Part shown: positions 1-64,000 of the stretch, one piece after another | How the letters are laid out: the number at the start of each line of letters is the position of its first letter | Numbering within the stretch: the stretch's first letter is position 1 | Origin: Ammonifex degensii KC4 | GTDB lineage: Bacteria > Bacillota > Desulfotomaculia > Desulfotomaculales > Ammonificaceae | Length of the DNA stretch: 64,000 nt | Assembly: GCF_000024605.1 (NCBI RefSeq) | Contig: NC_013385.1 | Span: 2,060,175-2,124,174, forward strand | Reading direction: 5' to 3' | The notes under the pieces: model-generated | What the model was told of the DNA's origin: nothing | The model's database searches: none | Seen by the model: only the letters and a program-made list of their open reading frames with translations | Position numbers and translations under genes: made by a program

Positions 1-30
1 GAATTCAGCCGGTTTAGGAGGAGAAAGACC

Positions 31-903
31 GTGAAAAAGTTGCGACTCGGCCTGCCCAAGGGCAGCTTGCAGGAGGCTACTTTTCAACTGTTCGAGCGGG
101 CGGGTTACCACATAACCGTCACGGGGCGTTCTTATTACCCCCACATCGACGATCCGGAAATAGAAGTGGTGCTGCTGCGGGCGCAGGAAATTCCCCGCTA
201 CGTGGCCGAGGGAGTACTGGATGCGGGCTTGAGCGGCTACGACTGGATTCAGGAGAACGAAGTCGACGTGGTGGAAGTGGCCGAACTGGTTTACTCCAAG
301 CAATCGCGCCGCCCGGTTCGGCTGGTGCTGGCTGTAGCCCAGGACAGTCCTTTTAAGGAAGTGAAGGACCTGGAAGGAAAGCGCATTGCCACGGAGTTCG
401 TGCGTCTGACCAAGCGCTTCTTGGCTGCGCACGGGGTCAACGCCACGGTGGAGTTCTCCTACGGGGCCACCGAGGCCAAGGTACCGGATGTGGTGGATGC
501 CATTGTGGACCTCACCGAGACGGGAAGTTCGCTTAAAGCGCACAACCTGCGCGTTTTGGCCACCATCCTGGAGTCCACACCGCGCCTCCACGCCAACCGG
601 CAGGCCTGGAACGACCCCTGGAAGCGGGCCAAACTGGAGAAGCTGGCCCTCCTGCTCAAAGGAGCCATTGCAGCCTACTCCAAGGTGGGACTGAAGATGA
701 ACGTCCCGGGAGACAAGCTGCCCGACGTTCTGGCCATCCTGCCCGCCATGAAACACCCCACCGTCTCCCCTCTGCACAACGGTAACTGGGTAGCCGTAGA
801 AGTGGTGATAGACGAACACCAGGTAAGAGACCTCATCCCGGCTCTAAAGGCGGCCGGTGCACAGGATATCATCGAGTACCCGCTCAACAAGGTGATACCT
901 TAA
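31..903 (+). CDS. hisG: ATP phosphoribosyltransferase, long form
   Basis: This enzyme joins ATP and PRPP in the first step of histidine synthesis, in the cytoplasm. The N-terminal [10 protein letters not shown] and the [17 protein letters not shown] stretch (about residues 160-176) are family signatures for catalysis and PRPP binding. The 290-residue length and C-terminal extension fit the long, HisZ-independent form that is feedback-regulated by histidine through an ACT-like domain. The GTG start follows an AGGAGGAG ribosome site. No other his gene is in the window. Its stop codon overlaps the stop of the convergent divIC gene by three bases. Identification is firm from sequence; the regulation is family knowledge. 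Confidence 0.95.
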
Positions 904-1232
904 GGAGTATTTTTATCCTGCTGCGGGGGAGGCTCCACTACCACCGGAGTCTCCCCCGCCTTTATCATGCCCAAGCGCTGGCGGGCAAGCTGCTCCAGGT
1001 AGCTGTCCGACTGGAGCAGCTTTATTTTTTCCCACAACTCATTGTTGCGCTCCTTGAGGGTATTAAGTTCCTGCTCCGCGCGCGCCAAGCTTTGCTCCAT
1101 CACCCGCAACTGCCTTATCTGCCCCCCCGTCACCACCAGAAGGTAGACCAGGAAGATGACGAAGAGCAGAGTAGGTAGCCGCCCGTAATTGAAGCGCCTC
1201 TTCTTAGCTTTCTTTGCCGTAGGCTTCTTCAT
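900..1232 (-). CDS. divIC: Septum formation initiator DivIC/FtsB-like
   Basis: A small bitopic division protein that, in the family, forms the FtsL-DivIB-DivIC complex at the septum. A Lys/Arg-rich cytoplasmic tail (residues 1-18) is followed by one membrane span (about 21-37), a coiled coil rich in Leu/Glu (about 42-78) and the conserved [13 protein letters not shown] region. At 110 residues it has the normal length. It is the last gene of the pth-to-divIC operon and its start lies inside the preceding HTH gene (29-base overlap), so translation is probably coupled. Position next to yabQ is the same as in Bacillus. Confidence 0.9.
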
Positions 1233-1452
1233 CCTCCTCTCCCCCCTCCATAGGCAGAAGGACTTGGCCCGGCAGAATCACTACCACTTCATACCCCTTC
1301 TGGCGGGCCCGGTGCAAAAGGGTGGTCACCGTCGAAGGGCTCAAACCGAGCTTCTTAGCAATTACCTCGGCAGAGTAGCCCATTTCCTTTAGGACCACCA
1401 CCTGCCGCTCCCGGAAGCTCAAACGCTCCATCTTTCGGAGCTCTATGCGCAA
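1204..1452 (-). CDS. Small sigma-region-4-like HTH protein
   Basis: An 82-residue protein with a helix-turn-helix resembling sigma-70 region 4 or LuxR-type HTHs: the segment LSFRERQVVVLKEMGYSAEV (about residues 11-30) then AKKLGLSPSTVTTLLHRAR. No region 2 or receiver domain is present, so it is not a full sigma factor. The C-terminus is very acidic (EEDEE). The TTG start has a GGTGAG site five bases upstream; an internal ATG at codon 8 is an alternative. It sits between yabQ and divIC and overlaps divIC. I infer DNA binding but cannot name a target. Confidence 0.7.
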   Translation of the reverse strand: MRIELRKMERLSFRERQVVVLKEMGYSAEVIAKKLGLSPSTVTTLLHRARQKGYEVVVILPGQVLLPMEGGEEDEEAYGKES

Positions 1453-1481
1453 GGTTACTCACCTTGCCTCCGAAGCTAAAT

Positions 1482-1511
1482 TTATCCACAGAGTTATCCC
1501 CTGTGTCCACA
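1482..1511 (+). promoter_or_regulatory. DnaA-box-like pair
   Basis: The 125-bp gap between yabQ and the HTH gene holds a perfect DnaA box TTATCCACA (1482-1490) and a weaker same-orientation copy GTGTCCACA (1503-1511), with TTATCCCC between. This is a sequence match only. It could serve DnaA-dependent control of the divIC unit or be a titration site; the box is short enough to occur by chance. Confidence 0.4.
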
Positions 1512-1577
1512 AACTGAGGACAAAACCATTACAAGTCCAGTTCGTTAAAGGGGAAGCGAATTCCTGCTAAGAAATTC

Positions 1578-1892
1578 CTACACCTTACCCCGCCTGCTGC
1601 CAGGCAGCAAGCGGCGGCAGAACCTAAGGTAGAAGATGAGGCCTAGGGCCATCCCCAGGAAGAGGTAAAACCTCAGTTCCTTCGTCAAGCCCAAAAAAAG
1701 AAAAGCTGCGAGGGTGGCCGTAAAGAGAAGCCAAAAAAGGGCGTCGCCCACCGCTCTAGACCTTAGCCGCCGCCTCTTTCGAACCTGTCTACTTATAAGA
1801 CAACACAAGTCGTAAAGTAGCCCGCCCCACCAGCCCAAGAGCAGGCTCCAAAGGAATTCCCGCCAGGGGTCTAGCGCCATAACCGGTCCCAC
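1578..1892 (-). CDS. yabQ: Spore cortex biosynthesis protein YabQ
   Basis: A membrane protein needed for spore cortex formation in Bacillus, placed in the forespore outer membrane in that family. The 104 residues contain an N-terminal span (about 12-31) with the WGGLLYDL motif, a basic loop (QVRKRRRLRSR), and two more hydrophobic segments (about 50-66 and 72-90). The GTG start lies within yabP (22-base overlap), so the two are translated together. Order yabP-yabQ-divIC is the classical one. In Bacillus the pair is sigma-E dependent; I did not find a clear sigma-E promoter here. Confidence 0.85.
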   Translation of the reverse strand: MGPVMALDPWREFLWSLLLGWWGGLLYDLCCLISRQVRKRRRLRSRAVGDALFWLLFTATLAAFLFLGLTKELRFYLFLGMALGLIFYLRFCRRLLPGSRRGKV

Positions 1893-2155
1893 AACCTGCG
1901 CCAGTCTTTCCGCGAGGCCATCGCCGCCTGCCCCTCGACATAGATGATCCCAGAGAAGTTCCCCTCCACCACCAGCCTTCCCGTCTCCAGGTTGAGCTCG
2001 GTGATCTGCAGCCCTTCTCCCTTGAGCAGGAGCTGTCCCATGAGGGTGTCGGCCCGTATCTCGGTGTCGGAAAAAGTGCCCACCTGCCGTACCCCCTCCG
2101 CCACCAGGCGCTTTCTTTCCTGAAGGGTGATGGTGTGCCGGCCAGCTCCCTCCAT
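1871..2155 (-). CDS. yabP: Sporulation protein YabP
   Basis: A small soluble spore-cortex protein of the YabP/YqfC family that acts with YabQ. The family pattern of short beta strands is visible: HTITLQERKRL, VGTFSDTEI, LLLKGEGLQITELNLETG, LVVEGNFSGIIYVE. I chose the ATG at 2155 because the sequence GAGGGGGTG lies six bases upstream and family members begin shortly before this point; an upstream ATG at 2188, giving 105 residues, is possible. A terminator hairpin separates it from rqcP, so it may have its own sporulation promoter. Confidence 0.85.
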   Translation of the reverse strand: MEGAGRHTITLQERKRLVAEGVRQVGTFSDTEIRADTLMGQLLLKGEGLQITELNLETGRLVVEGNFSGIIYVEGQAAMASRKDWRRLWDRLWR

Positions 2156-2213
2156 TTTTTCACCCCCTCGCCTAATTTCTATGGCCAAACCCCCTCCCCC
2201 TAGACCTGGGCCT

Positions 2214-2247
2214 GAAAAACTAAAAGGGCCGTGCTTTCCACGGCCCT
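2214..2247 (-). terminator. Terminator after rqcP
   Basis: On the minus strand AGGGCCGTG pairs with CACGGCCCT around a five-base loop, and the hairpin is followed by TTTTAGTTTTTC. It lies between rqcP and yabP, and would end the housekeeping part of the operon before the sporulation genes. Confidence 0.8.
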
Positions 2248-2275
2248 CTTCTACCAGAGAAAGAACTGACTAGAC

Positions 2276-2521
2276 TTAATCCAGCAGGCGGTAGAGCGCC
2301 GCTTCCTCTCCTCTTCTACGCCGCGGCACTTCTACCGCCAGCACCTCTAAGCGGAGTAGTTTACCCCCCAAATTGAGGGTAATGATGTCTCCCTTTTTCA
2401 CCCGCGTGGCCGGTTTGGCCGTCCGACCGTTAATCGTAACCAGCCCTTCCCGCAGCGCTTGGTTGGCCACCGTTCGGCGGGTGATGAGGCGCGCCTCTTT
2501 AAGAAACTTGTCGATACGCAC
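2276..2521 (-). CDS. rqcP: S4-domain RNA-binding protein RqcP (YabO)
   Basis: An 81-residue S4/Hsp15-family protein. RqcP binds the 50S subunit with RqcH and helps add C-terminal alanine tails during rescue of stalled ribosomes. The S4 fold is seen from residue 1: MRIDKFLKEARLITRRT, then QALREGLVTINGR and the basic KPATRVKKGDIITL. The C-terminal basic stretch VPRRRRGEE is also typical. It lies ten bases downstream of hup, as in Bacillus. Identification is confident by family and position. Confidence 0.9.
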   Translation of the reverse strand: MRIDKFLKEARLITRRTVANQALREGLVTINGRTAKPATRVKKGDIITLNLGGKLLRLEVLAVEVPRRRRGEEAALYRLLD

Positions 2522-2531
2522 GCGATACGGC

Positions 2532-2819
2532 TTACTTGCCCGAGCCAGGAGAAACGGCTGCCTTTAGCGCCTTCCCCGCCCGGAAGACGGGAACCTTGCA
2601 AGCCGCTATCTCGATCTCGGCTCCCGTCTGGGGGTTGCGCCCCTTACGGGCGGCCCGCTCGCGCACCTCAAAGGTGCCGAAGCCGACCAACTGCACCTTG
2701 TCGCCGCGGGCCAGAGCCTCGGCTATGGCATCGAAAACTGCCGTCACGGCCTTCTCGGCATCCTTCTTGGTCATTTCGGCCTTCTCGGCCACTTGGGCCA
2801 CCAGGTCCGACTTGTTCAT
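2532..2819 (-). CDS. hup: HU family DNA-binding protein
   Basis: A 95-residue histone-like protein that bends and compacts DNA as a dimer. The sequence [20 protein letters not shown] starts the helical base, and [20 protein letters not shown] covers the DNA-clamping arm with its conserved Arg and Pro. The open frame extends 29 codons upstream, but the ATG at 2819 has GGGAGGG six bases away and matches the family start. A short [19 protein letters not shown]-terminus is normal, followed by a few extra residues. It lies between mazG and rqcP. Confidence 0.95.
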
Positions 2820-2902
2820 GGGCATCCCTCCCGACAAGCTTGAAATTTTGCTACTCTTTATTTCGCCTTGCCCCTTTCTTTTCCTCCTGCCTCGGGGGCC
2901 TT

Positions 2903-4390
2903 TCACGGCGATTTTTTAACCTTTTTCTTGGCCTCCTCCCAGAAGGTATCGAGCAATTCTATACCAGCTTCTTCCAGTTTCACTCCCGAAGCCTTGGCCC
3001 GCTCTTCCAAATAGCGGAAACGTTCGACAAACTTGTCCACACTCCGGTGCAAAGCCTCCTCCGCCTCTACCCCCAGGAGACGCGCCACGTTCACCGCTGC
3101 AAAGAGCAGGTCCCCTACCTCCAGGGCCAGATCCTTGGGATTGGGGTGTGACGCTACCTGACGCTCTATCTCCTCCAACTCCTCCCGCACCTTATCCGCC
3201 GCACCCCGCCAGTCCTTCCAGTCGAAGCCCACCCGCGCCGCTCGGCGCTGGCATGCCGCCGCGCGCAGCAGGGCAGGGAGGTTGCGTGATCCGAGCCCGT
3301 CCATCAAAGAAGCCCGTTCCTTTTTCTCCTTCTGCTTTATCCTTTCCCAATTCCTGATGACCCCCAAGGCTCCACCCGCCACCTCCTCTTCCCCGAAGAC
3401 GTGGGGATGGCGGGCGATCATCTTCCGGGTTATGCTCCGCACCACGTCGTCCAAGTTGAACCGGCCGGCCTCCGCCGCAATCTGGCAGTGAAAAACAATT
3501 TGCAGCAATAAGTCTCCCAACTCTTCACACAAGTTATGCGGATCTTCCTCCACCCGGTCTATGGCCTCCAGCACCTCGTAGGTCTCTTCCAAGAGGTACT
3601 TCTTGAGGCTCTGGTGCGTCTGCTCCTTGTCCCAAGGGCACCCCTTTTCTCCTCGTAGTTCCGCCAGGACCTGGGCTAAGGGCGCCAAGGAGAAGCGCGG
3701 CTTAAAAGAAGTGGCCAACGGAGGAAGATAGATGCTGGTTAGGTGATCGAAAGGCATCCGGTCAAGAAGAGAAAGGGGAAGGGTCTCTTTTCGTTCCTCT
3801 CCGGGGACTCCTGCCGCCCGCACCCAGGTGACGGGGTGCTCGGGAGGATAGCTTTCCAGTAAGAAGACCTTCACCTCGGAAGCCACCAGGCGGCTGTAGG
3901 TCTGCATGACCACGGTGGGGAGGGAGGGTGAGATACGCGCGCTAAACTCCGGGTCCAGGGCGTCCAAGACCATTAGGCCCTCATCCGGGCTCAGGTTCAG
4001 GGTCACCAGAAGGGCGTCGAGAAAGCTGGGAGCAGGCAGGATCTCCAGCTCTACCCCTTGTTTCGGCGCATGCTTTAGCAGAAGGCGGGAAGGCTCTTCA
4101 GCTACCAAGGGGTGGCCAGGAACGGCGTAGACCACTTCTCCTTCCCTTTTAGCCGCCTCCAACAAGGTTTCCGCTATGCGCCGGTAAACGGTAGGGAAGC
4201 TTTCTTCCTCCTCGTAAAAGGAATCAAAGGAGGTAAAGCTTATCCCTTCCTCCCGCAGCCGCGGCACTAGCGGATGCTTCTCGGTACGCAAAAAAATAAG
4301 TCCCCCGCGACGCAGGCGCGCCAGCACGCCGAGGGGGAGTGCATCCCAGCTACCAGGACCCAGCCCGCATATAACTATCCTGCTGGCCAT
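2903..4390 (-). CDS. mazG: Fused tetrapyrrole-methylase-like / MazG NTP pyrophosphohydrolase (YabN)
   Basis: A 495-residue fusion. Residues 1-215 form a SAM-dependent tetrapyrrole methylase-like domain ([28 protein letters not shown]). The C-terminal half is an all-alpha MazG tandem domain, with [13 protein letters not shown] and [17 protein letters not shown] carrying the metal-binding acidic residues, and a second [15 protein letters not shown] copy. MazG domains hydrolyse NTPs to NMP and PPi, usually as housecleaning. The fusion is typical of Firmicutes YabN. The substrate of the methylase half is unknown. It lies between spoVT and hup as in Bacillus. Confidence 0.9.
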
Positions 4391-4423
4391 AAGGTCTTTA
4401 TCCCAACCACCTCCGGCTTTCTT

Positions 4424-4975
4424 TTAAGCCATCTGCTTGGCCAGGAAAGAAGCCGCCGTTTCCGCCAGCTTGAGCTCCAACTCTCCCATCTTGACTCCTT
4501 CTTCGCGGGAAGCCAGGATGACCGCTCCTATGGGATCTCCCTCGGAAACTATGGGGGCTATCACGGCAGCCACGAAGTTTCCCTCTTCCTCCGCGAGCAG
4601 TCCCTCTTGGCACAAGGGATCGCCAGGGCAGTTGACGATTACCGCCTTGCGCCCCTCCATCACCTTCTCCACTGCCGAGCCTATGGGCTTGTTCAGAAAC
4701 TCTTTTTTAGGGCTGCCCGCCACCGCCACCACGGTGTCCCGGTCGGTTATGAGCGCTATATGCCCCACCGCCTCGTGAAGCGACTCGGCGTACTCCTGGG
4801 CGAAATCACCTAGGTCTCCGATGGGGGAGTACTTCTTGAGGATAACCTCGCCGTCCCGATCGACGAAGATCTCCAGGGGATCTCCTTCTCTGATCCTGAG
4901 CGTTCTTCTAATCTCCTTCGGGATCACCACCCTGCCCAGATCGTCGATTCTCCTCACGATTCCCGTCGCCTTCAT
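4424..4975 (-). CDS. spoVT: Stage V sporulation regulator SpoVT
   Basis: A forespore transcription regulator with an AbrB-type swapped-hairpin DNA-binding domain (residues 1-50: MKATGIVRRIDDLGRVVIPK) and a C-terminal GAF-like domain. The ATG at 4975 gives 183 residues, close to the 178 of B. subtilis, and has AGGAG eight bases upstream; the open frame reaches back to 5017. A sigma-G-like promoter lies about 80 bases upstream, as expected for a SpoVT gene. Identification is firm; regulation is inferred from the promoter match. Confidence 0.93.
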   Translation of the reverse strand: MKATGIVRRIDDLGRVVIPKEIRRTLRIREGDPLEIFVDRDGEVILKKYSPIGDLGDFAQEYAESLHEAVGHIALITDRDTVVAVAGSPKKEFLNKPIGSAVEKVMEGRKAVIVNCPGDPLCQEGLLAEEEGNFVAAVIAPIVSEGDPIGAVILASREEGVKMGELELKLAETAASFLAKQMA

Positions 4976-5054
4976 CGCCCTTCTCCTAACCTCCTTGTTC
5001 GGCATCCTCTCCACCACACCTAAGAGCTCTTTCTTCCCGAGGTTCTTTTACGAG

Positions 5055-5084
5055 TAGTATACAGCGCGGCGATACGGGTTATTC
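5055..5084 (-). promoter_or_regulatory. Sigma-G/F-type promoter for spoVT
   Basis: On the minus strand GAATA (-35-like, 5084-5080) is followed after 18 bases by TATACTA (5061-5055). The forespore consensus is GHATR with CATWWTA, so only the first -10 base differs. SpoVT in Bacillus is transcribed by sigma-G, which makes the match meaningful. Confidence 0.55.
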
Positions 5085-5144
5085 ATTTTTTGCCAGAAAG
5101 ATCTTCCTTCAACCTGCGGCCGTACTCTTCCATTATAAGGGAAC

Positions 5145-8100
5145 TTAGTGGAGGGCCACAAGAAATTGCGACAATTTTTTGAGTTCAGGCTCCCCCTCCG
5201 GCCCTCTCCCGGAAGCCGGGAGCAGGATAACGAAATCTTCTCCCTCCTGCTTGAAGCGCGCCCCCCACTTATCCGCTACCGCAACCAGCTTGGCGGGGGA
5301 AAGTTGGTGTCCAGGCGCAAAGACCAAGCGGTAAAACCCGCCCTGGCGTCCTATGAGCTTGAGCCGCAATCTTTTGGCCTGAGCCCGCAGCCGCGCCACC
5401 GCCAGAAGGTTGCGGAAGGGAGGCGGGAAAGGACCGTAGCGATCGCGGTAACCCTCGGCCAGACCCTCCACCTCCTCCGGGGTCTCGGCCCGGCTCAGCT
5501 CCTGGTAGATCTCCAGCTTCTGGTCGAAGGGAACGTAGTCGTCCGGGATGTAGGCCGATACCGTGAGTTCGATCACCGGGTCCACCGGCGGGACCACTTC
5601 TTCTCCCTTGAGCTCCTTTATGGCCTCCTGCAGCAGCCGGCAGTAGAGTTCCAGCCCCACCGCCTGGATGTGCCCGTGCTGCTCCGTGCCCAAGAGGTTC
5701 CCGGCACCCCGGATCTCCAGGTCGCGCTTGGCCACTTTAAACCCCGCCCCTAGGGAGGTGAAGTCCTTTATGGCCCGGAGCCGTGCCTTGGCTGCTTCGT
5801 TTATTATTTTGTCCCGGCGGTACAGGAAGTAGGCGTAGGCCAGCCGGTTGGTCCTACCCACCCTTCCCCGCAGCTGGTATAGCTGCGAAAGCCCTAGTTG
5901 GTCGGCGTCTTTAACGATCAGGGTGTTAACGTTGCCGATGTCCAGCCCGTTTTCCACGATGGTGGTAGCCACCAGCACATCGTACTTATGGTCGATGAAG
6001 TCGAGCATGATGCGCTCCAGGGCGGCTTCCGGCATCTGGCCGTGCGCATAGGCCACCCTGGCTTCCGGCACCAGGTGCTTGACCCAGTTGGCCACCTCCA
6101 CGATGCCAGCCACCCGGTTGTAAACGAAGTACACCTGCCCACCCCGGGCCAACTCGCGCCTGATGGCCTCGCGGATGATGGCCGGGTCCTCCTCCACCAC
6201 GTAGGTCTCCACCGGCAGCCGGTCGGGAGGAGGGGTGGTAAGACAGCTGGTGTCCCGCAAGCCGACCAGAGACATGTAAAGGGTGCGGGGAATGGGGGTG
6301 GCCGTCAGGGTGAGTACATCCACTTCCTTCCGCAGAAGCTTGAGCTTCTCCTTTTGCAGGACGCCGAAGCGTTGTTCTTCGTCGATGATCACCAGGCCCA
6401 GGTCGCGAAACTGCACGTCGTTCTGCAAAAGCCGGTGGGTGCCGATGACAATGTCGATAGTGCCCGCCTTAAGCCCCTTTATCACCTCCCGCTGCTCCGC
6501 CGGGGTCTGGAAGCGGCAGAGCCAGGCTACTCTTATCGGGTAAGGAGCAAAGCGGCTGGAGAAGGTCCGGTAGTGTTGCTGAGCCAGGATGGTGGTGGGA
6601 ACCAACACCGCCACCTGCTTGCCGTCCATCACCGCCTTGAAAGCCGCCCGCAAGGCTATCTCCGTTTTGCCGAAGCCCACGTCCCCGCAGATGAGCCGAT
6701 CCATAGGGCGGGGCTTTTCCATGTCCGCCTTCACGTCGGCAATGGCCCGGAGTTGATCCGGGGTCTCCTCGTAGGGAAAGGCGGCCTCAAACTCCCTTTG
6801 CCAAGGTGTATCGGGCGAGAAGGCGTGACCTTTAGCCGTCTCCCTCATGGCGTAAAGGCGTAAGAGTTCCCGCGCCACGTCAGTCGCCGCCTGTTTGACC
6901 CGGGCGCGAACCCGCTTCCACTCTCCCCCTCCCAGACGGGAAAGACGAGGCTTGGCCCCCTCCCCTCCTACGTAGCGCTCGAGCACCCCCAGTTGGTCGG
7001 CTGGAAGGTAAAGCCTGTCTTCACCGGCGTACTGGATGAGGGCGTACTCCCGTGTTACCCCTTCTACGGAGAGCTGGACCAGCCCCCGGTAGATGCCTAT
7101 CCCGTGCTCCGGATGGACTACGTACTCCCCCGGTTTGAACTCCCGCTCTTCCTCCACCACCGGGGTCGGAGTGGGCGAGAAGGTAGCTTGGCGTCGGCCG
7201 AAGATCTCTGCCGGAGTGAGGAGGACGAATTGAGCCTCGGGGAAGATAAACCCCTCTCGCAAGTTCCCCCCTTTCACCACCGTCACCGTGCCTACCGGGG
7301 CGGAGTCCGGCGTCAGCCTGGGAATGATACCGTACTCTTTAAGCCCCTCCACTACTCCTTTGACCCTTTCTTCCTTGTCCACTAGCAGGATCACACGGTA
7401 GTGACGCATGAACTCCTGTATTTCTTCCGCCAGCTGGGCAAACTTGCCAAGGAAGCTGGGGGCAGTCCGCACCGCCAGGCCCAGGACTTCCCCGTTCTTC
7501 TCCGGCAGAAAAGAAAGGCGCAGGCGGTGGGGATAAAGGCTTAGCTCCTTGGCCACTTCAGACCAAGAAAGAAAAGCTTTCCGGCTCTCCTCCGGCAGCT
7601 TTTTCTTGGCAATCATCTCCCGGCAGATCTCCATCTGCCGCTCTTCGGCCTCACGGGCCGCCTTTTCCGCCGCCTGGGCCTCCACCAGCGCTAAGGGCGC
7701 CCCAGGAGGAAGATAAGCCAGAAGAGACACCACGCGGGGAAAGAGGCAGGGAAGGAGCACCTCCGGATAAGGGAAGGAATCTTCCCCCTGGCTCAAGAAC
7801 CAGCTCTCCGGAAGGATTTCCCGTCCGGTACAAGGATTTGGGACCTCGACCGCCGGCTCTACTTTAACCGCTTCCAACCGGGTCTGCGAGCGCTGAGAAG
7901 CAGGGTCGAAAGTAGCGATGCGGGCTATCTCGTCCCCGTCAAACTCCACCCGGACCGGAAGGGGGGAGGAAGGGGGAAAGAAGTCCACAATTCCCCCGCG
8001 CCGGGCAAACTGCCCGGGAACCTCTACCGCTGAAACGCGGACGTAACCGGTCTCGACCAGCCTCTGCCCCAGTTCCTCCGGGGAAAGCTCTTCTCCCTTC

Positions 8101-8516
8101 CACAGCTCCCAGCAGTGGGGAGAAAAGTTTTCCGGCGGAGCCAGCCCCTGCAGGAGTGCCGGCGCGGTGGCCACGACTACCCCCTGCCGGCGAGCAAGTG
8201 CCGCCAGGGATAGGAGCCGCTGGCGGGGGACAAAAGCAGAAGGAAGGCTAGGCCCCAACCCAAAGATCTCCCGAGGTAAGAAAACAAAAACCTCCTCCCC
8301 CCACAGGAGCTTGAGCTCCGCCGCCAGGGTCAGGGCCGTTTCCTCGTCCGGCACGATCACCATTCCTGCCGGCCACTCGCGAAAGGTAGCGGCCAGAAGG
8401 AAACTTAGAGCCGTGCCGCTCAGCCCGTAGACCGCCTGGGGCTTGCCTGCCTGCAGGGCGGTCTTAATTTTTTGTACCGAAGGTGCCTCACAAAAAAGTT
8501 TCAGCAGGAACTCCAT
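5145..8516 (-). CDS. mfd: Transcription-repair coupling factor Mfd
   Basis: A 1123-residue ATP-driven DNA translocase that displaces stalled RNA polymerase at lesions and recruits UvrA. The N-terminal UvrB-homology region (about 1-330), the CarD-like RNAP-interaction domain (about 460-530: GEYVVHPEHGIGIYRG) and the RecG-like helicase motor follow in order. Walker A is GDVGFGKTEIAL, the Walker B box is DEEQRF, and TATPIPRTL and QLRGRVGRT are helicase motifs III and VI. The TRCF C-terminal domain is present. Full length, downstream of pth as in Bacillus. Confidence 0.98.
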   Translation of the reverse strand: MEFLLKLFCEAPSVQKIKTALQAGKPQAVYGLSGTALSFLLAATFREWPAGMVIVPDEETALTLAAELKLLWGEEVFVFLPREIFGLGPSLPSAFVPRQRLLSLAALARRQGVVVATAPALLQGLAPPENFSPHCWELWKGEELSPEELGQRLVETGYVRVSAVEVPGQFARRGGIVDFFPPSSPLPVRVEFDGDEIARIATFDPASQRSQTRLEAVKVEPAVEVPNPCTGREILPESWFLSQGEDSFPYPEVLLPCLFPRVVSLLAYLPPGAPLALVEAQAAEKAAREAEERQMEICREMIAKKKLPEESRKAFLSWSEVAKELSLYPHRLRLSFLPEKNGEVLGLAVRTAPSFLGKFAQLAEEIQEFMRHYRVILLVDKEERVKGVVEGLKEYGIIPRLTPDSAPVGTVTVVKGGNLREGFIFPEAQFVLLTPAEIFGRRQATFSPTPTPVVEEEREFKPGEYVVHPEHGIGIYRGLVQLSVEGVTREYALIQYAGEDRLYLPADQLGVLERYVGGEGAKPRLSRLGGGEWKRVRARVKQAATDVARELLRLYAMRETAKGHAFSPDTPWQREFEAAFPYEETPDQLRAIADVKADMEKPRPMDRLICGDVGFGKTEIALRAAFKAVMDGKQVAVLVPTTILAQQHYRTFSSRFAPYPIRVAWLCRFQTPAEQREVIKGLKAGTIDIVIGTHRLLQNDVQFRDLGLVIIDEEQRFGVLQKEKLKLLRKEVDVLTLTATPIPRTLYMSLVGLRDTSCLTTPPPDRLPVETYVVEEDPAIIREAIRRELARGGQVYFVYNRVAGIVEVANWVKHLVPEARVAYAHGQMPEAALERIMLDFIDHKYDVLVATTIVENGLDIGNVNTLIVKDADQLGLSQLYQLRGRVGRTNRLAYAYFLYRRDKIINEAAKARLRAIKDFTSLGAGFKVAKRDLEIRGAGNLLGTEQHGHIQAVGLELYCRLLQEAIKELKGEEVVPPVDPVIELTVSAYIPDDYVPFDQKLEIYQELSRAETPEEVEGLAEGYRDRYGPFPPPFRNLLAVARLRAQAKRLRLKLIGRQGGFYRLVFAPGHQLSPAKLVAVADKWGARFKQEGEDFVILLPASGRGPEGEPELKKLSQFLVALH

Positions 8517-8536
8517 AAAACAACCCTGGAACCGGA

Positions 8537-9124
8537 TTATGGCTGGCGCCGGTTGAATTTATTCATAGCTTGGGCCATGCCTTCCTGCAAAGCACACTCC
8601 ACCGCCGCCACCGCCCGCTCCAACACCCGGTCGAGCTCCTCGCGCTCTTCCGGGGCAAAGGGGCTGAGCACGTAAGTGGCCGGGTCTAATCCCGCCGGAG
8701 GCCGCCCGATGCCCAGGCGCAGCCGCGGCACCGAAGTGGTTCCCAGCGATTCTAGCACCGAGCCCATCCCCCGATGCCCCCCGGACGAACCCGAAAGGGC
8801 AAGTTTCAAGCGGCCCAAGGGTAAATCCAGATCGTCGTAGATTACCAGTATTTCCTCTGGAAAAAGTTCTTTCTTCTCAACCAGCAGCTTAACCGCTTCG
8901 CCGCTCAAATTCATGTAGGTTTGGGGCTTGAGCAAATAGACTTCCCGATCCTCTAGGCGCAGCACGGCTAGGCGGGAGCACAGTTTGACCTCTTTGGCAA
9001 ACGACACCCCAACTTGCCGAGCCAGCCGATCCAGCACCATGAAACCCAGGTTGTGCCGGGTATCGGCGTAGGCCGGCCCCGGATTTCCCAGCCCCACCAC
9101 CGCCTTAAGTTTCTTTTCCCCCAT
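8537..9124 (-). CDS. pth: Peptidyl-tRNA hydrolase
   Basis: This enzyme cleaves the ester bond of peptidyl-tRNAs released prematurely from ribosomes. The signatures VVGLGNPGPAYADTRHNLGF (catalytic His and Asn), PQTYMNLSG and YDDLDLPLGR are all visible. The ATG at 9124 was chosen because AAGGAGG lies 11 bases upstream; an ATG nine codons earlier has no ribosome site. It heads the minus-strand operon pth-mfd-spoVT-mazG-hup-rqcP, divergent from resB with about 60 bp between them. Confidence 0.96.
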   Translation of the reverse strand: MGEKKLKAVVGLGNPGPAYADTRHNLGFMVLDRLARQVGVSFAKEVKLCSRLAVLRLEDREVYLLKPQTYMNLSGEAVKLLVEKKELFPEEILVIYDDLDLPLGRLKLALSGSSGGHRGMGSVLESLGTTSVPRLRLGIGRPPAGLDPATYVLSPFAPEEREELDRVLERAVAAVECALQEGMAQAMNKFNRRQP

Positions 9125-9183
9125 CCCCTTGCCAACCTCCTTGCCTCGCATTAAAATTCTACTCGGTATACCCCGTACACTAA

Positions 9184-10194
9184 ATGTCGAAGAGGGTGAA
9201 GAAAATCCTTAAACGCCTCAGAGAGCACTTCACTTCCCTTCCCCACGTCCTCTTAGTCTTAGGCCTCATAGCGGTGGCCTCAGCGCTGGGAACCGTCATC
9301 CCCCAAGAGAGACCTATCTGGTTTTACCTAGAGCGCTACGGCGATCTTTGGGGAAATCTCCTGCTGCGTCTGGAAATCAATAATCTCTTTAAATCTTGGT
9401 GGTATGTACTGGCTGAGATCTGGCTTTTGATAAGTCTTATCCTCTGCACCTACGACCGTGCTCGGCTGGCTTGGCGCCGCCCCTCCTGGTGGGGCCTGAC
9501 CCTCACCCACGCCGGCCTTATCCTAATTCTGGTCTCTTTGCTGGTCACCCCCTACGTCACCCGGAAAACCACGGTCGAGGCCGTACCCGGACAAATGGTA
9601 AACCTCTCAAGCCAGCACTTCCCCTTCGATCTGAAGGTCGAGGACTTTCGCATCGAGTACTACTCCGACGGGACCCCCAAGCAGTACCGCACCAAAGTAA
9701 GCGTGTGGGAAAAGGGGAAGAAGGTGCGTGAGGCCACCATCGCCGTCAACCATCCTCTTTCCTTCCAGGGAGTGAAGGTCTACCAGATGGACTACGGCTG
9801 GTTGCTCAAAGGGCGCATCATCGTGGGGGACAAGACCACCCCCTTCACCGTAGAAAGCGGACCCGAACACCCTCTTGCCCTCGGTTCCTTCCACCAGCTG
9901 GTGGCTGAATACTACCCCAATCTCCAAGGTCAACCTCAGGTTTTTTACGCCTTCTACTTCCAAGGGAACCCACTCAAGATGGGCCTCCTCCCCTTGGGGA
10001 AGGAAGGGGAGTTGCCCGGGGCCAAGATAGTCTTCGACCGGGCGGAGCAGTACACCGGTCTGGAGGTTAAGAAGAACCCTGCTCTGCCCTTTACCTTTGC
10101 CGGCTTCATCCTGGCCTCTCTGGGGGTGCTGATCCACGTCCTCTGGCATCCCCGGCGCATAAAGCCCGGAACCGACGAAAAAGGAGGAGATTAG
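9184..10194 (+). CDS. resB: Cytochrome c biogenesis protein ResB
   Basis: The ResB/Ccs1 half of system II cytochrome c maturation, which together with CcsA carries heme across the membrane and attaches it to CxxCH motifs. Three N-terminal spans (about 20-37, 77-93, 101-120), a long extracytoplasmic domain and a final span (about 297-316) give the family topology in 336 residues. No ribosome site is seen before the ATG; translation may start on a near-leaderless transcript. The next gene, ccsA, starts three bases after its stop. The multiheme cytochrome at 12.3 kb is a likely client. Confidence 0.9.
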   Translation: MSKRVKKILKRLREHFTSLPHVLLVLGLIAVASALGTVIPQERPIWFYLERYGDLWGNLLLRLEINNLFKSWWYVLAEIWLLISLILCTYDRARLAWRRPSWWGLTLTHAGLILILVSLLVTPYVTRKTTVEAVPGQMVNLSSQHFPFDLKVEDFRIEYYSDGTPKQYRTKVSVWEKGKKVREATIAVNHPLSFQGVKVYQMDYGWLLKGRIIVGDKTTPFTVESGPEHPLALGSFHQLVAEYYPNLQGQPQVFYAFYFQGNPLKMGLLPLGKEGELPGAKIVFDRAEQYTGLEVKKNPALPFTFAGFILASLGVLIHVLWHPRRIKPGTDEKGGD

Positions 10195-10197
10195 ACT

Positions 10198-10974
10198 ATG
10201 TCGCCCTGGGAAACCCAAAGCTTCACTTTAGCCTTTATCGCCTTCATCCTCTCTTTAGCCTTTTACGCCGTCTACTACTGGGTGAAAAAAGAGAACCTGG
10301 CCCGCCTGGCCTACTATCTCCTGGTCCTAGGGGCCCTGGCCCTTTCGGTAAACATCCTGGCCCGCAGCATAACCAGCGGCCGCTGGCCCTTCGCCAACAC
10401 GTACGAATTCCTGCTTCTCCTCTTGTGGGGCGCGGGGATTGCCGCCCTTTACGCCGTCAAGCGCTACCACCTTCCCGACCTGGGAGTATACCTCTCCCCC
10501 GTACTGGTGGCCCTCATGGCTTACGCCTTTTATCTTCGCCGGGCCGCCGCCCCGCTGGTCCCCGCCCTGCAGAGTTACTGGCTGCAGCTCCACGTGGCCA
10601 CCGCCATAGTGGCCTACGGCGCCTTCACCTTAGCCTTCGCTCTGGCGGTGATGTACCTCCGGCGTCCCAACCCTAACCTGGAAAGACTCACCTATTACAC
10701 GATAGCCTTCGGCTTCGCCTTCCAGACCCTGCTACTCATCACTGGTGCCGTCTGGGCGGAGGAAGTATGGGGAGCCTGGTGGAGCTGGGATCCCAAAGAG
10801 ACCTGGGCCCTTATAACCTGGGTGGTCTACGCCCTTTACCTCCACGGTTTCACCCGCGGTTACTGGCGCGGGCGCAAGGCCGCCTGGGTAGCTGTCATAG
10901 GCTTCTTGGTGATGCTCTTCACCCTCTTCGGGGTCAACTACCTGCTGGGAGGACTGCATAGCGAATACCGTTAA
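10198..10974 (+). CDS. ccsA: Cytochrome c assembly protein CcsA/ResC
   Basis: A polytopic heme-handling protein of the CcmC/CcmF/CcsA family. The tryptophan-rich WWD motif WGAWWSWDPKETW (about residues 197-209), which binds heme on the outer face, is clear. Conserved histidines that ligate heme lie in flanking helices (LQLHVATA and GGLHSEY). About eight membrane spans are present in 258 residues. It directly follows resB (three-base gap), forming a two-gene unit, and its 3' end overlaps the convergent ahbC by four bases. Confidence 0.93.
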   Translation: MSPWETQSFTLAFIAFILSLAFYAVYYWVKKENLARLAYYLLVLGALALSVNILARSITSGRWPFANTYEFLLLLLWGAGIAALYAVKRYHLPDLGVYLSPVLVALMAYAFYLRRAAAPLVPALQSYWLQLHVATAIVAYGAFTLAFALAVMYLRRPNPNLERLTYYTIAFGFAFQTLLLITGAVWAEEVWGAWWSWDPKETWALITWVVYALYLHGFTRGYWRGRKAAWVAVIGFLVMLFTLFGVNYLLGGLHSEYR

Positions 10975-12119
10975 AGCCCTATCTCCGTGTCGGTGAGGTA
11001 GCAGCCGGGATCGGGAGCCCAGAAGTCGCCGTAGACGGCCTCTGCCCGGGCACGGAAGTTGCCGTTGCAGAGATCGAGCCAGCGGCACCGGGCACACCTA
11101 CCCTTGAGGTAGCGGCGCCGGTCGCGCAGCATGACCAGCAACTCCGGGGGATCCTCGAACCAGATGGTACCGAAGCTCTTTTCCTTCACGTTGCCGAGCT
11201 TGTGGTTGTGGGTGAACTGGTCCGGGTAGACATTCCCCCACCAGTCTACCGCCCCTATCCCGATCCCGCTCCGGTTGCCGCCGTTGGCTTTGAGCCAGAC
11301 GTACACCTTTTCTGCCCAGTCCGGTTTCTCCCCTTGGAGCTGCAGGTAAAGGTAGACGCCATCGGCGTGGTTGTCCACCGTGAGGATCTCCTTCTTTATT
11401 CCCTTCCGGTGAAAATAGAGGGCTCGCTCGATGATGAGGTCCAGGACTTGCCGCTTGGCCTCCGGTTCCAGATCCTCTTGCTGCAGGTTCTTCCCCCGAC
11501 CCACCGACACCAGGTGGTAAAAACAGACCCGGTCTATCTTTTCTTCCTCCACCAGGTCAAAGATCTTGGGTATTTCTCGGTAGTTGTCCCTGGTTATAGT
11601 GAAGCGCAGCCCCACTCGCTGGCCTACTTCCCGGCAGGCCCTTATTCCTTCCAGAGCAGCTTCAAAGGCCCCGGGAACCCCCCGCATCCGGTCGTTGAAT
11701 TCTTTCAGGCCGTCGAGGCTTATTCCCACGTAACCCACCCCGAGCTCTTTCAGTTTCCGTGCCACTGCGCGGTCGATCAGGGTGCCGTTGGTGGAAATCA
11801 CTGGCCGCAACCCTAGAGAGCGGGCGTAGTTCACCAGTTCGAAAAAGTCCGGGCGCAAGAGTGGCTCTCCCCCGGAGAAGAGAAGGACCGGTACCTCGGT
11901 TTTCGCCAGACCCTGGATAAACCTCCGGGCTTCCTCGGTAGTCATTTCTCCCGGCGCCGGCCCCGGAGTAGCGCTGGCATAGCAGTGGCGGCAGCGCAGA
12001 TTGCAAGCCCGGGTGGAGTTCCACACTACCACCGGTCTGGCCGTCTCTACCTTTCCCACGTAGCGGAGCTTGTCTCCCAGCTCCTCCTGCCCGGAGACCA
12101 TCTTCGAGACACTGAGCAT
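10971..12119 (-). CDS. ahbC: Radical SAM heme-biosynthesis protein, AhbC/NirJ-like
   Basis: A 382-residue radical SAM enzyme. The SAM cluster motif is CNLRCRHC (Cys39, 43, 46), and a C-terminal cysteine set (CARCRWLDLC and a later Cys) probably binds a second iron-sulfur cluster. The N-terminus (LSVSKMVSG...LGDKLRYVG) resembles the NirJ1/AhbC group, which removes acetate side chains from didecarboxysiroheme to make Fe-coproporphyrin III in the siroheme-dependent heme route. The context fits: cytochrome assembly genes beside it and a siroheme enzyme (Dsr) in the same window. AhbD or another SPASM enzyme is the main alternative. Confidence 0.7.
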   Translation of the reverse strand: MLSVSKMVSGQEELGDKLRYVGKVETARPVVVWNSTRACNLRCRHCYASATPGPAPGEMTTEEARRFIQGLAKTEVPVLLFSGGEPLLRPDFFELVNYARSLGLRPVISTNGTLIDRAVARKLKELGVGYVGISLDGLKEFNDRMRGVPGAFEAALEGIRACREVGQRVGLRFTITRDNYREIPKIFDLVEEEKIDRVCFYHLVSVGRGKNLQQEDLEPEAKRQVLDLIIERALYFHRKGIKKEILTVDNHADGVYLYLQLQGEKPDWAEKVYVWLKANGGNRSGIGIGAVDWWGNVYPDQFTHNHKLGNVKEKSFGTIWFEDPPELLVMLRDRRRYLKGRCARCRWLDLCNGNFRARAEAVYGDFWAPDPGCYLTDTEIGL

Positions 12120-12313
12120 ACAGCTTCTCCTTTCCGAAAGTTCTGGCTCTTCTTAATTTTAAACTACTTCTACCCCCCACCGTAACCCCGGGCATTTTTT
12201 AAGATAAGCAACACCTTAGCCAGCAGCAGGAGTCTCCTTTTCTTATGTGGAATCACTATAAACCTAGGACGAAGGATTTTGCAGCGAAAACCCTTACGAA
12301 AGGGGGTGAGGAA

Positions 12314-13027
12314 GTGGGGGGAGTTAACTTCAAGAACGCGGCCCCGTATATCATCGTGGTACTCCTTTTCATACTCGGCGTGGGGATAAACGCCATAATA
12401 AGTGCCGGCCGGGAGGGTCCGAAGGCCCCGGGAAAAGAAGCGGTGGCAGGAGAATATCAACTCGCCAGCTCTAAATGCGCCGAGTGTCACGAGATGTGGC
12501 CCTACATCTCCACCTGGATGCTTTCCGCCCACAAGAAGGTTAGCTGCGACCGCTGCCATACTAATATCGATCTGGCGGCCATGGAGAAGGCCCACGCTGC
12601 GGGTAGCTACCGGCAGCCCATAGCGCTTAAGGCCCCCATGGATCGAGGGGTTTGTCTGGGATGCCACAGCGGCCAGCGGGCGCCTTCCATGCCGGGAGAT
12701 CTGAGAGACCCGCACCCAGCCCACTTCGAAGCAGGCATCCAATGCGTCTCTTGCCACTACGGGGTCACGCACTTCAAGATCAACGAGCGCGACATCTTCA
12801 AGCTCCCCGACTTCAGCAACCCGAGCAACTGGCGCCCGGAGCTGGTAAAGACCATAGCCACGTTGCCTTACTCCCGTCCTACCATGCAGGACTGCTTCAA
12901 CTGCCACCAGACCGTGTTCAACCCCAACTTCAATCCCGAAAAACCCATGAAGGCTTCCGAAACGCCCTGTGCCGCCTGCCACACCCAGCTTACCAATCCC
13001 TCGCAGCTGCCTCCTGCCTACCGCTAA
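12314..13027 (+). CDS. Membrane-anchored six-heme c-type cytochrome (NapC/NrfH-like)
   Basis: Six CxxCH heme motifs are present (CAECH, CDRCH, CLGCH, CVSCH, CFNCH, CAACH) behind one N-terminal span (about residues 8-30) that would act as an uncleaved anchor. The spacing and extra HxxH-type histidines suggest bis-His ligation. NapC/NirT/NrfH quinol dehydrogenases usually carry four hemes, so this is an enlarged or different member. I chose the GTG at 12314, with AGGGGGTG five bases upstream; the frame opens at 12245. It is followed by a strong terminator. A role in quinol oxidation to a periplasmic or outer-face reductase is inferred. Confidence 0.75.
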   Translation: MGGVNFKNAAPYIIVVLLFILGVGINAIISAGREGPKAPGKEAVAGEYQLASSKCAECHEMWPYISTWMLSAHKKVSCDRCHTNIDLAAMEKAHAAGSYRQPIALKAPMDRGVCLGCHSGQRAPSMPGDLRDPHPAHFEAGIQCVSCHYGVTHFKINERDIFKLPDFSNPSNWRPELVKTIATLPYSRPTMQDCFNCHQTVFNPNFNPEKPMKASETPCAACHTQLTNPSQLPPAYR

Positions 13028-13052
13028 GCCGAGAAAGGACTCCGGGGAAGCC

Positions 13053-13084
13053 AAAAGGGGGCGGTAAAACCGCCCCCCTTTTTT
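13053..13084 (+). terminator. Bidirectional terminator between cytochrome and prs
   Basis: GGGGGCGG pairs with CCGCCCCC around TAAAA, with TTTTTT after it on the plus strand and four A bases before it, so it can serve both the cytochrome gene and the convergent prs. Confidence 0.9.
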
Positions 13085-13103
13085 GTTTGGGCGCAGGTCA
13101 GGC

Positions 13104-14057
13104 TCAATCGAAGAGCTTGGACACTGAAAGGTCCTCGTGAATGCGGATGATTACCTCACCCAGCAAGGGAGCTACCGAAACCACGGTGATCTTGTCCAAG
13201 CGTTTTTCCGGCGGCAGGGGGATGGTATCGGTCACGAATATCTCTTTGATGGCCGGGGTCTTGAGCCTCTCCACCGCCTGGCCCGAAAATACCGGGTGGG
13301 TGCAGACCACATAGACTTCCTTGGCCCCCCAGGCCATCAAGGCCTCGGCCCCCTTGGTGATAGTGCCGGCAGTATCGATGATATCGTCCACCATGACCGC
13401 CGTCTTGCCCTGCACCGGCCCTATGACGTTCATCACCTCGGCCTCGTTGGGCTCGGGACGGCGCTTGTCGATGATCGCCAGAGGAGCACCTATGCGCTTG
13501 GCCAACTCTCTGGCCCGTACCACCCCGCCCACGTCTGGCGAAACCACCACCACATCCTTAAGCCCTCGCGCCATTAAGTGCTGGGCCAGGAGGGGACCCG
13601 CCGGCAAGTGGTCCACCGGGATATCGAAAAAGCCCTGGATCTGCCCAGCATGCAGGTCCACCGTGAGGACCCGCCGCGCCCCGGCCGCAGTGATAAGGTT
13701 GGCCACCAGCTTGGCCGTTATAGGCTCTCTTCCCCTGGTCTTGCGGTCTTGGCGGGCGTAGCCGTAGTAAGGTATGACGGCGGTTATCCGACGAGCCGAT
13801 GCCCTCCGCAGGGCATCGATCATGATGAGCAATTCCATAAGGTTCTCGTTCACCGGCGAACAGGTGGGCTGGATAACAAAGACATCCGCCCCGCGAACGT
13901 TCTCGTTTATCCGCACGAAGATCTCCCCGTCGGAAAAGCGCCCCACCACGCAGTCCCCCAGCGGGACCCCCAGGTACTGACAGATATCGGCTGCCAACTT
14001 TGGGTTGGCGTTGCCGGAGAAGATGAGCATATTCTTAAAGCGCGAGAACAAAGCCAC
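13104..14057 (-). CDS. prs: Ribose-phosphate pyrophosphokinase
   Basis: Makes PRPP from ribose 5-phosphate and ATP for nucleotide, histidine and tryptophan synthesis. The 317-residue sequence carries the catalytic flexible loop region [19 protein letters not shown] and the PRPP-binding [13 protein letters not shown]. The starting [20 protein letters not shown] is typical of class I enzymes regulated by phosphate and ADP. It lies eight bases downstream of glmU, the conserved glmU-prs pair of Firmicutes. Confidence 0.97.
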
Positions 14058-14065
14058 TTTTTATC

Positions 14066-15430
14066 TCACCGCCTTTTTCTTTTTACCCAGTCGGGAATGT
14101 TCACCTGTCGGCTCCGGGCTATTCCCAGGGCTTCAGGGGGCACGTCCTTGGTAATGGTGGAACCGGCGCCTATGTAAGCTCCCCGTCCCACGCGCACCGG
14201 AGCCACCAAGTTAGTATTAGACCCGATGAAGGCGAAGTCCTCTATAACGGTAGGCCACTTCCGCTCGCCGTCGTAATTACAGGTAATAGTGCCGGCTCCC
14301 ACATTGACCTTAGCCCCTATCTCCGCATCGCCGATGTAACTCAGGTGCGGAACCTTGCTCTCCGGCCCCACTACAGAATTTTTCACCTCTACAAAGGTAC
14401 CGACCCGGGCTCCCGACCGCAACACCGTGCCCGGGCGGAGGTAAGCGAAAGGACCCGCTTTAGCCCCGTCCTCCAGTCGGGCCCCAATTACCACCGTTCC
14501 TCCCTCTATCACCACCTCCCGGCCCAAAACGGCATCTTTTAAGCGCGACCAGGGGCCTATGACACAGCCCTCCCCCACCGTAGTCTCTCCTTCCAAAAAG
14601 GTGAAGGGGTAAATGATGGTGTCCGCCCCCACCTGCACGCCCGGATCGATGAAGGTGAGTGCCGGCGCCAGTATGGTTACCCCCGCCTCCATGAGCTTCT
14701 CCGCCACCCGCCGCCTTATTATCCCTTCCGCTTCAGCCAGTTGTCGCCGATCGTTGATACCCAGGAACTCTTCCGGGTTCTCCCCTTTAAAGCAGGCCAC
14801 CTCCAGCCCTTCCTGCAGAAGCAGGTCCACCGCATCGGTCAAGTAATACTCCTTCTGCACGTTATCCGGCCTTATCTTGGGGAGGACCTGGAAGACAACG
14901 GGCCGGAAGCAGTAAATGCCGGTATTAACCTCTTTGATCTCCCTTTCGGCCGGCGTCGCGTCTTTGTGCTCCACAATGCGCCTGAGTCTCCCTTCCGCAT
15001 CGCGGACGATACGCCCGTAGCCCGTGGGGTCCTCCAGTTCGGTAGTCAACACCGTAGCCGCCGCCCCTTTCTGCCGGTGGGCCTGCCAGAAGGAGCGCAG
15101 GGTCTCCCCGCGCACTAGCGGGACGTCACCAGGCAATACTAGAATGTCTCCTTCATGGCCAGCCAGTGCTTCCCTCGCCTGCAAAAGGGCGTGGCCCGTG
15201 CCTAGCTGCTCCCGCTGCCAGACTATTTCCGCCCTATTTCCTACTGCCGTCGCTACCTCCTCGCCCCCGTGCCCCACCACCGCGATTATCCGGGAGGCAC
15301 CGGCCTGCTCCACCGCTTCCAGCACGAAGTCTAACATAGGCCGCCCGGCGACCTTGTGCAGCACTTTAGGAAGGCGGGACTTCATCCGCGTCCCCTTGCC
15401 AGCTGCCAGAATCACTGCCGTCAGTTCCAT
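14066..15430 (-). CDS. glmU: Bifunctional GlcNAc-1-P uridyltransferase / GlcN-1-P acetyltransferase
   Basis: Makes UDP-GlcNAc for peptidoglycan in two steps. The N-terminal pyrophosphorylase domain starts with LAAGKGTRMKSRLPKVLH, and residues from about 250 form a left-handed beta-helix of hexapeptide repeats with the acetyltransferase motif HLSYIGDAEIGAKVNVGAGT. The ATG at 15430 (MELTAVILAAGKG) is the family start; the open frame extends 34 codons upstream without similarity. It is the first gene of glmU-prs. A 19-bp perfect palindrome lies about 70 bp upstream. Confidence 0.96.
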   Translation of the reverse strand: MELTAVILAAGKGTRMKSRLPKVLHKVAGRPMLDFVLEAVEQAGASRIIAVVGHGGEEVATAVGNRAEIVWQREQLGTGHALLQAREALAGHEGDILVLPGDVPLVRGETLRSFWQAHRQKGAAATVLTTELEDPTGYGRIVRDAEGRLRRIVEHKDATPAEREIKEVNTGIYCFRPVVFQVLPKIRPDNVQKEYYLTDAVDLLLQEGLEVACFKGENPEEFLGINDRRQLAEAEGIIRRRVAEKLMEAGVTILAPALTFIDPGVQVGADTIIYPFTFLEGETTVGEGCVIGPWSRLKDAVLGREVVIEGGTVVIGARLEDGAKAGPFAYLRPGTVLRSGARVGTFVEVKNSVVGPESKVPHLSYIGDAEIGAKVNVGAGTITCNYDGERKWPTVIEDFAFIGSNTNLVAPVRVGRGAYIGAGSTITKDVPPEALGIARSRQVNIPDWVKRKRR

Positions 15431-15499
15431 TTTTCCGCTCTTCTCCCCGAGCACAAATTTCCTCCAAAAAATAAGCTTTTGGCTTAAGCAAACTTCTGT

Positions 15500-15518
15500 C
15501 CGAAAGAAGTTCTTTCGG
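15500..15518. repeat. 19-bp perfect palindrome upstream of glmU
   Basis: CCGAAAGAA and TTCTTTCGG are exact inverted copies around one G. The site lies between the divergent glmU and lysR genes and could be an operator for the LysR protein or another regulator, or a hairpin in the glmU leader. No long T-run follows it on either strand, so a terminator is unlikely. Confidence 0.5.
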
Positions 15519-15552
15519 CAAGCGGGCCGCAAATCCTTTTATTTTGACCCTC

Positions 15553-15582
15553 TTGACCGGACATATTCCGAAAAGTTATGCT
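15553..15582 (+). promoter_or_regulatory. Possible sigma-A promoter for the LysR gene
   Basis: TTGACC (15553-15558) and TATGCT (15577-15582) are separated by 18 bases and lie about 35 bp before the lysR start. The match is moderate. Confidence 0.4.
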
Positions 15583-15617
15583 GAGTTTGACGACCAACCG
15601 CATCGGGGGACCAGACG

Positions 15618-16505
15618 GTGAAACTCAGCTGGCTTAAAACTTTTGTCCTCATAGCCGATAAAGGTTCTTTCTCGTTGGCGGCGAAAGAGCTTGACCTTAC
15701 CCAGCCCGCCGTTTCCAAGCACATAGCCCTCCTGGAGGCCCACTTAGGAGTGAAGCTCATAGACCGCGACCAGCGCCAGGTAACCCTGACGGAGGCCGGG
15801 CAGGCTTTGCTCCCTTACGCCCGCACCATCATAAAGACCCTGGAAGAAGCCGAGCAGGCCGTGCGCAACCTCTCTGCTTCGGTAAGGGGGACCCTCAATA
15901 TCGGCGCTAGCACCATCCCGGGGCACTACGTCCTCCCCCAGCTCATTCGGCGCTTTCGGGAAAGGTACCCCCAAGTTCAGGTGAACCTAGAAATAGCCGA
16001 TACGGAAAAGGTCTGGCAGCAGGTGCTGGAGCACAAGATCTGCCTGGGCGCCGTGGGAGCCCCGCCTTCCTCCCCTGCCCTAGAGGCCGTCCCCTTCGCC
16101 ACCGACGAAATAGTCCTGGTCCTTCCCACTCCGCACCCCCTGGCCGGCAAGGAGGTAATCCCCTTGGAGCTTTTACCCCAACTGGAGCTGGTGGGGAGGG
16201 AGAAGGGGTCGGGAACCCGGCAGACGGTGGAAGAACGTCTGCGGCAAAAGGGCTTCCCCCCGGAAAGGCTGCGGGTGGTGGCCGAGTTTAGCACCACCGA
16301 GGCGGTGCTGGCTGCCGTGGAGGCAGGGCTGGGAGGAGCTTTTGTTTCGCGCTGGGCGGCCGAGAGCCGCCGCCATAAGGGAAACCTCTGCATCTGCCGG
16401 CTAGAAGGGATCTCTTTCGAAAGGAAGCTTTACCTGGTTTACTCCCGCCACCGCACCCTGCCCCACCTGGCCCGGCTTTTTCTTAACTTCGCCACAAACC
16501 AATAA
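15618..16505 (+). CDS. LysR-family transcriptional regulator
   Basis: A 295-residue regulator with the N-terminal winged HTH (residues 1-60: KELDLTQPAVSKHIALLEAH, GVKLIDRDQRQVTLT) and a type 2 periplasmic-binding-like effector domain. The effector domain resembles the CysL/CbbR branch. It is divergent from glmU and just upstream of the yedE-tusA pair, which is therefore a plausible target; a role in sulfur or selenium traffic is inferred only. The GTG start has limited ribosome-site support. Confidence 0.9.
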   Translation: MKLSWLKTFVLIADKGSFSLAAKELDLTQPAVSKHIALLEAHLGVKLIDRDQRQVTLTEAGQALLPYARTIIKTLEEAEQAVRNLSASVRGTLNIGASTIPGHYVLPQLIRRFRERYPQVQVNLEIADTEKVWQQVLEHKICLGAVGAPPSSPALEAVPFATDEIVLVLPTPHPLAGKEVIPLELLPQLELVGREKGSGTRQTVEERLRQKGFPPERLRVVAEFSTTEAVLAAVEAGLGGAFVSRWAAESRRHKGNLCICRLEGISFERKLYLVYSRHRTLPHLARLFLNFATNQ

Positions 16506-16599
16506 AATGAATTTATCGTTTTTATAACGAAACAGAAGGATTTGCCCCTCGCCGTGCCGAAACGAAAATTTTAAAAATTCGCACGGGAGGGGGATTGTT

Positions 16600-17670
16600 T
16601 TGCCGGACAAGGTTCGTATAGGGATTGCGGGCGTGATGGTGGGCATCTTGGCTCTCCTGCTCATGAAGTTCGGCAACCCGCCTAACATGGGGTTCTGCAT
16701 CGCCTGCTTCCTGCGGGACATCGCTGGTGCTTTAGGGCTTGACCACGCCACCAAAGTTCAGTACCTGCGCCCGGAGATCGTGGGCTTGGTGCTGGGAGCT
16801 TGGCTCACCGCACTTTTCACCAGGGAGTTTAGGCCGATAGGGGGAGCTGCCCCCTGGACCCGGTTCACCCTGGGCTTCTTTGCCATGATAGGTTTCCTGG
16901 CCTTTCTGGGCTGTCCCCTGCGCATGGTGCTGCGCCTGGCCGCCGGCGACCTCAATGCCCTAGTAGGTTTGGCGGGACTGATAACGGGGGTAATTATCGG
17001 CATCTTCTTTATCAACCGGGGATACAGCCTGGGGAGAGCCCAGCCGCAGAGCCGCGTGGGAGGCTACCTTTTTCCCGGCGTAATGCTTATTTTGCTCGTC
17101 TTCATCTTCGTAAAACCTTCTTTCATCCTCCAGAGCAAGACCGGTCCAGGGAGCATGCACGCCCCGGTGCTCCTTTCCCTGGCCGCCGGCTTAATCCTAG
17201 GCTTTCTGGCCCAGCGCGTGCGCCTCTGCATGGTGGGTGGCTTCCGAGACTACTTCTTCTTCCGCGAGACTTATCTCCTCACCGGCTTCTTTGCTATCCT
17301 CATAACCGCCTTTCTGGGTAACGTTTTCTGGCTGCACACCTTCAAGCTGGGATTTGCCGGGCAACCGATCGCTCATACGGAAGCCTTGTGGAACTTCCTG
17401 GGCATGACTTTGGGCGGCCTGGCCTCTGTACTTCTGGGAGGCTGCCCGCTGCGGCAATTGGTCGCGGCCGCCGAAGGAAATATGGATGCGGCCACGGCGG
17501 TAACCGGCATGATCGTGGGCGCGGCCATCGCGCACAACTTCAACTTGGCAGCTTCACCTCAGGGTCTGCCGCCTAACGGCCAGTTCGCCGTTATCTTCGG
17601 GCTGATTATCACCGCCCTCATCGGGTGGCTCAGCCGCCCCGTAACCGCCAGGCAGCAGGTCCAAGCGTAG
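16600..17670 (+). CDS. yedE: YedE-type (YeeE/YedE) membrane transporter
   Basis: A 356-residue polytopic protein with two related halves. Each half has a cysteine in a conserved short motif: LGCPLRMVLR in the first and GGCPLRQLVA in the second, plus an early GFCIACFLRD. YeeE/YedE proteins import thiosulfate or related sulfur species, and the YedE branch is linked to selenium metabolism. The TTG start follows GGGAGGGGG. The next gene encodes a TusA-like protein, the usual partner. Whether the cargo is sulfur or selenium cannot be told. Confidence 0.85.
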   Translation: MPDKVRIGIAGVMVGILALLLMKFGNPPNMGFCIACFLRDIAGALGLDHATKVQYLRPEIVGLVLGAWLTALFTREFRPIGGAAPWTRFTLGFFAMIGFLAFLGCPLRMVLRLAAGDLNALVGLAGLITGVIIGIFFINRGYSLGRAQPQSRVGGYLFPGVMLILLVFIFVKPSFILQSKTGPGSMHAPVLLSLAAGLILGFLAQRVRLCMVGGFRDYFFFRETYLLTGFFAILITAFLGNVFWLHTFKLGFAGQPIAHTEALWNFLGMTLGGLASVLLGGCPLRQLVAAAEGNMDAATAVTGMIVGAAIAHNFNLAASPQGLPPNGQFAVIFGLIITALIGWLSRPVTARQQVQA

Positions 17671-17701
17671 CAAACCAAAATTCGTGAGGGGGGTGGCAAT
17701 C

Positions 17702-17920
17702 GTGGAAAGTCTGGTTGACGCACGGGGTTTGCTTTGCCCCGAACCGGTGTTAATGGTAAAGCGAGAAATGGAGCGCTTAGGAGGAAAGGGGAGGATAAAA
17801 GTCCTGGTAGATTCAGGGGCTTCCAAGGAGAATATAAGCAGGCTGGCCAAGAGCCAGGGTTGGACGGTCACCATAAGCGGGGAAGGGCCGGAGTTTACCT
17901 TGCTTCTAGAAAAGGTCTAG
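17702..17920 (+). CDS. TusA/SirA-like sulfur carrier (YedF type)
   Basis: A 72-residue TusA-fold protein with the signature DARGLLCPEPVLMVKREM, whose single Cys carries persulfide sulfur in characterised homologues. The GTG at 17702 has GAGGGGGG a few bases upstream. It is co-oriented with yedE and probably accepts or hands on the sulfur or selenium moved by YedE. Its stop codon TAG lies inside the AGTAGGTT sequence that borders the following insertion element. Confidence 0.88.
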   Translation: MESLVDARGLLCPEPVLMVKREMERLGGKGRIKVLVDSGASKENISRLAKSQGWTVTISGEGPEFTLLLEKV

Positions 17921-17978
17921 TAGGTTAGTGTAAAGTTACTGTAGGAGTTTTGCAGGAGCTGAGGAGGAAAAAACGAAG

Positions 17979-18046
17979 AGAGACCTCACCGTCTTTCGAA
18001 GGGACGAGCAGTTGACAATCCAACCACTCAGGAGGGTGAGGTCTCT
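17979..18046 (+). repeat. 12-bp inverted repeat enclosing the transposase ribosome site
   Basis: AGAGACCTCACC (17979-17990) and GGTGAGGTCTCT (18035-18046) are exact complements, the second ending at the base before the ATG and containing the GGTGAGG ribosome site. In RNA read through from outside, pairing would hide the start. This is the layout used by several insertion sequences to silence impinging transcripts. Confidence 0.65.
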
Positions 18047-18610
18047 ATGCAGATTATAAAGCAGATTTGGGAGAAGTTCCAGAGGGTAGCGGAGCTAACG
18101 TTAAAGGTTCTGGAGGAAGGGATCGACCTTTTAAGCTTCGAGGAGAAGCTCTGGCAGGAGCTTAAAAGCTTAGGAAAAGAGATCCTGAGGGAAGTTTTGG
18201 AGGCAAAAGACGCTTATTTACGGGAGCACCGGGAAAAGCGGCCTGGCTGGCAAGTAGAGCGGAGGAATGATCCCAAGGAAGTGCTCACCCTTTTCGGTCT
18301 GGTCAGCTACAAGCGGACCTATTACCGGCACAAAGAGACTGGGGAGCGGGCATACTTAATAGACCGTTTGGTGGGTTACGGGCCGCATACGCGGGTTGAC
18401 CCTCTGGTCAAGGCACAAGTTTTAGAAGAAGCAGTAGAGCTTTCTTACCGGAAAAGTGGGGAAAGGGCAGGAAAAGGCAACCCGGAGGTTGTGCTGAGTG
18501 GTGAGGCTGTGAAAGAGGTGTTCGATAATCTTCCCGCATTACGGAGTCCGGCAACGTCATTAACCAGAGCCCTCAAAGCTTTGAGCCGGAACATCGATCT
18601 TCTCTGGTAG
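18047..18610 (+). pseudogene. UPF0236 / ISLre2 transposase, internally deleted
   Basis: The 187-residue product matches the N-terminal region of UPF0236 transposases (VLTLFGLVSYKRTYYR; VDPLVKAQVLEEAVELSYRK; LSGEAVKEV), which are normally about 450 residues. After residue 155 the sequence changes to NLPALRSPATSLTRALKALS, which I read as the native C-terminus joined in frame after loss of the central catalytic region. It is probably inactive for transposition by itself, though ends and repeat structure could still be mobilised by an intact copy elsewhere. Confidence 0.6.
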
Positions 18611-18725
18611 TTCGTCCTGGCTCAGGAACGGTGGGGGTCGAGACTCCTACAGTAGGTTGACACGATCCCGGTCCATGCAACAGTTGCCTCCTTTCTTAAT
18701 CAATGCTATCCTCTATACTTAAGCT

Positions 18726-19010
18726 ATGAAACTTGAACCAGAAGAGCATTACTCATTGCGCAAAGCAGCCGAAATACTCGGCGTGCACCCCATTACCCTG
18801 CGCCGTTGGGAAAAGACGGGCAAGATCCGCTGTATCCGCACGCCTTCCGGGCAGAGGCGCTTTCCCAGAAGTGAAATCTTGCGCCTTGTGGGAGAAGATT
18901 TGCCTTCCGGCCGCAGGGCCGTCGTTTACGCCCGCGTATCTTCGGCCAAACTCACCGTGTTTTCCGCCAAGCTGTACGGCTCACGGAGCAAAGAGTTCCG
19001 CAAAAAGTAA
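18726..19010 (+). pseudogene. IS607 TnpA serine recombinase, catalytic domain deleted
   Basis: The N-terminal MerR-like HTH is intact (YSLRKAAEILGVHPITLRRW, then TPSGQRRFPRSEI), followed by VVYARVSS, the start of the resolvase fold with its nucleophilic Ser. The protein then jumps to TVFSAKLYGSRSKEF, which resembles the C-terminal end of IS607 TnpA. With 94 residues instead of about 200, most of the recombinase core is missing although the frame is kept. It could at most bind DNA. It is followed after 15 bases by tnpB. Confidence 0.75.
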
Positions 19011-19025
19011 GGGAGGCCATGGCGG

Positions 19026-19278
19026 ATGCGGCAAAAGGCGAATAAGCCCGCTGACATGATAACCGTGCCCGCCAGGATGTACCCAGATGAAGCGGCAGAA
19101 AAGAAGCTCGTGTCCTTCATGCGCCGGTTCCAGGCGGCAAAGCGCACCGCCTACCAGGCGCTGAGACGGGGAAAGGAACCGGAAGAAATCGTCAAGGACC
19201 TCTACCGGAAGTTCTTCCCCAACGCCCGCTGGTGCCAGTGGGCGCTGGAGGACGCAAAGGCCACCATCGAAAGTCAAA
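19026..19278 (+). pseudogene. tnpB: TnpB-like nuclease, 5' part (split by IS)
   Basis: This segment encodes about 84 N-terminal residues of a TnpB-family protein (ITVPARMYPDEAAEKKLVSF). The ATG has AGGGAGG nine bases upstream. At 19279 an IS481-like element begins, after which only two codons remain before a stop. Removing the IS and one 16-bp repeat copy joins this frame exactly to the segment at 20562, giving an unbroken 493-residue reading frame (1482 bases). Confidence 0.85.
19263..19278 (+). repeat. Target-site duplication, left copy
   Basis: The 16-bp sequence ACCATCGAAAGTCAAA directly precedes the left end of the IS481-like element and is identical to 20546-20561 at the right end. Confidence 0.9.
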
Positions 19279-20545
19279 TGTAGAAGGGCCAGAGTTTCGT
19301 TCACAGAGGTTTTTGAAGTTGAAGAGCGTATTAAAGAGGGTGGGGATCCCCTCCCTTCTACACTTCTGGCAAGTGTACCTTAAAGAAAGGAGGAACCCCA
19401 CCCGATGACATTATACCAGCAACTTAAGAGGAGCGGAAACCCCCAGGCAATCGCCCAAACCGTGGCCTCCCTCCTCACCACCTGTAGCCCTAAAGAGGTA
19501 GCCCGCATAATGGGCTGCTCCGTCCGCTGGATCTATAAACTGCGCAAACGCCTAAACGAATCCGGCGGAAACTTGTCCGGTTGTATCCTCCCTCGCGGCC
19601 CCAAAAAAAGAATGCCCAACCGTACCCCTCAAGAACTCGAAGCCCTAGTCGTAAAACTCGCTCAGGAAACTAACCTGGGCCCTAAACGCCTCGCCTCCCT
19701 CCTGTACCAAAGCCTTAAAATTAAGCTCTCCCCCTACACCATACGAAATATCCTCAAACGCCACCACATCCGCTGCCGCAAACGCCAAAGCAAAACGGGC
19801 TCCCGGAAATACTGGACCGATGTGCAGGCCTTCGCCCCCTTCTCCTTCTGGCAGGTCGATGTAAAGCACATAGCCGATAAGACAACCCTCCCAGCCGCAG
19901 CCTACTCCTCTATTCTGAAAAACCGCCTGCCCCGTTACCAGTTCACCGCTATCGATGTCCGAACAAGGGTCCGGTTCATAGCCTTCGCCTACTCCCTCTC
20001 TTTCGCCAACGGAATCGCTTTCCTTGTGCTCCTGGCAAACTGGCTTAAAACCTTCGGCCTTAATCAAACAATCCTTATCCAGACCGATAATGGCTCGGAG
20101 TTCGGTGGCCCTCCTAACTCGAGAAAGCGTAAACTCATGTCCCTTATCTTCTCTCGCCTTGACTGCCAGCTGCTTAACATACCCGCAGGCAGAAAAGAAG
20201 CCAACGGCTATGTAGAAAGATCACACCGCACCGACGATGAAGAGTTCTACATCCCCTACCTGGCAGGTATCAGAAGCCAGAAGGATTTCCTTATCTCTGC
20301 CCAGAGGTGGATCCTTTACTACAACTACCAGCGTCCACATCTGGGCCGGGAACTGAACGGGAAAACTCCTATGGAAATAGCGACCTCGCTTTCCCACTAC
20401 CATCCGGCTATAGGGGCTATGCCGGTGGTAGTCCTGGATCACCTGGCTCCGCACATCTTCGATGCCTACAAACTCTCTACTCTCCCGTGGGATTACCCAC
20501 CCAAAAATGAAAGCCCCGCTGTGAACGAAACCCTGGCTCAATACA
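19279..20545 (+). mobile_element. IS481-like insertion sequence inside tnpB
   Basis: The 1267-bp element starts with TGTA and ends with TACA. Its imperfect terminal inverted repeats extend about 27 bp and share the core GTTTCGTTCACAG. It is flanked by a perfect 16-bp direct repeat of host sequence, so the insertion looks recent. One transposase gene fills it. A hairpin that can hide the transposase ribosome site lies at 19338-19403. Confidence 0.9.
19338..19403 (+). repeat. Inverted repeat around the IS481-like transposase ribosome site
   Basis: GGGTGGGG (19338-19345) is an exact complement of CCCCACCC (19396-19403), and the adjoining CCCCTCC can pair with the GGAGG ribosome site at 19389-19393. 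Folding would occlude translation in long external transcripts. Confidence 0.55.
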
Positions 20546-20904
20546 ACCATCGAAAGTCAAAAAGAGCAAGTCAAGATGCACGTCTCGGACCTGGAGGCCA
20601 AGATAGAGAAGTCCGAGGAGAAGCTCAAGCGCACCAAAAACGAGCTCCACCGCCAGGGGATACTGGCCCGCATCGCGAAGCTGCGCGCGAAGCTGGAGTA
20701 CTGGAAGGGTTTCCTGGAGCGGGACGAAGTCCCTCCTGCCGTCTTCGGCGGGAAGAAAAACCTGCTGCTCCTCCAGAAAGGGAAGCTCTCCAAGGAGGAG
20801 TGGCGGGAGCTGAGGTCCAACGCCTTCTACTCCGTGGGCCAGGCCAACCAGAAGGGGCTGGAGGGCCAGCACGGCAACGCCAATACAGAAATCGTCTACG
20901 ATGA
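19405..20904 (+). CDS. IS481-like DDE transposase, reading out of its element
   Basis: A helix-turn-helix N-terminus (SPKEVARIMGCSVRWIYKLR) is followed by an integrase core. The DDE residues are visible in FWQVDVKH, QTDNGSEF and EANGYVERSHRTDDEEFY. The ORF has a good AAAGGAGG ribosome site. No stop codon occurs before the right end of the IS at 20545 (about 380 codons), and the frame continues for about 119 more codons through the target-site repeat and an alternative frame of tnpB, ending at 20904. The hybrid tail is an accident of the insertion site. Activity of the long form is unknown. Confidence 0.85.
   Translation: MTLYQQLKRSGNPQAIAQTVASLLTTCSPKEVARIMGCSVRWIYKLRKRLNESGGNLSGCILPRGPKKRMPNRTPQELEALVVKLAQETNLGPKRLASLLYQSLKIKLSPYTIRNILKRHHIRCRKRQSKTGSRKYWTDVQAFAPFSFWQVDVKHIADKTTLPAAAYSSILKNRLPRYQFTAIDVRTRVRFIAFAYSLSFANGIAFLVLLANWLKTFGLNQTILIQTDNGSEFGGPPNSRKRKLMSLIFSRLDCQLLNIPAGRKEANGYVERSHRTDDEEFYIPYLAGIRSQKDFLISAQRWILYYNYQRPHLGRELNGKTPMEIATSLSHYHPAIGAMPVVVLDHLAPHIFDAYKLSTLPWDYPPKNESPAVNETLAQYNHRKSKRASQDARLGPGGQDREVRGEAQAHQKRAPPPGDTGPHREAAREAGVLEGFPGAGRSPSCRLRREEKPAAPPEREALQGGVAGAEVQRLLLRGPGQPEGAGGPARQRQYRNRLR
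20546..20561 (+). repeat. Target-site duplication, right copy
   Basis: Identical 16-bp copy of 19263-19278, immediately after the right end of the IS. Confidence 0.9.
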
Positions 20905-21790
20905 GGCAACAAACTCCTTCCGGCTCAACATCTACATACCGCCGGAGCCAGGGGACGGGAGCGGCAGGCCGAGGCGGGACGAAGACTGGGTCACCGTGCC
21001 CCTGGAAGTCCCCGTGAGGTACAGGCCCCTGCTCCTGAAGTGCCTGGCCGAGGGGAGGGCCTACACCGTCCGGGTGGTGCGGAAGGCGGGCAGGTTCGAC
21101 TGCCTCGTTTCCTTTTCCCTGCAGGACGAAGCGGAAGTGGACAGGACCTCCCCCATGGCCGGGATGGACTTGAACCCCGACGTGGTGGCGGTGACCGTCG
21201 TCCTGCCGGACGGGAACCTCAAGGTCTCCCGCTGTTTCTGGTGCCACGACCTGGTCCACGCTTCGCACGAGAAGCGGGAGTGGATCGCGGGCAACCTGGC
21301 CAGAGAGGTGGCCGACTGGTTAGAGTCTTTGGGCGTGAAGCAGGCTGCCTTAGAGGAGCTTTCCTTTGCCCAGGACCACGACACCGACAGGGCGTTCAAC
21401 CGGATCACGCACAACTTCTGCAAGAAGCTCCTCTTCAACCGCATCGTCGTGGCTTTAAGGAAGCGCGGCATCGCGGTGTTCACCGTGCCCGCGCATTTCA
21501 CTTCGCTTATCGGCTTCTTCAAGTACTCTGAGACTTACGGGCTTAACACCCACCAGGCGGCGGCTCTGGTCGTGGCGCGCCGGGCGCTGGGCTTTAAAGA
21601 AAAAGTGCCGAAGGCCCTCGTCCAGAAGCTTCTCGGGCGTTCGCCGATGGAAGGATGGACGCACTGGAAGCTCTGGGGCAGGCTCTTTGGCGTGCTCAAG
21701 GCAGCCCGGAAGAAGGTCTCCCGCTACTTCAACACCAGAGCCTTCACTCCTTCCGCCTGGCTGGAGCACATCTTCGCCAGGGCGGGCTAA
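20562..21790 (+). pseudogene. tnpB: TnpB-like nuclease, 3' part (split by IS)
   Basis: This part holds the RuvC-like half of the protein: AGMDLNPDVVAVTVV with the first catalytic Asp (codon at 21167), then ALEELSFAQDHDTDRAFNRI with the Glu. At the place where canonical TnpB has DxNAA, the sequence reads GLNTHQAAALVVARRALGF, so the third acidic residue appears to be His or Asn. The usual CxxC...CxxC zinc finger between these is also absent. An ATG at 20576 could start a 404-residue fragment. The variant resembles a TnpB-related subfamily whose nuclease status I cannot judge from sequence. Confidence 0.8.
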
Positions 21791-22110
21791 AGTCCGTTTT
21801 CCTTAAGCCTGCCGTCCTTCCCTGCCGGGGCCGCCCGGGGTCCCGGCAACATCTGGCGGTGGGGGTAAAGGGGCGGCGGGTAGGTGGGGTAACTCCCCCT
21901 CCCGGTACGTGCCCGGGGGCGGGTGCCGCCTGCGGGGATTTCCCCATAGCCCACAGACGTGGGACCCGCCTGAGGGACGGAAAACGCCGGGACGCGGCCC
22001 GGCAGCCGTGGGCCCGAGACCGGGAAGATGTGGGCCTTCCCCGTGAGGGGGTGCCGGGCCGGCCAGACGGTGACGGAGGTAGCCGTCGGCAGGAGCCAAA
22101 AGCTCCTGTC
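21791..22110 (+). ncRNA. Structured GC-rich tail, candidate TnpB guide (omega-type) RNA
   Basis: From the tnpB stop to 22110 there is no credible gene but many nested hairpins: GCCGGG/CCCGGC near 21826-21850, GGGGA/TCCCC near 21937, CCGGG/CCCGG near 21990, CCCC-GTGA-GGGG near 22040, GACGG/CCGTC near 22070, and the perfect CAGGAGC-CAAAA-GCTCCTG at 22090-22108. TnpB elements carry guide RNAs that overlap or follow the tnpB 3' end and stop at the element's right end. The position and structure fit; expression is unproven. No T-run follows the last hairpin. Confidence 0.5.
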
Positions 22111-22254
22111 TGCACAGTGAGTACCTGGGCGGGTTAAGCAAAATATATGCTTGCTTAGCTTTGCTTAAGGGAAAATTGACCTCTAGTAGACATGCCCTTG
22201 AGCTCCTGATAAGCTATAGGGTAAAGGAGTTTGGTCTGGCAGGAGGAAAAGGTC
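22111..22254 (+). other. Gap between mobile element tail and fmdB-like gene
   Basis: An AT-richer 144-bp stretch with repeated TGCTTGCTTAGCTTTGCTTA-like words. No clear promoter or gene is visible; the right end of the IS607-type element probably lies within its first 40 bases. Confidence 0.4.
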
Positions 22255-22494
22255 ATGCCTATTTTCGAGTTCAAGTGTTCTGACTGCGGGCACCTGTTTG
22301 AAAAGCTTTTCCTCGATTCCAAAGAGGAAGTGGTACTCGAGTGCCCCCAGTGCCACTCGCACAACTTGGAGCGGGTCGTGAGCCGGGTAAACTACGTGAT
22401 GGGAACCAAGGGAAAAGGTCCTAAGATTACCACCAAATCCTGCGGTCCGGGCAGCACCTGCGCCACCATCGAAATTCCCGGGAGGGATGATTAA
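22255..22494 (+). CDS. FmdB-type zinc-ribbon protein
   Basis: A 79-residue protein starting MPIFEFKCSDCGHLFEKLF and holding CSDC...CPQC, the zinc ribbon of the FmdB/CxxC_CxxC_SSSS family. A Cys/Gly-rich tail (SCGPGSTC) follows. The ATG at 22255 has AGGAGG eight bases upstream; the frame extends eight codons further. Such proteins are poorly characterised and often sit near redox operons. It precedes a HEAT-repeat gene by six bases, so the two are co-transcribed. Confidence 0.85.
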   Translation: MPIFEFKCSDCGHLFEKLFLDSKEEVVLECPQCHSHNLERVVSRVNYVMGTKGKGPKITTKSCGPGSTCATIEIPGRDD

Positions 22495-22500
22495 AAAGGT

Positions 22501-23616
22501 ATGACCTTGCCCCCAAAGCTGCACCAGAAGATTGAGCCAGCCCTTTGCCCTTTCTGCCGCTCTCCTATACCCCGGCCGCAGGAAGTAAGCCCCCCGGAAA
22601 GGCCTTCCCTCATGCCAGTAGGGCAGTGTCCCCGGTGCGGCGCCGTCTACGCCTACGATGCCACCGGGCGCAACCTGGGAGCGGCTTTCGTTGATGCTTT
22701 AGTCTTCGCCTGCAACCTGGACTGGGATTTAGCCTGGAGCCTTTTACCTGACGAAGACTACCGGCAGGAGATAGTGGAAGGATATCACTTGGAAGGGCAC
22801 TTTGTGGTTCCAGAAGGAGTGTGGCAGGGAAGGCGAGTTAAAGGGGCGCTCTTTTTTGTGCGCCTGGCCGAGGACCTGCAGGAGGTCGCCCGCGAGAGCT
22901 TGAAGCAAAGGCTTAAGAACGCCCGGCCGGTAAAGGCTCTTGGAAGCGAGAAAGAAACGCTCCCTCCCCCTATGCCTCTAAGCAAGCAGGAAGTAGAGCG
23001 GCTGATAGCGGAGTACCGCCTGGAACCCATAATAGCGGCCGCCCAACAGGATAAGAAAGTAACCCGCTACCTGCAGAGGCTTCTCTGCGCCGGGGAGGAA
23101 CTCACCCGCCTGCGCGCCGCCGAAGCTTTAGGCCGCACGCTGGCCCGGTTGCTGGAGAGCCAGCCGGCGGTAGCGGTAGCCGTCTTCCAGGGCTTTTTCA
23201 ACCACTTCAACGACTCCAGCGCCTCCCCCTGGGGCTGTATAGACGCCATAGGGGAAACCACTGCCAGGGCGCCCGATACCTTTGCCCGCTACCTCCCTCG
23301 ACTTTTCCCACTCCTGGAAGATTCTTCGCTGCAGGAGGCGGTTCTGCGGGCGCTCACCCGGGTGGCCGAGGCCAAGCCGGAACTCCTGCGCAAGCTGGCT
23401 CCCCGACTGCCGCAACTCCTGCAGAGTCCCCGGCCGGCCGTGCGCGGCTACGCCGCCCGACTGGTAGGAATGCTGGGAGTTAAGGAAGCAGTTTCCTACC
23501 TACAATCTCTCACCCAGGACCAGGAAGAAGTCTTCTTCTACCGCGAAGGGGATTTCCTCCGGAAGAAAGTAGGAGAACTGGCAGCAGAGGCCCTGACCCA
23601 GCTAAGAAGTTTTTAA
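22501..23616 (+). CDS. Zinc-ribbon and HEAT-repeat protein of the sulfite-reductase neighbourhood
   Basis: Residues 15-55 carry two CxxC pairs (CPFC, CPRC), a probable zinc ribbon. From about residue 185 on, helical HEAT-like repeats dominate (LRAAEALGRTLARLL; LQEAVLRALTRVAEA; AVRGYAARLVGMLG). The middle part is acidic and unassigned. HEAT-repeat proteins of similar layout are conserved in sulfate reducers (a DVU0298-like family), but I name this only as a resemblance. It ends in a four-base overlap with the convergent cysteine-cluster gene. A protein-binding or assembly role is inferred. Confidence 0.75.
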   Translation: MTLPPKLHQKIEPALCPFCRSPIPRPQEVSPPERPSLMPVGQCPRCGAVYAYDATGRNLGAAFVDALVFACNLDWDLAWSLLPDEDYRQEIVEGYHLEGHFVVPEGVWQGRRVKGALFFVRLAEDLQEVARESLKQRLKNARPVKALGSEKETLPPPMPLSKQEVERLIAEYRLEPIIAAAQQDKKVTRYLQRLLCAGEELTRLRAAEALGRTLARLLESQPAVAVAVFQGFFNHFNDSSASPWGCIDAIGETTARAPDTFARYLPRLFPLLEDSSLQEAVLRALTRVAEAKPELLRKLAPRLPQLLQSPRPAVRGYAARLVGMLGVKEAVSYLQSLTQDQEEVFFYREGDFLRKKVGELAAEALTQLRSF

Positions 23617-24236
23617 GTTTTATTTTTCCAGTTTCCATTCAACAGGTTTTCCACCGGAGTGCGCAGCACCAGCGGCAGCGAAAGTAGCAGTCCTGCTTTT
23701 TCTTCTTCCCCCAAGAGCTTCTGCGAGAGGCGGTAAAGCTCGCGGTAGGCGGTATCCAGATTGAAAGTGGGATACTTCTCGCCGGGTTCGAACCCTGCCT
23801 TCCAGCAGATCTGGGCCCGGCCTTTGACCAGAACCGGTATGCCGTACACTCGGCAGGTTAAGGGGCGGAAAGGATAAAGAATGCACTCGCCTTTCTCGTC
23901 AAGGAGCGGGCAGCGGACACGCTCCCGGGCCATTATCCGGTTCTGCATGTAAGGGTCATCCGGGTGCCGGGCCAGCTTGCGCTCAAGCTCCATGAGCTGT
24001 CCTTCCGCCTCGGCGGCCCGCTCCAAAGCCGCCCGGCGCTGCTCCTCCGGCAGTTCGTCGAACTTCTCTCTGAGGTACACCGCCTCTACCGGGAAAAGGC
24101 CAAAGACGGCGTAGCAACAGTCGGTACATCCGGGCTGGCACTTAACCAGGCTGCCGAACTTTTCGCGCGTCTGGGCGAAGATGAGATCGGCCCACTCCAC
24201 CAACTCTTCGTAGGCAGCGCGAATCTCTTCCTTCAT
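23613..24236 (-). CDS. YkgJ-family cysteine-cluster protein
   Basis: A 207-residue protein with the Fe-S/zinc-type cysteine pattern of YkgJ proteins: CQPGCTDCCYAVF (about residues 33-45), then RCPLLDEKGECILYPFRPLTC with the conserved RP.TCR.YG motif, and a later Cys (QICWKAG). The function of this family is unknown; a metal or iron-sulfur cluster is likely. Its start overlaps the 3' end of the TPR gene by four bases, so they form a unit downstream of dsrABD. Confidence 0.85.
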   Translation of the reverse strand: MKEEIRAAYEELVEWADLIFAQTREKFGSLVKCQPGCTDCCYAVFGLFPVEAVYLREKFDELPEEQRRAALERAAEAEGQLMELERKLARHPDDPYMQNRIMARERVRCPLLDEKGECILYPFRPLTCRVYGIPVLVKGRAQICWKAGFEPGEKYPTFNLDTAYRELYRLSQKLLGEEEKAGLLLSLPLVLRTPVENLLNGNWKNKT

Positions 24237-24871
24237 TCTTCCTTCCCCCGCTTAAGGTAAGGCTTCATGGCTTCTTGAAACTCCGGGTGAACGGGAAACT
24301 GATATTTGAGCGCCAACTCCAGGTGCTCGGCGGCCCGCTCGTAGTCCCCTTTTAGATAGTAAGCGCAGGCCAGGTTGTTGTGGGCCAGCCCAAAATCAGG
24401 AGCCACCTCTACAGCGGTCTTACCTACTTCTATCGCCTTATCGATATCCCCCTTCTGCAGGTAGGCGCTCACCAGGTTGCACCAGGCCTGAGCCATCCTG
24501 GGCTCCAGCTCTAGGGCCTTTTCCAGGGCCGAAATGGCCTCCTCCGTGCGCTCAAGCTGCAAGTAAGCAAAACCTAGGTTAGCGTAACCGCGCGAGTAGC
24601 GCGGCTCGATCTCTATAGCGGCTTTATTGGCCTCGATGACCTTCTCCAACTCTCCCCGCTTGAAGTAGATGTAACCTAGGTTAACCCAGGCCTCGAACAT
24701 TCTCAGCCCGTTCTGGATAGCCTCTAAGAAATAATCCTCCGCCTCTTCCAGGCGCCCTTCCTGCAAAGCCATGACTCCCAGATTGTAAAGTGAGGTGGCG
24801 CACTCCGGATTCTCGTTCAGCCTGGCCTGTTGCTCAGCCACAAATCTTTTGAAGCCACTTTCCTTTTCCAT
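24233..24871 (-). CDS. Tetratricopeptide-repeat protein
   Basis: 212 residues made almost wholly of TPR units: CATSLYNLGVMALQEGRLEE, AWVNLGYIYFKRGELEK, GYANLGFAYLQLERTEE, AWCNLVSAYLQKGDIDK, AHNNLACAYYLKGDYER. Around five repeats suggest a protein-interaction scaffold. No signal peptide is present, so it acts in the cytoplasm. The ATG at 24871 was chosen for its GGGAGG site seven bases upstream. It lies downstream of the dsrD terminator and is coupled to the cysteine-cluster gene; a role with Dsr proteins is inferred from position only. Confidence 0.88.
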   Translation of the reverse strand: MEKESGFKRFVAEQQARLNENPECATSLYNLGVMALQEGRLEEAEDYFLEAIQNGLRMFEAWVNLGYIYFKRGELEKVIEANKAAIEIEPRYSRGYANLGFAYLQLERTEEAISALEKALELEPRMAQAWCNLVSAYLQKGDIDKAIEVGKTAVEVAPDFGLAHNNLACAYYLKGDYERAAEHLELALKYQFPVHPEFQEAMKPYLKRGKEE

Positions 24872-24898
24872 CAAAAAACCTCCCTTACAGCGCACTGC

Positions 24899-24942
24899 CT
24901 TAAAGGAAAGTAAGCGGAGGCCACCTTTACGGCAGCCTCCGC
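24899..24942 (-). terminator. Terminator after dsrD
   Basis: On the minus strand GCGGAGGC and GCCTCCGC (24935-24942 and 24914-24921) form an eight-bp stem with a 13-base loop, followed by TTACTTTCCTTTAA. The tail is T-rich but broken, so termination may be partial. Confidence 0.6.
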
Positions 24943-24964
24943 CAGCCAGATCCTCCGGCCAAGA

Positions 24965-25204
24965 CTACTCCATGTCAGTGGTCTCGGCTTCCCTTCCCTT
25001 CAGGCAGTACATGGTGGTGCTGCCCGTAGAGAAGTAGGCCACCTTGTCCTCGTTCACCAGTTCGTTGCAGGCCTTCTTGATGTCGCGCGTGCTGGCATCC
25101 GGGAACTTCTGCTTCACAGCCTTCTCGATGTCCTTGAAGTAGTGCTTCGACTTTTTAGCATTAGTGAGGTACTCGACAATGGCGTTCTTGATGTCCTCTA
25201 GCAT
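24965..25204 (-). CDS. dsrD: Dissimilatory sulfite reductase accessory protein DsrD
   Basis: A 79-residue winged-helix protein of the DsrD family (EDIKNAIVEYLTNAKKSKHY; KKACNELVNEDKVAYFSTG). DsrD accompanies dsrAB of reductive-type sulfate/sulfite respirers and is reported to stimulate DsrAB turnover. The ATG at 25204 has AAAGGGG nine bases upstream and gives the family length (78 in Desulfovibrio). Its presence after dsrB argues that this Dsr works in the direction of sulfite reduction rather than sulfur oxidation. Confidence 0.95.
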   Translation of the reverse strand: MLEDIKNAIVEYLTNAKKSKHYFKDIEKAVKQKFPDASTRDIKKACNELVNEDKVAYFSTGSTTMYCLKGREAETTDME

Positions 25205-25228
25205 GCAAATCAACCCCTTTTTACTCTA

Positions 25229-26413
25229 CTATATCCCGCGCGCCGCCTTAGAAACCTCCCACGCTGCCTCCGTGAACCGGAACTGAGTACTGGTCCGGTA
25301 GGTATCAAGAGCCAGACGGTAGTCGTCCAGCAGGTGATAGGTAAAGGGAAGCTCACAGAGCTCAAAGAACTTCTCCCAGCCGATCCGCTCGGCCCAGTCA
25401 CCCAGCCGCTCGTACTTCCGCGCGTGCTTGGCGTAGGTCTCCAGGATCTTCTTGACGGTCTGGCACACCTCCGGGAAGCGCGGGAAGTTGTTGGGCAGGT
25501 AGGCCACTACTACCTTGGAGAACTTCGGCGGCGAGATGCGGTTGGAAACCTTGCCGCCTGCCACGATGGCGACGCCGTCACCTTCCTTGTCGGCGATGGG
25601 CAGGGCCGGGCACATGGTGTAGCAGTTACCGCAGAACATGCAACGATCTTCCCGGATCTTCACCGTCTTCTTGCCGTCGGGAGTAGTAGCCGGCGAGATG
25701 GCACCCAGCGGGCAGGAAGCGATGACCGTCGGAATCTCGCATAGCTTAGCCACGTACTCCGTGTCGATAGCCGGAGGCTTGCGGTGGATACCCACCATGG
25801 CGATGTCCGAACAGTGTACGGCACCGCACATGTTGAGGCAGCACGCCACCGCAATCCGGACCTTGGCCGGCAGGGTCATGCTCTGGAAGTAGTCGAAGAG
25901 TTCGTCCATGAGAGCCTTTACCATCGAAGAGGCGTCGGTAGCCGGCGTGTGGCAGTGCACGTAACCCTGCGTGTGCACGATGTTCGATACGCTGCAGCCC
26001 GTGCCGCCAATGGGGAACTTGTAGCTCCCGGAGTAGAACTTGCGGCTAGCCAGCTCTTTCTTCAGCGCCTCCAGCTTCTCTTCGCTGTCCACCATGAACT
26101 CAATGTTGTTCCGGGTGGTGAAGCGCACATAACCGTCGCAGTACTTGTCGGCGATGTCGCAGATCTCCCGCACGAAAGCTACCGACATGGTGCGCATACC
26201 ACCCACACGCACCGTGTAGACTTTCTCCCCCGTCTCCGACACGTGCACCAGCACACCCGGCTCCAAGATCTCGTGGTAGAGCCACTTGCCATAGTTGCGC
26301 TGGATAACGGGCGGGAAAAACTCCCAGAAGTGACGCGGCCCTATATCCGTTATGCGATTCTCATGCGGCTTTTCCGGATTGAAGACACCAAACCGAGTGG
26401 TAGAAAGGCCCAT
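25229..26413 (-). CDS. dsrB: Dissimilatory sulfite reductase beta subunit
   Basis: The 394-residue beta subunit forms, with DsrA, the siroheme enzyme that reduces sulfite toward sulfide, handing intermediates to DsrC. Siroheme/[4Fe-4S] ligands lie in VHCH (Cys154) and CCLNMCGAVHC (Cys191, 192, 196). An inserted ferredoxin domain follows, with Cys234 and CMFCGNCYTMC (Cys258-268). These features identify the catalytically active subunit. It lies 15 bases downstream of dsrA and 24 upstream of dsrD. The dsrC gene is not in this window. Confidence 0.98.
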   Translation of the reverse strand: MGLSTTRFGVFNPEKPHENRITDIGPRHFWEFFPPVIQRNYGKWLYHEILEPGVLVHVSETGEKVYTVRVGGMRTMSVAFVREICDIADKYCDGYVRFTTRNNIEFMVDSEEKLEALKKELASRKFYSGSYKFPIGGTGCSVSNIVHTQGYVHCHTPATDASSMVKALMDELFDYFQSMTLPAKVRIAVACCLNMCGAVHCSDIAMVGIHRKPPAIDTEYVAKLCEIPTVIASCPLGAISPATTPDGKKTVKIREDRCMFCGNCYTMCPALPIADKEGDGVAIVAGGKVSNRISPPKFSKVVVAYLPNNFPRFPEVCQTVKKILETYAKHARKYERLGDWAERIGWEKFFELCELPFTYHLLDDYRLALDTYRTSTQFRFTEAAWEVSKAARGI

Positions 26414-26428
26414 TCTTCCCCACCTCCC

Positions 26429-27853
26429 TTATCTCGCGTGCCGCGACCGGTAGTCGTTGATGTCGCGCTTGAAGCCGCCCGGCACGTCTTCTTCTTTCCA
26501 GAAGATGTAGGGGTTGGCCCGCGGTGCCCAGACCATCTGCGGCGCCGGCGGCAGACCAATGGCATCCAGGAAGCGCCACAAGCCCATGCGCTGGATGAGC
26601 TCGCCCAGGCGCTCGCGGTTCTTCCCTTCTTCCATCCACACTTCCCAGATCTTTTCGATGAGCTCCTTGAGGTTGTCGTAAGGCGGCTCCAGCTTCATGA
26701 AGGGAACCAGCACCATGGAAAGCTGGGCACCCTCCAGGATGGGAGCCTTGCCGCCTACCATGACACAAGCACCGGTGTCAGTACCCGGACGCAGCGCCCG
26801 CGGCATCACGTTGATGCAGTGCATGCAGCGGACGCAGTTCTCGTCGTCAATGTAAAGCTCTTCACCCTCCAAGCGCATGCACTTGGTGGGGCAAAGGTCG
26901 ATGACCTCTTTCTGGATGTCGAACTTGCCCCAGTCCCGGCCCCGGTGTGCCCCAGCATTGGGGATGAGATCTCCCTTGATGTAAGCCCGCACGGCATCCT
27001 GGTCGATGCGAATCTTATCCCGCCAGATGCCGATGACCGAAAGGTCCGCACGGGCGACGGAGGCCACGCAGTCGTTGGGGCAACCGCTGAACTTGAACTT
27101 GAACTTGTAGGGGAAGGCCGGACGGTGCAGCTCGTCCTGGAAGTGCATGGTGAGTTCATAACAGACGTCCTGGGTGTCGTAGCAGGCGTACTCGCAGCGC
27201 GCCCTACCTACGCAGCACTCGGGCGTGCGCAGGTTGGAACCCGAACCACCCAGGTCCTGGCTGAGATGATGGGCCATCTCCTGGAAGATGGGCTCCAGCT
27301 GCTCAGTAGTGGTACCCAAGAAAATTAGGTCACCAGTAGAGCCGTGCAGATTCATGATACCGCTGCCGCGGAACTCCCAGAGGTCGCAGATGGCCCGCAG
27401 GAAATCAGTCTTATAGAACTTGCTGGCAGGCTGGTTTACACGGATGGTGTGGAAGTGGGCGATGCCGGGGAACTTGTCCGGGAGGTCGGAGTACCTTCCG
27501 ATGACTCCGCCACCGTAACCGATGACGCCTACGATACCGCCGTGCTTCCAGTGGGTTTCACCGTGGACGAAGGAGAGTTCTACCTGACCCAGAAGGTCTT
27601 CTACCACATCGCGGGGAATCATCATCCGATCATCGGCCAGCTTGCGGCGGCGCCAGGCTTCTACTTTGAGGTCCGCCACGAAGCTGGGCCAGGGCCCCGA
27701 CTCCAATTGCTCCAACAGGGGAATATCGTGCTTAATCTTGAAGTTTTTCATTTCCTCGTCGGTGGGATTGCGCAGCTCTTCGTCCGTATAGATACGCAGC
27801 TCTTCGTACTTTATCTCTTTCTGGGGAACTTTTGGCTTAAACATGGCTCTCAA
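26429..27853 (-). CDS. dsrA: Dissimilatory sulfite reductase alpha subunit
   Basis: The 474-residue alpha subunit of cytoplasmic dissimilatory sulfite reductase. CCVGRARCEYAC (Cys213-224), a further Cys231 and SGCPNDC (Cys258, 262) are the siroheme and cluster region; the ferredoxin domain contains CPTKC (Cys321, 325) and CVRCMHC (Cys340-346). The TTG at 27853 has AAAGGGGG six bases upstream; an ATG three codons later is the alternative. Transcription is probably from the consensus promoter at 28024-28052, giving a leader of about 165 bases that contains a Rex-type operator. Confidence 0.98.
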   Translation of the reverse strand: MRAMFKPKVPQKEIKYEELRIYTDEELRNPTDEEMKNFKIKHDIPLLEQLESGPWPSFVADLKVEAWRRRKLADDRMMIPRDVVEDLLGQVELSFVHGETHWKHGGIVGVIGYGGGVIGRYSDLPDKFPGIAHFHTIRVNQPASKFYKTDFLRAICDLWEFRGSGIMNLHGSTGDLIFLGTTTEQLEPIFQEMAHHLSQDLGGSGSNLRTPECCVGRARCEYACYDTQDVCYELTMHFQDELHRPAFPYKFKFKFSGCPNDCVASVARADLSVIGIWRDKIRIDQDAVRAYIKGDLIPNAGAHRGRDWGKFDIQKEVIDLCPTKCMRLEGEELYIDDENCVRCMHCINVMPRALRPGTDTGACVMVGGKAPILEGAQLSMVLVPFMKLEPPYDNLKELIEKIWEVWMEEGKNRERLGELIQRMGLWRFLDAIGLPPAPQMVWAPRANPYIFWKEEDVPGGFKRDINDYRSRHAR

Positions 27854-27985
27854 CCGCTGCCCCCTTTCTCCTCAGCAGGAATTCTAAAAAGAAAGACCAC
27901 CCAGATCCTGCAAAACTACCTTCCCGCCGCGCTACTGGCTTTTACCCACCTCCTTTTCTTTGGCCAGACCCTTCCCTTTAAGGTC

Positions 27986-28003
27986 TTGTGCTTGCGTGCA
28001 CAA
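27986..28003. promoter_or_regulatory. Rex-type operator in the dsr leader
   Basis: TTGTGC and GCACAA are exact inverted arms separated by six bases, making the 18-bp TTGTG-N8-CACAA pattern of the redox repressor Rex. It lies about 14-31 bases downstream of the expected dsr transcription start, where a bound repressor would block elongation. Confidence 0.65.
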
Positions 28004-28011
28004 CCCCGGAA

Positions 28012-28026
28012 AATCTCAGTGAGATT
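28012..28026. promoter_or_regulatory. 15-bp palindrome over the dsr start site
   Basis: AATCTC and GAGATT are perfect inverted arms around AGT. The site overlaps the -10 box by three bases and covers the expected +1, so it is positioned as a repressor operator. The regulator is unknown. Confidence 0.5.
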
Positions 28027-28052
28027 ATATTATGGGTGCAAAAGCTTGTCAA
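28024..28052 (-). promoter_or_regulatory. Consensus sigma-A promoter for dsrABD
   Basis: On the minus strand TTGACA (28052-28047), a 17-base spacer and TATAAT (28029-28024) match the consensus in all twelve positions. Such a strong promoter fits a gene for an abundant respiratory enzyme that is controlled by repressors. Confidence 0.88.
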
Positions 28053-28109
28053 CGGAAATAATCCGCCATAAACAGCCGTTGTTAAGGGCGTTTTTACGCT
28101 TTTATGCGC

Positions 28110-28868
28110 TTAAGCTTGCTTAGACTCCATGAGCCGGCGTACCAAAGCCAAATCGGAAGGTTTGTCCACGTCCACCCCGATTTCGGGTATTTCGGCTATC
28201 ACTGCCTTGCCGCGCACTTCAAGCAACTCCGAAGCTTTCCTTTCCGCCTCGGCCAGCGAAAGCTTACCTGCCAGGAAGCGGAGAAGCAGCCCCGGTCCCA
28301 AAAGCCAAGCTAGGCGCAAAGGGTTTTTACGGTAGGCCACCAGTTTCTCTGCTTGCTTAAGGCAGCGGGCCAGGGCCGCCGGCTGGACCAGGCCCACGTT
28401 TCCGCCGGTAAATACCCCCTCGCGCAGGCGTACGTAGGTGCGCTTAATACCCGGGTAGCGGCTTTCCAGCACCGAACGGGGTATGATCGGGTAGTAAACT
28501 TCGGCCTCCGGTCGGCACAGGCCAAGAAAAGCGTTAACTGCTGCGGGGGTAAGTAGAGGAAGGTCTCCCGTCACCACCAGGACCTTGGGGGCATCGGCCA
28601 CCAGGGGCAAGACGGAGGACAGGTTTTCCAGCAACTTTCCTTTAGGCGGAACAAAAGTCAACCGGCTGTCTCTCGGGTAGGCTCGGGCCAGCTGCTCCGG
28701 GGCCACAACCACTATCCGGCTTATGTCCTCGGTTGTCAGGAGGGCGTCCAGGACATAGGCAGCAAGCGGCCTCCCTCCCACCTCGATCAGGGCTTCAAAA
28801 GGGGCAGGACTCACCTCGCGCAGGTACCCGTCATTGGGGGCGCCGGCCAGCACTATCGCGGGAATCAT
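28110..28868 (-). CDS. MobA-like nucleotidyltransferase
   Basis: A 252-residue Rossmann-type NTP transferase. The nucleotide-binding start IPAIVLAGAPNDGYL and the metal-binding VVTGDLPLLTPAAVNAF are seen, and VDVDKPSDLALVRRLM is a typical C-terminal motif of this group. Substrate cannot be told: molybdopterin, sugar phosphate and phosphoenzyme precursors are all used by relatives. It forms an operon with ispE and a GntR gene upstream (38-base overlap with the latter), an arrangement known in related Clostridia. The dsr promoter lies just before it, pointing away. Confidence 0.8.
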   Translation of the reverse strand: MIPAIVLAGAPNDGYLREVSPAPFEALIEVGGRPLAAYVLDALLTTEDISRIVVVAPEQLARAYPRDSRLTFVPPKGKLLENLSSVLPLVADAPKVLVVTGDLPLLTPAAVNAFLGLCRPEAEVYYPIIPRSVLESRYPGIKRTYVRLREGVFTGGNVGLVQPAALARCLKQAEKLVAYRKNPLRLAWLLGPGLLLRFLAGKLSLAEAERKASELLEVRGKAVIAEIPEIGVDVDKPSDLALVRRLMESKQA

Positions 28869-29544
28869 TTTCCCCCTCCTGAAGTAGGCTTGCCAGCAAA
28901 TTGCTCTCGGCGTTTTCTATGTGCTCCCGAGCCAGCTGGGCCGCCAACTCAGCTTGCCGCTCCGATATGGCCTCCACGATCTTTTTGTGCTCTTCGATGG
29001 TCTCCCTGGTGCGCCCGGGGCGGGAGAGGGTGGTCAGGCGAAACCGGTGGATCTGGTCCTGAAGGTTGGAGATGATCTGCACCAGGCGGTCGTTGCGGCT
29101 TGCCCGGTATATGATCTCGTGAAAACGGGTGTCCAGAGAAACGATAGCCTCCAAGTCGTTGGTCTCCATGACCTCGGCCAGTTCCACCAGAGAGCGCTCC
29201 AAAGCCTCCAGCTCTTCCTCCGTTATGCGCTCCGCCGCCAGACCGGCCGCCAGGGCCTCCAAAGCCGCCCGCACTTCAAAAATGTCGGCTATATCTTTGG
29301 CGCTGAGCCCGGCCACGTAGGCCCCCCGGCGCGGGAGCATCACCACCAGACCCTCCAGCTCCAGCTTGCGTAGGGCCTCGCGTACGGGGGTGCGGCTCAC
29401 CCCCAGTTCTTCGGCCAGCTGGAGCTCCATGAGCCTTTCTCCCGGCTTGAGAATCCCCTTGATTATCGCTTCCCGCAGGGATTCAAAAACCACGTCCCGC
29501 AAAGGCTTGTAGTTATCCAACTTAACCGGCAGAAGTCGCCGCAT
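28831..29544 (-). CDS. GntR-family (FadR type) transcriptional regulator
   Basis: A 237-residue regulator with an N-terminal winged HTH (LREAIIKGILKPGERL; AEELGVSRTPVREALRKLEL) and an all-helical FCD effector domain (DIADIFEVRAALEALA; LDTRFHEIIYRASRN), where conserved Asp/His residues usually bind a metal and a small carboxylate. It overlaps ispE by 23 bases at its start and the nucleotidyltransferase at its end. The ligand is unknown. Self-regulation of the ispE operon is possible but not shown. Confidence 0.92.
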   Translation of the reverse strand: MRRLLPVKLDNYKPLRDVVFESLREAIIKGILKPGERLMELQLAEELGVSRTPVREALRKLELEGLVVMLPRRGAYVAGLSAKDIADIFEVRAALEALAAGLAAERITEEELEALERSLVELAEVMETNDLEAIVSLDTRFHEIIYRASRNDRLVQIISNLQDQIHRFRLTTLSRPGRTRETIEEHKKIVEAISERQAELAAQLAREHIENAESNLLASLLQEGENDSRDSAGRRPQ

Positions 29545-30418
29545 CGTTCTCCCCCCAGAACAACCTTACGCCCCTTCGCACCGTGGTAGTCACCCAGACG
29601 CGCCATCCTTGTACCGTAAAAGCTGAAGCCTTATCCAGCGCTTCCTCCCAGGAGGGAAAGAGGGCAAAAAGAGTAGGCCCCGTACCCGAAAGCCCGGCAC
29701 AAAGCGCCCCGGTGGCCAAAAGCTCCTCTTTCAGCCGCCGCAGCTCGGGGTAGCGCCGGAAGACCACCTCCTCCAGCACGTTCCCGCCCGACTTCACCGC
29801 CAACTGCCATTGCCCCTTGTATAGCCAGTGGGTCATCTCCTCGGCGGGAAAACAGGGCGGATGGAGGTGCAGATCGAATTCCTGGTACACGGTCGCCGTG
29901 GCCAGGCCGTAGAGAGGCTTGACCAGGAGAACCCCTAGAGCAGGCAAGGAAGGCAAAGAGGTGAGTTCGTCTCCTCTGCCCCGGCCGAGCGCCGTGCCGC
30001 CCCGAAGGCAAAAGGGTATATCTACCCCTATCTCTGCTCCCAGGCGTTCCAGAAATTCCTCCGGGCAACCCAACCCCCAGAGTCGGTTGAGGGCAAGCAG
30101 GGTGGCCGCCGCATCCGCCGAGCCGCCCCCTAAACCCGCTGCGACGGGGATGTTCTTCTGGAGGCGGATGAAAGCCCCGCCCTGGTAGCCCGTGGCCTGG
30201 CGCAGGCTCTCCGCTGCCCGCAGCACCAAGTTGTTTTCTTTGGGCACCGGCTCCCCACTAACCTCCAGGAAAAGCCCTCCCTCCGCCGGGGCGAAGGTGA
30301 GCACGTCGGCCAGCCCTATGCTCTGCAAGACTGTGACTACCTCGTGGTAGCCGTCCTTGCGCCGGCCCCGCACCTCCAAGGCCAAGTTTATTTTTGCCCG
30401 CGCCAGAGCCAAAAGCAT
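29522..30418 (-). CDS. ispE: 4-diphosphocytidyl-2-C-methyl-D-erythritol kinase
   Basis: A GHMP kinase of the MEP isoprenoid pathway. The ATP loop PVAAGLGGGSADAAATL (about residues 91-107) and the N-terminal ARAKINLALEV with its catalytic Lys/Asn pattern are diagnostic, as is the C-terminal LSGTGPTLFAL. Length (298) is standard. It is the first gene of the ispE-gntR-nucleotidyltransferase unit and is divergent from the ZIP transporter. Confidence 0.95.
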   Translation of the reverse strand: MLLALARAKINLALEVRGRRKDGYHEVVTVLQSIGLADVLTFAPAEGGLFLEVSGEPVPKENNLVLRAAESLRQATGYQGGAFIRLQKNIPVAAGLGGGSADAAATLLALNRLWGLGCPEEFLERLGAEIGVDIPFCLRGGTALGRGRGDELTSLPSLPALGVLLVKPLYGLATATVYQEFDLHLHPPCFPAEEMTHWLYKGQWQLAVKSGGNVLEEVVFRRYPELRRLKEELLATGALCAGLSGTGPTLFALFPSWEEALDKASAFTVQGWRVWVTTTVRRGVRLFWGENDAATSAG

Positions 30419-30489
30419 TGCTTCCTCGCATATCCACCGGTAATTCCCTCATAACTTTACCCCAAAACTAAAGCGAAGAGCAAGACAAC

Positions 30490-31179
30490 GTGGCACAAAC
30501 CCTTCTCTTAAGCCTTCTGGCCGGCTTGGCTACCTTAGGCGGGGCTTTTCTGGGCCTTCTTTTGCCGGAAACCCTTCCCCTTTCCGTTCTGGCCGGCTTC
30601 GCCGGCGGAGTGATGAGCAACGTTCTATTAAGCGCCCTGGCCCCCCTCCTGGGGAAAAGCTCTTTTACCGTCGTGGGCCTAGGAGTCGGAACAGGGGTTT
30701 TTTTCGTGTGGCTGGCAGGGAGGAAGCTTGCCGGCCGGGGTGCCAGGTCTTACTGGCGCCTGGGCTGGATCATGTTCCTGGCCATCGCCCTGCACGACCT
30801 GCCAGAGGGAATTGCCCTGGGGGCGGGGAGTGCCTTGGCCGAGCAACTGGGCTTTCTCCTCGCCCTGGCTTTAGGCTTACACAATTTGCCCGAGGGTGTG
30901 ATAAACGCCGTTCCTCTTAACCGCAGCGGCCTTTCCCCCCGCAAGGTGCTGGCACTAAACCTGCTCTTAAGCCTGGTCACTCCCTTCGGCACCTTGCTGG
31001 GACAGGGAATCGGCTTTTCAGCCCCTTCTGCCATCCCTTTTTCCTTGGCGCTGGCCGGCGGAGCTATGAGCTACGTGGTGCTGAAAGAACTTCTACCCCT
31101 CGCCTTATCACTAAGGGGGCTTTTAAGCTTCGGGGTCGGCTTCTGGCTCATGGAAGGTCTTTCAAGGCTTGTCCATTGA
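30490..31179 (+). CDS. ZIP-family metal transporter
   Basis: A 229-residue polytopic protein with the ZIP signature in spans 4 and 5: ALHDLPEGIALGAG and LGLHNLPEGVINAVP, each carrying the His/Glu metal ligands. About eight spans are present. Bacterial members (ZupT group) import zinc or other divalent metals. The GTG start has only a weak purine-rich upstream site. It stands alone between divergent ispE and a terminator hairpin. Direction and metal are family inferences. Confidence 0.88.
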   Translation: MAQTLLLSLLAGLATLGGAFLGLLLPETLPLSVLAGFAGGVMSNVLLSALAPLLGKSSFTVVGLGVGTGVFFVWLAGRKLAGRGARSYWRLGWIMFLAIALHDLPEGIALGAGSALAEQLGFLLALALGLHNLPEGVINAVPLNRSGLSPRKVLALNLLLSLVTPFGTLLGQGIGFSAPSAIPFSLALAGGAMSYVVLKELLPLALSLRGLLSFGVGFWLMEGLSRLVH

Positions 31180-31184
31180 AAAGA

Positions 31185-31216
31185 GGTGGCCCTGATGGAG
31201 CCACCCCTCCCCTTTT
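31185..31216 (+). terminator. Probable terminator after the ZIP gene
   Basis: GGTGGC and GCCACC pair around a nine-base loop and are followed by CCTCCCCTTTT. The stem is short and the T-run is four bases, so confidence is moderate. Confidence 0.55.
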
Positions 31217-31352
31217 AGGCGAAAGCCTTTTCCCGGGAAATGTTCTGGTTAAAGAGCAAAAGCAAAAGCAGGAAGAGCAGGATGAAAGGCGCCAGCAGAA
31301 TTAACAGTAAGACCCAGAGTACCCATTTGAGATCCTGCAGGGTATAGTCCAC
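31215..31352 (-). CDS. Small leucine-rich membrane protein (45 residues)
   Basis: The frame encodes VDYTLQDLKWVLWVLLLILL followed by more hydrophobic residues and ends in NQNISREKAFA: a single membrane helix with a short charged C-terminus. The GTG start at 31352 has GGAGGGAG a few bases upstream, which supports translation. It follows the 134-residue hypothetical gene in the same direction, so it may be the third gene of the YbaB-like unit. It does not match a family I can name; a distant resemblance to membrane N-termini of PLD-type enzymes is not enough. Confidence 0.6.
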   Translation of the reverse strand: MDYTLQDLKWVLWVLLLILLAPFILLFLLLLLLFNQNISREKAFA

Positions 31353-31415
31353 TTCGTCTCCCTCCTTTACTTCCTTTTTTATCCAGTTATATGCTTCCGG
31401 TATCCATTAAGTTAA

Positions 31416-31820
31416 TCAGCCGGTGCTCTTGGCCTCGCCGGTTTCACTCCGCCCAAAGTCCCAGCGGATGGTCTTCCGGCTCGATCCTTCCTTAGAGGGA
31501 GCCTCACCCCCGGACTGCAAAAGCCGCGAGATCTTGGGAAGCAGGGTCCCTATGAGCTCCGGGTTATCCAGCAAGGAGGCAAGAGGACCCAGGCCCTCCT
31601 TGCGCCCGGAAAGGGCTTCCACCAAGGGGCGCAGCAAAGAAGCCGCCTCTCCCGCCCGCTCCCCTCCCTTGCTCCGCTGTATTATCCCCAGGGCCAGGAA
31701 AGAGTTGGCCAGGCTTAAAAGAAGAATCAGCTCCTCTACCGTGGCCGTCGAACGCAGAGGCAGGGAGACCAGTTCGCGGAAAAAGCTCAGCCATTCGCTC
31801 TCCACTTCCCGCTGTCCCAT
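31416..31820 (-). CDS. Hypothetical helical protein
   Basis: A 134-residue soluble protein, helical in its first two-thirds (WLSFFRELVSLPLRSTATVE; LILLLSLANSFLALGIIQRS) and with a basic, Ser/Gly-rich, probably unstructured tail. I do not recognise the family. It lies 17 bases downstream of the YbaB-like gene in the same orientation and upstream of a 45-residue membrane protein, so the three probably share a transcript. The predicted start is ATG with a GAGGAGGGAATGAG ribosome-site region. Confidence 0.65.
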   Translation of the reverse strand: MGQREVESEWLSFFRELVSLPLRSTATVEELILLLSLANSFLALGIIQRSKGGERAGEAASLLRPLVEALSGRKEGLGPLASLLDNPELIGTLLPKISRLLQSGGEAPSKEGSSRKTIRWDFGRSETGEAKSTG

Positions 31821-31837
31821 GATGTCTCATTCCCTCC

Positions 31838-32131
31838 TCACAAGAGGCCGGGGATTTCCGGTATGCTCCAGCCGGTTATCTCCTCAATCTTCTTCTTCGC
31901 CGCCTGGCGGGAAAGGATGAGCCCCTGGTTGAAAGTCCGGGCTAGGTCCGCCTCCAGCTTCCCGATATCCTTGCACCCTTCCGGTGCCACCCTTATCCGG
32001 AGCACCTCCTGCATCCCGTTAAATACCAACGTTACCCACTTGCCCTGCACTTCTACCCGCGACTCTTTCAAGGCTTCGGCGATCTTGCCCACTTTATTCA
32101 GCAAATCCCCCAGACCAGAAAGTTCCCACAA
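31838..32131 (-). CDS. YbaB/EbfC-like protein (second copy)
   Basis: 97 residues with YbaB-like features: the N-terminal helix LGDLLNKVGKIAEALKE, a central strand pair VEVQGKWVTLVFNG then LRIRVAPEG, and the C-terminal helix ADLARTFNQGLILSRQAAKK ending in IPGLL, as in YbaB. The canonical ybaB lies at 52478-52804, so this is a paralogue. The TTG at 32131 was preferred because AAGGAGG lies eight bases upstream; the frame extends to 32191. Nucleoid or DNA binding is inferred from the family. Confidence 0.65.
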   Translation of the reverse strand: MWELSGLGDLLNKVGKIAEALKESRVEVQGKWVTLVFNGMQEVLRIRVAPEGCKDIGKLEADLARTFNQGLILSRQAAKKKIEEITGWSIPEIPGLL

Positions 32132-32272
32132 GGGTTCCACCTCCTTGATTGCCAGTATATGTTTCTCCGGCAGCAGTGCTACCCGCTGCAAGAGACAAGG
32201 AGGTTAACTGGAACATTTTTCGTGATCAGGAATAAAATGCTCAACAAAGAGCGCGAAAAGGAGGGAGAAGAA

Positions 32273-32398
32273 ATGAGCGGAGGGCTGCAGGACCTCAACT
32301 GGTGGTGGGTATTGCTAATCATCGTGATTATACTGCTGCTTATCTGTTACTGCCCACCTTGTCCCAAAAAGCCACCCAAACCCAAGCACGACTTTTAG
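32273..32398 (+). CDS. Tiny single-span membrane protein 1 (41 residues)
   Basis: The product starts MSGGLQDLNWWWVLLIIVII, continues LLLICYC and ends in a Pro/Lys/Cys-rich tail (PPCPKKPPKPKHDF). The ATG has GGAGGG eight bases upstream. One membrane helix is certain by hydrophobicity; two Cys pairs flank the membrane exit. It is the first of three consecutive tiny membrane genes preceding a serine protease gene. No family recognised; small sporulation membrane proteins and leader-like peptides are comparable in size. Confidence 0.6.
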   Translation: MSGGLQDLNWWWVLLIIVIILLLICYCPPCPKKPPKPKHDF

Positions 32399-32428
32399 AG
32401 TAAATTGTTTAAGCGAGGTGGAAGGGTT

Positions 32429-32521
32429 ATGAATTCTACCTTGTCAATTGATGTTTCGGTCTGGCTGATTCTGCTCCTGATCTTTCTGATATTCTTGCTG
32501 TTCCTCCCCGTAAATCCGTAG
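32429..32521 (+). CDS. Tiny single-span membrane protein 2 (30 residues)
   Basis: Thirty codons beginning MNSTLSIDVSVWLILLLIFL and ending FLPVNP form a single hydrophobic helix with almost no charge. A purine-rich GCGAGGTGGAAGGG site precedes the ATG. It is 30 bases after the 41-residue gene and 16 before the next. Too short for database-type recognition; the reality of the gene rests on its ribosome site and on the same layout of its neighbours. Confidence 0.5.
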   Translation: MNSTLSIDVSVWLILLLIFLIFLLFLPVNP

Positions 32522-32537
32522 CGAAAGGAGGAAAAGC

Positions 32538-32627
32538 ATGCAGGGAGTGGCGTTAGAGATCTGGCTTATACTCCTGGTGATCCTGGTGTTCTTCCTGATC
32601 TTCACCGCCAAAGGATGCCAGGCGTGA
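32538..32627 (+). CDS. Tiny single-span membrane protein 3 (29 residues)
   Basis: A 29-residue product, MQGVALEIWLILLVILVFFL then IFTAKGCQA, related in pattern to the preceding 30-residue protein (WLILL core). AAAGGAGG lies seven bases before the ATG, a strong ribosome site. It ends eight bases before a 26-bp perfect palindrome. The set could be a membrane toxin family, sporulation-specific membrane peptides or small subunits for the protease that follows; none can be chosen from sequence. Confidence 0.5.
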   Translation: MQGVALEIWLILLVILVFFLIFTAKGCQA

Positions 32628-32635
32628 GAGAACCT

Positions 32636-32661
32636 CTCCGGGAGGCTTAAGCCTCCCGGAG
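32636..32661. repeat. 26-bp perfect palindrome
   Basis: CTCCGGGAGGC and GCCTCCCGGAG are exact inverted arms around TTAA. No T-run follows, so it is either a weak terminator, an RNA processing or stabilising hairpin between the tiny genes and the protease gene, or an operator. Confidence 0.7.
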
Positions 32662-32688
32662 ATGGCTTTAAAAAGCGGAGGGGAAAAC

Positions 32689-33693
32689 GTGGAAAAAAGG
32701 ATCCTCGACAAGTACCGCTCCTGGCTTCTCGGCTTGCCCCAGGTGGTAGGGGTAGGCTGGGGGAAGAAAATGGTGCGGGGAGAGGTCACGGAGCAAGAGG
32801 CGTTGGTGGTCTTCGTGGAGCGCAAGCTCCCCCTGCCTGAGCTTCCCCGCCAGGTCCGCATACCGCCAAAATTGGAAGGTGTTACGACCGACGTGGTGGA
32901 AACGGGGCGCTTTTACCTGCTGGAGAGCTACACGGGGCGCTACCGCCCGGCCCGGCCGGGCGTCAGCCTGGGGCATTACCGGATAACGGCCGGGACTTTC
33001 GGAGCGGTAGTCTACGACCGCCGAACGGGGGAGCCTTTGATCCTTTCCAACAACCACATCCTGGCTAACCGCACCAACGGCTTCGACGGGAGGGCGCAAA
33101 TAGGAGACCCTGTGTTGCAGCCCGGCCCCTACGACGGTGGTTCAGTGGACCGGGACACATTGGGAACTCTTTACCGGCTGGTGCCGCTGCGCTACGTGAC
33201 GGAACCGGCTACTTGCGCCGTGGCCCGGACCGCGGAACGCTTGGTCAACGCTGTGCTCGAGCTTCTAACCCGCTCCCGCTACCGCCTCAAGCTCCTTCGC
33301 CTCACCAATATGGCCAACCGGGTTGATGCCGCCCTGGCCCGCCCGGTGAAGGAAGACTTGATCGAACCTTTCATCATGGAGATAGGCCGCGTAACGGGTA
33401 CCGCCGAGCCCGTCCTAGACCTGAAGGTGAAAAAGTGCGGCCGCACCACCGGCCTTACCAGCGGAGAAGTCCGCTACGTCAACGTTACTGTTACGGTAGG
33501 CCTAGGGCACGACGAGCAAGCCTTCTTTGAAGACCAGTTCGTCACCACCCGGCTAAGCCTCCCCGGGGATAGCGGTTCACTCGTCGTAGACGAAGGGAAC
33601 CGGGCAGTAGGCCTGCTCTTCGCTGGCTCCGACCGGTTCACCGTAGCCAACCGAATAGCTAACGTCCTAGAGGCCTTAAACGTGAACTTTTAG
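32689..33693 (+). CDS. Trypsin-like serine protease domain protein
   Basis: A chymotrypsin-fold protease-like protein of about 334 residues. The catalytic His lies in LSNNHILAN and the nucleophile Ser in LPGDSGSLVV; a candidate Asp is in the intervening region (NRVDAALARP). CGRTTGLTSGEV is a typical strand near the active site. No signal peptide or span is visible, so it appears cytoplasmic or released by another route. The GTG at 32689 has GGAGGGG six bases upstream; an ATG at 32662 abuts the palindrome. Substrate unknown. Confidence 0.8.
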   Translation: MEKRILDKYRSWLLGLPQVVGVGWGKKMVRGEVTEQEALVVFVERKLPLPELPRQVRIPPKLEGVTTDVVETGRFYLLESYTGRYRPARPGVSLGHYRITAGTFGAVVYDRRTGEPLILSNNHILANRTNGFDGRAQIGDPVLQPGPYDGGSVDRDTLGTLYRLVPLRYVTEPATCAVARTAERLVNAVLELLTRSRYRLKLLRLTNMANRVDAALARPVKEDLIEPFIMEIGRVTGTAEPVLDLKVKKCGRTTGLTSGEVRYVNVTVTVGLGHDEQAFFEDQFVTTRLSLPGDSGSLVVDEGNRAVGLLFAGSDRFTVANRIANVLEALNVNF

Positions 33694-33707
33694 AGGAGGT
33701 GGGGCCC

Positions 33708-33893
33708 TTGTCCACCATCCTAGCCAACTTTCTTACTCTTCTGCTGCTGGCCCTGGCCAGTAGAAAAAACGCCGACCGGGCACTAGATAATCTTGCTTTA
33801 CTGGCGCAAAACACCAGCGAAGCCATAAGAAAGCTACGTCAGGGCCTGGAACTCATGCAGCAGGCGATAAGCGAAGCCAAGAAGATAGCCTAA
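33708..33893 (+). CDS. Small membrane-helix protein after the protease
   Basis: About 61 residues: an N-terminal hydrophobic segment (ILANFLTLLLLALAS) followed by an amphipathic helix rich in Arg/Lys/Glu (DRALDNLALLAQNTSEAIRK). The TTG at 33708 has GAGGAGG eight bases upstream; a GTG at 33699 would overlap that site. It starts 14 bases after the protease stop and closes this transcription unit before a strong terminator. No family recognised; it might anchor or regulate the protease. Confidence 0.6.
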   Translation: MSTILANFLTLLLLALASRKNADRALDNLALLAQNTSEAIRKLRQGLELMQQAISEAKKIA

Positions 33894-33898
33894 AAGAA

Positions 33899-33951
33899 AA
33901 GGCTGACGCCTCTAAGCTCATCAAGGCAAAAACGGCGTCAGCCTTAATATT
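33899..33951 (+). terminator. Bidirectional terminator
   Basis: AAGGCTGACGCC and GGCGTCAGCCTT form a perfect 12-bp stem with a 23-base loop, followed by AATATTTTTA on the plus strand; A-rich sequence precedes it, so it can also serve the convergent SPOCS gene. Confidence 0.85.
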
Positions 33952-33952
33952 T

Positions 33953-35482
33953 TTAGGAGCGGCAGGGGATGAAGATTACCTGCCCCACCTGCAGGTTATA
34001 GGGGTCAATGCCCGGGTTGGCCGCCATTATAGCCTCCACCGTGGTGTTGAAGCGCTGGGCCAGGCGGTAAAGGGTGTCTCCCGGGTTGATGGTGTATTTC
34101 AAGAGACGCTCCTTCGCCGCCGGCAACCTGACGCAGGTAACCACTTCTTCCTGTACTCTCTCCGTCACCCTGACCTTCACCGCTATCAGGGCTTCCACCG
34201 CCACCTTTCCTTTCTCGGCCAGCCTGGCACGGGCGTAAACCGGCTCTGCCTGGGCACTTACCTGATGTTCTGGCTTGGCAGAGGGGAGGGAGAGGGCCAA
34301 GGAGAAGGGAAGATTGGCATCTAAAGCGTGGACCTTGCCCGTCCCTTTAGCGGTGTAGATCACCCGCACCAGCCCTTCCCCTTTGACTAGCACCATCCCA
34401 TCCAGAACATCCGTCTCCCTCACCACCGCCAACATAGGTTCCGCCGACAAAATCTCCTCCACCGGCGGGTCTACGGTGGGGGTGACTTCCCGCCGGACGA
34501 GCTCCTCTTTTTCTTTTTCGCCTACCACCTGCTCCAGCCATACGCGCGACTTGGTGACCTCCGCCTCTCCTTCGATCCCAGTTACCACCTCGGCCTCAAT
34601 CACCTTGCCCACCAGCATCTGGAAATCGACCAAGGCTTCCAGCTCGAGCTCGCGCGTTGGGGTTTTGCCCTTGGGCTTAGCCTTGGCCTTCACTGTGACC
34701 TCGGCTAAAACTCGAGCCTCTAAGCCCGGAACCACTCCTTCAATGGCTACGAAATGCTCCCAGGGCAAGATAAAGTGCACTTCGTAAACCGGGCAGGCGT
34801 CGGCCGCCGCCGCATAAAGCACCCGGAACTCCACTTCCCCACAGACCCTGACCCCACCGCGCTTCACCTCGGTGCGGGTGTTCCGGCAGGAGGCCAAAGT
34901 GCTCACGACCTCGCGCAAAGTGGGCTTATCTGTCGGCAGCCGCTCTTCCTTGGCCAGAAAGCACTGCGCCCGGGTAGAGGATACGACGTTTTCCACCCTA
35001 AGCTTCTTGGTAGTAACTTTTAGGCCCGGCGGGGGCTCAACCAACACCTCGAGTTCTTTAAGCGCCGTGAGCTTCACCTGGGCCGTCACCAGCGCCGTCA
35101 GATAAAGCTTCCTGCTGCAGGTTTTCCCCGGCCGCAAAGACATTTCCTTAACTTCCGCCGTCACGCTGGCCGTCATGCCGGGCCGGGCCTCGGCTATCTC
35201 CACCACCTCCGCCAGGGGAACGGAAATCCGGGCGGTGTACACCGGCTTTCCCGGGCGGCAGGCCACATAGTCGAGCTTGAGCGTAAGCTGACCCTCCCAG
35301 AGGACTCGGCCGGCAAGCACCTGAACGGAGCCTATCTTGACCTCCGGGCGTAAAGAGAGGAGGCTTTCCACCTCCGGATCCTCTGCCCGCAACTGGACCT
35401 CTTTCTCCAGCGGATAGGAGGAAGACACTTCGGCCAGCACCTGGTTGAGCTTGAGCAGCAGGTACTTACCCACACAGCTCAT
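33953..35482 (-). CDS. SPOCS-domain and LysM spore-envelope protein
   Basis: A 509-residue protein with repeated SPOCS (DUF3794) modules, each beginning around a VYTARISVPLAEVVEIAEAR or VYEVHFILPWEHFVAIEG strand set, and a C-terminal LysM domain (about 458-505: YTINPGDTLYRLAQRFN, LQVGQVIFIP) that would bind peptidoglycan. Such proteins are found in spore coat or cortex assembly in Clostridia. It is cotranslated with the upstream small gene by an ATGA overlap and lies near yabG, which encodes a spore coat protease. No signal peptide is seen. Confidence 0.85.
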   Translation of the reverse strand: MSCVGKYLLLKLNQVLAEVSSSYPLEKEVQLRAEDPEVESLLSLRPEVKIGSVQVLAGRVLWEGQLTLKLDYVACRPGKPVYTARISVPLAEVVEIAEARPGMTASVTAEVKEMSLRPGKTCSRKLYLTALVTAQVKLTALKELEVLVEPPPGLKVTTKKLRVENVVSSTRAQCFLAKEERLPTDKPTLREVVSTLASCRNTRTEVKRGGVRVCGEVEFRVLYAAAADACPVYEVHFILPWEHFVAIEGVVPGLEARVLAEVTVKAKAKPKGKTPTRELELEALVDFQMLVGKVIEAEVVTGIEGEAEVTKSRVWLEQVVGEKEKEELVRREVTPTVDPPVEEILSAEPMLAVVRETDVLDGMVLVKGEGLVRVIYTAKGTGKVHALDANLPFSLALSLPSAKPEHQVSAQAEPVYARARLAEKGKVAVEALIAVKVRVTERVQEEVVTCVRLPAAKERLLKYTINPGDTLYRLAQRFNTTVEAIMAANPGIDPYNLQVGQVIFIPCRS

Positions 35483-35852
35483 TTCCTACCATCCCCTCTT
35501 CCACACTTCAGCACCAGCCCTAACCCCTCCAGCTTGGCCAGGGGATACCTATCCTTCCCTACCAGGGGGGTGACCACCAAGACCCCCTTTAAGCGGGCCG
35601 CGCGGAGCAGGCGCCAGGCCAGAAGCTCGTCGAAACCGGGAAGGCGCAGGAGCACCCTCCCCCCGCCGTAAGCACCAGCTCGTACCGGCCCTGGCGCTGC
35701 GGCACCAGGAAAGCGCGTACCAAAACGCTCCCGTTCTCCTCCAGGCCGCAGGCCTTAAACCACCGGTCCACTAAGCGCCTCCCCCCCGCGGCGCTGGGCA
35801 CCAGCGGACCCACAAATGGGACCCCGTTCTCCAGAAAAAAACCAACTTCCAT
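35479..35852 (-). pseudogene. Conserved-looking small gene with a -1 frameshift at a G6 run
   Basis: The frame from ATG 35852 (MEVGFFLENGVPFVGPLVPS) runs to LVLTAGGG, then leaves sensible coding for CSCAFPVST. In the -1 frame, sequence continues as RVLLRLPGFDELLAWRLLRA and LKGVLVVTPLVGKDRYP, ending in a TGA that overlaps the next ATG as ATGA. A run of six G (minus strand, 35659-35664) sits at the change and forms G-GGG-GGA, a valid -1 slippery heptamer. Causes to separate are a real mutation, an assembly error (G7 would restore the frame) or programmed slippage. Family unknown; about 125 residues in all. Confidence 0.6.
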
Positions 35853-35908
35853 CTGCCATTCGCTCCCTCCCCTCCAATCTATGAAGGGAAGGGAGATAAG
35901 GTGAGGAA

Positions 35909-36760
35909 TCAGTAGGGGGACTTGGGAATTCCCTGGCGGAAGCGACCCCGCGTGACTATCCCTCCTATGCCGGCGTAACCGGTAACTGTTCCTTCGATAA
36001 CCTTTTTCAGGGAAACGAGCTTATCCACCGGAGTAAAGGCCACCCGCGCCGCCACGAACACCGGGTCGAAGGCATGAATCAACACCCGCTGCGGTGAGCT
36101 GGCGAAATTCGCCCCCGCCTCCAGCAAGGCTTCGTAATGCGACTGGCAGGCGCCGGCCACTATGACCAGGGCATCGCGGTCGGGAACAAAGCTGCGGGCT
36201 ACCTTCACCGCCTCCACGAAGTGGTACGAGTGCCGGTAGCTTCCCAGGTCTTTGAAGTTGGGCTTTTCCCCTTTCAACCCGTCGTGGCCCGTCAGCACCA
36301 GGATGTCGGGAAGATGGCGGGGAAAAAGCTCTTTTAGCGCCTGGGCCTGCTCTTTTTCCGGGACAGCATAGCCGTAAGTGGGTACCGCTAACTGTCGGTA
36401 AGTAGCCAGACAAAGACCCAGGTAATCTGCGTCCCCGTCTAAGTGCAGTACCCTGCCGGGTAGAGGAAAAGGCTCAGCCTTCAGCCGGCTAAAAAAAGAG
36501 GGTTCTTCCCCCTCTGCTAGGTAGCGCTGCAAAAGCTCGGCCCGCTGCAGGAACACCTTGCGCCAGTGAGCGGCCACCTCCTCTACGCCGACCTTCACCA
36601 GGTCTTCTAGAGGAGCGTCGCAGACCAAGCGGTAGTCGATCCCCTTGAGCAGGGCGTACTCCCTACCGTCCTCCCCTTGGTAGAGCTCCACCACCTTGAA
36701 GAGCAGATCTTTGCGGTACGAGCGCCGGGCCACGATGTCTCCCTTGCGGAAGTCCTGCAT
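35909..36760 (-). CDS. yabG: Sporulation-specific protease YabG
   Basis: A 283-residue cysteine-type protease that, in Bacillus, trims coat proteins such as SafA and SpoIVA late in sporulation. The N-terminal RKGDIVARRSYRKDLLFKVV and the core VLHLDGDADYL, DILVLTGHDG and VIVAGACQSHYEALLEAGAN are family features; the Cys in GACQSH is a candidate catalytic residue. It is downstream of the ksgA region as in related Clostridia and upstream of the SPOCS/LysM gene, which may be a substrate or partner. Confidence 0.93.
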   Translation of the reverse strand: MQDFRKGDIVARRSYRKDLLFKVVELYQGEDGREYALLKGIDYRLVCDAPLEDLVKVGVEEVAAHWRKVFLQRAELLQRYLAEGEEPSFFSRLKAEPFPLPGRVLHLDGDADYLGLCLATYRQLAVPTYGYAVPEKEQAQALKELFPRHLPDILVLTGHDGLKGEKPNFKDLGSYRHSYHFVEAVKVARSFVPDRDALVIVAGACQSHYEALLEAGANFASSPQRVLIHAFDPVFVAARVAFTPVDKLVSLKKVIEGTVTGYAGIGGIVTRGRFRQGIPKSPY

Positions 36761-36827
36761 GACCTTCCCCCTGTGCTTTTTGTTTACATATTATGAAAAT
36801 CGAGGAAAAAAGTAGAGGAGGGAGAAC

Positions 36828-37625
36828 TTGCTTTACGCCGTCGTCCCCGCCTGCAATGAAGGGGAGCGAATCACCAGGGTCATCCTCACCCTGCTGGCAG
36901 TTCCGGTCGACAAGGTGGTCGTGGTGGTCAACGGCAGCACCGACGACACTTTAGAAAAAGTGAGGGGCTTTCCCCTGCAGAGAGTCAAGCCCCTCTTCTT
37001 TCCCGAGCCTTTGGGGCACGATGTTCCCCGGGCCGTAGGCGCCCTTTATGCCCGTCGCTATGGCGCGAGAGGCGTGCTCTTTGTGGACGGCGATATGGCA
37101 GCAATTCCGGTAAGACCTTTACGCCGACTAAAAGAAGCTGTGCTGAATCAAGGGGTGGATCTGGCCCTGACCGACTGCTATCCTCCCCAAGCCCCACCCC
37201 CTCCCTCGCCGGTCACCCAGCGGCTGCTCTTTTTCCGCCAGCAGCTCAACCTCCTTTTGGGGATGGAACACCTGGGTTCTGCCTCCCCTTCCCACGGCCC
37301 GCTTGCCGTCTCGCACCGCTTTCTGGAAAAGGTGCCGCTGGAGGAACTGGCTGTTCCCCCGGTCATCCTCGTGTACGCCGCCCGGGCCGGTCTCAGAGTA
37401 GAAGTGGTAACCTCCATACCCCACAAACTTCTGGGTTCACCCAGCCGGGGTAAGCTCCACAGCACACTAATAGCCGCCACCATCATCGGGGATTACCTGG
37501 AGGCCATAGCCCTGGCTACCGGTAGGCCCCGCAGCCGGAAACAGGAGGGAGTATATTACGACGGGTACCACTCCAGCCGCCGCTGGGATCTCCTGCGTCG
37601 TTTCTCGGCCCAGGAGATTACTTAG
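36828..37625 (+). CDS. Family 2-like glycosyltransferase
   Basis: 265 residues with the GT-A start YAVVPACNEGERITRVI and the VVVNGSTDDT and LFVDGDMA motifs that bind nucleotide sugar and metal. The C-terminal half is less typical. The TTG start has AGGAGGGAG upstream. It is the only plus-strand gene in this stretch and overlaps the 3' end of the convergent ykuK-like gene by eight bases. Acceptor and sugar are unknown; spore or cell-surface polysaccharide is plausible. Confidence 0.82.
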   Translation: MLYAVVPACNEGERITRVILTLLAVPVDKVVVVVNGSTDDTLEKVRGFPLQRVKPLFFPEPLGHDVPRAVGALYARRYGARGVLFVDGDMAAIPVRPLRRLKEAVLNQGVDLALTDCYPPQAPPPPSPVTQRLLFFRQQLNLLLGMEHLGSASPSHGPLAVSHRFLEKVPLEELAVPPVILVYAARAGLRVEVVTSIPHKLLGSPSRGKLHSTLIAATIIGDYLEAIALATGRPRSRKQEGVYYDGYHSSRRWDLLRRFSAQEIT

Positions 37626-38091
37626 TGTGCTTATCGGCCACCGTGGAGGCTCCGAAGGCTTCGGGCTTTATCTTGGCCTGGAAGCCGCTGCCCACTACCA
37701 TCCCTACTACTTCCCTTATGAGGTCTTTGGTTTCCCCGTGGGTGCCCACGTCGATGTGGATCTCCACCTTGAGGTTTTCCAGGCCCGCCGCCGCCAGGGC
37801 CTTACTCACCATACTCCCCACTTCCAGGCTCAGCGAGGTTTCGTAAAAGATCCTCTGGCGGAGGCTTCTGATCCGGCGGTTGGTGCGCCGCTGGTAGAAG
37901 TAGCGCGCCCCCTTGCCCAAGCGGTGCACTATGACCGCAGTTATGAAGTGCGTCTCTCCTTGAAATACCTGGGAGTCGGAACCGATGATAACCTTGTAGG
38001 CGGAGGAAGGAAGCCCCCGGATGTAGTCGATTATTTCGGCCATCATGGTTTCAAAATCTAACTTCCCCTTCGTAGGGCTTATGAAGTACAC
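37618..38091 (-). CDS. YkuK-like RNase H-fold protein (DUF458)
   Basis: 157 residues beginning VYFISPTKGKL, with the acidic RNase H-like strand KVIIGSDSQVF and later HIDVGTHGETKDLIREV, which contain candidate catalytic Asp/Glu residues. YkuK-type proteins are widespread in spore formers and have no firmly known role. The GTG at 38091 has GAGGAG ten bases upstream; the open frame runs back into ksgA territory to 38160. It follows ksgA directly. Confidence 0.82.
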   Translation of the reverse strand: MYFISPTKGKLDFETMMAEIIDYIRGLPSSAYKVIIGSDSQVFQGETHFITAVIVHRLGKGARYFYQRRTNRRIRSLRQRIFYETSLSLEVGSMVSKALAAAGLENLKVEIHIDVGTHGETKDLIREVVGMVVGSGFQAKIKPEAFGASTVADKHTK

Positions 38092-38141
38092 GGGAGTTTT
38101 GCTCCTCAAACCGAGAGTGTATTCAAGCAAAATTATAGCAC

Positions 38142-39035
38142 TTAGGGCTTTTCGCCACACGTGGAATTGCTTTGCAATCGGCGCGCTATCCGGGCAAATT
38201 CTTCCAGGCTGAGAGTCTCACCGCGCCGCCCGGGATCTATACCCGCATCAAGCAAGAGGCGCTGCCACTCCTCCTTGCTAAGCCCCAAAGAGGAAGAGGT
38301 TAGGGCGTTAAGCAGGGTTTTGCGCCGCTTGGCAAAAGCGGCGCGTACCACCCCGAAGAAAACAGACTCGTCCCCCACCTCCACTGAAGGACGCGTCCTC
38401 ACTTCCAGGCGCACCACCGCCGAATCGACTTCCGGCGGGGGATAAAAGCTATGCCGGGAAACAAAGGTCACCAGAGAGGGAAGGGTGCGGTATTGCACCA
38501 GGAGAGAAAGGGAGCCGTACTCTTTCGTCCCCGGGGAAGCAAGGAGACGCAGAGCAACCTCCTTCTGTAGCATCAAGACAAGAAGGCTTATGCGCCAAGG
38601 GGAAGTAAGCAGGCGCAGGAGCAGGGGGGAAGTGAGGTAGTAGGGCAGGTTGGCCACCACTTTATAGGGGAAAAACCCCCTGGCCTCTTGCACCAGGAGG
38701 TCGAAATCGCACTCCAGCGCATCGCCGCGCACCAGGGTCAGGCGCGGGTGCTCGCCGAACCTTGCCCGCAGGAAAGCTTCCAGACGGGGATCGAGCTCGA
38801 TCGCCACCACCTTGCCTGCCTTTTCCAGCAGGCGGGCGGTCAAAACACCTAAGCCAGGCCCGACCTCTACCACGGTGTCCGCCGGGGAAAGTTCCGCCGC
38901 CTCTACTATTTTCGCCAGCACCTCGCGCCGCACCAGGAAGTGCTGGCCCCATCTCTTACGGGGCTTTATCCCCCATTCGGCCAGAACGGCCTTCACAGCC
39001 GCCGGAGAAAGCAGTTCCGCGTCCTTCTCCGCCAT
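38142..39035 (-). CDS. ksgA: 16S rRNA dimethyladenosine transferase
   Basis: KsgA/RsmA dimethylates A1518 and A1519 of 16S rRNA. The SAM-binding motif VVEVGPGLGVLT, the acidic AIELDPRL and the catalytic NLPYYLTSPLL are all seen in a 297-residue protein. KPRKRWGQHFLV is the usual N-terminal motif. It lies six bases downstream of yabE. The RNase M5 gene that often sits between these two is absent here. Confidence 0.97.
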   Translation of the reverse strand: MAEKDAELLSPAAVKAVLAEWGIKPRKRWGQHFLVRREVLAKIVEAAELSPADTVVEVGPGLGVLTARLLEKAGKVVAIELDPRLEAFLRARFGEHPRLTLVRGDALECDFDLLVQEARGFFPYKVVANLPYYLTSPLLLRLLTSPWRISLLVLMLQKEVALRLLASPGTKEYGSLSLLVQYRTLPSLVTFVSRHSFYPPPEVDSAVVRLEVRTRPSVEVGDESVFFGVVRAAFAKRRKTLLNALTSSSLGLSKEEWQRLLLDAGIDPGRRGETLSLEEFARIARRLQSNSTCGEKP

Positions 39036-39041
39036 ATAGAA

Positions 39042-40097
39042 CTACTCGAGCACGTAGACCCGAACTGTCCTCACGCCCCAATTATAAACCTCCGAGTGGG
39101 TGGGGAAGAAGAGATCGATGGCGTTCCCTTTAATCGCTCCCCCGGTATCTGCCGCCAGGGCATACCCGTAGCCTTCCACATAAAGGCGCGTGCCCAACGG
39201 GATCACCCGGGGATCGACCGCCGCAATACCCCGCCGCACCGGTATTCCGGTAGCCGTGTAGTAGCCGGTATCGTAGGAGTAGGCCGTGGCCCGCATCACC
39301 AGCACCCGGCTAAAGCGCAGGTTCTCCCCACCACGGGAGATCTCTTGCAGGGTCCCCACGGCCACTACCCGATCGACCGGCGGGCGCAGGACCTGCCTGT
39401 CAACAAGTTTTTCCTCCTTGACTTCTCCATCGTAGCGCACAATCTCCCAGCGCTCCAGGGCTTCTCCTTCCCGTCCCTCAGAAAGCACTTTAGTCTCTCC
39501 CCGGTAAAGTTCGGCGGTGTACTGACGCTTCACTCCGTAAGGTACCGGGACCTTTTTCTCCACTATCTCCTTGGTGACCCGGATGACCTTGACCGACAGG
39601 TTAGGACGCACGGGAGTGTCTTTGCCAGGCTCCACCAGATCGTCTTTTCCCAGTTTCACGCCAGCTTCCTGCAGTAACTCCTCTACACTAGTGGCGCAGG
39701 TGTAGATCTTGAGCCTTTTGCCGTCCACCTCCAAGGTAGCAGGAACGGCATGTCTTATCTCCACCCGCATGCCGTTTTTCAAGGTGGCGGTAAGCCCAGG
39801 AAGGACGCGGTCGTGCGGTCCCAGGGCTATTCCTTCCTGCCGCAAAACCCCCTCTACCTTGCGGTGCAGGGTGACTACCTTCACCGGCTTGCCGTCCACC
39901 ACCAAGGTGACAGTCTTGCGGGCCCAGGCGTAGCCCCCCACCGCCAGGCCGGTGAGCACGGCGGCCGAAACGGCCACCGCCTTCTTGACCCTAACTCTTT
40001 TCTTCTTTTCCGGGCGTTCTTCCGCCACCTGCTCCTCCGGCAGGGCGCGGCAACGCTTGGGGCGCATTACCACGTACCAATCCATGCTCCTCACCAC
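39042..40097 (-). CDS. yabE: YabE-like cell-wall protein with DUF348, G5 and 3D domains
   Basis: A 351-residue surface protein related to resuscitation-promoting factors. After a cytoplasmic tail, one span (about 41-58) leads to two DUF348 modules (LVVDGKPVKVVTLHRKVEGV; LEVDGKRLKIYTCATSVEEL), a G5-like region and a C-terminal 3D domain with the three Asp signature (AADTGGAIKGNAIDLF). Such proteins have peptidoglycan-lytic activity. Start is GTG at 40097 or ATG at 40085. It lies between btuR and ksgA. Confidence 0.9.
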   Translation of the reverse strand: MVRSMDWYVVMRPKRCRALPEEQVAEERPEKKKRVRVKKAVAVSAAVLTGLAVGGYAWARKTVTLVVDGKPVKVVTLHRKVEGVLRQEGIALGPHDRVLPGLTATLKNGMRVEIRHAVPATLEVDGKRLKIYTCATSVEELLQEAGVKLGKDDLVEPGKDTPVRPNLSVKVIRVTKEIVEKKVPVPYGVKRQYTAELYRGETKVLSEGREGEALERWEIVRYDGEVKEEKLVDRQVLRPPVDRVVAVGTLQEISRGGENLRFSRVLVMRATAYSYDTGYYTATGIPVRRGIAAVDPRVIPLGTRLYVEGYGYALAADTGGAIKGNAIDLFFPTHSEVYNWGVRTVRVYVLE

Positions 40098-40208
40098 CTT
40101 TGCTGATTTTTATTCGGTGAGAACGCAAGAAATTCCTGCCGGAGGTTTGAAAAACTTTAGGTATCATTGGCGCCGTAAATCTCCTTTTATCTCGCTCTTG
40201 CTCTGCGG

Positions 40209-40246
40209 GATAACAAAAAATTTGTCCCGGGAGTGATCCCGGGACA
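40209..40246 (-). terminator. Terminator after btuR
   Basis: TGTCCCGGGA and TCCCGGGACA form a perfect ten-bp stem with loop GTGA (40223-40246); on the minus strand it is followed by AATTTTTTGTTA. It separates btuR from yabE. Confidence 0.85.
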
Positions 40247-40270
40247 TATGAGCACCGCTTATCGTCTTTC

Positions 40271-40795
40271 TCAGTATTCTATCCCTTTTTGTGCCGAAAT
40301 TCCTTGGTGGTAGTGGTGCTTGACTTCGCGCATTTCCGTCACCGTGTCGGCCAGGTCCACGAGCTCCTTAGGAGCTCCCCGACCGGTAAAGATTAAGTGC
40401 ACGCCCGCCGGGCGCGACCTTATCATCCCCTCCACCTCCGCTATGGTTACGAACCCGTAGCGGAGGACGTAGGTAAACTCGTCCAGCACCACGAGATCAT
40501 ACTTCCCGCTATTCACAGCCTCTTTAGCCCTCTCCCAGGCCCGCCGCGCCGCCTCCCGGTGCTTCTCTTCCTCCTCCCAGCCGAAAATGAAGCCTGCCCC
40601 CAGAGTCTCCAGGGTAAAACCTTCGCCCAGGCGAGAAGCAGCCAGGCGCTCCCCCGTCATCACCCGTTCCCCTTTGACGAATTGCAGGAAGAGCACCCGC
40701 ATTCCGTGTCCCCAGGCCCGTAAAGCCGTGCCCAGGGCGGCGGTAGTCTTCCCCTTTCCGTCGCCGGTGAAAAGGAGCACTAACCCCCTAGCCAT
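40271..40795 (-). CDS. btuR: Cob(I)alamin adenosyltransferase (CobO/BtuR type)
   Basis: This enzyme attaches the 5'-deoxyadenosyl group to corrinoids. The P-loop variant LLFTGDGKGKTTAALG opens the 174-residue protein, and VVLDEFTYVLRYG with GVHLIFTGRGAP completes the CobA-family pattern. It overlaps the 3' end of tatD by eight bases and ends before a strong terminator, so it closes the metG-tatD-btuR unit. The position between tatD and yabE is not the usual one. Confidence 0.93.
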   Translation of the reverse strand: MARGLVLLFTGDGKGKTTAALGTALRAWGHGMRVLFLQFVKGERVMTGERLAASRLGEGFTLETLGAGFIFGWEEEEKHREAARRAWERAKEAVNSGKYDLVVLDEFTYVLRYGFVTIAEVEGMIRSRPAGVHLIFTGRGAPKELVDLADTVTEMREVKHHYHQGISAQKGIEY

Positions 40796-41579
40796 CGAGC
40801 TCCCCCTCTTTCAAGCCAAAGAGGCGGCGAGCGCTGGCCGCGCTGGCAGCTGCTACCTCCTCCACCCGCATTCCCCTGATCTCCGCCACCTTCCGGGCAA
40901 TGTGAACGAGATAGGCCGGCTCGTTGCGCTTTCCCCGGTGGGGGACTGGCGCTAAGTAGGGGGCATCGGTCTCCAGCAGCAGGCGCTCAAGCTCCATGCG
41001 CGCCACCACTTCCGCCAGGGAATCGCTACGGGGAAAGGTGATGGTCCCGGCAAAGGAGAGGTAAAAGCCTAAGGCCAGAAACCTCTCTGCCTCCCGCCAG
41101 GTGCCGCTGAAGCAGTGCAGCACCCCCTCAAGCTCGCTTTTCTCCCCCTTCAGGAGGGAGTAAAGTTCGTCGTAGGCGTCGCGGCAGTGGATCACCACCG
41201 GCAGGGAAAGCTCCCGCGCCAAATGGAGCTGGGCCAGGAAAACCTCCCGCTGCCGGGCCGGGGGAGAAAGATTACGGTAAAAGTCCAGCCCTATCTCCCC
41301 CACGGCCACCACCTTGCCCGTCTTCGCCCAGGATCGCAGGCGCTCCAGGTAGTCGGGGGGCACCTTGGCGGCATCGTGCGGGTGCACCCCGACGGTGGCG
41401 TAAAGGTCTTTCTCCCTCTCGGCCAAAGCCACCGCCTTGGCTGAAGAAGCGAGGTCGTAACCCACCACGATCATAACTTTAACCCCCGCCTGGCGGGCCC
41501 GCGCCAGCACTTCAGGCAGATCCGCCTCCAGGCGAGGGTCGTTGAGATGACAGTGTGTGTCTATGAGTTCCAAAAGCAA
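40788..41579 (-). CDS. tatD: TatD-family metal-dependent hydrolase
   Basis: A 263-residue TIM-barrel nuclease/hydrolase (YabD in Bacillus). Metal ligands appear in IDTHCHLND, VAVGEIGLDFY, LPVVIHCRDAYDE and LLLETDAPYLAPVPHRGKRN. TatD proteins have 3'-5' DNase and RNase activity. It starts eight bases after metG, the conserved Firmicutes pair. Confidence 0.95.
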   Translation of the reverse strand: MLLELIDTHCHLNDPRLEADLPEVLARARQAGVKVMIVVGYDLASSAKAVALAEREKDLYATVGVHPHDAAKVPPDYLERLRSWAKTGKVVAVGEIGLDFYRNLSPPARQREVFLAQLHLARELSLPVVIHCRDAYDELYSLLKGEKSELEGVLHCFSGTWREAERFLALGFYLSFAGTITFPRSDSLAEVVARMELERLLLETDAPYLAPVPHRGKRNEPAYLVHIARKVAEIRGMRVEEVAAASAASARRLFGLKEGELDG

Positions 41580-41586
41580 AACCTCC

Positions 41587-43125
41587 CTAATCCTCCAGCT
41601 CCAGGCGGGGAAAGAGAGGTTCTCCCTTAGCCACCCGGATGCCGGGGGGCAACTGGCCCCACTTCAGCGACTCAAAAGTGTGCAGCGCGGGTAAGGAAGC
41701 AATACCCAGCTGCGGCCAGACGCGCGGCGGGAAGCCGGGCATGAAGGGGCCGAGGAGGACAGTAATGAAGCGGTAGACCTCTAGCACGTTGTAAATCACC
41801 GTGTCGAAGCGCTTTTTCCGGCCGGGATCCTTGCCCAGCCTCCAAGGGGCGGTTTCATCCAGGTACTTGTTGGCTCGTCCCACCAGCTGCCAGATGGCCG
41901 CCAGCGCCTCGGAAAGCTGGAGCTGATCTACCAACTCGGCGACCCGGGCGGGGGTGGATATAGCTAAGGCGATAAGTTCGTCATCCGGCCCTTCCTTCTC
42001 TACCGGCTCTCCTATTACTCCTTCCCCGTACTTCTCCAGGACGGTGAGGGTGCGGTAGAGGAGGTTGCCCAGATCGTTGGCCAGGTCGTAGTTGAGCCTC
42101 TTGACCAGGTTCTTTTCCTCGTACTCCCCGTCGGCGCCGAAGGCCAGCTCCCGCAGCAGGTAGTAGCGTACCGCGTCCACGCCGTACTTGTCGATGAGGT
42201 AGTGGGGATCGATCACGTTGCCTTTGGACTTCGACATCTTACCCCCTTCCACCAGGAGCCAGCCGTGCCCCACCACGCGCCGCGGCAGCTCCAGGCCCAG
42301 GGCCATGAGTATGCTGGGCCAGATGATGGCGTGGAAACGCACGATATCCTTACCCACCAGATGAACGTCGGCCGGCCAGTAGCGCTTGAAGCGCTCGTCA
42401 TCCTCCGTGCCATAGCCCAGGGCAGACAGGTAGTTGGTGAGGGCGTCGATCCAGACGTAGATGACATGCCGGGGATCGAAAGGTACAGGGATACCCCAGG
42501 AAAAGGTGGTACGGGAGACACAGAGGTCTTCCAGCCCGCCGCGGATAAAACTTATAACTTCGTTGCGGCGTGCCGGCGGCTGGATGAAGTCCGGGTGCTC
42601 TTCGATGTAGGCCAGCAGCCGATCGGCGTAAGCCGACAGACGGAAGAAATAACTCTCCTCCTGTAAAAGCTCCACCGGCCTGCCGCAATCTGGGCACTTG
42701 CCGTCCACCAGCTGCCGGGCTGTCCAGAAGGTCTCACAGGGGGTGCAGTACCAGCCTTGGTAAGTCGACTTATAGATGTCCCCCTGCTCGTAAAGCTTCT
42801 GAAAGATCTTCTGGGCCACCACTTTATGCCGGGGTTCGGTGGTGCGGATGAAGTCGTCGTAGGAGATTTCTAGGCGAGCCCAGAGCTCTTTGAAGCTGGC
42901 CACTATCTCGTCAACGTAGGACTGGGGATCCTTCCCCTTGCTCTTGGCGGTGCGCTCTATTTTCTGCCCGTGCTCGTCCGCCCCGGTGAGAAAGAAAACG
43001 TCGTAGCCCTCCATTCGCTTGAAGCGCGCCACCGTATCTGCGGCCACGGTGGTGTAGGCATGCCCGATGTGCAAGCGGTCGCTCGGATAGTAGATGGGAG
43101 TGGTTATATAGAATTTCCCGCGCAC
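41587..43125 (-). CDS. metG: Methionyl-tRNA synthetase
   Basis: Charges tRNA-Met, including the initiator. The ATP signature appears as SDRLHIGHAYT and the KMSKS loop as GGKMSKSKGNV. The zinc knuckle has CTPC and CPDC pairs. The GTG at 43125 has a GGAAAGGAG site just upstream and begins at the family start (VRGKFYITTPIYYP); the frame itself opens at 43182. At about 512 residues it lacks the C-terminal tRNA-binding (Trbp111-like) domain that many bacterial enzymes carry. Confidence 0.95.
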   Translation of the reverse strand: MRGKFYITTPIYYPSDRLHIGHAYTTVAADTVARFKRMEGYDVFFLTGADEHGQKIERTAKSKGKDPQSYVDEIVASFKELWARLEISYDDFIRTTEPRHKVVAQKIFQKLYEQGDIYKSTYQGWYCTPCETFWTARQLVDGKCPDCGRPVELLQEESYFFRLSAYADRLLAYIEEHPDFIQPPARRNEVISFIRGGLEDLCVSRTTFSWGIPVPFDPRHVIYVWIDALTNYLSALGYGTEDDERFKRYWPADVHLVGKDIVRFHAIIWPSILMALGLELPRRVVGHGWLLVEGGKMSKSKGNVIDPHYLIDKYGVDAVRYYLLRELAFGADGEYEEKNLVKRLNYDLANDLGNLLYRTLTVLEKYGEGVIGEPVEKEGPDDELIALAISTPARVAELVDQLQLSEALAAIWQLVGRANKYLDETAPWRLGKDPGRKKRFDTVIYNVLEVYRFITVLLGPFMPGFPPRVWPQLGIASLPALHTFESLKWGQLPPGIRVAKGEPLFPRLELED

Positions 43126-43268
43126 CAACGCTCCTTTCCCCTTTCCGCCGAAGTCAAGCACCATTGTAGTTAAGCGGTACATGAGGTGTCAACGCTTCCA
43201 AGAACACCACGACCCAAAGACGACGACGCTTGCTTTTAAACTTCGCTTAAATTTTTTGCCGACAGGTA

Positions 43269-43297
43269 TTGACTTTAACCGGCACCCTTGGTAGCAT
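43269..43297 (+). promoter_or_regulatory. Probable sigma-A promoter for abrB-like gene
   Basis: TTGACT (43269-43274) and TAGCAT (43292-43297) are separated by 17 bases and precede the AbrB-type gene by about 50 bp. The -10 box is one or two bases off consensus. Confidence 0.5.
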
Positions 43298-43349
43298 TTA
43301 CTGGGTTGTGTTTTTACATGCAATGTCATTTCAGGGGGGAGGGATAGGC

Positions 43350-43619
43350 GTGAAGTCGACAGGCATCGTCCGCAAGGTGGACGAGCTCGGGCGGGTGGTG
43401 ATTCCCATCGAGCTGCGGCGCACCTTGGGAATCGCCGAGAAGGATCCGCTGGAGATCTACGTGGACCACGAAAAGATCATCCTCAAGAAGTACGAACCCG
43501 CCTGCATCTTCTGCGGCTCGGCCGTGGACGTCCAGCAGTTCCGGGGCAAGCTCATCTGCCGCGAGTGTATCAACGCCATGGCCAGCCAGGCGCAGGCCAC
43601 CGAAGCAAAGGCTATGTAG
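43350..43619 (+). CDS. abrB: AbrB-family regulator with C-terminal zinc ribbon
   Basis: An 89-residue transition-state-type regulator. Residues 1-48 form the AbrB domain (MKSTGIVRKVDELGRVVIPI, LRRTLGIAEKDPLEIYV) and the C-terminus adds CIFCGS...CREC, a zinc-ribbon-like pair. The GTG at 43350 has GGGGGGAGGG eight bases upstream. It is divergent from metG and its stop overlaps the convergent rsmI by eight bases. It resembles Bacillus AbrB, which sits at the same place next to metG. Confidence 0.9.
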   Translation: MKSTGIVRKVDELGRVVIPIELRRTLGIAEKDPLEIYVDHEKIILKKYEPACIFCGSAVDVQQFRGKLICRECINAMASQAQATEAKAM

Positions 43620-44442
43620 CCCGTCGCACCAGCAAGGCATAAACCTCACGCGCCGACCAACCACAACGGCGGGCAGCCTCTTTGACGGCTGCCCGCTTCG
43701 CTTTCCCCTCGGCCAGCAAGCGCTCCACCTCAGCCAGCACCTCCTCCGGCGGAGCCGCTTCTTTTTCCTCTTCCCCCTTGCCCGCCAGCACTATGGTAAT
43801 CTCCCCCTTAGGAGGGTGGGCGCGGAAGTGCTCCAGAGCTTGTCTTATAGTACCCCGAAAAACTTCTTCGTGCGCTTTGGTGAGTTCTCGCGCCACCGCC
43901 ACCTGCCTGTCCTCCCCCAAGAAGGCCTGCAGCTCCGCCAGAGTGCAAGCCAAGCGGTGCGGGGCCTCAAACAGAACAATGGTTCGCGTCTCCTCCTTGA
44001 GGCGCTCCAGATGTTGCTTCCTTTTGCTCTGCGGCAAAAACCCCTCGAAAACAAAGCGCCGGGTATCCAGGCCCGAAGCCACCAAGGCGGTCAGCACCGC
44101 GCTCGGTCCCGGCAAGACCTCCACCTCTATTCCTTCCTCCAGGGCCGCCCGGACAAGCTCCGCTCCCGGGTCGGAAATGCCGGGCATGCCGGCGTCTGAT
44201 ACCAGAGCTATCTTCTGCCCCTCCTTGAGTTTCTGCAAAAGCTCTTTGCCCCGCTTCTTCTGGTTGTGGGCATGGTAGCTTACAAGCTTGGTGTGGATGT
44301 CGTAGTGGTTTAAAAGCTTGCGCGTGTGGCGCGTATCCTCTGCCGCCACCAAGTCCACTTCCCGCAACACCCGCAGGACTCGCAAGGTTACGTCCTCCAA
44401 GTTCCCTATGGGGGTGGGGCAAACGTAGAGCTTGCCCTTCAC
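43612..44442 (-). CDS. rsmI: 16S rRNA (cytidine1402-2'-O)-methyltransferase
   Basis: RsmI 2'-O-methylates C1402 of 16S rRNA in the decoding centre. The tetrapyrrole-methylase-like fold is visible: LYVCPTPIGNLEDVTLRVL, AEDTRHTRKLLNHY, LVSDAGMPGISDPGAELV and VLPGPSAVLTALVASGL. The GTG at 44442 has AGGAG nine bases upstream and overlaps the ricT stop as GTGA. The frame continues 33 codons upstream without family similarity. Length about 276 is standard. Confidence 0.95.
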   Translation of the reverse strand: MKGKLYVCPTPIGNLEDVTLRVLRVLREVDLVAAEDTRHTRKLLNHYDIHTKLVSYHAHNQKKRGKELLQKLKEGQKIALVSDAGMPGISDPGAELVRAALEEGIEVEVLPGPSAVLTALVASGLDTRRFVFEGFLPQSKRKQHLERLKEETRTIVLFEAPHRLACTLAELQAFLGEDRQVAVARELTKAHEEVFRGTIRQALEHFRAHPPKGEITIVLAGKGEEEKEAAPPEEVLAEVERLLAEGKAKRAAVKEAARRCGWSAREVYALLVRRAT

Positions 44443-45125
44443 GAAAGGTTCTCCTCCCCGGTGAGCTCCTCGACACCGTTTTCCTCCGCCAGGCAGTAGT
44501 TCTCCATCTCGAAGCGTAGGCAGCACATCAGCCGCCCGCACACCCCCGAAATTTTAGCCGGGTTGAGTACCAGGTTTTGTCCCTTGGCAAGTCTTATAGA
44601 GATGGGGGCGAACTCCGTAAGCCAGGTGGCGCAGCACAGCTCCCGGCCGCAGGGACCGAGCCCCCCTATGAACTTGGCCTCGTCGCGCACCCCTATCTGC
44701 CGGAGTTCTATCCGGGTGCGGAAGACCGAGGCTAGGTCCCGCACCAGCTGCCGGAAGTCCACCCTTCCCTCGGCCGTGAAGTAAAAGACGATCTTGCTGC
44801 CGTCCAAAGTGTACTCCACGTCCACCAGCTTCATGGGCAGGCCGTGGGCGGCAATCTTGTCCTTGCAGATCTCTTTGGCTTCCCGCTCCCTTTCGAGGAG
44901 CTTTCGCCAAGTGCGCATGTCCTCTTGAGTGGCCAGGCGAAGCACCGGCTTAAGCTCGGCAGGATCAATGTCGACCTCCACCGGACCCTTAACCACCCAG
45001 CCGAGCTCCATCCCCCGGCTCGTTTCCACCACCACCCGGTCCCCCGGCTTGAGGGTTAAAAAACCCGGGTCAAAGTAATAGATCTTTCCCGCTCTGCGAA
45101 AGCGCACCCCTACGGCCAAGGTCAA
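44439..45125 (-). CDS. ricT: RicT / PSP1-domain protein (YaaT)
   Basis: A 228-residue PSP1-domain protein; in B. subtilis RicT joins RicA and RicF to form an Fe-S-carrying complex that assists RNase Y and sporulation phosphorelay control. Conserved cysteines occur in GGLGPCGRELCCATWL and SGVCGRLMCCLRFE. It follows holB after four bases and is coupled to rsmI, matching the Bacillus order. Confidence 0.93.
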   Translation of the reverse strand: MTLAVGVRFRRAGKIYYFDPGFLTLKPGDRVVVETSRGMELGWVVKGPVEVDIDPAELKPVLRLATQEDMRTWRKLLEREREAKEICKDKIAAHGLPMKLVDVEYTLDGSKIVFYFTAEGRVDFRQLVRDLASVFRTRIELRQIGVRDEAKFIGGLGPCGRELCCATWLTEFAPISIRLAKGQNLVLNPAKISGVCGRLMCCLRFEMENYCLAEENGVEELTGEENLS

Positions 45126-45129
45126 GGGT

Positions 45130-46092
45130 TCATTCCCCCCTTTTTCGCGCCAATCCTACCACCAGCCCCTCCAGACACACGGCTGGGCGTACATTAAACC
45201 GGAGCCACTGCCGGGCCTTGTCCGCCAGGTCTCCCGCTACCAGAAGGTAATCAAGAGGAAGATCAGTTTCTTCCCAGAACTTTTCCTCCCGATCCCCGTT
45301 GAGCAAGAGCTTGGGCTCGCGTGTGAGCTGAAAGACCAGAAAATCCCGCACCCAGAGGGTGAAGAAATCGAGTACGGTCAAAGCCAGGTCCTTGTCCTTG
45401 ACTTCCTCCCACGAGAGCAAGGTGCGCAGGCGCGGAGCCACTAGTAACTCCAGCGCCCTTTCCCGCCAGATTTTTACCCGCTCCTCGCTCAAAGTCAAGG
45501 CCTTTCCTAAGCTCCCGCCGGAGAGAGAGGCTAGGCAGGCGGCCTCTTCCGGAGGAAAACCTCTTTCTTTCAGGCAGGCGGCCACCACACTGCGGGGCAA
45601 CCGGCCGAACTTCACCTCCCGGCAGCGCGACACCACGGTAGGCAGGAGGGCTTCTTTCTGGGAGGTGACCAGGAGGAAGCAGACAAGCCGGGGTGGTTCT
45701 TCCAAGAGTTTAAGCATGGCGTTCTGGGCCTCAAGCGTCAGGCTCTCCGCCTGGTCTATGACCGCCACCCGGTATCCCGAGGCGGAACGGTAAACTTTGC
45801 TAAGCAGCTCCTTCACCAGGGCTATGCCCAGGCTCCCTCCCTGCTCCGGAGCCAGGAAATAGTAGTTGGGATGGTTACCCATCCGGAAGAGACGACAGGA
45901 ACGGCACTCTCCGCACGGCCTTTCTCTCGGGGCCAAGCAGAGAATAGAGCAGGCGAAAAACTCTGCCGTCGTTCTTTTCCCCACTCCCTCCGGGCCGCTG
46001 AAAAGGTAGGCGTGGGCGATACGACCCGTCTCTAGGTCCCGCCTTAGCAGCCTTAACGCCCGTTCTTGCCCCAAAACTACCCCGAAGACCAT
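45130..46092 (-). CDS. holB: DNA polymerase III delta' subunit
   Basis: Clamp-loader subunit of 320 residues. It has a P-loop-like GPEGVGKRTTAEFF, a zinc-binding cluster (CLAPRERPCGECRSCRLF), and the sensor helices VAVIDQAESLTLEAQNAMLK and SRCREVKFGRLP. Its start overlaps the 3' end of tmk by 16 bases. The darA (yaaQ) and yaaR genes that lie between tmk and holB in Bacillus are missing here. Confidence 0.93.
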   Translation of the reverse strand: MVFGVVLGQERALRLLRRDLETGRIAHAYLFSGPEGVGKRTTAEFFACSILCLAPRERPCGECRSCRLFRMGNHPNYYFLAPEQGGSLGIALVKELLSKVYRSASGYRVAVIDQAESLTLEAQNAMLKLLEEPPRLVCFLLVTSQKEALLPTVVSRCREVKFGRLPRSVVAACLKERGFPPEEAACLASLSGGSLGKALTLSEERVKIWRERALELLVAPRLRTLLSWEEVKDKDLALTVLDFFTLWVRDFLVFQLTREPKLLLNGDREEKFWEETDLPLDYLLVAGDLADKARQWLRFNVRPAVCLEGLVVGLARKRGE

Positions 46093-46685
46093 CGCGCCAG
46101 GGCCTCCTCCACCAAGGCCCAGATCCGCCTGCTTACCTCCTCAACGCTACCTTGCCCGTCTACCACCAGAACCTTGGCCGCCCGCTCTTTTGCCAAGTTC
46201 AAGTAGCGCTCCCGCACGATCTCTAGCTTCTGCCTTATCTCTTCCCGGAGATCCCCCTTGCCCCTTGCCAGCGCCTCTTCTGCCTTCAGATCTATAACCA
46301 GAGTGAGGTCCGGCTCAAGCCCTCCGGTGACCCAAGAGTTGAGCTGGGCAAGCTTGTCCGGCTCCAGCCCTAGCGCCCCTTGGTAGGCCAAGGTGCTGAG
46401 ACTGAAGCGGTCTCCTACCACGACCTTCCCCTTGGCCAGGGCAGGCTTTATCACTTCTTCTACGAGCTGAGCCCGGCTGGCCAGGAAAAGGCAGGCTTCC
46501 GCCCAGGGAGCAAGCTCTTCTTTTTGCAAAAGCTCTCTTATGGCCTCCCCTAGCCGCGTACCCCCGGGCTCCCTTACCTCCACCACTTCTCTCCCTTGCT
46601 CTCGCAGCTTTTGAGCCAGAATTCTGGCCTGAGTGGTCTTGCCCACCCCGTCTATGCCTTCCAAAACGATAAAAAAGCCGCGCAT
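46077..46685 (-). CDS. tmk: Thymidylate kinase
   Basis: Phosphorylates dTMP to dTDP. The 202-residue protein starts FFIVLEGIDGVGKTTQARIL (P-loop), followed by the DR(Y/F)-type motif VVGDRFSLSTLAYQG and the LID region with Arg residues. The EPGGTRLGEAIRELL stretch is a further family signature. It lies between the PLP decarboxylase gene and holB, as in Bacillus (yaaO-tmk). Confidence 0.96.
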   Translation of the reverse strand: MRGFFIVLEGIDGVGKTTQARILAQKLREQGREVVEVREPGGTRLGEAIRELLQKEELAPWAEACLFLASRAQLVEEVIKPALAKGKVVVGDRFSLSTLAYQGALGLEPDKLAQLNSWVTGGLEPDLTLVIDLKAEEALARGKGDLREEIRQKLEIVRERYLNLAKERAAKVLVVDGQGSVEEVSRRIWALVEEALARWSSG

Positions 46686-46688
46686 AAT

Positions 46689-48113
46689 CTATTTTACCAC
46701 CTTCACTCTGAGCTCATCTCCCGTCACTCCCTGCAGGCTGGCCCCCGCCGCACGCACCTTTACCACGTACTCCTCCACCTCCGGCGTCACTTCTTCCCCT
46801 GGCAAAAGGAGGGGAATCCCGGGAGGGGAAACGATGACTAGCCCCGAAGCCACCCGCCCCACTGCCTCCCTTAGTGGCACCCATGTGCTCGGTGCCAGCC
46901 AAGCCTCACGAGGAGGAAGATGTAAAGGGGAGAAGGGGAATCGAGGGATGGTGGTTCTTTTACGCCTTCCGGTCCGGCCAAGAATTTTAGCCACCGCCTC
47001 CACCAGCCGCCGGATATCCCGCCGCGTGTGCCCGGGGCTCGGGAGCAGGAGCACGTTGGCGAAGTCGGCCATCTCCACCACTACCCCGAGACTCTCCAGG
47101 CGCCGCGCCACCTCTAAACCACTAAGCCCCGCTGCGGTAAAATTGAGCACCAGCCGGGTAGGATCTAGGCGATACCCCGGAAGTTCACGCAAGACCTTTA
47201 CCCCTTCCAGCGCGGAAAGCTCGTCCGCCGCCTCCGCCGCCAACTCTAGTAGGCGGGAAATGAGCTTCTCTCCTTTCGCACCGGACCAGTACTGGCGCGC
47301 GGCGTCCAGGGAGGCCATGAGCAGGTAAGAGGGACTGCTCGTCTGAAGCAGCATGAGGGCTTCCCGCACCTCCGCCTCCCCGAGCTTCTCTCCCCGCAGG
47401 TGCAGCCAGGCCGTCTGGGTAAGCCCGCTTAACCGTTTGTGGGCGCTTTCTACCGCCGCCTCGGCCCCGCAGGCCAGCGCCTTCGGGGGAAGGGAGGGGT
47501 GCAGACCGAAAAGGGTCCCGTGGGCCGCGTCCACCAGAAGGGGAATCCCCCTTTTTCGCGCCAACTCGGCCAGGAGCTCCAGCTCAATCGCTAGACCATA
47601 ATAATCGGGGTAGAGGCAGAAAAGAGCTCGAGCCTCCGGTTCAAGAGCTAGCCGCTCCGCGTAGGCCGAAGGAGGAGGAGGGAGGAGGATCCCCCACTCC
47701 TCCGAGAAGGACGAAGGGATAAATACGGGCTCGGCGCCGGAAAGGCAAAGGGCCGCCACCGCTGAGCGGTGAACCGCCCGGGGCAGGAGTATCTTGTCTC
47801 CTGGACGGAGGGCGGCCAGGAAAAGGGCCATTACTCCTGCCGTACTCCCGTTGACCAGAAAGAAGGAATACCGAGCACCGGCCCAAGCCGCCGCCAACTC
47901 TTGGGCCTCCGCCACCGGCCCGGAAGGGGTGTAAAGATCACCCAGGCCCGGAACTTCGGTCAAGTCGGCGGCAAAAACAGCTCGACCCCACCAGCGCCGT
48001 AGGCTTGGCGGGGCCGCCCTTCCCTGTAAATGCCCGGGAGTGTGGAAGGGAAGCGGAGCAGATCGGCAGTAGCGCCTAAGAGCCTCCACTAGCGGCTGCT
48101 TTCTTGCCCTCAT
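46689..48113 (-). CDS. Orn/Lys/Arg decarboxylase family protein (YaaO-like)
   Basis: A 474-residue fold-type I PLP enzyme. The PLP lysine lies in ESAHKRLSGLTQTAW (about residue 222); FLVNGSTAGVMAL and VDAAHGTLFGLHP are cofactor-binding segments; the N-terminal FHTPGH motif is typical. It is likely to decarboxylate a basic amino acid to a polyamine precursor, but the substrate is not certain. Its predicted start lies 38 bases inside the ferredoxin gene; a GTG eight codons later is an alternative. Confidence 0.85.
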   Translation of the reverse strand: MRARKQPLVEALRRYCRSAPLPFHTPGHLQGRAAPPSLRRWWGRAVFAADLTEVPGLGDLYTPSGPVAEAQELAAAWAGARYSFFLVNGSTAGVMALFLAALRPGDKILLPRAVHRSAVAALCLSGAEPVFIPSSFSEEWGILLPPPPSAYAERLALEPEARALFCLYPDYYGLAIELELLAELARKRGIPLLVDAAHGTLFGLHPSLPPKALACGAEAAVESAHKRLSGLTQTAWLHLRGEKLGEAEVREALMLLQTSSPSYLLMASLDAARQYWSGAKGEKLISRLLELAAEAADELSALEGVKVLRELPGYRLDPTRLVLNFTAAGLSGLEVARRLESLGVVVEMADFANVLLLPSPGHTRRDIRRLVEAVAKILGRTGRRKRTTIPRFPFSPLHLPPREAWLAPSTWVPLREAVGRVASGLVIVSPPGIPLLLPGEEVTPEVEEYVVKVRAAGASLQGVTGDELRVKVVK

Positions 48114-48348
48114 CCCGTATCACCAGGATGGCGCAGTCCGGGCAAACATTTTGGCACATGCCGCAAGCGATACAGTCTTCCGTCGCCTCCACCGTAGGAG
48201 TGCCGTAGACACCCAGGTACTTGGACCACCTGAGGGCCTTCTTGGGGCACTTCTCAATACAAAGCCCACAACCCTTACAGAGACCGGGGAAAACGCAGAC
48301 CCTGCCTTTCCCCGTTTCGTATATGAGCGGCTCGCCGAAGTGCTGCAC
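48076..48348 (-). CDS. 2-oxoacid:ferredoxin oxidoreductase, ferredoxin (delta) subunit
   Basis: 90 residues with two [4Fe-4S] binding sets: CKGCGLCIEKCPKKAL and CIACGMCQNVCPDCAI. It is the last subunit gene of a four-subunit 2-oxoacid ferredoxin oxidoreductase (order ATPase-alpha-beta-gamma-delta) and receives electrons from the TPP/Fe-S core. Its C-terminal tail (EGKKAAASGGS) is short and flexible. It overlaps the PLP decarboxylase gene. Confidence 0.88.
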   Translation of the reverse strand: MQHFGEPLIYETGKGRVCVFPGLCKGCGLCIEKCPKKALRWSKYLGVYGTPTVEATEDCIACGMCQNVCPDCAILVIRDEGKKAAASGGS

Positions 48349-48362
48349 CTTGCTTAACCCCC

Positions 48363-48920
48363 CTAGCTTACCAGCGCCATGCCCTTCTCCAGAGCCCGAT
48401 AGTTGAGCTCCCGCAGGCTGGGATCCTTCTCGAAGCGGTGCCCCAGACGCTTCTCCAGGGCCTTCTTGGCATCTTCCAGCCCCACAATGGAGGTAAGTTT
48501 GATAAGCGCCCCCATAATGAGGATGTTGAAAACCCGGGGATGGAGTTCCTTGCGGGCCACCTCGATGCCGGGTATGGGGATCAGGCGCTTGGCCTCCTTG
48601 GGCAGTTCTTCCTCCTGAACGTCGGCGTGCGTGTCGTAAATGAAGATAGTTTCCGGCCCCACGTACTGCCGTGTCCGCCGAACCGCCCGCCCGCTCAGGG
48701 CCACCACGATGTCCGCCTTCTCGAACTTGGGAGCAGGTACAGGCTCGTCCCCTACCTGCAGGTAGGCCAGGGAGACTCCGCCCCGCTGCTCCACGCCGAA
48801 GGCCGGTATATAAAGGACCTCTTTCCCCTCATCGTAGGCCGCCTCGGCCAAGATCTCGGCCACCGCCTGCACTCCCTGTCCTCCCTCACCGGCCACCACG
48901 ATCTTAAGAGGTTTCCCCAT
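48363..48920 (-). CDS. korC: 2-oxoacid:ferredoxin oxidoreductase, gamma subunit
   Basis: A 185-residue gamma subunit with the VVAGEGGQGVQAVAEIL motif and FGVEQRGGVSLAYLQ, typical of KorC/PorC/VorC domains. It supports coenzyme-A-dependent release of the acyl group. Its start overlaps the beta subunit gene by 17 bases. The exact 2-oxoacid is not readable from this subunit. Confidence 0.9.
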   Translation of the reverse strand: MGKPLKIVVAGEGGQGVQAVAEILAEAAYDEGKEVLYIPAFGVEQRGGVSLAYLQVGDEPVPAPKFEKADIVVALSGRAVRRTRQYVGPETIFIYDTHADVQEEELPKEAKRLIPIPGIEVARKELHPRVFNILIMGALIKLTSIVGLEDAKKALEKRLGHRFEKDPSLRELNYRALEKGMALVS

Positions 48921-49692
48921 CCTTGACCTCTACCCCCTTCCCGCGCAGAGCCTCCGGCACCTTGAGCTCCCCCACCCGGAAGTAAGTGGGCATGAGTTTT
49001 TCCACCCATTCCCAGGTCTCCTTAGCGTTGGTCCGCCAGTTAGTGGGGCAGGCCGAGATCACCTCCACGAAAGAAAAACCCCGGCCGTCAATCTGGTTCT
49101 GCAAGGCCCGCTTGAAAAACTCCCGCAACTGCCCTGGACGGGCTACTGTACCTCTAGCTACATAAGCCCTTTCGTCGGTGATGGCTGCCACCATCTCCGG
49201 CCCCTGGGTGGGGTAACCGGTGATCTCCGGATCGCGGCCGTAAGGGGTAGTCTCCGTCTTCTGCCCTGGTAAGGTGGTAGGAGCCATCTGCCCTCCCGTC
49301 ATGCCGTACTGGGTGTTGTTGATGAGGATGGCCGTTATCTTCTCGTTGCGGGTGGCAGCGTTCACCAGGTGCTGGGCACCGATGGCGTACCCGCCGCCGT
49401 CTCCCATGTAGGCGATACAGATGAGCTCCGGGCGGGCTCGCTTAAGCCCCACCATCACGGGAATGGTGCGCCCGTGGTGGGTCTGCACGGTGTCTAAGTC
49501 AAAGAAGTCCCAGGCCAGAAGGGAACACCCGATGTCGCACCCGAAAACGGCTATCCCCTGTAGACCCAGCTCATCGATGGCCTGTCCCAGCGCCTTAAGG
49601 GCAATGCCGTGACCGCACCCCGGGCAAAACTTGTGGGGCTTGGTCTCCCTGCGCCAGCTTTTAGGCATGGGTGGCTGCAATATGTTCTGCAC
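48904..49692 (-). CDS. korB: 2-oxoacid:ferredoxin oxidoreductase, beta subunit (TPP-binding)
   Basis: 262 residues with the Fe-S/TPP motif FCPGCGHGIALKALGQAI, the diphosphate-binding YMGDGGGYAIGAQHLVN plus NNTQYGMTGGQ. The GTG at 49692 has GGAGGGG six bases upstream and overlaps the alpha gene by 32 bases. Sequence resembles 2-oxoglutarate and 2-ketoisovalerate types rather than pyruvate oxidoreductase; 2-oxoglutarate synthase for biosynthesis is the best guess. Confidence 0.9.
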   Translation of the reverse strand: MQNILQPPMPKSWRRETKPHKFCPGCGHGIALKALGQAIDELGLQGIAVFGCDIGCSLLAWDFFDLDTVQTHHGRTIPVMVGLKRARPELICIAYMGDGGGYAIGAQHLVNAATRNEKITAILINNTQYGMTGGQMAPTTLPGQKTETTPYGRDPEITGYPTQGPEMVAAITDERAYVARGTVARPGQLREFFKRALQNQIDGRGFSFVEVISACPTNWRTNAKETWEWVEKLMPTYFRVGELKVPEALRGKGVEVKDGETS

Positions 49693-50797
49693 CCTTTTCC
49701 CCTCCCTTGATCAGTTCCTGGGCGCGCGAGTAGATCTCCTCGGGGTTAATTCCCAGACCCGGCTTGAAAAGGGGGACGATCTCCACTTGCAGGCCGTAAA
49801 GCGCTTCCTTGACCAGGCGAGCAAACTGCCCGTAGGCCGACTCCGCCACCAGAATCCGCCGCACTTTCTCGGCCCGGCGCCGCATCGCCTCCACCGGTAG
49901 GGGACGCAGGGTTATGGGGCGGAAGTAGCCCACCGGGTAGCCGTCGCGGCGCAGGGCCCGCACCGCGCTCTTGACCGCCCGGGAGACCACCCCGTGGCTC
50001 ATCACCAGAAGCTCAGCCCCCTCCACCGCCTCCTCTTCAAATTCCACAACCTCCGGTATTATGGCCTCGTAGGCCCGAGCCAAGCCCATGATCACTTCAT
50101 AAAGCTCTTCCTCGGTGTTGTAGGTGTTGCGGTAGTGTCCCGGCAGCCTGTCCACTCCCGGCACGCCCGGCTTCCCCAAGAAAGGCTCGGTAGGCACCGG
50201 GCTCAAGCCCCTTATCTCCGGGTCGTATATGACCAGGGGCTCGCGCATCTTGGCCTGATAGCCATCCCCCAGGACGAAAGTGGGAAAGCGATACTTCCAG
50301 GCGGTGTTGAAAGCCTTGATGACGTAGTCGAAGAGTTCCTGGTTGCCAGCAGTGGAGTAGACGATACGGAAGCCTTCACCGTTTCCTCCCAAGGTGGTGA
50401 GGGTGACCTCCTGCTGCGAGTAGATCACCGTGCCCGTGGAGGGGCCGCCCCGCTGCATGATGATTACCACCACCGGCAGGCGCATCATTTCTGCCATGGC
50501 CATGGGTTCCTGCATGAGTACGTTCCCCGGCCCGGCGGTAGCGGTGAAGGCCCGCCTTCCACCCATGACCCCTCCTATGGTGGTGAAGCCGGCGGAGAGC
50601 TCGTCCTCCGTCTGCAAGAACATCCGGCCGTATTTGGGGGCCAACCTGGTCCAGTAGTGCATGATTTCGTTCTGCGGCGTGATGGGGTAACCGTACATGA
50701 TTTCGGCCCCTGCCGCTAAAGCTGCCCAGGCCACCACCTCGTTACCGGTCATGAAGACCTTCTTTTCTCCCTCTATGGGCTTCTCCACGAATTCCAC
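49661..50797 (-). CDS. korA: 2-oxoacid:ferredoxin oxidoreductase, alpha subunit
   Basis: A 378-residue alpha subunit with pyrimidine-binding and transketolase C-like domains: FMTGNEVVAWAALAAGAEIM, YGYPITPQNEIMHYW, AFTATAGPGNVLMQEPMAMA and VVIIMQRGGPSTGT. It lies three bases after the ATPase gene. Together with beta, gamma and delta it forms a complete enzyme that makes acyl-CoA and reduced ferredoxin in the cytoplasm. Confidence 0.92.
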   Translation of the reverse strand: MEFVEKPIEGEKKVFMTGNEVVAWAALAAGAEIMYGYPITPQNEIMHYWTRLAPKYGRMFLQTEDELSAGFTTIGGVMGGRRAFTATAGPGNVLMQEPMAMAEMMRLPVVVIIMQRGGPSTGTVIYSQQEVTLTTLGGNGEGFRIVYSTAGNQELFDYVIKAFNTAWKYRFPTFVLGDGYQAKMREPLVIYDPEIRGLSPVPTEPFLGKPGVPGVDRLPGHYRNTYNTEEELYEVIMGLARAYEAIIPEVVEFEEEAVEGAELLVMSHGVVSRAVKSAVRALRRDGYPVGYFRPITLRPLPVEAMRRRAEKVRRILVAESAYGQFARLVKEALYGLQVEIVPLFKPGLGINPEEIYSRAQELIKGGEKGAEHIAATHA

Positions 50798-50800
50798 CTC

Positions 50801-51451
50801 CTACCAAAAGCCGCGCGGCATAAAACGTTTTAAGGGGCGTACCGGATGGCCCATGCAGTCCCGCGGCCCGATGAGGCGCGCTATCTCTTCCAGTGCGGAA
50901 GTAGCCACCACCGGAATGCCCAAAATGCGGGCTGCTTCGGCAACCAGCCGTGCCCCCTTCTGTACCGTTTCCACATCGGTTTCGCTTCCCAGGTGGGTGT
51001 TGTTGATAAGGCCGTCCACCCTTCCCAGGCTGCGCACGTGCTCCACTATCTCTTCCACCGTGGAGGTCATGGGCTTGGCGGTATTGATCACCGCCAGCAC
51101 CTTGAGGTCGGGGTCGGTGTCGAAACCCTCCAGCAGGTTGAGCATTCTTGCTCCTCCGGCCCCGTAACCCACGTCGATGATCACGTCCCCCTCCCGCTTC
51201 AAGGCCCATCTCGCGGCTGGGTTGAGAAGGGTGCCCACCTCCCCGAAGCCCTCTACCGCTGCCCTTTTCCAGGCCAGGACCTCCAGGCCGTAGGATTCCA
51301 GCTCCTGCTTCAAAGGGCGCAGAGTCCAGAAGGGCTCCACCACATCCAGATCCACTAGCGTTACCCGCCGCCCCTCCCGGACCAGCATGAGCGCCCGGTT
51401 GATCGCGTTTTCGCTTTTGCCGCTGCCGTACTCACCTACGTAGGCTTCCAC
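50801..51451 (-). CDS. P-loop nucleotide-binding protein at the head of the kor operon
   Basis: 216 residues starting VEAYVGEYGSGKSENAINRA, a Walker-A variant, with VTLVDLDVVEPFWTLR (switch region, DxD) and DVIIDVGYGAGGAR and VLAVINTAKPMTS. The fold resembles MinD/CooC-type ATPases. A GTG start at 51451 lacks a well-placed ribosome site. Such a gene next to kor genes could help metal or cluster insertion, or regulate the enzyme; this is inference from context. I do not know a named family. Confidence 0.75.
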   Translation of the reverse strand: MEAYVGEYGSGKSENAINRALMLVREGRRVTLVDLDVVEPFWTLRPLKQELESYGLEVLAWKRAAVEGFGEVGTLLNPAARWALKREGDVIIDVGYGAGGARMLNLLEGFDTDPDLKVLAVINTAKPMTSTVEEIVEHVRSLGRVDGLINNTHLGSETDVETVQKGARLVAEAARILGIPVVATSALEEIARLIGPRDCMGHPVRPLKRFMPRGFW

Positions 51452-51530
51452 TATCCGTATGGAGGTCCACTCCCTGACACAGGGGAAGAGCGAAATTTAT
51501 ATCCATAGTATTGCAAAAGAAAGGTTAAGA

Positions 51531-51800
51531 TCAAGCTCTAAATCCGGCCAGGGCGAGAAGGGTGAGCAGCAAGACCCCTCCTACGGGATAAAGGCCGGCA
51601 GCCAGGGCAGTCAAGGGGTTAAGGGCGATGTGGAAGTGAAAAAGCTCCCCCACCAGATTGATAAGCCCCAAGAGGCAAGTCCCCACCACCATGGCCCAGA
51701 AAAGGCGCAAGACCAAACGCAAAGGGGCCAAAAGCACGCTTCCCATGAGGTAAAGGCCCATAAGCCCCAAAAACCCGAAGAAGACTACCTTCCAGTCCAC
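51531..51800 (-). CDS. bofA: Pro-sigma-K processing inhibitor BofA
   Basis: An 89-residue membrane protein of the BofA family, which in Bacillus restrains the SpoIVFB protease in the outer forespore membrane. Hydrophobic segments occur at about 5-21, 33-50 and 60-85. The conserved INLVGELFHFHIALNPLTAL stretch is the family signature. It follows recR at a distance of about 65 bases, the same relative place as in Bacillus (dnaX-ybaB-recR-yaaL-bofA). Confidence 0.88.
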   Translation of the reverse strand: MDWKVVFFGFLGLMGLYLMGSVLLAPLRLVLRLFWAMVVGTCLLGLINLVGELFHFHIALNPLTALAAGLYPVGGVLLLTLLALAGFRA

Positions 51801-51864
51801 CGCTTAACGCCCTCCCGGCCGATCTTGTCCACCTTAATCTTTATTCACCCGCCGGCTGCTCCAT

Positions 51865-52461
51865 TCAGATCTCCCTTCTCCCCTCTAAAGCGCGGGAAAT
51901 GGTCTCCTCGTCCGCCAGCTCTATCTCCGCCCCCACCGGCAAGCCGTAGGCCAGCCGGCTCACTTTGACCTCTAGGGGCTTAAGCAACCGCTTTAAGTAA
52001 AGGGCCGTGGCTTCTCCCTCGGTGGTGGAGCTGGTGGCCAGAATGACCTCTCTTACTTCCCCTTCTTGTAGCCTTTGGAGCAGCTCTTGGATACGCAGCT
52101 TGTCGGGGCCGACGCCGTCAAGGGGGGAGAGGACGCCGTGCAGTACGTGGTAAACCCCCTTAAAGCACCCGGCCCGCTCTATGGCCACCACGTCGCGGGG
52201 CATCTCCACCACGCAAATGATCCCCTTGTCCCGCCGCGCATCGCTACAGATGGAGCAAGGATCGATGTCGGTAAAGTTGCCGCAAACGGAGCAGTAAAAG
52301 GTTTTCTCCCGGGCCTCCTTTATGGCTTCGGCCAGGCGCAGGGCCTCCTCCGGCGGGGCGCTTAGAAGGTAAAAGGCCAGGCGCTGCGCTGTCCGAGAGC
52401 CGATGCCGGGAAGGCGCTTGAGTTCCTCTATCAGCCTGGCAAGGGGGCGGGGGTAGCTCAA
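51865..52461 (-). CDS. recR: Recombination protein RecR
   Basis: 198 residues with helix-hairpin-helix N-terminus (LKRLPGIGSRTAQRLAFYLL), a four-Cys zinc finger (CSVCGNFTDIDPCSIC) and a Toprim domain (ICVVEMPRDVVAIE; EVILATSSTTEGEATALYL). RecR loads RecA with RecF/RecO at single-strand gaps. It follows ybaB by 16 bases. Confidence 0.97.
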   Translation of the reverse strand: MSYPRPLARLIEELKRLPGIGSRTAQRLAFYLLSAPPEEALRLAEAIKEAREKTFYCSVCGNFTDIDPCSICSDARRDKGIICVVEMPRDVVAIERAGCFKGVYHVLHGVLSPLDGVGPDKLRIQELLQRLQEGEVREVILATSSTTEGEATALYLKRLLKPLEVKVSRLAYGLPVGAEIELADEETISRALEGRREI

Positions 52462-52477
52462 AGACCGAAACCCCCCT

Positions 52478-52804
52478 TTAGACCAGCCCGGGGATGCCCA
52501 GCCCGCCCGTCAGGCGTCCCATTTCTTGTGCCACCATCTCGCGCGCCTGCCGCAGGGCCTCGTTGACCGCAGCCAGGATCATGTCCTGGAGGAGCTCCAC
52601 CTCTTCGGGGTCCACCGCCTCGGGCTTGATCTCCAGGGAGACCAGCTCCTGGCGCCCGTTGACCACCGCCTTTACCATGCCGCCGCCGGCGGTGGCCTCC
52701 GTGGTGCGGTTACCCAGTTCCTCTTGGAGTTTAGCCAGCTCCGACTGAAGTTTCTGCACCTGACGCATCATCTTTCCCCAGTCCAAATTCCTCACCCCTT
52801 TCAA
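52478..52804 (-). CDS. ybaB: YbaB/EbfC nucleoid-associated protein
   Basis: 108 residues with the family core (MMRQVQKLQSELAKLQEELG; VKAVVNGRQELVSLEIKPEA; LLQDMILAAVNEALRQAREM). Proteins of this family bind DNA as tweezer-shaped dimers. Some N-terminal residues precede the family start. It is seven bases after dnaX, its near-universal neighbour. Contrast the divergent paralogue at 31.8 kb. Confidence 0.95.
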   Translation of the reverse strand: MKGVRNLDWGKMMRQVQKLQSELAKLQEELGNRTTEATAGGGMVKAVVNGRQELVSLEIKPEAVDPEEVELLQDMILAAVNEALRQAREMVAQEMGRLTGGLGIPGLV

Positions 52805-52811
52805 ACGTTGA

Positions 52812-54095
52812 CTAGACGATCTCCACTTCCCAGTCGCCGCCGAAACGCCGGGACAAGGCCTCGGCCAAGAGTGCCTGGTTCTCCGGTCGGCTCAAAGCGC
52901 TGCGCACGTACCCGTCCCCTGCCGCCAGTTTAAGTCTTCTCCCCTCCAATCCTACTATATTGGCCAAACATAGCTGCCCGAAGAGGCGAGGGCTGGCCTC
53001 TTTGACGAACTGGAGGACATCGGGCCATAAGGCCTTGACCCTTTCCAGAGAAGGGGGACGCCCCTCCTCCGTGGATAAGAGGCGGATAAGGGCCAGCTCC
53101 AAAGTAAGGCTTTTAAGCGGACTTAAGCGCATGTCAACCAAAGCCTGGTGCAAAGCGGCAAGGGAGCGCAAAAGCCAGGAAGGCGCTTTTCTCTCCTCCC
53201 GCAGGTGACGGAGAATCTCTTCCCGCAGGCGCAGGATGAGGTCGCGCACAAAAAGGTTGAGGTCCTTGCCCCTTTCCTCGATCTCGTTCACCAGGCGCAA
53301 AGCGCCGGCCAGATCCCCTTTCTGCAGGTAGGTCAGCATCTCTTCCAGGGCCTGAGAAGGAACCTTCCCTAAAAGATCGGCCACATCAATCGCCCGGAGC
53401 TCCCCTTCGGCCCAGGCCAGAGCCTGGTCCAGCAGGCTTAAAGCATCCCGCATACTCCCCTCTGCCGCTTGGGCCAGCAGGCGTAAGGCTTCCCTTTCTA
53501 CCTTTACCGGAAAGGTTTCGGCCACCCGGGCCAGGTGCTCCTCGATGAGGGCAGTAGGAAGGCGACGGAAATCAAAGCGCTGGCAGCGAGAGAGGATGGT
53601 GACCGGTATCTTATGCGGTTCGGTGGTAGCCAAGATAAAGACTACCTGGGGAGGAGGTTCCTCCAGAGTTTTCAAAAGGGCGTTGGCCGCTTCCGAGGTG
53701 AGCATATGAGCCTCGTCAATGATGTAGACCTTGTAGCGGGAATGTACTGGGGAAAGCCGCACCCGCTCCCTTAGCTCCCGCATTTCGTCTATGCCCCGGC
53801 GGGAAGCAGCGTCGATCTCCAGAACGTCCAAGGAGGTGCCTTCCATGATGGAGAGGCACTGTGGACAGGTATCGCAGGGGACAGGCGTAGGACCTTGGAG
53901 GCAATTAAGGGCTTTGGCCAGGATCCGGGCCGTGCTGGTCTTTCCCGTGCCTCGCGGACCAGCAAAGAGATAGGCGTGAGCAATTCTACCCATAGCCAAA
54001 GCATTCCTTAAAGTGCGAGTGACGTGAGCCTGACCGACCACCTGGGCGAATTGCTGGGGGCGCCAAGCACGGTAGAGGGCTTGTTCTTCGGCCAC
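52812..54095 (-). CDS. dnaX: DNA polymerase III gamma/tau subunit
   Basis: Clamp-loader ATPase with Walker A GPRGTGKTSTARIL, a zinc module (CLQGPTPVPCDTCPQC), DEAHMLTSEAANALLK and sensor motifs, and a C-terminal oligomerisation region. With 427 residues it is shorter than most tau proteins, with a reduced C-terminal domain. It begins 25 bases after the SRP RNA terminator and so must be transcribed by read-through or by a promoter inside the RNA region; I did not find one. Confidence 0.96.
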   Translation of the reverse strand: MAEEQALYRAWRPQQFAQVVGQAHVTRTLRNALAMGRIAHAYLFAGPRGTGKTSTARILAKALNCLQGPTPVPCDTCPQCLSIMEGTSLDVLEIDAASRRGIDEMRELRERVRLSPVHSRYKVYIIDEAHMLTSEAANALLKTLEEPPPQVVFILATTEPHKIPVTILSRCQRFDFRRLPTALIEEHLARVAETFPVKVEREALRLLAQAAEGSMRDALSLLDQALAWAEGELRAIDVADLLGKVPSQALEEMLTYLQKGDLAGALRLVNEIEERGKDLNLFVRDLILRLREEILRHLREERKAPSWLLRSLAALHQALVDMRLSPLKSLTLELALIRLLSTEEGRPPSLERVKALWPDVLQFVKEASPRLFGQLCLANIVGLEGRRLKLAAGDGYVRSALSRPENQALLAEALSRRFGGDWEVEIV

Positions 54096-54119
54096 CTAAG
54101 ACCCCCCCGAATCCTAGCC

Positions 54120-54144
54120 AAAAATAAAAGCGCTTTTCGCGCTT
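54120..54144 (-). terminator. Terminator of the SRP RNA
   Basis: On the minus strand AAGCGC-GAAAA-GCGCTT is followed by TTATTTTTGG. It lies about 30 bases after the SRP RNA 3' end. Confidence 0.75.
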
Positions 54145-54171
54145 CCCTCACACTCGTAAATACGAACTAAG

Positions 54172-54445
54172 CTTGGCCGTGCACCTGCCGTTGAACACCG
54201 GTCTCCGGTCGACGCCGACCGCAGGTAACTCGGGCCAGGCACCCTCGCGGCACCCGGAGGATTTCCCTTAGTGCTGCTTCCGTCAGGACCTGACACGGTT
54301 CGGGAAGCTCCGTCGCGCGAGACCCAGCCTTCTTCGCCCCTTGCGGTAGCCGTACCACAAACCGGGCCCGCGGGCAGGAATTCGACCCCGCTATAGCGGA
54401 TTGCGGGTACAGGGCACCGCTACCTCCCCGTCTAGCACGGCCAAG
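54172..54445 (-). ncRNA. ffs: Signal recognition particle RNA, Bacillus-type long form
   Basis: The minus strand carries the conserved domain IV core at 54297-54271 (GTGTCAGGTC, CTGACGGAAGCAGCAC), the Ffh-binding hairpin with the GGAAGCAG bulge. The 5' end (CTTGGCCGTGC) and 3' end (GCACGGCCAAG) are perfect complements, closing the molecule at 54445 and 54172, about 274 nt. This length matches the Bacillus/Clostridia type with an Alu domain. It lies between tRNA-Ser and dnaX, as in Bacillus. Confidence 0.92.
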
Positions 54446-54467
54446 TTTGGTCCGTATTAAGAATAAA

Positions 54468-54561
54468 TGGCGGAGAGAGTGGGATTCGAACCCACGAGGC
54501 AGGTTTTAGCCTGCCTACTCGCTCTCCAGGCGAGCGCCTTAGTCCACTCGGCCATCTCTCC
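54468..54561 (-). tRNA. tRNA-Ser (anticodon GGA)
   Basis: Acceptor GGAGAGA pairs with TCTCTCC, the GGTTCGAATCC T-arm is present, and a long variable arm (TAGGCAGGC/GCCTGCCT) marks it as serine. The anticodon loop is CTGGAGA. CCA is encoded. Confidence 0.95.
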
Positions 54562-54592
54562 GCATGCTACATCATTTTTTAGGATATTTTCA

Positions 54593-54685
54593 TGGCGGAG
54601 AGAGTGGGATTCGAACCCACGAGGCGGGTTTTGCCCGCCTACTCGATTTCGAGTCGAGCGCCTTAGTCCACTCGGCCATCTCTCC
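54593..54685 (-). tRNA. tRNA-Ser (anticodon CGA)
   Basis: Nearly identical body to the previous serine tRNA, with anticodon loop CTCGAAA and variable arm TAGGCGGGC/GCCCGCCT. CCA is encoded. Its 5' 23 bases also form the 3' end of tadA. Confidence 0.95.
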
Positions 54686-55154
54686 GCTCCATGCGCAACT
54701 CCTGGAAGAAGCGCTTAAGCAGAGCACCGCTCTCTTCCGCCAGCACTCCGCCCACCACTTCTACTTGGTGGTTGAAGCGAGGATCACGCAGCAGATCGAC
54801 CACCGATCCCGCTGCTCCCGCCTTCGGGTCAAAGGCCCCGAAGACTACCCGTTTCACCCGGAACTGTATCAAGGCACCCGCGCACATGGGGCAGGGTTCC
54901 AGCGTGGTGTAAAGCGTTACTTCCTCCAGGCGCCAGTCACCTATCTTTTTCGCCGCTTCACGCAAAGCCAGGATCTCAGCATGGGCGGTAGCGTCTTTCA
55001 AGGTCTCACGCAGGTTGTGTCCCCGCCCGATGATTTCCCCGTTGAGGACCGCCACCGCGCCTACCGGAACCTCGCCACGGACATAGGCCTTTTCCGCTTC
55101 GCTGAGCGCCTCGCGCATGAAGCGCTCCTGCTGCGCTTTCTCTTCAGTGGTCAT
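54663..55154 (-). CDS. tadA: tRNA-specific adenosine deaminase TadA
   Basis: Deaminates the wobble adenosine of tRNA-Arg(ACG) to inosine. HAEILAL carries the zinc His and catalytic Glu; PCPMCAGAL has the two Cys zinc ligands. Start is uncertain: ATGs at 55169, 55163, 55154 and 55118 are in frame; 55154 gives a family-like N-terminus and 55118 has the best AGGAG site. The last seven codons and the stop are read from the tRNA-Ser(CGA) gene. The substrate tRNA-Arg(ACG) gene lies about 110 bases upstream of the gene. Confidence 0.93.
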   Translation of the reverse strand: MTTEEKAQQERFMREALSEAEKAYVRGEVPVGAVAVLNGEIIGRGHNLRETLKDATAHAEILALREAAKKIGDWRLEEVTLYTTLEPCPMCAGALIQFRVKRVVFGAFDPKAGAAGSVVDLLRDPRFNHQVEVVGGVLAEESGALLKRFFQELRMERRDGRVD

Positions 55155-55168
55155 GTGCGGCATCAACA

Positions 55169-55245
55169 TGGTGCGCCCGGAGGGATTCGAACCCCCGACC
55201 TGCGGCTTAGGAGGCCACCGCTCTATCCTCCTGAGCTACGGGCGC
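55169..55245 (-). tRNA. tRNA-Arg (anticodon CCT)
   Basis: Acceptor GCGCCCG pairs with CGGGCGC; anticodon stem GTGGC-CTCCTAA-GCCGC shows CCT; the T-arm GGTTCGAATCC is standard and CCA is encoded. Reads AGG. Confidence 0.95.
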
Positions 55246-55270
55246 CTGTTGAAGTCTCAAGGAATTTTTA

Positions 55271-55347
55271 TGGCGCGCCCGGAGGGACTCGAACCCCCAA
55301 CACCCAGATCCGTAGTCTGGTGCTCTATCCATTTGAGCTACGGGCGC
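55271..55347 (-). tRNA. tRNA-Arg (anticodon ACG)
   Basis: Acceptor GCGCCCG/CGGGCGC; anticodon stem CCAGA-CTACGGA-TCTGG shows ACG, the tRNA whose A34 is converted to inosine by TadA. CCA is encoded. Confidence 0.95.
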
Positions 55348-55350
55348 GTA

Positions 55351-55447
55351 TGGCGGAGAGAGCGGGATTCGAACCCGCGGTAGAGGGTTTTTAGCCCTCT
55401 ACAGCCGCTTAGCAGGCGACCGCCTTCGACCACTCGGCCATCTCTCC
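55351..55447 (-). tRNA. tRNA-Ser (anticodon GCT)
   Basis: Serine body with long variable arm (TGTAGAGGGC/ACCCTCTAC); anticodon loop CTGCTAA gives GCT, reading AGC and AGU. CCA is encoded. Only three bases separate it from tRNA-Arg(ACG). Confidence 0.95.
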
Positions 55448-55483
55448 TGGTGTCAATCCCTTACCGCCCCCCGCATTTTTGCC

Positions 55484-55574
55484 TGGCGGAGGGGGTGGGA
55501 TTCGAACCCACGGAGCCCGCGAGGGGCTCAGCGGTTTTCAAGACCGCCTCCTTAGACCGCTCGGACACCCCTCC
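55484..55574 (-). tRNA. tRNA-Ser (anticodon TGA)
   Basis: Acceptor GGAGGGG pairs with CCCCTCC; anticodon loop CTTGAAA gives TGA; long variable arm GAGCCCCTCGCGGGCTC. CCA is encoded. It is first in the tRNA/SRP cluster and has a strong promoter just upstream. Confidence 0.95.
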
Positions 55575-55586
55575 CATGCAAGATCT

Positions 55587-55616
55587 ACTATAGCACAGCC
55601 TCTTCGCCGCTGTCAA
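55587..55616 (-). promoter_or_regulatory. Sigma-A promoter of the tRNA-tadA-SRP cluster
   Basis: On the minus strand TTGACA (55616-55611), an 18-base spacer and TATAGT (55592-55587) precede tRNA-Ser(TGA) by about a dozen bases. Only one -10 base is off consensus. Confidence 0.8.
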
Positions 55617-55633
55617 CGCACCGCGACCGGCAG

Positions 55634-56936
<1,303 letters not shown>

Positions 56937-58331
56937 TCACCCCCCAAAGCGCCGCAATATCTCCCGGGCAACCACTACGCCGGATGCCGAAGCCTGCACC
57001 AGACCCCGCGTGACTCCTGCCCCGTCGCCGGCCGCGAAAAGGTTCTTTATCTGGGTCTCGAGTTGAGGCGTGAGTTTAAGGCGCGAAGAATAGAACTTGA
57101 CTTCTGCGCCGTAAAGCAAAGTGTCGCGCGAGAAAACCCCCGGCGCCAACTTATCCAGAGCCTCCAGCATCTCCACTATGCCCACCAAGTGCCGGTAAGG
57201 CAGGACCAGGCTCAGATCCCCCGGCGTAGCCAGGGCAAGGGTAGGACGCACCAATCCCTTGGCCAGACGCTCGGGCGTGCTGCGCCTCCCCGCCAGGAGA
57301 TCCCCCAGCCGCTGCACGATGACCCCGTTGCCCAGGAGGTTGGCCAGGCTGGCTATGTGGCGGCCGTAGGCAATCGGCTCTTTAAAAGGTTCAGTGAAAC
57401 TCTTGCTCACCAGCACCGCAAAGTTGGTGTTTTCCGTCTTGTGGTAGGCGTGCGCGTGCCCGTTGACGGTCACCACACCGTCGGCGTTCTCCACCACCAC
57501 CTCTCCGTAGGGGTTCATGCAAAAGGTACGCACCTTATCTTCAAAGGTGCGGGAATAGTAGATGCACTTGAACTCGTAGAAGAGGCGGGTCAGCGGCTCC
57601 ATGACTACCGCCGGTACCTCTACGCGCACCCCTATATCCACGGGATTGACCGCCATTTCCAGGCGTAAGCGCTTCGCCTCGTGCCGCAGCCAGTTGGCTC
57701 CCTCGCGTCCCGGCGCCACTACCACCCAGCGGGCAGTTAGCACCTGACCGTCGGCCAGCTTAACCCCGCGGATCTGCCGGCGGGAAGTGAGCAGGGTCTT
57801 GACCTCGCACCCCATCCTGATATCCACTTTTTCCTGAAGGTAGTCGCGCATGCGGGCCAGAACCTCCGAGCACCTGCCGGTCCCGAGGTGCCGAATGGGC
57901 ACCTGGATCACCCGCAGGCCGGCGAAGACCGCCCGGCGTATAACCTCTTCGTACTCCGCTTCCCGCCCCACGCCGTAAATTTCATCAGGGGCACCGAACT
58001 CCCGGTAGATGCCATCTACATAAGAGATGAGCTCTTCCAGCTTTTCCCGCCCCAGATACTCGTCCAGGACCCCACCCACCTCGGGGGAGAGGGTGAGCTT
58101 GCCGTCGCTAAAAGCTCCTGCTCCGCCCCAGCCGCACATGATGGAGCAGGTGGGGCAGTGACGGCAGAAGTCCCTCTTGGCGTGGGCGGGACAGAAGCGC
58201 TGGCTAAGATCGGGCCCCTTATCCAGAAGGGCTATCTTGAGTCGCGCCTCCTGCCGCACCAACTCCAGAGCGGTGAAAATACCTGCCGGTCCCGCTCCTA
58301 CTATCAGAACGTCGTAATCCCGGTAAGCCAA
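56937..58331 (-). CDS. FAD-dependent dehydrogenase-like protein (COG2509 type)
   Basis: 464 residues with the dinucleotide fold VLIVGAGPAGIFTALELVR and a second FAD motif near the C-terminus (LFAAGDGAGVTRGLVQASAS). An early cysteine set (CPAHAKRDFCRHCPTC) followed by CGWGGAGAFSDGKLTLS could bind a metal or cluster. This family is often placed with geranylgeranyl reductase-like flavoproteins; its substrate is unknown. It lies between dnaB and purA, a conserved neighbourhood in related Clostridia. Confidence 0.82.
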   Translation of the reverse strand: MAYRDYDVLIVGAGPAGIFTALELVRQEARLKIALLDKGPDLSQRFCPAHAKRDFCRHCPTCSIMCGWGGAGAFSDGKLTLSPEVGGVLDEYLGREKLEELISYVDGIYREFGAPDEIYGVGREAEYEEVIRRAVFAGLRVIQVPIRHLGTGRCSEVLARMRDYLQEKVDIRMGCEVKTLLTSRRQIRGVKLADGQVLTARWVVVAPGREGANWLRHEAKRLRLEMAVNPVDIGVRVEVPAVVMEPLTRLFYEFKCIYYSRTFEDKVRTFCMNPYGEVVVENADGVVTVNGHAHAYHKTENTNFAVLVSKSFTEPFKEPIAYGRHIASLANLLGNGVIVQRLGDLLAGRRSTPERLAKGLVRPTLALATPGDLSLVLPYRHLVGIVEMLEALDKLAPGVFSRDTLLYGAEVKFYSSRLKLTPQLETQIKNLFAAGDGAGVTRGLVQASASGVVVAREILRRFGG

Positions 58332-58358
58332 GTCCTTCCCCCTCGAGCCCTATGATAG

Positions 58359-59684
58359 TTAGAAGTCGAAGTCTTTGGCCAGAGTTACGAAACAGGTATA
58401 TTCTCTCAAGAAGGCCAGCTCCGCCGTGCCCGTAGGGCCGTTGCGTTGCTTGGCCACGATGATCTCCGCCACCCCTGGCTTATCCGTGTCGGGCCGGTAG
58501 TAGTCCTCCCGGTAGATGAACATGACCACGTCCGCGTCCTGCTCCAGGCTCCCGCTCTCCCGCAGGTCGGAAAGCTGCGGGCGCTTGTCCTGCCGCGTCT
58601 CTGGAGCGCGGCTGAGCTGCGACAGGGCCAGAACCGGGCAGTTGAGTTCCTTGGCCAGGTGCTTCAAGCTGCGAGAGACAAAAGCTATCTCCTGCTGGCG
58701 GTTCTCCATCCGCCGAGGAGGCTGGACGAGCTGCAGGTAGTCCACCACTATGAGCCCCAGGCTCCCCGCCTGGGCCTTGAGCCTCCGCGCCCGCGCCCGC
58801 AAATCCCGCACTGAGAGGCCGGGCGTGTCGTCGATGTAAAGTGGCAAGGGGGCCAGACGTGCCGCCGCCTGGGAAAGTTTTACCCAATCTTCGTCAGTAA
58901 GCTCCGCCGTCCGCACCCGCCGGTGGTCTACCCGCGCCTCCGCCGCCAGGAGCCGCTGAATAAGCTGTTCCCGCGACATCTCCAGGCTGAAAAAGCCCAC
59001 CGGCAAAGCTACCTCCCGCGCCACGTTGAGGCTTATGGAAAGGGCCAAGCTGGTCTTGCCCATGCCGGGACGAGAGGCCAGGATGATTAGGTCCTGCGGC
59101 CAGAGTCCTGAAAGCAGGCCGTCGAGTTCTTCAAAGCCGGTGGGCAGGCCCAGTTTCTTGCCCCGGTAGCGGTAGGACTCTTCCAGGTGGTGTAGTACCG
59201 CCTCCAGTACCTCGCTCAAGGCCACGAAGGAAGACTCGACCTCGCTTGCCGAAAGCTCGGAAAGCCAGCGCTCCGCCTCCGAGAGAAGCTGCCGGGCATC
59301 GCCTGCCTCCTCCAGCCCCAGGTCCCGGATGCGGGTAGCTACCTCCACCAGGCTGCGCAGAAGCGCCTTATCTCTTACGAGCTTGGCGTAGTGTTCCGCG
59401 TGTGCCGCCGTAGGCACTACGTCCACGAGGCTCGCTACGTACGCCGCCCCGCCCGCCTTCTCCAGCTTTCCTTCCCGCCGTAAGTGTTCGGTGACCGTGA
59501 TGAGGTCGATGGGCAAGCCCTGGTCCTCAAGTTCAAGCATGGCCTCGTATATGGCCCGGTGTGCCTCTTCGTAAAAGTCTTCCGGCCGAACAAGCCCCTC
59601 CACCCGTGCTAACTGATCCGGGTCGAGGAAGATGGAGCCCAGAAGCGCCTGCTCTGCTGAGACGTTCTGGGGGAGTTGAGCCAA
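58359..59684 (-). CDS. dnaB: Replicative DNA helicase DnaB
   Basis: A 441-residue hexameric helicase that unwinds DNA at the fork. N-terminal domain LPQNVSAEQALLGSIFLDPD, P-loop ILASRPGMGKTSLALSI, DYLQLVQPPRR (Walker B) and LSDLRESGSLEQDADVVMFI motif are all present. It follows rplI, the classical Firmicutes order rplI-dnaB. Confidence 0.97.
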   Translation of the reverse strand: MAQLPQNVSAEQALLGSIFLDPDQLARVEGLVRPEDFYEEAHRAIYEAMLELEDQGLPIDLITVTEHLRREGKLEKAGGAAYVASLVDVVPTAAHAEHYAKLVRDKALLRSLVEVATRIRDLGLEEAGDARQLLSEAERWLSELSASEVESSFVALSEVLEAVLHHLEESYRYRGKKLGLPTGFEELDGLLSGLWPQDLIILASRPGMGKTSLALSISLNVAREVALPVGFFSLEMSREQLIQRLLAAEARVDHRRVRTAELTDEDWVKLSQAAARLAPLPLYIDDTPGLSVRDLRARARRLKAQAGSLGLIVVDYLQLVQPPRRMENRQQEIAFVSRSLKHLAKELNCPVLALSQLSRAPETRQDKRPQLSDLRESGSLEQDADVVMFIYREDYYRPDTDKPGVAEIIVAKQRNGPTGTAELAFLREYTCFVTLAKDFDF

Positions 59685-59698
59685 AAGACCTCACCACC

Positions 59699-60145
59699 TC
59701 ACGCAGGTACCACCTCTACTTTGACCTTTCCCACCACGCCGGCGGCCAGCCGGACCTCCACCGTGTAAGTCCCTATTTCCTTGATGGGGCTTTCCAGCAT
59801 CACCTGCTTCTTGTCGATCTCCGTTCCCAACTCCTGGGCTATGGCGGCCGCTATTTCTTTGGCGGTCACCGCACCGAAGAGCTTTCCTCCCTCACCGGCC
59901 CGGACCTTGAGGGTGAGAGTGGTAGCGGAAAGCTGGTCGGCCAGTTTCTTTGCCGCCTCCAGCTTGGCTGCCTCTGCCTTTGCTTTCTGCTCTGCCCGGC
60001 GCTTGAGCTCCGCCATCTTCTTCTCGTCGGCCGGCTCCGCCAGGCGCCGAGGAATGAGGTAGTTGCGGGCGTAGCCCTCGGCTACGTTTACCACTTCGCC
60101 GGCCTTGCCCAGCGAAGGAACGTCCTTTAGGAGGATTACCCGCAT
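59699..60145 (-). CDS. rplI: 50S ribosomal protein L9
   Basis: 148 residues: [20 protein letters not shown] at the N-terminal rRNA-binding domain, the long connecting helix (about 40-75) and a C-terminal domain ([15 protein letters not shown]). It follows a terminator-like hairpin after rpsR, so its expression may be set by partial read-through. Confidence 0.98.
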
Positions 60146-60170
60146 CGGAGCAAACTTCCCTCCCCTCCAG

Positions 60171-60198
60171 AAAAAAAGCGGGGTGCTTCCTCACCCCG
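60171..60198 (-). terminator. Terminator or attenuator between rpsR and rplI
   Basis: On the minus strand CGGGGTG-AGGAAG-CACCCCG is followed by CTTTTTTT. It would end or reduce transcription after rpsF-ssb-rpsR. Confidence 0.85.
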
Positions 60199-60245
60199 TC
60201 TGATCCTCCCGGAGACCAGCACCTTTCCTTGAAGGCCAAACATTT

Positions 60246-60482
60246 TTATTCGCTCACGAAGGGCAGCAGGGCCATGATCCGGGCCCGCTTTATAGCCACC
60301 GTGAGCATGCGCTGGTGGCGCGCGCAGTTACCCGTTATGCGCCGGGGCAGGATCTTACCCCGGTCGGAGATGAACTTCTTCAAGCGGTTGACATCCTTAT
60401 AGTCCACCTTATCTATCTTCTCCACGCAGAAGCTGCAAATGCGCTTCTTGCGCCGCGAGCGTCTGTCCTTTTTCACCCTCAA
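60246..60482 (-). CDS. rpsR: 30S ribosomal protein S18
   Basis: 78 residues with the typical core [20 protein letters not shown] and [20 protein letters not shown]. The basic N-terminus contains a CSFC pair, as in zinc-binding variants. It follows ssb by 12 bases in the conserved rpsF-ssb-rpsR operon. Confidence 0.98.
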
Positions 60483-60494
60483 ACCTCCTTTGGT

Positions 60495-60914
60495 CTAGAA
60501 CGGAATATCATCGTCAGAGAAGTCTATGACCTCCGACATGTCCAAGTCTTCGCTCTCTTTAGAAGCGTCGGGCATCTGCTCCCTCCCGGCGTCCTTAGGC
60601 CGGTCCAGGAAGCGCACGTTCTCCGCCACCACTTCGGCCGCGCGGCGCCTTATCCCTTGGCTGTCGTCGTAGGAGCGGATTTGTAAGCGCCCCTCTACTG
60701 CCACCAACCTTCCACGCGTCAGGTTGCGATGGCAAACTTCCGCCAACCCCGACCACACCACCACGTCGATGAAGTCCGTCCGCCGCTCCCCCTGCCGGTT
60801 GCCCCCCGGCCGGTCAACGGCTACCGTGAAGCTTCCCACGGGCGTCCCCGTAGGAGTATAGCGCAGCTCAGGATCGCGCACCAGCCGGCCGATCAAGATG
60901 ACCCGGTTAAGCAC
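60495..60914 (-). CDS. ssb: Single-stranded DNA-binding protein
   Basis: A 139-residue OB-fold protein: MLNRVILIGRLVRDPELRYT, TDFIDVVVWSGLAEV, LVAVEGRLQIRSYDD. The acidic tail ends DFSDDDIPF, the partner-binding peptide. It lies between rpsF and rpsR, its normal place. Note the unusual basic insertion IRRRAAEVVAENV, still within family range. Confidence 0.97.
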   Translation of the reverse strand: MLNRVILIGRLVRDPELRYTPTGTPVGSFTVAVDRPGGNRQGERRTDFIDVVVWSGLAEVCHRNLTRGRLVAVEGRLQIRSYDDSQGIRRRAAEVVAENVRFLDRPKDAGREQMPDASKESEDLDMSEVIDFSDDDIPF

Positions 60915-60926
60915 GGCAAAAACCTC

Positions 60927-61214
60927 CTACTCGTCCTCCCGGACGATGATGTGGCGGAGGACGTCCCCGGTGATCTTAAATACCCGGTCGAGTTCCTGCA
61001 CTACGGGCGGTTCGGCCTGAAAGCGCATGACTATGTACTGGCCTTCCCGCTCTTTCTCGATCGGGTACGCCAACCGCCGCTTCCCCCAGCGGTCTATGCT
61101 TACCACCGTGCCGCCCCCGTCTTCCACTATCTTCTTAAATTTCTCCACCACTGCCTCTAGGGCTTCTCCTTCCACCTGAGGGCGCACGATGTACATAGTC
61201 TCGTAGGCCCGCAT
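60927..61214 (-). CDS. rpsF: 30S ribosomal protein S6
   Basis: 95 residues: MRAYETMYIVRPQVEGEALE and KRRLAYPIEKEREGQYIVMR are the S6 signatures. The ATG at 61214 has an AGGTGA site and matches the family start; the frame opens eight codons earlier. It is the first gene of rpsF-ssb-rpsR. Confidence 0.97.
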   Translation of the reverse strand: MRAYETMYIVRPQVEGEALEAVVEKFKKIVEDGGGTVVSIDRWGKRRLAYPIEKEREGQYIVMRFQAEPPVVQELDRVFKITGDVLRHIIVREDE

Positions 61215-61315
61215 CCTTTCACCTCCCCTCGGTCTCAAGCGGCCCCGGTTTTCGGCACCGGAGCAGGGAAGCCGTTGTTATCTTACCATACGGTGGGGGC
61301 AGGAGCAAGAGAGGG

Positions 61316-61510
61316 TTAAGGGGTATGGCCAGGGCTTTCTACCGCCCGCAGGAGGCGCAGAACTTTTTCCCGGGGGAGAAGGATTATTCGCCCGCACCCG
61401 CAGCACCTGAGACGCACGTCTACCCCGGTGCGTAAGATCTCCCACACTTCGCTCCCGCAAGGATGAGGCTTTTTCAGGCGCAGCCGCATCCCCACCTCCA
61501 GCTTTACCAC
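61316..61510 (-). CDS. DUF951 family small protein
   Basis: 64 residues with the family pattern LRLKKPHPCGSEVWEILRTG and RLRCCGCGRIILLPR; Cys residues may bind zinc. The GTG start has AGGGGGG seven bases upstream and overlaps the cvpA stop by seven bases. DUF951 genes usually precede rpsF in Clostridia and Bacilli; the function is unknown. Confidence 0.9.
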   Translation of the reverse strand: MVKLEVGMRLRLKKPHPCGSEVWEILRTGVDVRLRCCGCGRIILLPREKVLRLLRAVESPGHTP

Positions 61511-62109
61511 ACAAGCATGCCCCCCTGGCGTAGCACAGGCGAAAAGGTCTTGACCGCCTGCCAGAATCCTCGGTAGTAAGAGGCCAAGTGGCTGGTAGCC
61601 AGCACCTCGGCCAGAGGGTTAACGACGTAAGGAAGCAAGGAAACTTCTGCCATTTTCTGCACCAGGAAGAAGACCGCCGCGCTGAAGAGAAACCCCCACA
61701 AGGCTCCTATGAGTAACCCCGCGGTTCGGTCCACTAGTGGAAAGCCTAAGGGCTTTACCAGGCTGGTAAGCGCGGTGGCGGAAAAGAAGAAGATCCTCTC
61801 GGCCAGCAGGAAAAGGAGGAAGAAGGAAAGCCCCCCGACCACCGCCGCCGCCAGCCGGTAGGCCATCTCTTCGGTGGGAAAAGCTCCTGCTCTGCTCCCG
61901 AGGTGTTGCAGGATCTCGCGCGCCAACCAGGCGGTTAAGTGCCAGTTGCGGTCGAGAATATCGGCTAGCCGGGAAGCGTAGCGGCTGGCGACCACGAAGC
62001 CCACAAAAACAGCCGCCATGTACAGAAGGCTCAGGATCAACCCCTGCCGCCAGCCCTTCCAGGCTCCCGCCCCTATTAAAAGCAAAAGGACAAGATCAAG
62101 CCAGTTCAT
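61504..62109 (-). CDS. CvpA-family membrane protein
   Basis: About 201 residues from the ATG at 62109 (MNWLDLVLLLLIGAGAWKGW), the family start; the frame opens at 62175 with a charged, unlikely N-terminus. Four hydrophobic segments (about 5-22, 28-44, 80-101, 126-148) and a conserved DRTAGLLIGALWG loop fit CvpA. These proteins are linked to colicin V production or to membrane stress; the role here is unknown. It is divergent from yyaC. Confidence 0.85.
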   Translation of the reverse strand: MNWLDLVLLLLIGAGAWKGWRQGLILSLLYMAAVFVGFVVASRYASRLADILDRNWHLTAWLAREILQHLGSRAGAFPTEEMAYRLAAAVVGGLSFFLLFLLAERIFFFSATALTSLVKPLGFPLVDRTAGLLIGALWGFLFSAAVFFLVQKMAEVSLLPYVVNPLAEVLATSHLASYYRGFWQAVKTFSPVLRQGGMLVW

Positions 62110-62236
62110 CCCCAGCCCCACTCTTACTTTCCTCTCATGCTCTTTTTCGCCGCCCCGCGCTTTCTCTCCTCCCACCGACCGAAAGATGAATGAAGTAAAA
62201 AAAGTTGGTCATAATGGGAAGAGGAGGTGACAAGTA

Positions 62237-62848
62237 GTGGAAGGATTCCTCGACCTTACCTGCAACCGCGTGCTCAAAGCGCAGCCGCGCTTTCGCATAC
62301 ACTACGGTGCTCCCGATGCGTCCTACCGGTTGGCGGCGGAGTTGGGCAAGTACTTGAAGCCTTACCTTCGACATCCCGGTACTCCTCTGGTCCTCCTTTG
62401 CATAGGAACCGACCGTTCTACCGGGGACGCCCTCGGACCCTTGGTAGGGAGCCAGGTGGCGGCGGCCTCCTGCCCACACTACCATGTCTACGGGACGCTG
62501 GCCGAACCGGTGCACGCTGCCAATCTACAAAGCAAACTCAAGGAGATTTACGCCCGTCACCAGCACCCTTTCATATTGGCAGTGGACGCCTCGCTGGGAA
62601 GGCCGGAGAGTGTGGGCTACATAAACGTAGGGGAAGGGCCCATCTTCCCCGGGGCAGGAGTGCACAAAAATCTTCCTCCGGTAGGGGATCTGCACATAAC
62701 GGCGGTGGTCAACGTGGGGGGATTTCTGGAGTACCTGGTCCTGCAAAACACCCGCCTCAATTTGGTAATGCAGCAAGCGAAGGTGATAGCTGAAGCCCTC
62801 TTGCAGGCAGTATCCGCACCTTACCTAAGCCAGGCCGCTTTAGGCTAA
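62237..62848 (+). CDS. yyaC: Sporulation protein YyaC (DUF1256)
   Basis: 203 residues of the YyaC family, related to germination protease GPR in fold. VLLCIGTDRSTGDALGPLVG and FILAVDASLGRPESVG are the conserved segments, and PGAGVHKNLPPVGDLHITAV follows. GTG at 62237 has GAGGAGGTGA upstream. It ends at a 17-bp perfect terminator stem. In Bacillus yyaC is expressed during sporulation; the enzymatic activity is unsettled. Confidence 0.92.
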   Translation: MEGFLDLTCNRVLKAQPRFRIHYGAPDASYRLAAELGKYLKPYLRHPGTPLVLLCIGTDRSTGDALGPLVGSQVAAASCPHYHVYGTLAEPVHAANLQSKLKEIYARHQHPFILAVDASLGRPESVGYINVGEGPIFPGAGVHKNLPPVGDLHITAVVNVGGFLEYLVLQNTRLNLVMQQAKVIAEALLQAVSAPYLSQAALG

Positions 62849-62884
62849 AATTTAAAGGCCCCGGACTCCGGGGCCTTTAAATTT
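62848..62884. terminator. Perfect 17-bp bidirectional terminator
   Basis: AAATTTAAAGGCCCCGG and its exact complement flank ACT. The stem starts with the last base of the yyaC stop and ends three bases before the small convergent gene's stop, with T- or A-rich tails on both sides. Confidence 0.9.
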
Positions 62885-62886
62885 CT

Positions 62887-63058
62887 TTACGCTTCTAGGC
62901 GTCTTGCTCTAGCCTTTACCGCCTCTACTATTTCCTCGGCGCCCTTCCCTCGAGCGTCTATAAAGGGGGGCCGAGACCTCCATATCCGCCATTCCCGTAG
63001 ACACCCAGGCCACGACACCACCTCCCTCCGTAGTCTTCCCGCCGGGAGGGGGACTCAT
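62887..63058 (-). pseudogene. Small coupled gene with frameshift at a C6 run
   Basis: Reading from ATG 63058, which overlaps the previous TGA as ATGA, the product is MSPPPGGKTTEGG then VVAWVSTGMADMEVSAP. After six C (minus strand, 62970-62965) the natural-looking continuation FIDARGKGAEEIVEAVKARA to RRLEA lies in the +1 frame and stops at 62887, three bases before the terminator. Without the shift the frame ends soon in a different tail. Total about 57 residues. Family unknown. One fewer C would restore it. Confidence 0.5.
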
Positions 63059-63699
63059 GCCTCCTGCTTAGGGCCGAGTTCTTCCAGGAGGGCGATTACT
63101 TCCTCGTCGGTGGTCTGTTCGAAATGTTCGTAAAACTGCCCGACCGCCATGAAAAATTCGGGAGCATAAAGACAAACCAACTCGTCTACCTCCGGGCGCA
63201 GGAAGGACAGAGTATCGGGAGGGGCCACCGGAACGGCCAAGATGATCTCCCGGGGAGAAGCCCTTTTGAGCGAGCGCAGCGCTGCCAGGACGGTAAACCC
63301 GGTGGCTATGCCGTCGTCGGTGAGGATGATAGTCCGGTCACGCCAGGAGACTGGAGGAAGGGAAGCGCGGTAGCGCTTGAGCCGCCTTTCCACCTCCTCC
63401 AACGCCTCCCGCACCAGCACTTCTTTTTCTTCCGGCGTCACCCTCAGCCGCTGCACCAGATCTTCGTTAAAGAGGGGGATACCGTCCTGGGTCACCGCCC
63501 CTATGGCTAACTCCGGGTTGCCGGGAGCTCCGATCTTGCGCGGGATGATCACGTCCAGGGGAAGCTTTAGCTCCCGGGCTATCTCCGCTCCCACCACCAC
63601 CCCGCCCCGGGGGATGGCCAGCACCAAGCCCCTGGGGTAATTCCTTCCTTTGAGACGCGCCGCCAACTGCCTTCCCGCATCCACCCGATCCACAAACAA
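63055..63699 (-). CDS. Phosphoribosyltransferase domain protein (COG1926 type)
   Basis: 214 residues with a PRTase fold: VLAIPRGGVVVGAEIARELK near the N-terminus and the PRPP loop RTIILTDDGIATGFTVLAAL. Similar proteins are annotated as predicted phosphoribosyltransferases without a known nucleobase; some are fused to hydrolases. It is followed by the frameshifted small gene (ATGA coupling) and preceded five bases upstream by the DUF4446 gene. Confidence 0.85.
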   Translation of the reverse strand: MFVDRVDAGRQLAARLKGRNYPRGLVLAIPRGGVVVGAEIARELKLPLDVIIPRKIGAPGNPELAIGAVTQDGIPLFNEDLVQRLRVTPEEKEVLVREALEEVERRLKRYRASLPPVSWRDRTIILTDDGIATGFTVLAALRSLKRASPREIILAVPVAPPDTLSFLRPEVDELVCLYAPEFFMAVGQFYEHFEQTTDEEVIALLEELGPKQEA

Positions 63700-63704
63700 G
63701 GATT

Positions 63705-64000
63705 TCAGCCCCCTTGCTTGGCTGCCGCCAGCACTTCCTCCTCTTCTTTCGCTAGTCTGGCCTGAGGCGCACCTCTCCTTACTTCCTTGGCGTACATGCG
63801 CGCTTCGCGACGGCCGTAAAGCCCGGTGAGTATAAAGCCGTCCCCTTCACCGTCCAGAAAGACGGCGCTGAAACTTAACTCCCCACCCACATCGGCAAAG
63901 GCGTTGTAGCGCTTCAACACTGGCGTCCGCACGCATTTGCGCAGCTTCTCTTCCTGTTCCTCTTGCCGCTTTTGGAGCTCTAGCAAGAGCTTTTTTGTCT
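63705..64000 (-). CDS. DUF4446 family protein, cut by the window edge
   Basis: The readable part covers the C-terminal region of a DUF4446 protein: RYNAFADVGGELSFSAVFLD and GFILTGLYGRREARMYAKEV are its signature. The frame continues open to the end of the window (TKKLLLELQKR), so the N-terminal membrane anchor and start lie outside. The family is common near the origin in Clostridia; its function is unknown. Confidence 0.85.
   Translation of the reverse strand, partial: TKKLLLELQKRQEEQEEKLRKCVRTPVLKRYNAFADVGGELSFSAVFLDGEGDGFILTGLYGRREARMYAKEVRRGAPQARLAKEEEEVLAAAKQGG

Follow-up and report, generated by a model that had tools for sequence, protein, structure and literature searches.

A candidate Rex operator behind the dsrABD promoter of Ammonifex degensii and its relatives

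The dsrABD operon of Ammonifex degensii KC4 carries in its leader an 18-bp inverted repeat that we read, at a probability of roughly three in four, as an operator through which Rex, which senses NADH/NAD+, would repress transcription until relieved by NADH. The repeat itself, its fixed distance from the promoter, a set of sister sites elsewhere in the genome and an intact rex gene are all observed. A Rex-type operator had been proposed at this place by a sequence-only reading of the window, the whole stretch of 64,000 nucleotides analyzed here. The proposal now draws comparative support from the rex gene, the conservation of the site, its rank on a Rex matrix and the sister sites.

The dsr Promoter and the 18-bp Site

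The site, TTGTGCTTGCGTGCACAA, lies at 27986–28003 and reads TTGTGCACGCAAGCACAA on the coding (minus) strand; we annotate it without strand as a candidate Rex operator on the grounds of its sequence, its matrix score and its conservation in relatives. It has the geometry of Rex operators, TTGTG-N8-CACAA over 18 bp, and its arms, TTGTGC and GCACAA, are perfect over 6 bp around a 6-bp centre. The sequence-only reading had both sequence and coordinates exactly right. The genes downstream, all on the minus strand, are dsrA, encoding the dissimilatory sulfite reductase alpha subunit (26429–27844; TIGR02064; start ATG taken at 27844), dsrB (25229–26413; TIGR02066) and dsrD (24965–25213; PF08679). Ahead of the site is a minus-strand promoter spanning 28052–28024, TTGACA-17-TATAAT, which agrees with the consensus at 12 of 12 positions, as the earlier claim of a consensus promoter before the dsrABD leader site implied. 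Its −35 box (28047–28052) is conserved in relatives as TTGACAAG, and its −10 box, also a consensus match, is at 28024–28029. With the transcription start taken 7 nt past the −10 box (inferred, near 28016–28017), the site spans about +14 to +31, the same 14 to 31 bases past the expected start that had been claimed for it. This placement just after the promoter suits repression.

The leader has other features. A 13-bp palindrome, ATCTCACTGAGAT on the coding strand (28013–28025), lies over the inferred transcription start; it is identical in Ammonifex thiophilus and absent from the other genera compared. Within 27840–27990 on the minus strand, about 110 nt before dsrA, there is a second strong Shine–Dalgarno-like run, GGAGGTG, with no conserved reading frame after it. 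Such a run recurs at about −70 to −140 in many relatives and in Deltaproteobacterial MAGs with a Bacillota-like dsrA, and similar runs occur in the sat and apr leaders. It may be a ribosome-binding mRNA stabilizer or the start of a leader peptide. Two genes upstream of dsr is a GntR/FCD gene (28831–29544), a conceivable regulator of dsr that we do not favour; regulators of that family have operators with much shorter spacers.

The exact pattern TTGTG-N8-CACAA occurs once in the window, at the dsr site, versus 0.05 expected from dinucleotide shuffles, which bears out the statement that the window holds no second such site. Since 5 of 100 shuffles of the window also contained an exact match, its bare presence is only mildly unusual, and when up to two mismatches are allowed, the window shows no enrichment (11 found versus 14.9 expected). 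A genome-wide scan, which had been proposed as a check, returned only two exact matches. Perfect repeats with 6-bp arms and a 6-bp spacer, whatever their sequence, are not rare in the window either (24 found versus 16 expected), so what carries weight is where the site lies, how it is conserved and what type of sequence it has. Those numbers are what could be said for a functionless chance palindrome, but its position is kept across genera and it ranks first of 63,983 positions on a matrix taken from the literature, and we find this explanation scarcely credible.

Conservation of the dsr Site

The host genome (G000) is 2.16 Mb in size, and its nearest named relative is A. thiophilus, with a DsrA 97% identical. 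There the site is TTGTGCGCGCAAGCACAA, and the promoter ahead of it is identical. Orthologous dsr promoters beginning TTGACAAG are also found in three genomes of the same family (G002, G004 and G006) and one of another family (G022), followed at +14 to +19 by TTGTACGATTCGGAGCAA, TTGTACGGATAAGAACAA, TTGTGCAGTCGGGAACAA and TTGTGCAGTTTGAAACAA, respectively. An operator-like site at a fixed distance behind an orthologous dsr promoter is thus present in six genomes, including G000, from two families; in a seventh, G016, the site covers the −10 box. The leader between promoter and site has diverged among these genera, which marks the site as an element retained in its own right. In G002, the site is degenerate and does not reach significance against shuffles (p 0.12), and in G003, the dsr promoter is present with no site found. 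Most other members of the order are without such a site upstream of dsrA, which makes it a trait close to the family level rather than order-wide. Conservation upstream of dsrA in close relatives, on which the sequence-only reading had staked its proposal, is thereby found, and at a fixed promoter distance.

The same comparison bears on whether the repeat acts as RNA, by forming a hairpin at the leader's 5′ end. The repeat of Ammonifex is able to fold, at −6.4 kcal/mol. However, the fifth pair is an uncompensated A-A or G-A in G002, G004, G006 and G022; G022 loses the sixth pair too, the minimum free energy of the G006 site is 0, and an Rfam search of the dsr leader gave only a chance miRNA match. 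A leader hairpin fails because the pairing is lost in the relatives, and we regard it as very improbable.

The Rex Protein and the Rex Matrix

A single rex gene, as the proposal of a Rex operator had anticipated, is present in the genome and intact. Its product of 220 residues (L001, 994–1656, minus strand) scores 331 bits against the NCBIfam Rex equivalog model (cut-off 217), is closely similar to Rex proteins whose structures are known and has an intact DNA-binding domain. Rex is present in 40 of the 41 genomes of the set. Relatives that have Rex-like sites at their rex promoters share with Ammonifex an identical Rex recognition region of 22 residues, so a shifted Rex specificity is not evident. 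Several rex promoters of other families (among L245–L256) carry a site of the TTGTGAAT type immediately behind the −10 box, which suggests autoregulation; in Ammonifex, the rex promoter is without a clear one.

We scored the window with a half-site matrix derived from 12 operators in the literature, of which eight come from Streptomyces avermitilis (PMC5355995) and four from Desulfovibrio sat and apsAB (PMC545781); the latter four were first labelled as HcpR sites, and the placing of Rex at apsAB is our own. The dsr site comes first of all window positions at 15.8 bits, and the runner-up has 9.7. The literature operators score 15.9 to 24.4 bits on the same matrix, with 15.9 also the score of the weakest one tested by EMSA, which would place dsr among Rex sites of weak to moderate strength. 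Scores on the matrix are poor for the G002 and G004 dsr sites. Compared with the half-site TTGTGAA, both dsr halves have C at position 6, and only the left has A at position 7; that left half is the same as in TTGTGCACGCGTTCACAA, an operator of S. avermitilis at which Rex has been footprinted (PMC5355995). The Rex of S. aureus binds less well when positions 6 and 7 are changed and prefers a centre rich in A/T (PMC2883068). Because the dsr centre is G+C-rich and each half has C at position 6, the affinity for Rex may be modest.

The operator TTGTGCACGCGTTCACAA begins with the same ten bases as the coding-strand dsr site. The rex-hemAC1DB operator of S. avermitilis has TTGTGCACGC in common with the dsr site and differs from it in a canonical right half, TTCACAA. 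Since TTGTGCACGCGTTCACAA is one of the twelve matrix operators, this ten-base likeness and the matrix score overlap as evidence. S. avermitilis also offers a parallel for position: Rex footprints lie downstream of the transcription start at cydA1 and wblE (PMC5355995), and at cydA1B1CD, the operator is past the start as at Ammonifex dsr. The Rex target genes of S. avermitilis serve aerobic respiration, whereas Ammonifex dsr serves sulfate respiration.

Sister Sites in the Genome

The broader pattern TTGT[AGT]-N8-[ACT]ACAA occurs six times in G000, versus four for the reversed control pattern, and five of the six sites are directly upstream of genes: dsr, apr, atp, an HTH-trxA pair and a sulfite-reductase-like gene. 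The aprB site, TTGTTAAAATAACCACAA (L097), lies over the −10 box of aprBA. The atpZ site (L007) is ahead of the ATP synthase operon. Another (L002; contig C1 of G000, 1653772–1656789) precedes a gene for three HTH_3 domains, with a thioredoxin gene next in line, and the last (L202) precedes a NIR_SIR siroheme sulfite-reductase-like gene followed by a DsrE-like gene. The sites at dsr, apr, atp and HTH all recur in A. thiophilus. The apr site has an identical geometry, −17 to +1, in G000, G003 and G004, and by eye the same in G001 and G006, for five genomes in all; in G006, the promoter was read by eye as TTGACA-17-TAAAAT, the −35 box chosen by the script being wrong. The atp operon is also a Rex target in S. 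avermitilis (PMC5355995) and so is common to the targets there and the Ammonifex sister sites. The sites at aprBA and the ATP synthase operon fit reported Rex targets and in that way support the Rex reading of dsr.

Some further elements were seen near these genes. The L002 site is the second exact TTGTG-N8-CACAA of the genome, adjoins thrS and is kept in A. thiophilus. At about 1336–1376 of L007, roughly 140 bp upstream of the atp-operon site and at the end of a wecB-like gene, are two palindromes, GTGCTTGCGAGCAC, which is close to the dsr site, and TTTTGTGCTCCGGCACAAAA. The sat leaders (L192, L193, L195, L197, L198 and L199) share an element that is weaker but conserved, GTTCNNNTAATCACAA; this putative operator lies between about +33 and +85 and shortly precedes a GGGAGGTG-like run. 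We gave up a CsrA-type reading of ACAAGGAG, which is found at the sites of atp and the sulfite-reductase-like gene, since the dsr and sat sites have no GGA at that place.

The half-sites at dsr and apr are not quite alike: the dsr type tends towards TTGT[GTA]C, versus the Rex-like TTGTTAA of the apr left half. This difference would fit a regulator other than Rex, distinct from that of apr and with a TTGT-N10-ACAA operator, acting at dsr. Nevertheless, the 18-bp geometry and the TTGT/ACAA ends are common to dsr and apr, C at position 6 is known from a footprinted Rex operator (PMC5355995), and no candidate protein was found. We consider a separate dsr regulator unlikely.

The other regulator to be weighed is a CRP/FNR protein of the HcpR kind, for which the consensus published in Desulfovibrio, TTGTGANNNNNNTCACAA, has the same geometry as the dsr site. 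Desulfovibrio sat and apsAB sites of this consensus were first assigned to HcpR, a CRP/FNR protein (PMC545781), and G000 encodes two CRP/FNR proteins, L111 and L112. But unlike what that assignment would lead one to expect, one genome with a dsr site has no recognizable CRP/FNR member: G004, which is 99% complete and has rex together with both the dsr and the apr site, gives no more than weak partial matches to HTH_Crp_2 (30.8 bits at best), and a search at E ≤ 1e-6 found no L111 homologue in it. The incomplete genomes G006 and G022 agree with G004. By eye, the recognition helix of L112 has P where Arg180 would be, a feature tied to a different motif in the HcpR paper (PMC545781), and that of L111 keeps R180 with Q at the Glu181 position and S at that of Arg185. 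A site downstream of the transcription start is also ill-suited to activation. A genome with Rex and no recognizable CRP/FNR protein weakens the HcpR-type explanation, and we think it quite improbable.

Discussion

Returning to Rex, we envisage that the protein, ligand-free or with NAD+, would occupy the stretch from about +14 to +31 downstream of the dsr promoter, where it would block RNA polymerase from clearing the promoter or passing. As NADH builds up, Rex would release the site and dsrABD would be transcribed. Rex would also act on aprBA, the ATP synthase operon, the HTH-thioredoxin pair and the siroheme sulfite-reductase-like gene, such that ATP synthesis and the last steps of sulfate respiration would rise together with reducing power. 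We infer the binding of Rex, the repression and the relief by NADH from the comparisons above.

That Rex controls genes of sulfate reduction is already known from Desulfovibrio. In D. vulgaris, Rex represses sat by experiment, with relief at high NADH/NAD+, according to the account in PMC7531388 of Christensen et al. 2015. The sat operator there is an inverted repeat with a geometry like that of the dsr site, and it too serves a sulfate-reduction gene. The differences are that D. vulgaris belongs to the Desulfobacterota and the predicted sat site overlaps the −10 box (PMC545781), whereas in Ammonifex, a member of the Bacillota, the gene set is dsrABD and the site is behind the start. Work published in 2024 on sulfate reducers from both Bacillota and Desulfobacterota pointed only to Rex at Desulfovibrio sat (PMC11451228). 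What the putative sites described here would add beyond Desulfovibrio is dsr as a target, a Bacillota family and a conserved place behind the promoter.

The dsrAB genes are the marker for sulfate reduction, and their regulation in Gram-positive sulfate reducers is poorly known. From the sister sites, dsr probably belongs to a common regulon with apr and ATP synthase. More tentatively, and with the odds somewhat against it, dsr, apr, sat, ATP synthase and the thioredoxin operon may form one NADH-gated unit in this Bacillota family, under Rex or a regulator whose half-site is shifted to TTGT[G/T]C. If so, redox state would directly set the capacity for sulfate reduction and ATP synthesis. If the Rex operator at dsr is real, the NADH level would be linked to expression of the terminal reductase in a thermophilic Bacillota sulfate reducer.
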